Assembly: GCA_003164475.1 (NCBI GenBank)
Contig: PLTL01000207.1
Span: 2,777-11,363, forward strand
Direction of reading: 5' to 3'
DNA: 8,587 bases
DNA from: Candidatus Dormiibacterota bacterium
Lineage (GTDB): Bacteria > Chloroflexota > Dormibacteria > UBA8260 > Bog-877
Shown here: positions 1 through 8,587 of the stretch, in pieces
Layout: each line of letters starts with the position of its first letter
How positions within the stretch are numbered: position 1 is the first letter of the stretch
The notes under the pieces: model-generated
Databases searched by the model: none
What the model was told of the DNA's origin: nothing
Seen by the model: only the letters and a program-made list of their open reading frames with translations
Position numbers and translations under genes: made by a program

Positions 1-98
1 GCATACTCGACCATCCCCTGGCCCTCTTCCTCCGGGTCGCGTGCCGAGATGACTTCCGCGAGACGGGCACGCAGCCGTACGTACCAAGATCCGAGCAT
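1..98 (-). CDS. Flp-type (Tad) pilin prepilin, 5' end only
   Basis: The first 32 codons of a minus-strand gene are present; the rest lies beyond the left edge. The product begins M-L-G-S-W-Y-V and reaches EEGQGMVEYA. This fits the prepilin peptidase site of Flp pilins, G-(X4)-E-Y, with cleavage expected after Gly26 and Glu at position 5 of the mature protein. The mature N-terminus would start the hydrophobic helix that packs into the pilus. The 26-residue leader is basic (Arg8, Arg10, Arg12, Arg20) and then acidic just before the cleavage site, as is usual for class III leaders. The ATG at 98 is well fixed: an AGGAGG lies 10 bases upstream and an in-frame TAA lies two codons upstream. A TadE-like pseudopilin shares the G-X4-EY site and cannot be excluded without the rest of the gene. 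Expected partners (TadA ATPase, TadB/C, prepilin peptidase) are not in the window. Confidence 0.8.
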   Translation of the reverse strand, partial: MLGSWYVRLRARLAEVISARDPEEEGQGMVEY

Positions 99-108
99 TC
101 CTTAGCAA

Positions 109-114
109 CCTCCT
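109..114 (-). promoter_or_regulatory. Strong Shine-Dalgarno of the Flp pilin gene
   Basis: On the minus strand this reads AGGAGG, a full match to the anti-SD core, 10 bases before the ATG at 98. It is among the strongest ribosome binding sites in the window, which suits an abundant structural protein such as a pilin. Confidence 0.75.
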
Positions 115-128
115 ATGTTGTTCGCAAT

Positions 129-158
129 TCAGGCATCAACATCCCCTGGCCTGACCAT
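129..158 (-). other. Possible leaderless 9-codon leader ORF upstream of the pilin gene
   Basis: On the minus strand a TATACT box (170-165) is followed by six bases and an ATG at 158. This ORF reads M-V-R-P-G-D-V-D-A and stops with TGA at 131-129, 30 bases before the pilin ATG. If transcription starts 7 bases after the -10 box, the ATG is the first codon of the mRNA. There is no SD for it. It could be a leader peptide, or the ATG may simply coincide with a purine start site. No product function is claimed. Confidence 0.35.
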
Positions 159-196
159 GGCCGAAGTATATGTTGGGCCCGCCACAGTTCGTGTAA
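159..196 (-). promoter_or_regulatory. Predicted promoter of the Flp pilin gene
   Basis: Minus-strand -10 box TATACT at 170-165 (5 of 6 matches to TATAAT). The -35 region is poor: TTACAC at 196-191 gives a long 20-base spacer, and CACGAA at 193-188 gives 17. A weak -35 with a good -10 is compatible with activator dependence. A direct repeat overlaps this region. The expected transcript starts near 158 and has a leader of about 60 bases before the pilin ATG. The same CATATACT string occurs at the wecG promoter (8042-8049). Confidence 0.45.
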
Positions 197-208
197 CCGC
201 CCGGTAAC
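191..208 (-). repeat. Direct repeat GTTACnn with 11-bp period at the pilin promoter
   Basis: The minus strand reads GTTACCG-GGCG-GTTACAC: two 7-base units starting with GTTAC, with a 4-base spacer, so an 11-bp period. That geometry is typical of OmpR/PhoB-family operators, for example PHO boxes, and it overlaps the -35 region of the pilin promoter. An imperfect palindrome (ccggtaacgttccgg, 201-215) overlaps it. The binding protein is unknown; this is an inference from geometry only. Confidence 0.3.
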
Positions 209-222
209 GTTCCGGTCAGGCG

Positions 223-1284
223 TCACGGCCCCACCGGAAGGGTCACCCGCACCTCGGTCCCCCGGCCCACCTGGGAGCGGACCTCGAGCTGCCCCCGCTC
301 CAGGTCGGCCCGCTCTCGCATCGAGATCAGCCCAAAGTGGGGCTCGCGGGCCAGCCTCGCCTCCACAGCGGCCAGGTCAAAGCCTTCGCCGTCGTCCTTG
401 ATCACCGCGCTCACCCGCTGCGGCTGGAGGTTGATGAGCACGTCCAGGTTGCGGGCACGGGCATGCTTGCGGACATTGACCAGGGCCTCCTTGACGATCC
501 GGAACAGGGCCCCCTCGGTGGCCGCCGGGAGCCGGCGCTCGGTGCCGATCACCGAAAGCCGGGCCTCGACCCCCTCGGCGTCGCGGAACTCGTTGACCAG
601 CCGGCGCAGGGTCGGGATCACCCCCAGGTCGTCGAGAGTCATGGGCCGGAGGTCGAAGATCAGCTGGCGGGTCTCGTCGAGCACCCCCTTTATGGCCTCC
701 TTGAAGCTGTCCACCTCGGCCTTGGCCCGCTCCGGCTCCCGGTCCAGCATCCGTTCCAGGATCTCGGCCCGGAGCACCAGGTTGGACATCGACTGGGCGG
801 GACCGTCGTGCATATCCCGAGCGATCCGCATCCGCTCCTCGTCGATGGTCTGGAACACCTGGCGCGAGGCGCTCCGGTAACGGGCCAGACCTTCCTCCAG
901 GGTGCTGTCCGGTGGCCGGTGATCCTCCAGCTGCTCGGTGGCGGCCTTCATCAGCGAGTGCCACTGGCGGAGCTGCTTGGCCCAGCTGCGACAATGGGCC
1001 AGCCGCAGCCGGGCCAGGCTCATCTCCGAGCGGAGCGCGAAGCAGCGCCCGACCGCCGCCTCCACCTCGCCGGGGGTGAACCGGCCATGGTCGCGAAGCA
1101 CGTGCCGGCGGACGATGTCGGCATCCTCAAGCCGGTCCCCGACCTGGTCCAGGGCCGCCAGCAACTGCATGACCTCCTCGTCGATGGTCAGCAGCGAGTT
1201 CTCAACTCTCAGCACCTCCTCCTCGAGCACCAACTGCAGCTCGCCGAGAGGAGAGGTGACGACAGGAGCGGGGCGCACGGCCAC
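223..1284 (-). CDS. DegS/LiaS-class cytoplasmic sensor histidine kinase
   Basis: The product is 353 residues with no membrane segment, so it should sense an intracellular or membrane-proximal cue. Residues 1-150 are charged and helical, likely coiled coil, as in the DegS sensor domain. The HisKA_3 dimerisation and phosphoacceptor region follows, with the box ERMRIARDMHDGPAQSMSN and the phospho-accepting His near 159. The C-terminal HATPase_c domain has the N box (KEALVNVRKHA, Asn near 270), the G1 box DDGEGF and the G2 box GLISMRER. HisKA_3 kinases normally phosphorylate NarL/LuxR-type regulators, but none is encoded here, so the partner lies elsewhere. Start choice: GTG codons occur at 1290, 1284 and 1278, none with a good SD. 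I prefer 1284 because TACCCT (1296-1291) sits exactly six bases before it, as in other leaderless genes here. The gene ends 125 bases before the pilin ATG and points the same way, so a regulatory link is possible but not shown. Confidence 0.9.
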   Translation of the reverse strand: MAVRPAPVVTSPLGELQLVLEEEVLRVENSLLTIDEEVMQLLAALDQVGDRLEDADIVRRHVLRDHGRFTPGEVEAAVGRCFALRSEMSLARLRLAHCRSWAKQLRQWHSLMKAATEQLEDHRPPDSTLEEGLARYRSASRQVFQTIDEERMRIARDMHDGPAQSMSNLVLRAEILERMLDREPERAKAEVDSFKEAIKGVLDETRQLIFDLRPMTLDDLGVIPTLRRLVNEFRDAEGVEARLSVIGTERRLPAATEGALFRIVKEALVNVRKHARARNLDVLINLQPQRVSAVIKDDGEGFDLAAVEARLAREPHFGLISMRERADLERGQLEVRSQVGRGTEVRVTLPVGP

Positions 1285-1320
1285 ACCCACAGGGTAAGGT
1301 CTCGTCCTGGGAATTGTCCG
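1285..1320 (-). promoter_or_regulatory. Candidate leaderless promoter of the histidine kinase gene
   Basis: The minus strand has CGGACA (1320-1315), an 18-base spacer and TACCCT (1296-1291), then six bases and GTG at 1284. The -10 is weak apart from its TA and final T. It matches the TANNNT-N6-RTG pattern of leaderless transcripts and is one of the few ways to choose among three clustered GTG codons. Confidence 0.3.
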
Positions 1321-1363
1321 CCCCAGGCCACCACCCGACAGGGTCGCGACCCCGCAACGGCCG

Positions 1364-1400
1364 TCGGACGTCGATCTCCCGCCGCCTACACTGGCGCCCG
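1364..1400 (+). promoter_or_regulatory. Predicted promoter of the plus-strand membrane protein gene
   Basis: TACACT at 1387-1392 is a fair -10 box, with a predicted start at about G1400 and a 20-base leader carrying the SD. The -35 is poor; TCGGAC at 1364-1369 gives a 17-base spacer. It is divergent from the histidine kinase promoter, with about 65 bases between the two -10 boxes, so a shared regulator could act on both. Confidence 0.4.
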
Positions 1401-1408
1401 TGATCCTC

Positions 1409-1414
1409 GGAGGA
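1409..1414 (+). promoter_or_regulatory. Shine-Dalgarno fixing the start at 1420
   Basis: GGAGGA ends five bases before the ATG at 1420. The reading frame is open for about 1 kb further upstream, but that part is antisense to the histidine kinase. This SD is the main reason for starting the membrane protein at 1420. Confidence 0.75.
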
Positions 1415-1419
1415 CGGGC

Positions 1420-3012
1420 ATGGATCAGGGTCCGGTGACGGCGGCGCCCAGACGGCGCCAGCTCTTGACCTTGCCCCGGTTCTTGGCCCTCACCGGGCTG
1501 CTGGCGGCGATGCTCACCGCCCGTCCCCAGGTGGCCGACCCCGACTTCTGGTGGCACCTGCGCAATGGCCGCATCCTGCTCGCCAGCAATGCCCTCATCC
1601 ACGTGAATCCCTACGCCTTCATGGCGGTCGGGCACCACTGGATCATGCAGGAGTGGCTCAGCGAGGTCTGGTCGGCCGCGCTCATCTCCCTGACCGGCCG
1701 GCTGGGCTTCGTCATCGCGTACGACCTCGTCACCTTCGGCCTCTTCCTCCTGATCTGGCTCCGGGCCAGAGAGCTGGGCCCGGCCCACGGCCTCACCCTG
1801 GGGGTGGGGGTGCTGCTGGCGGGCATGGTCGCCTATCCGATCCTGGGACCCCGCTCCCAGATGCAGTCCTACCTGCTGGCGGCGCTGGTACTGCTGGTGG
1901 TGGACCGGCAGCTGCGACGCGGCGGCCAGGTCGCCTTCTGGCTGCCCCCGGTGTTCCTGATCTGGTCCAACCTCCACTCCGGCTTCATCCTGGGGCTGAT
2001 CCTGCTGGTCGCCATCGTGGCGGTCGAGACCCTGGGCATCGTCCTGGGCCGGCGCTCCGCCGCGGAGCGGGTCCGGATCGGACGGTTGGCCCTCGCCACC
2101 GGGTGCTCGGCGGCCGCCTGTCTGATCAACCCCAACGGCGCCGCCATCGTCGCCTACCCCTTCCAGACCCAGTTCAACAGTGCCCAGCAGGCGCTGATCC
2201 AGGAGTGGCACAGCCCCGACTTCCACGTGGGGGTCCTGGTGCCGCTCCTCTTCTTCATCGTCAGCCTGGGCCTGCTGCTGCTGCGCTACCGCAGAGTCAG
2301 CCTGAGGGACGCGGTGGTCCTGACCCTCTGCCTCTTCCTCACCCTCCAGTCGGTGCGCAACAGCGTCTTCCTGGTGGCGGCAGGGACCCCCGTCTGGATC
2401 AACCTCGCGGAGCGGATGCGCCAGGGCCTGGCCCGGCGCTGGCATCCCCGGCTCCGGCTCCGCCAGCCCCCGCTGGTGGTCCTGCTTGAGCTGCTCGAGA
2501 TGGGCTTCCTGCTGGCCTTCCTCACCGTGCAGGTGGATGCCGGCGGCAGCGCCCGGCTCGACTCCCCCACCTTCATCGGCTCGTTCCCGGTCTGTGCCTC
2601 CAGGTGGCTGGCAGCCGGCCCCCCCGGCCTGCGCATCTTCAACCAGTACGGTGACGGCGGCTTTCTCGCCTACAGCCTGCCCCGGGACAAGGTCTACATC
2701 TTCGGCGACGCCGCCCTCATGGGCGAGCCCCTCCTCTACCGCTACGCCTCGATCATCGACCTCAGCCCCACGTGGCTCACCCGGCTCGACGCCAGCCCCT
2801 CGCAGCTGGTGCTCTTCGAGCGCGGCACCGCCTTCCCCGACGCCCTCCAGCAGGAGCCCAACTGGAAGGTCGTGTACCGGGACCGGCGGGTCGAGGTCTT
2901 CGAGCGCACCAGCCTCCTCGGCTCGCTGCGGCTTCCCCCCAACCCCAGCGCCCGGAGCTGGCACCAGCTGGGTGTGTCGGCCTGCGCCGGCCAGACTCAG
3001 ACCCTCCCCTAG
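1420..3012 (+). CDS. Polytopic membrane protein, GT-C-like architecture, unnamed family
   Basis: The product is 530 residues. It has a short basic N-terminus, a first hydrophobic segment (about 19-38), then a loop with D40-P-D-F-W-W-H-L and a Trp/Glu-rich stretch (HHWIMQEWLSE, 72-82). Many further hydrophobic segments reach about residue 370. Conserved-looking motifs include WSNLHSG (182-188), INPNG (236-240), YPF (246-248), EWHSPDFH (262-269) and RNSVF (313-317). The last 130 residues form a less hydrophobic domain with NQYGDGGFL (408-416) and VYIFGDA (425-431). A D-x-D in the first non-cytoplasmic loop of a protein with about ten helices is the arrangement of GT-C enzymes that use lipid-linked sugars. 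That is an inference by architecture, not a family match. A diverged paralogue lies at 4963-6498. The final 34 residues, after FER496, are a Pro/Ser-rich tail the paralogue lacks, and the stop codon lies in an inverted repeat. It appears to be a single-gene transcript. Confidence 0.85.
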   Translation: MDQGPVTAAPRRRQLLTLPRFLALTGLLAAMLTARPQVADPDFWWHLRNGRILLASNALIHVNPYAFMAVGHHWIMQEWLSEVWSAALISLTGRLGFVIAYDLVTFGLFLLIWLRARELGPAHGLTLGVGVLLAGMVAYPILGPRSQMQSYLLAALVLLVVDRQLRRGGQVAFWLPPVFLIWSNLHSGFILGLILLVAIVAVETLGIVLGRRSAAERVRIGRLALATGCSAAACLINPNGAAIVAYPFQTQFNSAQQALIQEWHSPDFHVGVLVPLLFFIVSLGLLLLRYRRVSLRDAVVLTLCLFLTLQSVRNSVFLVAAGTPVWINLAERMRQGLARRWHPRLRLRQPPLVVLLELLEMGFLLAFLTVQVDAGGSARLDSPTFIGSFPVCASRWLAAGPPGLRIFNQYGDGGFLAYSLPRDKVYIFGDAALMGEPLLYRYASIIDLSPTWLTRLDASPSQLVLFERGTAFPDALQQEPNWKVVYRDRRVEVFERTSLLGSLRLPPNPSARSWHQLGVSACAGQTQTLP

Positions 3013-3054
3013 GCCGAGGTTCGGGAGACAGCTGAACTCAGCACGACTTGGGGG

Positions 3055-3069
3055 GAACCGCGCCGGTTC
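3055..3069 (+). terminator. Candidate hairpin terminator after the membrane protein gene
   Basis: GAACCG-CGC-CGGTTC forms a 6-bp stem with a 3-base loop, 43 bases after the stop at 3012. There is no T-tract, so termination by this hairpin alone is uncertain. A smaller inverted repeat, GCTGA-AC-TCAGC (3031-3042), lies just upstream. Confidence 0.3.
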
Positions 3070-3139
3070 TGACTACGTTGCCCCAGAGCATCGTCAGCAT
3101 GCTGCCGTGGGCGCGGGCTTTGCCACTTCTTCTGACTAC
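3067..3139 (+). repeat. 10-base direct repeat TTCTGACTAC, 63-bp period
   Basis: TTCTGACTAC occurs at 3067-3076 and 3130-3139. Each copy is followed by G or A and then TT, so 12 of 13 bases match. Both copies lie inside the 17-bp inverted repeat, placed on either side of the central palindrome. Confidence 0.5.
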
Positions 3140-3278
3140 ATTCCAGACGATCGTGGAACTCGGATCGGGTTCACCCAGCGACCGAACTTCGGCCTAGGTC
3201 ACGGGAGACCGGCCCGAGGGCGCTCTGAAAGGGGCCCTGGCAGCCTCCGGCGGGCAATGCCGCCACTTGGCCGCCGGG

Positions 3279-3296
3279 CCCCGGGGCAACCCGGGG
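3279..3296. terminator. GC stem-loop with GCAA tetraloop
   Basis: CCCCGGG-GCAA-CCCGGGG is a perfect 7-bp GC-only stem. On the plus strand the loop is GCAA, a GNRA tetraloop, which stabilises RNA; on the minus strand the loop is TTGC. It lies between convergent genes without a T-tract on either side. It may serve as a terminator or an RNA 3'-end stabiliser. Confidence 0.35.
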
Positions 3297-3330
3297 TGGG
3301 CACTATCCCAGATCGCCCTCAGACCGTCTT

Positions 3331-3345
3331 GGGGCCGCCGGCCCC
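3331..3345. terminator. GC stem-loop between convergent genes
   Basis: GGGGCC-GCC-GGCCCC is a 6-bp stem with a 3-base loop, and the flanking T3330 and A3346 can add a seventh pair. It is near-symmetrical, so it can form in transcripts from either strand. No T-tract follows. Confidence 0.35.
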
Positions 3346-3364
3346 AGAGTGGATCGAACCTCCG

Positions 3365-3380
3365 GCCAGCCCCAGCTGGC
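3365..3380 (-). terminator. Candidate terminator downstream of the VKOR gene
   Basis: The minus strand reads GCCAGC-TGGG-GCTGGC, a 6-bp stem with a 4-base loop, starting 31 bases after the VKOR stop at 3412. It is the nearest convincing hairpin to that stop codon. No T-tract follows, as is common at very high GC. Confidence 0.4.
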
Positions 3381-3411
3381 ACGACGCGACTGGATTGTCA
3401 GGGCCGGGCGG

Positions 3412-3954
3412 TTAGGGGCGGCTTAACGCCCGGTCCTGGGGATAGAGCCGCCACAGGGTCATCAGCAGCGTGATGAGGATGATCACGTGGAAGCTGGTGC
3501 ACCAGAGGCAGATGACGCGCAGCTCGACCAGCTCGACGAACACCAGGTAGAGGACGGTGAGCATCCCCAGCCCGGCCCAGGCGGCATGGGCCTGACGCAG
3601 CCCGTAGTTGAAGGGCCGCCACAGCTGGGCCAGGGCCAGGGCCAGGCTGATCAGGAAGAAGCCGATCCCGGGGAGAGTGACGGGGATTGAGGTGCCGGGG
3701 ACCAGCGAGTAGACGCTGCTCAGCACCTTGGCGCAGTCGATGGTCCCGCTGCTGCTGCAGGCCAGGGGCGTGTGGGCATAGTGCACCGAGGTCAGGTATC
3801 CGGCCACCCCCAGGCCCAACACCGCCAGGACCGCCAGGACGATGGCCCCGGGCTGGGCCGGCGCCGGAGTTCCCTCAGCGGTCGGCGGCCGGCCGCTGCC
3901 CTCGGCACCGAAGTCCGCCGGGAGCATCCGGCGGCGGCTCCGGGAGCCGCTCAC
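3412..3954 (-). CDS. VKOR-family quinone-dependent thiol oxidoreductase (DsbB-like)
   Basis: The product is 180 residues with a 35-residue polar Pro/Ala-rich N-terminal extension and then four or five hydrophobic segments. All VKOR signature residues are visible: the loop pair Cys66 and Cys74 (CSSSGTIDC), Ser80 six residues after Cys74 as in the family, and the quinone-proximal active site Cys149-L-W-Cys152 followed by T-S-F-H. Bacterial VKOR homologues reoxidise periplasmic or extracytoplasmic thioredoxin-like proteins and pass electrons to quinone. The gene starts with GTG overlapping the TGA of the DUF929 gene (GTGA). Its SD, GGAG at 3966-3963 with an 8-base spacer, lies inside that upstream gene, so translation is probably coupled. 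The CPYC protein just upstream is the obvious partner. Family assignment is firm; the partnership is inferred from gene order. Confidence 0.92.
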   Translation of the reverse strand: MSGSRSRRRMLPADFGAEGSGRPPTAEGTPAPAQPGAIVLAVLAVLGLGVAGYLTSVHYAHTPLACSSSGTIDCAKVLSSVYSLVPGTSIPVTLPGIGFFLISLALALAQLWRPFNYGLRQAHAAWAGLGMLTVLYLVFVELVELRVICLWCTSFHVIILITLLMTLWRLYPQDRALSRP

Positions 3955-4913
3955 TCGCTGGACTCCACCTTCTGGCGCAGCTTCTGGATCATCGCGCTAT
4001 CGCAGACCTTGCCGGGTTTGTTGTCGGTCAGGATGCAGGTGGCGGCGGTGACGTAGTTGGCCCCGCCCAGGACCTCCTGGGCCACCTTCGACGTGGGATT
4101 CCGAAGGTCCTTGGCGACCTGCGACCAGTCCAGGCCCTGCAGAGGAAGCACCGATTTCGCCTCGCTGCCCACCGTGGCGATCCTCCCGGCGTAGTCCAGG
4201 AAGGGGTAGCCGCCGTTGCTGTCGATGCTGGTGAAGGCCGTGGCCACCGCCGGAGGCAGCGACTGCAGGGTCTTGTAGCTCTGTCCCTGGTCGGTGGAGA
4301 CATTGCTCTGGAACTCGCGCCCCACGAAGGCCACATAGGGACTGGTGAAGTTGGCGCCGTGGGCGAAGCTGAAGGTGGCCAGGCTGGCTCCGACCACCGT
4401 CTCATAGACCGACGATCGGATGAGGTGCAGGTCGGACCAGGTGCCGAAGTGGCTCAGCCCGATGATCACAGACCAGCGCTCCAGGGCGCAGTAAGGGCAG
4501 TACTCGGCCCCCACATAGGCGATCTCGGGCAGGCCGCCCTGGCTGAGGGCGGCGGCCTTGTAGGAGGAGGGGATATTCAGGGGGCTGTTGCCGATCGAAC
4601 CGCCCTTGACCGCCTCCAGGGTCTTGAGCGGGATGGTGGTGATCGACTTCACCAGGGAGGCGGGTGCCGCGAGCACCTGGGTGTCCTGCTGGAGGCCGGA
4701 ATTGAGAGTCGACTCGGTGAGCAGGAGCACCACCACGAAGACGGCCACCACCCCCACCACCGCCGAGATCAACCCCCAGGGACGCTTCCCGGACCGGTCG
4801 TTGCGGCGGTGGCCGCGCCCCCGGGACCCGGCCTGCTGGCGGCCCCCACCGGGCTTGCCGGCCAACTTGTCGGACTGCATCTGGCGCCGGGCGGCCATCG
4901 ACTTCTTGGACAT
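3951..4913 (-). CDS. DUF929-family membrane-anchored thioredoxin-like protein (CPYC)
   Basis: The product is 320 residues. A strongly basic 45-residue N-terminus precedes one hydrophobic segment (about 46-65), so it is a signal-anchored protein with its bulk outside the cytoplasm. The DUF929 signature is in the middle: AYVGAEYC-P-Y-C-ALERW, with Cys139 and Cys142 forming a CxxC of thioredoxin/DsbA type. A second cysteine pair, Cys293 and Cys304, sits near the C-terminus. These four are the only cysteines, so an internal relay or a structural disulfide is plausible. It overlaps the VKOR gene by four bases, which supports a DsbA-like oxidant role reoxidised by VKOR. AGGAGA is only two or three bases from the ATG at 4913, a tight spacing. 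The gene starts 49 bases after the preceding gene. A poor -10-like TAAGAT (4951-4946) could give it its own promoter, otherwise it is the fourth gene of the operon. No substrate can be named. Confidence 0.88.
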   Translation of the reverse strand: MSKKSMAARRQMQSDKLAGKPGGGRQQAGSRGRGHRRNDRSGKRPWGLISAVVGVVAVFVVVLLLTESTLNSGLQQDTQVLAAPASLVKSITTIPLKTLEAVKGGSIGNSPLNIPSSYKAAALSQGGLPEIAYVGAEYCPYCALERWSVIIGLSHFGTWSDLHLIRSSVYETVVGASLATFSFAHGANFTSPYVAFVGREFQSNVSTDQGQSYKTLQSLPPAVATAFTSIDSNGGYPFLDYAGRIATVGSEAKSVLPLQGLDWSQVAKDLRNPTSKVAQEVLGGANYVTAATCILTDNKPGKVCDSAMIQKLRQKVESSE

Positions 4914-4962
4914 GCTCTCCTGCTTGGACTGCGCAGCTGACCGGGATCTTAGATGGGCGAGC

Positions 4963-6498
4963 TTAGAGCCTCCTGGGAGCCAGGATCACGGTCGTCGGAT
5001 CACGATACCGGATCGTCCACCCCTGGGCCAAAAGGAAGATGGCTGCGGGGGCGGAGCGTGGCAGCACCCCCAGCCCCACGTGCATCCGGCGGATGGTGCC
5101 GAGGGCCCCGGCGTTGAGGACCTTCAGCTCCCGACACTCCTGGAGCGGCACCCCAGCCAGCGGCAGCGGGTCGTCGACACAGACCAGGCGCGCTGAGGAC
5201 GGGAGCCGGGCGGCCAGGTAGTCACCGAAGCCGGGGGTGGTCAGCCAGGACCCCGCGCCGGGGTGAGCCCTGAGCCAGGAGACTGCCCTCACCGGCAGCT
5301 GCGCCGCGGTTTGGCCGCCGGGCCCTCCCCGGTCCACTAGGCCGGCCCCGTTGGCGGCGAGCAGCGCCAGCACCAGGATGATCGGAACCGCCACCGCCGC
5401 GGCCCACCCCGAGCGCCCGCGGCCGGCACCCTCCCCGGGCGGCAGATCCGGGAGGAGGAGCGGGAGTGAGAGGTACCAGCCGCTCTCCACGGCCGCCACC
5501 ACCAGAAACCAGGCCAGGTAGTTCGACCAGAGCAGCGCCAGCACCACGGTGACCAGTCCCAGATAGCCGTCGGCGCGCCGTATCTGCCGGCCAGCCAGCC
5601 AGTAGCCGACCAGTAGGAGCAGCCCGGCCAGCTCCGCCACCCGCGCACTCCAGGGGTGGAAGTCGATGCTGGACCAGGCGGCCAGCAGCGGGTACTCCCC
5701 CCGCATCCCCAGGCTCAGCGGCAGGTCGGCGATGATCCCCGGGCCCCGGGGGTTCAGTAGCAGTGCCACCGCGGTGGCCGGGATTAGCCACAGCGGGGGC
5801 GCCGGCGGTCCGCCGGGCCGGGCCGTCTCCCGGTTGGCGAAGACCAGCCACCCCCAGATCACCAGCACCGCCAGGCAGGCGTCCGCCTGCAGGTTGGCCC
5901 AGAGGACCACCAGCGCCACCAGGGCGAGCGGGCCCCACCGCGCCCCCCGGCGCAGCTCGGCCCCGACCAGCAAGAGCGCCACCGCCAGGAGGGCGAGGAC
6001 CTCCCGGGGAAGGTCGGTGAGGATCGGCGCCAGCGCCGCCAGGGCCAGCCCGCCCGCCACCACCACCGCCAGGGGGTGGGCCCGGCCCCCGCGCCGGATC
6101 GAGAGCACGAGGCCAAGCCCGAGGAGGGCGCCGGCCAGTCCACCGGAGAGCTCCAGGCCGGCCAGCCCGCCACTCCGATACACCGCGGCCAGGATCACGT
6201 CGGCCAACCAGGCCCGCAGGTCGAGGGACGCTTTGGGCTGGGCCAGGTAGGCGGCGGTCCCGCCCAGGCCGTGCCGGAGGATCAGTTCGCCGTTGGCTAG
6301 GTTCCAGAACTCTGCCCCCGAGGTAGCCGGGTGCAGTCCCGCTGCTGCTCCTCCCAGGATCAGAACGGTGCCCGCCGCCAGCCACCAGCCCCGCCCCGAC
6401 GTGGCCCTGGCCAGCTCCCGGCTCCACCTGGTGGCACGCTGGGCGAGGCCCTTCCGGAGTTGGGCTACCGGCTCGCCCTCAGCCAGGCCCCGGTTCAG
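4963..6498 (-). CDS. Polytopic membrane protein, diverged paralogue of the 1420-3012 product; apparent CTG start
   Basis: From CTG at 6498 the product is 511 residues, close to the 530 of the plus-strand protein. The two align by motif order: EFWNLANGELIL (63-74) with DFWWHLRNGRIL; L-D-L-R-A-WLAD (92-100) with HWIMQEWLSE; WANLQAD (200-206) with WSNLHSG; LLNPRG with LINPNG; AWSSIDFH (274-281) with EWHSPDFH; GFGDYLAARLP with GDGGFLAYSLP; and a C-terminal YRD followed by a beta-like end. The D-x-D of the first loop is reduced to G-A-E and the WWH is lost, so activity may differ or be absent. The frame has no ATG, GTG or TTG between 6753 and 6183. A start at 6753 would add 85 residues antisense-like in composition and buried in the GT2 gene. 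CTG at 6498 makes a CTGA overlap with the GT2 stop, with GGTGA four bases upstream. I therefore prefer it, at moderate confidence. Confidence 0.75.
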   Translation of the reverse strand: MNRGLAEGEPVAQLRKGLAQRATRWSRELARATSGRGWWLAAGTVLILGGAAAGLHPATSGAEFWNLANGELILRHGLGGTAAYLAQPKASLDLRAWLADVILAAVYRSGGLAGLELSGGLAGALLGLGLVLSIRRGGRAHPLAVVVAGGLALAALAPILTDLPREVLALLAVALLLVGAELRRGARWGPLALVALVVLWANLQADACLAVLVIWGWLVFANRETARPGGPPAPPLWLIPATAVALLLNPRGPGIIADLPLSLGMRGEYPLLAAWSSIDFHPWSARVAELAGLLLLVGYWLAGRQIRRADGYLGLVTVVLALLWSNYLAWFLVVAAVESGWYLSLPLLLPDLPPGEGAGRGRSGWAAAVAVPIILVLALLAANGAGLVDRGGPGGQTAAQLPVRAVSWLRAHPGAGSWLTTPGFGDYLAARLPSSARLVCVDDPLPLAGVPLQECRELKVLNAGALGTIRRMHVGLGVLPRSAPAAIFLLAQGWTIRYRDPTTVILAPRRL

Positions 6499-7241
6499 CG
6501 GGTCACCCGGCCGGCCTGGCCCCTTCCCAGCCGGCGGCGCAGCCCCACCAGGTCGGTGAGCATCCGCCCCCCGTCCCGCAGTGAGCTGACGGTGGTCCCG
6601 CCCACGTTGCGCCAGACCACCGGGACCTCGGCGACCCGGATGCCCTGCAGCCGGGCCCGGAGCAGCACCTCGGCGTCGAAGCCGAAACCCGGGGTCTCCA
6701 GGGAGGTGAAGCAGACGGTCGCGGCCTCCTCGGTGAACAACTTGAAGCCGCACTGGCTGTCCTTGATCCCAGGAAGCACCAGCCGCTGCAGTACCTGGTT
6801 GTAGGTCTTGCCCATGAGCTCGCGGTGGAGCGGCTGATGCCGCTCCACCTGAGACTGCGGCAGCGCTCTCGACCCGATTGCCACCCCGGCGCCCGCGTCC
6901 AGCTCCCGCTCCAACTTGGCCATCTCGGAGAGGGGCGTGGAGAGGTCGGCGTCACTGAAGAGCCGGCGCCGACCGGTGGCGGCCAGCATCCCGGACCGGA
7001 CCGCCGAGCCCTTGCCCTGGTTGCGCTCGAAGGAGATCAGCCGGAGCTGGGGCCAGCTGGCCTGCGCCTTCTCCACCAGCAGGCGGGTCCGATCCCGGCT
7101 CCCGTCGTCGACCACCACCACCTCGTAGGGCAGCCGGGTCCCATCGAGGAAGCCACGGATCAGCCGCAGCGACGGCGGGAGCCGCTCCTCCTCGTTGTAG
7201 GCGGGAACCACCAGGCTGAACGCGACCGGCTCCAGGCTCAT
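6495..7241 (-). CDS. GT2 family glycosyltransferase, dolichyl/polyprenyl-phosphate sugar synthase-like
   Basis: The product is 248 residues, a complete GT-A fold of GT2 type. It has the nucleotide-binding start SLVVPAYNEEERLP (9-22), VVVVDDGSRDRT (41-52), NQGKGSAVRSGM (74-85), the metal-binding D97-A-D99 in FSDADLSTP, GSR (123-125), DSQCGFKLF (161-169) and GFGFDAEVL (185-193). The QCGFKLF and GFGFDAEVL motifs with a DAD box are typical of the ALG5/dolichyl-phosphate beta-glucosyltransferase branch, which moves a sugar from a nucleotide donor to a polyprenyl phosphate on the cytoplasmic face. The exact sugar cannot be read from sequence. No C-terminal membrane helices are present, so it is probably peripheral. 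The ATG overlaps the wecG-type TGA (ATGA), and its own TGA overlaps the next gene, so it is tightly coupled on both sides. The SD is weak, a G-run about 8 bases upstream. Confidence 0.9.
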   Translation of the reverse strand: MSLEPVAFSLVVPAYNEEERLPPSLRLIRGFLDGTRLPYEVVVVDDGSRDRTRLLVEKAQASWPQLRLISFERNQGKGSAVRSGMLAATGRRRLFSDADLSTPLSEMAKLERELDAGAGVAIGSRALPQSQVERHQPLHRELMGKTYNQVLQRLVLPGIKDSQCGFKLFTEEAATVCFTSLETPGFGFDAEVLLRARLQGIRVAEVPVVWRNVGGTTVSSLRDGGRMLTDLVGLRRRLGRGQAGRVTR

Positions 7242-8035
7242 CCGGCACGCCCCCCGCGCCTAGCTCTGACCACCTCCCAGAAGAAGGTCGACCCGCGCAG
7301 CATCCGCGGCAGCCGCCAGGGCTGGCGGGCCAGGCGGAACGACCACTCCAGCCCGGCCTGGCGCAGCAGCGCGGGAGCCCTCGGGACCCGGCCGGCGAGG
7401 TAGTCGAGGGTGCCGCCCACCCCGATGGCCACCCTGGCCCCGGTCTTCTCCAGGTACCGCGCCAGCCAAAGGTCCTGCTGGGGCACGCCGAAGGCCACGG
7501 CCAGTACCACCGCACCGGAACCCCTCACCCGCTCGCAGATCGCGGCCGCCTCGTCGTCCGCGGGTGAGCCGCTCCAGGCCCCACCCAGCTCCAGCCCGGG
7601 ATGTGACCTGAGCAGGGCCCGGCCGGCAGCCTCGGCGACTCCCGGGCTGGCACCGAGCAGGAAGATGGGGCACCGGTGCTGCCTGGCCAGTTCGGCCAGG
7701 TCCTGGAGGAAGTCGGCGCCCGCGATCCGCTCCGGGACGGGGGCCCCCAGCCTCCGGCTGGCCCAGACCACCCCGGCGCCATCCGGGAGAACCAGCCCGG
7801 CGCGCCGGATCGCCTCGGCCAGCTCGGGCTGGCGGCGCGCCTGCATCACCATCTCCGGGTTGAGGGTCACCACCTGCAGCGGGGGCCGCTCGCCCCGGAT
7901 CGCCACCTCGCATCTCCCGAGCGCCTGCTCCCGGGAGCACCGGTCCAGCGGAACCCCCAGCAGCTCGAGCCGGGGGGCGCCCGTGGCAGCCGCACCGGTC
8001 AGGGGGGACGTGGAGGAGACGCCGGCCCGGGGCAC
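7238..8035 (-). CDS. WecG/TagA/CpsF-family glycosyltransferase
   Basis: The product is 265 residues of the GT26 family, which transfers an N-acetylhexosamine(uronic) sugar to a polyprenyl-diphosphate-linked acceptor in enterobacterial common antigen, teichoic acid linkage unit or exopolysaccharide synthesis. Family motifs are complete: VVTLNPEMVMQAR with Thr57, LPDGAGVVWASR with Asp85, PERIAGADF with Arg103, FLLGASPGVAE, VAFGVPQQDLW with Gln187, and GVGGTLDYLAGRVPRAP followed by GLEWSFRL. The spacing of Thr57, Asp85, Arg103 and Gln187 equals that of the catalytic residues described for TagA (T37, D65, R83, Q167, recalled from the literature) with a constant offset of 20. The C-terminus is rich in Arg and Trp, as expected for the membrane-docking tail. 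The GTG at 8035 has no SD but lies exactly six bases after TATACT, so a leaderless mRNA is likely. It is the first gene of the envelope-glycan operon, 74 bases after atpC. Confidence 0.92.
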   Translation of the reverse strand: MPRAGVSSTSPLTGAAATGAPRLELLGVPLDRCSREQALGRCEVAIRGERPPLQVVTLNPEMVMQARRQPELAEAIRRAGLVLPDGAGVVWASRRLGAPVPERIAGADFLQDLAELARQHRCPIFLLGASPGVAEAAGRALLRSHPGLELGGAWSGSPADDEAAAICERVRGSGAVVLAVAFGVPQQDLWLARYLEKTGARVAIGVGGTLDYLAGRVPRAPALLRQAGLEWSFRLARQPWRLPRMLRGSTFFWEVVRARRGGRAG

Positions 8036-8070
8036 CGGCCGAGTATATGGGGGGCCGGCTCAGACCTTGA
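8036..8070 (-). promoter_or_regulatory. Predicted leaderless promoter of the wecG-type operon
   Basis: The minus strand has TATACT at 8047-8042, then CGGCCG, then the GTG start at 8035, so the GTG would be base +1 of the mRNA. The -35 is weak: TCAAGG at 8070-8065 gives a 17-base spacer. The string CATATACT is identical to the one at the pilin promoter. No SD is seen before the GTG, which agrees with leaderless translation. Confidence 0.55.
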
Positions 8071-8080
8071 CGCCGCGGCC

Positions 8081-8098
8081 GACCCGTTACAGCGGGTC
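8081..8098 (-). terminator. Candidate terminator of the ATP synthase operon
   Basis: The minus strand reads GACCCG-CTGTAA-CGGGTC, a 6-bp stem with a 6-base loop, beginning 11 bases after the atpC stop (8110). No T-tract follows. Its place between atpC and the TATACT promoter of the next gene suits a terminator or partial read-through site. Confidence 0.45.
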
Positions 8099-8109
8099 CG
8101 GCGCCAGGC

Positions 8110-8532
8110 TCATTCCCGGTGGCGGCGCTGGTCCCGCTGCGCCGCCTGCAGCCGCTGGGTCGCTATGTCGAGCCGGCGCCGCCGGGCCGCGAGTTCCTCC
8201 GGCTCCGGGCCGGGCGGGCGGGAGATCGCCTCAGCGGCGGCCTTCCGCTCCTCCTCGGCGGCGGCGGGGTCGAGCTCGGAGCTCAGGGTGGCCGCCTCCG
8301 CCAGGATCGAGACCCGGTTGGGCAGCACCTCGAGGTATCCCCCCTCCAGAAAGTAGAAATGCTCCTCCGTTCCCTGCCGCAGCATCACCTCCCCGGGCTT
8401 GAGCCAGGTCAGCAGCGGTGCATGCCCGGGGAGGACACCCAGCTCACCACTCGCGCCCTGGGCCACGATGAAGTCGCAGTCACCCTCGAAGAGCCGCTGC
8501 CGCGACGCGTAGAGCCGGGTGGGAACTGGCAC
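8110..8532 (-). CDS. atpC: F1Fo ATP synthase epsilon subunit
   Basis: The product is 140 residues, the normal length for AtpC, the rotor-stalk subunit that couples the gamma subunit to the c-ring and can inhibit ATP hydrolysis. The N-terminal beta-sandwich is clear: RQRLFEGDCDFIVAQGASG, ELGVLPGHAPLLTWLKPGEV, then FLEGGYLEVLPNRVSILAEAA. The C-terminal part is the expected helical hairpin, highly charged and rich in Arg and Gln, interrupted by a Pro-rich turn (RPPGPEPEE). The start is GTG at 8532, one base after the TGA of the upstream gene, with AAAGG nine bases upstream. The gene is the last of the ATP synthase cluster, as usual. It is followed by a hairpin and then an unrelated glycosyltransferase gene. 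Confidence 0.93.
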   Translation of the reverse strand: MPVPTRLYASRQRLFEGDCDFIVAQGASGELGVLPGHAPLLTWLKPGEVMLRQGTEEHFYFLEGGYLEVLPNRVSILAEAATLSSELDPAAAEEERKAAAEAISRPPGPEPEELAARRRRLDIATQRLQAAQRDQRRHRE

Positions 8533-8533
8533 G

Positions 8534-8587
8534 TCAGCCGGCCTTTGCTCCCTTCTTGGCGACGCCCTCGTCTGCCGCAGAGTCCTC
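8534..8587 (-). CDS. atpD: C-terminal end of a gene, probably ATP synthase beta subunit
   Basis: Only the last 17 codons and the TGA are in the window: the tail EDSAADEGVAKKGAKAG. This charged, low-complexity tail carries no diagnostic motif. The name comes from the nearly universal atpD-atpC order and the one-base spacing to atpC. If correct, this beta subunit has a Lys/Ala/Gly-rich C-terminal extension beyond the usual end of the family. Other frames across these bases are also open, so the frame rests on the stop codon placed just before the atpC GTG. Confidence 0.6.
   Translation of the reverse strand, partial: EDSAADEGVAKKGAKAG

What the first reader, a model, noticed from the sequence alone, without database searches (positions are those of the whole stretch)
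4963..6498. Diverged paralogue pair of unnamed membrane proteins, one with an eroded D-x-D/WWH motif
The proteins at 1420-3012 (plus) and 4963-6498 (minus) share the same order of motifs over their whole length, including a C-terminal GDGGFL/GFGDYL region. The plus copy keeps D40-P-D42-FWWH and the WSNLH, NPNG and HSPDFH motifs. The minus copy has G-A-E-FWN, WANLQ, NPRG and SSIDFH. The first-loop D-x-D is a hallmark of GT-C glycosyltransferases, so one copy may be catalytic and the other altered or a partner subunit. The eroded copy is the one embedded with two lipid-linked-sugar genes. I know no described function for this family.
Basis: partly seen in the sequence, partly recalled or inferred. 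Interest (0 to 1): 0.72.

Follow-up and report, generated by a model that had tools for sequence, protein, structure and literature searches.

The report
Dead partner of a membrane glycosyltransferase
Bacteria of the group Dormibacterota carry two sister membrane proteins built like the enzymes that attach sugars outside the cell; one keeps the residues expected of a working enzyme, while its steady companion has lost them and yet is kept by evolution, which suggests an inactive partner subunit.

Summary
The proteins at 1420-3012 (+, "A") and 4963-6498 (-, "B") are one family over 450 columns. Both model as GT-C folds, nearest mostly to STT3/AglB/PglB oligosaccharyltransferases. The telling residues are D42, E262 and R313 rather than the D-x-D as such; weak profile matches place them on STT3's first-loop Asp, TIxE Glu and a conserved Arg. 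Among rows under 99% identity, D42 and E262 are both present in 226 of 226 other family members, in 16 of 26 tandem sister B copies and in 0 of 56 window-type B copies. A tree without the catalytic columns makes the 17 sampled B copies one clade (100/97). Of 110 genomes of the class, 43 have A, 42 have B and 39 have both. B is under purifying selection (w about 0.26 in two pairs). Best reading: B is a conserved, catalytically dead GT-C paralogue that works with A. Catalysis by A and a heteromer are inferred, not shown. Neither has a Pfam or NCBIfam family. Precedent: PIGU of GPI transamidase. A new variant of a known kind.

The parts
1420..3012 (+). A: intact STT3-like GT-C protein (530 aa)
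   Evidence: ATG with GGAGG upstream
1537..1545 (+). A, codons D40-P41-D42 (first external loop; D42 faces STT3 D57)
1852..1860 (+). A, codons R145-S146-Q147 (GPRxQM motif, loop taken as the place of STT3's second DxD)
2203..2205 (+). A, codon E262 (IxEWxSPxFH, counterpart of the TIxE Glu)
2356..2358 (+). A, codon R313 (counterpart of a conserved STT3 Arg)
4963..6498 (-). B: paralogue of A without the catalytic residues (511 aa, CTG start)
6313..6321 (-). B, codons S60-G61-A62 in place of D40-P41-D42
5677..5679 (-). B, codon A274 in place of E262
6495..7241 (-). GT2, like polyprenyl-phosphate-sugar synthases; 4-base overlap with B
7238..8035 (-). WecG/TagA/CpsF glycosyltransferase
3951..4913 (-). 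DUF929 protein with CPYC, thioredoxin-like
3412..3954 (-). VKOR-family protein
223..1350 (-). HisKA_3 histidine kinase, divergent neighbour of A (start approximate)

Best explanation
A is a working polytopic glycosyltransferase of the GT-C superfamily, STT3-like in build: D42 on the first external loop acts on the acceptor, E262 on a later external loop helps to form the site, and R313 holds the lipid phosphate of a polyprenyl-linked sugar. B is its ancient paralogue. It keeps the membrane scaffold and the outer C-terminal domain but has lost those residues step by step, so it cannot do the same chemistry. It is kept because A needs it: most likely B pairs with A and holds the acceptor or donor, or steadies A, as a structural subunit. 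Shown: kinship, fold models, residue loss, one B clade, co-occurrence, purifying selection. Inferred: catalysis by A, deadness of B, physical pairing, and the donor (a polyprenyl-phosphate sugar from the neighbouring GT2).
For: Fold. Kinship A to B. Site mapping onto STT3: first loop, TIxE Glu and Arg; the first-loop match beat 100 of 100 column shuffles for each of two profiles, the TIxE match has no such control. Rows under 99% identity, in the order A, other members, sister B, window-type B: D42 and E262 both 136/136, 90/90, 16/26, 0/56; R313 139/139, 88/90, 16/26, 1/57; R145 138/138, 78/90, 18/26, 0/57; while W182 139/139, 90/90, 26/26, 56/57 and W482 139/139, 80/80, 24/24, 56/56 stay. B one clade: 17 sampled rows 100/97, 32 rows 97. 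A and B both in 39 of 46 genomes with either; in 36 of the 39 on one contig, 23 of them with a gap of 80 bases or less, 13 at 1.6-7.2 kb. Selection on B: w 0.262 and 0.267 in two pairs over 494 codons; A 0.136 in the first of these pairs. Precedent: PIGU has the GT-C fold, its EL1 DxD is replaced by SSW, and with PIGT it scaffolds GPI transamidase (PMC12653191, passages).
Against: D42 is still Asp in 7 of 56 window-type B copies and both acids survive in 16 of 26 sister copies, so not every B need be dead. B has invariant polar residues of its own (R95, E268, H281, R286, E289, D426, C440, C455 in the 26 rows of A1), which could mean new chemistry. B's stretch 265-281 is modelled with pLDDT under 50. 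The STT3 mapping rests on weak local profile hits (E 0.0004 to 0.013) and B's own profile shows none. A lacks STT3's second DxD and WWDYG, so its chemistry may differ. R313 and R145 are not wholly constant outside A.
Confidence: 0.62

Rival explanations
1. B is still an enzyme, rebuilt: other conserved polar residues took over and it transfers another sugar or acts on another acceptor.
For: B has its own strongly conserved positions, among them R95, E268, H281, W283, R286, E289, D426 and the pair C440/C455, and sits in an operon-like run with two glycosyltransferases.
Against: The first-loop Asp, the TIxE-like Glu and the Arg are lost together (49 of 56 window-type rows have no acid at 42 or 262, R313 stays in 1 of 57); E262 faces mostly A or L (37 and 17 of 59 rows).
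Confidence: 0.2
2. B binds lipid-linked sugars or polyprenyl phosphate without catalysis, as a carrier, flippase-like or sensing protein that works without A.
For: GT-C scaffold kept; GT2 and WecG genes next to it in the window clade.
Against: The Arg that faces STT3's conserved Arg is gone in 56 of 57. Linkage to A is tighter than to GT2/WecG (39 of 42 B genomes hold A; GT2/WecG found beside 2 of 26 sister B loci).
Confidence: 0.12
3. A and B share the GT-C fold but neither is a glycosyltransferase.
For: No Pfam or NCBIfam family, no solved relative by sequence.
Against: D42 and E262 are constant in 226 of 226 non-B rows and fall on STT3's site.
Confidence: 0.08
4. B is a decaying duplicate without function.
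For: Long branch (1.56 changes per column) and faster change than A in the pair G006-G148.
Against: Open frames, w about 0.26, many invariant positions in 46 rows, presence in 42 of 110 genomes.
Confidence: 0.03

Closest known systems
STT3 / AglB / PglB oligosaccharyltransferases (PF02516)
   Different: No PF02516 match, GPRxQM in place of the second DxD, no WWDYG; by my count fewer TM helices than STT3's 13.
PIGU of GPI transamidase
   Same: GT-C fold whose EL1 DxD is replaced (SSW) and which scaffolds another activity (PMC12653191, passages); GPI transamidase U chains are among the matches.
   Different: Eukaryotic; its partner PIGT is not a GT-C paralogue (recalled); sequence kinship not tested.
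Paired GT-C enzymes such as Pmt1-Pmt2 and EmbA-EmbB
   Same: Two GT-C proteins in one complex; both kinds are among the structure matches.
   Different: That both members of those pairs are active is recalled, not checked here; B has lost the site.
DPY19 C-mannosyltransferase
   Same: Best Foldseek match of B (7zli_A, E 1.2e-05).
   Different: 12% identity; residues of the GT-C site lost in B.

Membership tests
GT-C superfamily | GT-C fold of the membrane part | tested here: met
   A: 27 Foldseek matches at E<=0.001; B: 10; by title they are OST, DPY19, ALG12, ArnT or AftA chains, or chains of OST-holding translocon assemblies not named in the title; models pLDDT 90.7 and 84.0
GT-C superfamily | acidic residue on the first external loop, A | tested here: met
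   D42 in 136 of 136 A rows, facing STT3 D57
GT-C superfamily | acidic residue on the first external loop, B | tested here: not met
   Ala in the window; Asp in 7 of 56 window-type rows
GT-C superfamily | sugar transfer from a polyprenyl-linked donor | not testable with these tools
   needs biochemistry
STT3/AglB/PglB (PF02516) | match to the Pfam model | tested here: not met
   A and B no hit; none in the 30 rows of A2, a part of A4's 107; 0 of 110 class genomes
STT3/AglB/PglB (PF02516) | TIxE/SVSE Glu on EL5 | tested here: met
   A7 profile puts its E273 (A's E262) on E370 of TIAE in STT3; weak, E 0.0011; lost in B
STT3/AglB/PglB (PF02516) | second DxD on EL2 | tested here: not met
   GPRxQM on the loop before H147-167 in A, taken as EL2
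STT3/AglB/PglB (PF02516) | WWDYG in the C-terminal domain | tested here: not met
   NQYGDGG in A, GFGDYL in B after a strand
A-B family | A and B homologous over their length | tested here: met
   hhalign 99.7, 450 columns
pseudoenzyme | catalytic residues lost under purifying selection | tested here: met
pseudoenzyme | no activity | not testable with these tools
   needs biochemistry
obligate partner subunit | genes occur together and linked | tested here: met
   39 of 46 genomes with either; 36 of 39 on one contig
obligate partner subunit | physical complex | not tested
OST3/OST6-like redox subunit (DUF929 + VKOR) | dedicated to the transferase pair | tested here: not met
   DUF929 next to B in 13 of 15 window-clade genomes, but 11 of 27 sister-B genomes have neither DUF929 nor VKOR and genomes without A-B (G264, G085, G275) carry the pair

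The most novel reading that the evidence does not exclude
A bacterial heteromeric transferase, built like an oligosaccharyltransferase but from a family without Pfam or NCBIfam entry, in which an ancestral pair of active GT-C paralogues became an active subunit and a dead one; the dead subunit holds the acceptor, and in the window clade a thioredoxin-like DUF929 protein and VKOR serve the acceptor's disulphides as OST3/6 does.
Probability: 0.15. Interest if true: 0.82.

Novelty: new variant of a known kind. Interest (0 to 1): 0.6.

Why it matters
The one GT-C pseudoenzyme that my paper searches turned up is PIGU. Here living genomes hold intermediate states, from B copies with both acids to copies with neither, beside a constant intact paralogue, so one can ask directly in what order a membrane glycosyltransferase loses catalysis and gains a partner's role. 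It also flags a large family without Pfam or NCBIfam entry, matched in 99 of 201 genomes drawn from the phylum (taken to be Chloroflexota), as STT3-like transferases.

Tried and rejected
Rejected: B as a pseudogene. A or B as members of PF02516. DUF929-VKOR as a fixed part of the A-B system. 'Every tandem pair has a dead member': 15 fetched regions of the phylum outside the class hold 31 copies, and all 31 keep D42 and E262 in the columns printed. GT2/WecG as a universal companion (2 of 26 sister loci).

Led nowhere: the A profile against PDB sequences, 0 matches; B profile against STT3, nothing; a pooled profile (the window's A and 253 other non-B rows) against STT3 was weaker (E 0.013) than A4 or A7. 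One of the 30 rows of A2 has a weak DUF6044 hit (E 0.0016). The shuffle loop printed nothing usable and was redone. In one search the best hit of A7 was the TIxE region, with columns set by the first row, it was the first loop (residues 32-94), so the shuffles test the first-loop match only. Paper searches found no paper; the listings of 68 (12 of 170), 69, 70, 71, 89 and 90 show none on this family or on a dead bacterial GT-C partner; most subscription papers are not held.

Weak points told: my first count (250 of 250, 16 of 26, 0 of 57) put four A copies among the other members and kept near-duplicates; the recount without row removal gives 145/145 A, 105/105 other, 16/26, 0/57; under 99% identity 136/136, 90/90, 16/26, 0/56; under 90% identity 114/114, 86/86, 12/20, 0/52. 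Left out of these groups: 14 second readings of sister B copies, one 198-aa fragment of L207, and one short row (L180, Glu at 262, no letter at 42). A and B were called by score limits that I chose (A4 500 bits or more, with two cut-off genes at contig starts, 447 and 295 bits; A6 330 or A3 200 bits or more); score at most 13 candidates a genome and print capped lists. 120 of 347 and 120 of 696 hits are listed; A4 holds 106 of the 120 plus the window's A. In one search other B pairs give w 0.33, 0.42 and 0.53 but run past the gene into overlapping frames (617-763 codons); G003-G002b (99% identical) gave 2.0 on almost no changes; A pairs give 0.14 to 0.36.

Full report
What is there. The 8,587-base window carries, on the minus strand, atpC, a WecG/TagA/CpsF glycosyltransferase, a family-2 glycosyltransferase, the protein of the finding (B, 4963-6498), a DUF929 protein and a VKOR protein; on the plus strand the paralogue (A, 1420-3012); and a histidine kinase divergent from A. 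WecG-GT2, GT2-B and DUF929-VKOR each overlap by four bases. Most of the close relatives that bear a name are called Dormibacterota or the like. A has no Pfam hit up to E 10, B only two chance-level ones, and neither has an NCBIfam hit.

One family. BLASTP alone is weak (27% over 244 aa, E 0.004), but profiles of 46 B and 107 A sequences align over 450 columns with probability 99.7. The alignment puts S60-G61-A62 of B on D40-P41-D42 of A.

Active site. In AglB the metal is held by Asp47 of the first DXD and by Asp161/His163 of the second, with Glu360 of TIXE taking part through water; conserved arginines face the lipid phosphate (PMC8342417, passages). Five STT3 proteins found in other genomes of the phylum made a reference profile. 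The A profile meets it at the first loop, D42 on D57, H46 on H61, R48 on R63 (E 0.00038). A profile of 18 distant family members meets it at EL5, its E273 (A's E262) on the Glu of TIAE and its R325 (A's R313) on the Arg of RFAYY (E 0.0011). With columns set by the first row, both profiles match best at the first loop (E 0.00059 and 0.00072) and none of 100 column shuffles of either scored as high; the TIxE match has no such control. A pooled profile gave only E 0.013. That the Arg is AglB's phosphate Arg is inferred. A has GPRxQM, not DXD, on the loop before its H147-167, and no WWDYG, so it is STT3-like but not a member of PF02516. The loop with E262 lies between helices that I count as TM7 and TM8, where PimE, ALG6 and ArnT have their donor arch (PMC12041525, passages; the count is mine).

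Loss in B. Counted on rows under 99% identity. D42 and E262 both: A 136 of 136, all other family members 90 of 90, tandem sister B 16 of 26, window-type B 0 of 56; neither place acidic: 0, 0, 3 and 49. Among window-type rows E262, R145 and Q147 are lost in 57 of 57 and R313 in 56 of 57, while W182 (56 of 57), P390, G413 and W482 (56 of 56 each) remain. E78 is Glu in 0 of 26 sister and 0 of 57 window-type rows, R48 is Arg in 0 of 26 and 0 of 56; but neither is constant in the other members (69 and 37 of 90). D42 survives in 7 of 56 window-type rows. The picture is a graded loss, fullest in the window's clade.

Descent. With the catalytic columns removed, a careful tree of 41 rows unites 8 window-type and 9 sister B copies (100/97), each of these sets being a clade, and 9 A copies as another (98/97); a quick tree of 86 rows agrees (97 for 32 B rows). 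Letter make-up differs in some rows and the window-type branch is long (1.56), so the gene position is a useful second line of evidence.

Linkage. Chance overlap by the hypergeometric is 1e-21, which ignores relatedness. Of the 39, 36 have both on one contig: 23 as tandem genes with gaps of 80 bases or less, 13 in the window's spaced arrangement at 1.6-7.2 kb. In the B-only genomes G001, G209 and G222, B begins 7 to 567 bases from a contig end, and G222 shows a partial A directly upstream. Of the A-only genomes, G212 has A 72 bases from a contig end, G230's contig ends soon after A (inferred from the locus length), G223 has a short weak fragment beside A and G235 a partial B-like match on another contig. 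The histidine kinase stands beside A in 23 of 26 sister loci; the other three are short pieces without a full A.

Selection. In the pair G006-G148, w is 0.262 for B (494 codons) and 0.136 for A (545 codons); G006-G005 gives 0.267 for B. B is kept but changes faster in that pair.

Mechanism. A most likely transfers a sugar or oligosaccharide from a polyprenyl carrier to an acceptor outside the membrane. The GT2 next to B matches models of polyprenyl-phosphate-sugar synthases (ArnC-type, PgfS, AglJ, PpgS), all far below their cut-offs and beside other GT2 models such as EpsD and PgaC/IcaA; this would fit a polyprenyl-phosphate donor, but the neighbour is constant only in the window's clade: GT2 lies upstream of B in 13 of 13 loci whose contig goes on, and WecG in the 10 that reach it, against 2 of 26 sister loci. 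B keeps scaffold and outer domain without the site, so a structural or substrate-holding partner is the simplest reading. PIGU shows that such a role exists.

Redox neighbours. DUF929 was placed in the thioredoxin-like clan (PMC3091736, passages) and the window copy has CPYC. A has a conserved Cys pair (C392 143 of 145, C522 144 of 144) and window-type B another (C440 and C455, 58 of 58 each). This recalls the OST3/6 oxidoreductases (recalled). Against a dedicated role: DUF929 occurs in 59 and VKOR in 46 of 110 genomes, with and without A-B, and 11 of 27 sister-B genomes have neither; in G236 and G240 they lie on other contigs than B.

Breadth. The A profile hits 99 of 201 genomes drawn from the phylum, which I take to be Chloroflexota; named relatives of the distant profile include Anaerolineales, Chloroflexi and one Pyrinomonadaceae. 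Tandem pairs occur outside the class with the site intact in 31 of 31 fetched copies, so pairing may be older than loss.

Noticed in passing
L188-L202: Fifteen other regions of the phylum hold two (one three) intact family members side by side, some divergent; pairing without erosion.
   Followed up: partly
window 223-1350 and loci: A histidine kinase divergent from A is kept in 23 of 26 sister loci, hinting at regulation of A-B.
   Followed up: no
window 3412-4913: DUF929 (CPYC) and VKOR overlap as a redox pair that also occurs elsewhere in the class without A-B.
   Followed up: partly
A C392/C522, B C440/C455: Each paralogue has its own conserved Cys pair in or near the outer domain; possible disulphides.
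   Followed up: partly
P0022, P0109: Relatives in records named Micrarchaeaceae/Micrarchaeia archaeon although the other named relatives are Dormibacterota; perhaps mislabelled bins.
   Followed up: no
window 6495-6498: B seems to start at CTG overlapping the GT2 stop (CTGA).
   Followed up: partly
L227 462-2081: B of G222 has also lost the first-loop motif (ETGSWAS), maybe a separate loss within the sister group.
   Followed up: no
B residues 265-281: This stretch of B is highly conserved in sequence yet modelled with pLDDT under 50.
   Followed up: no
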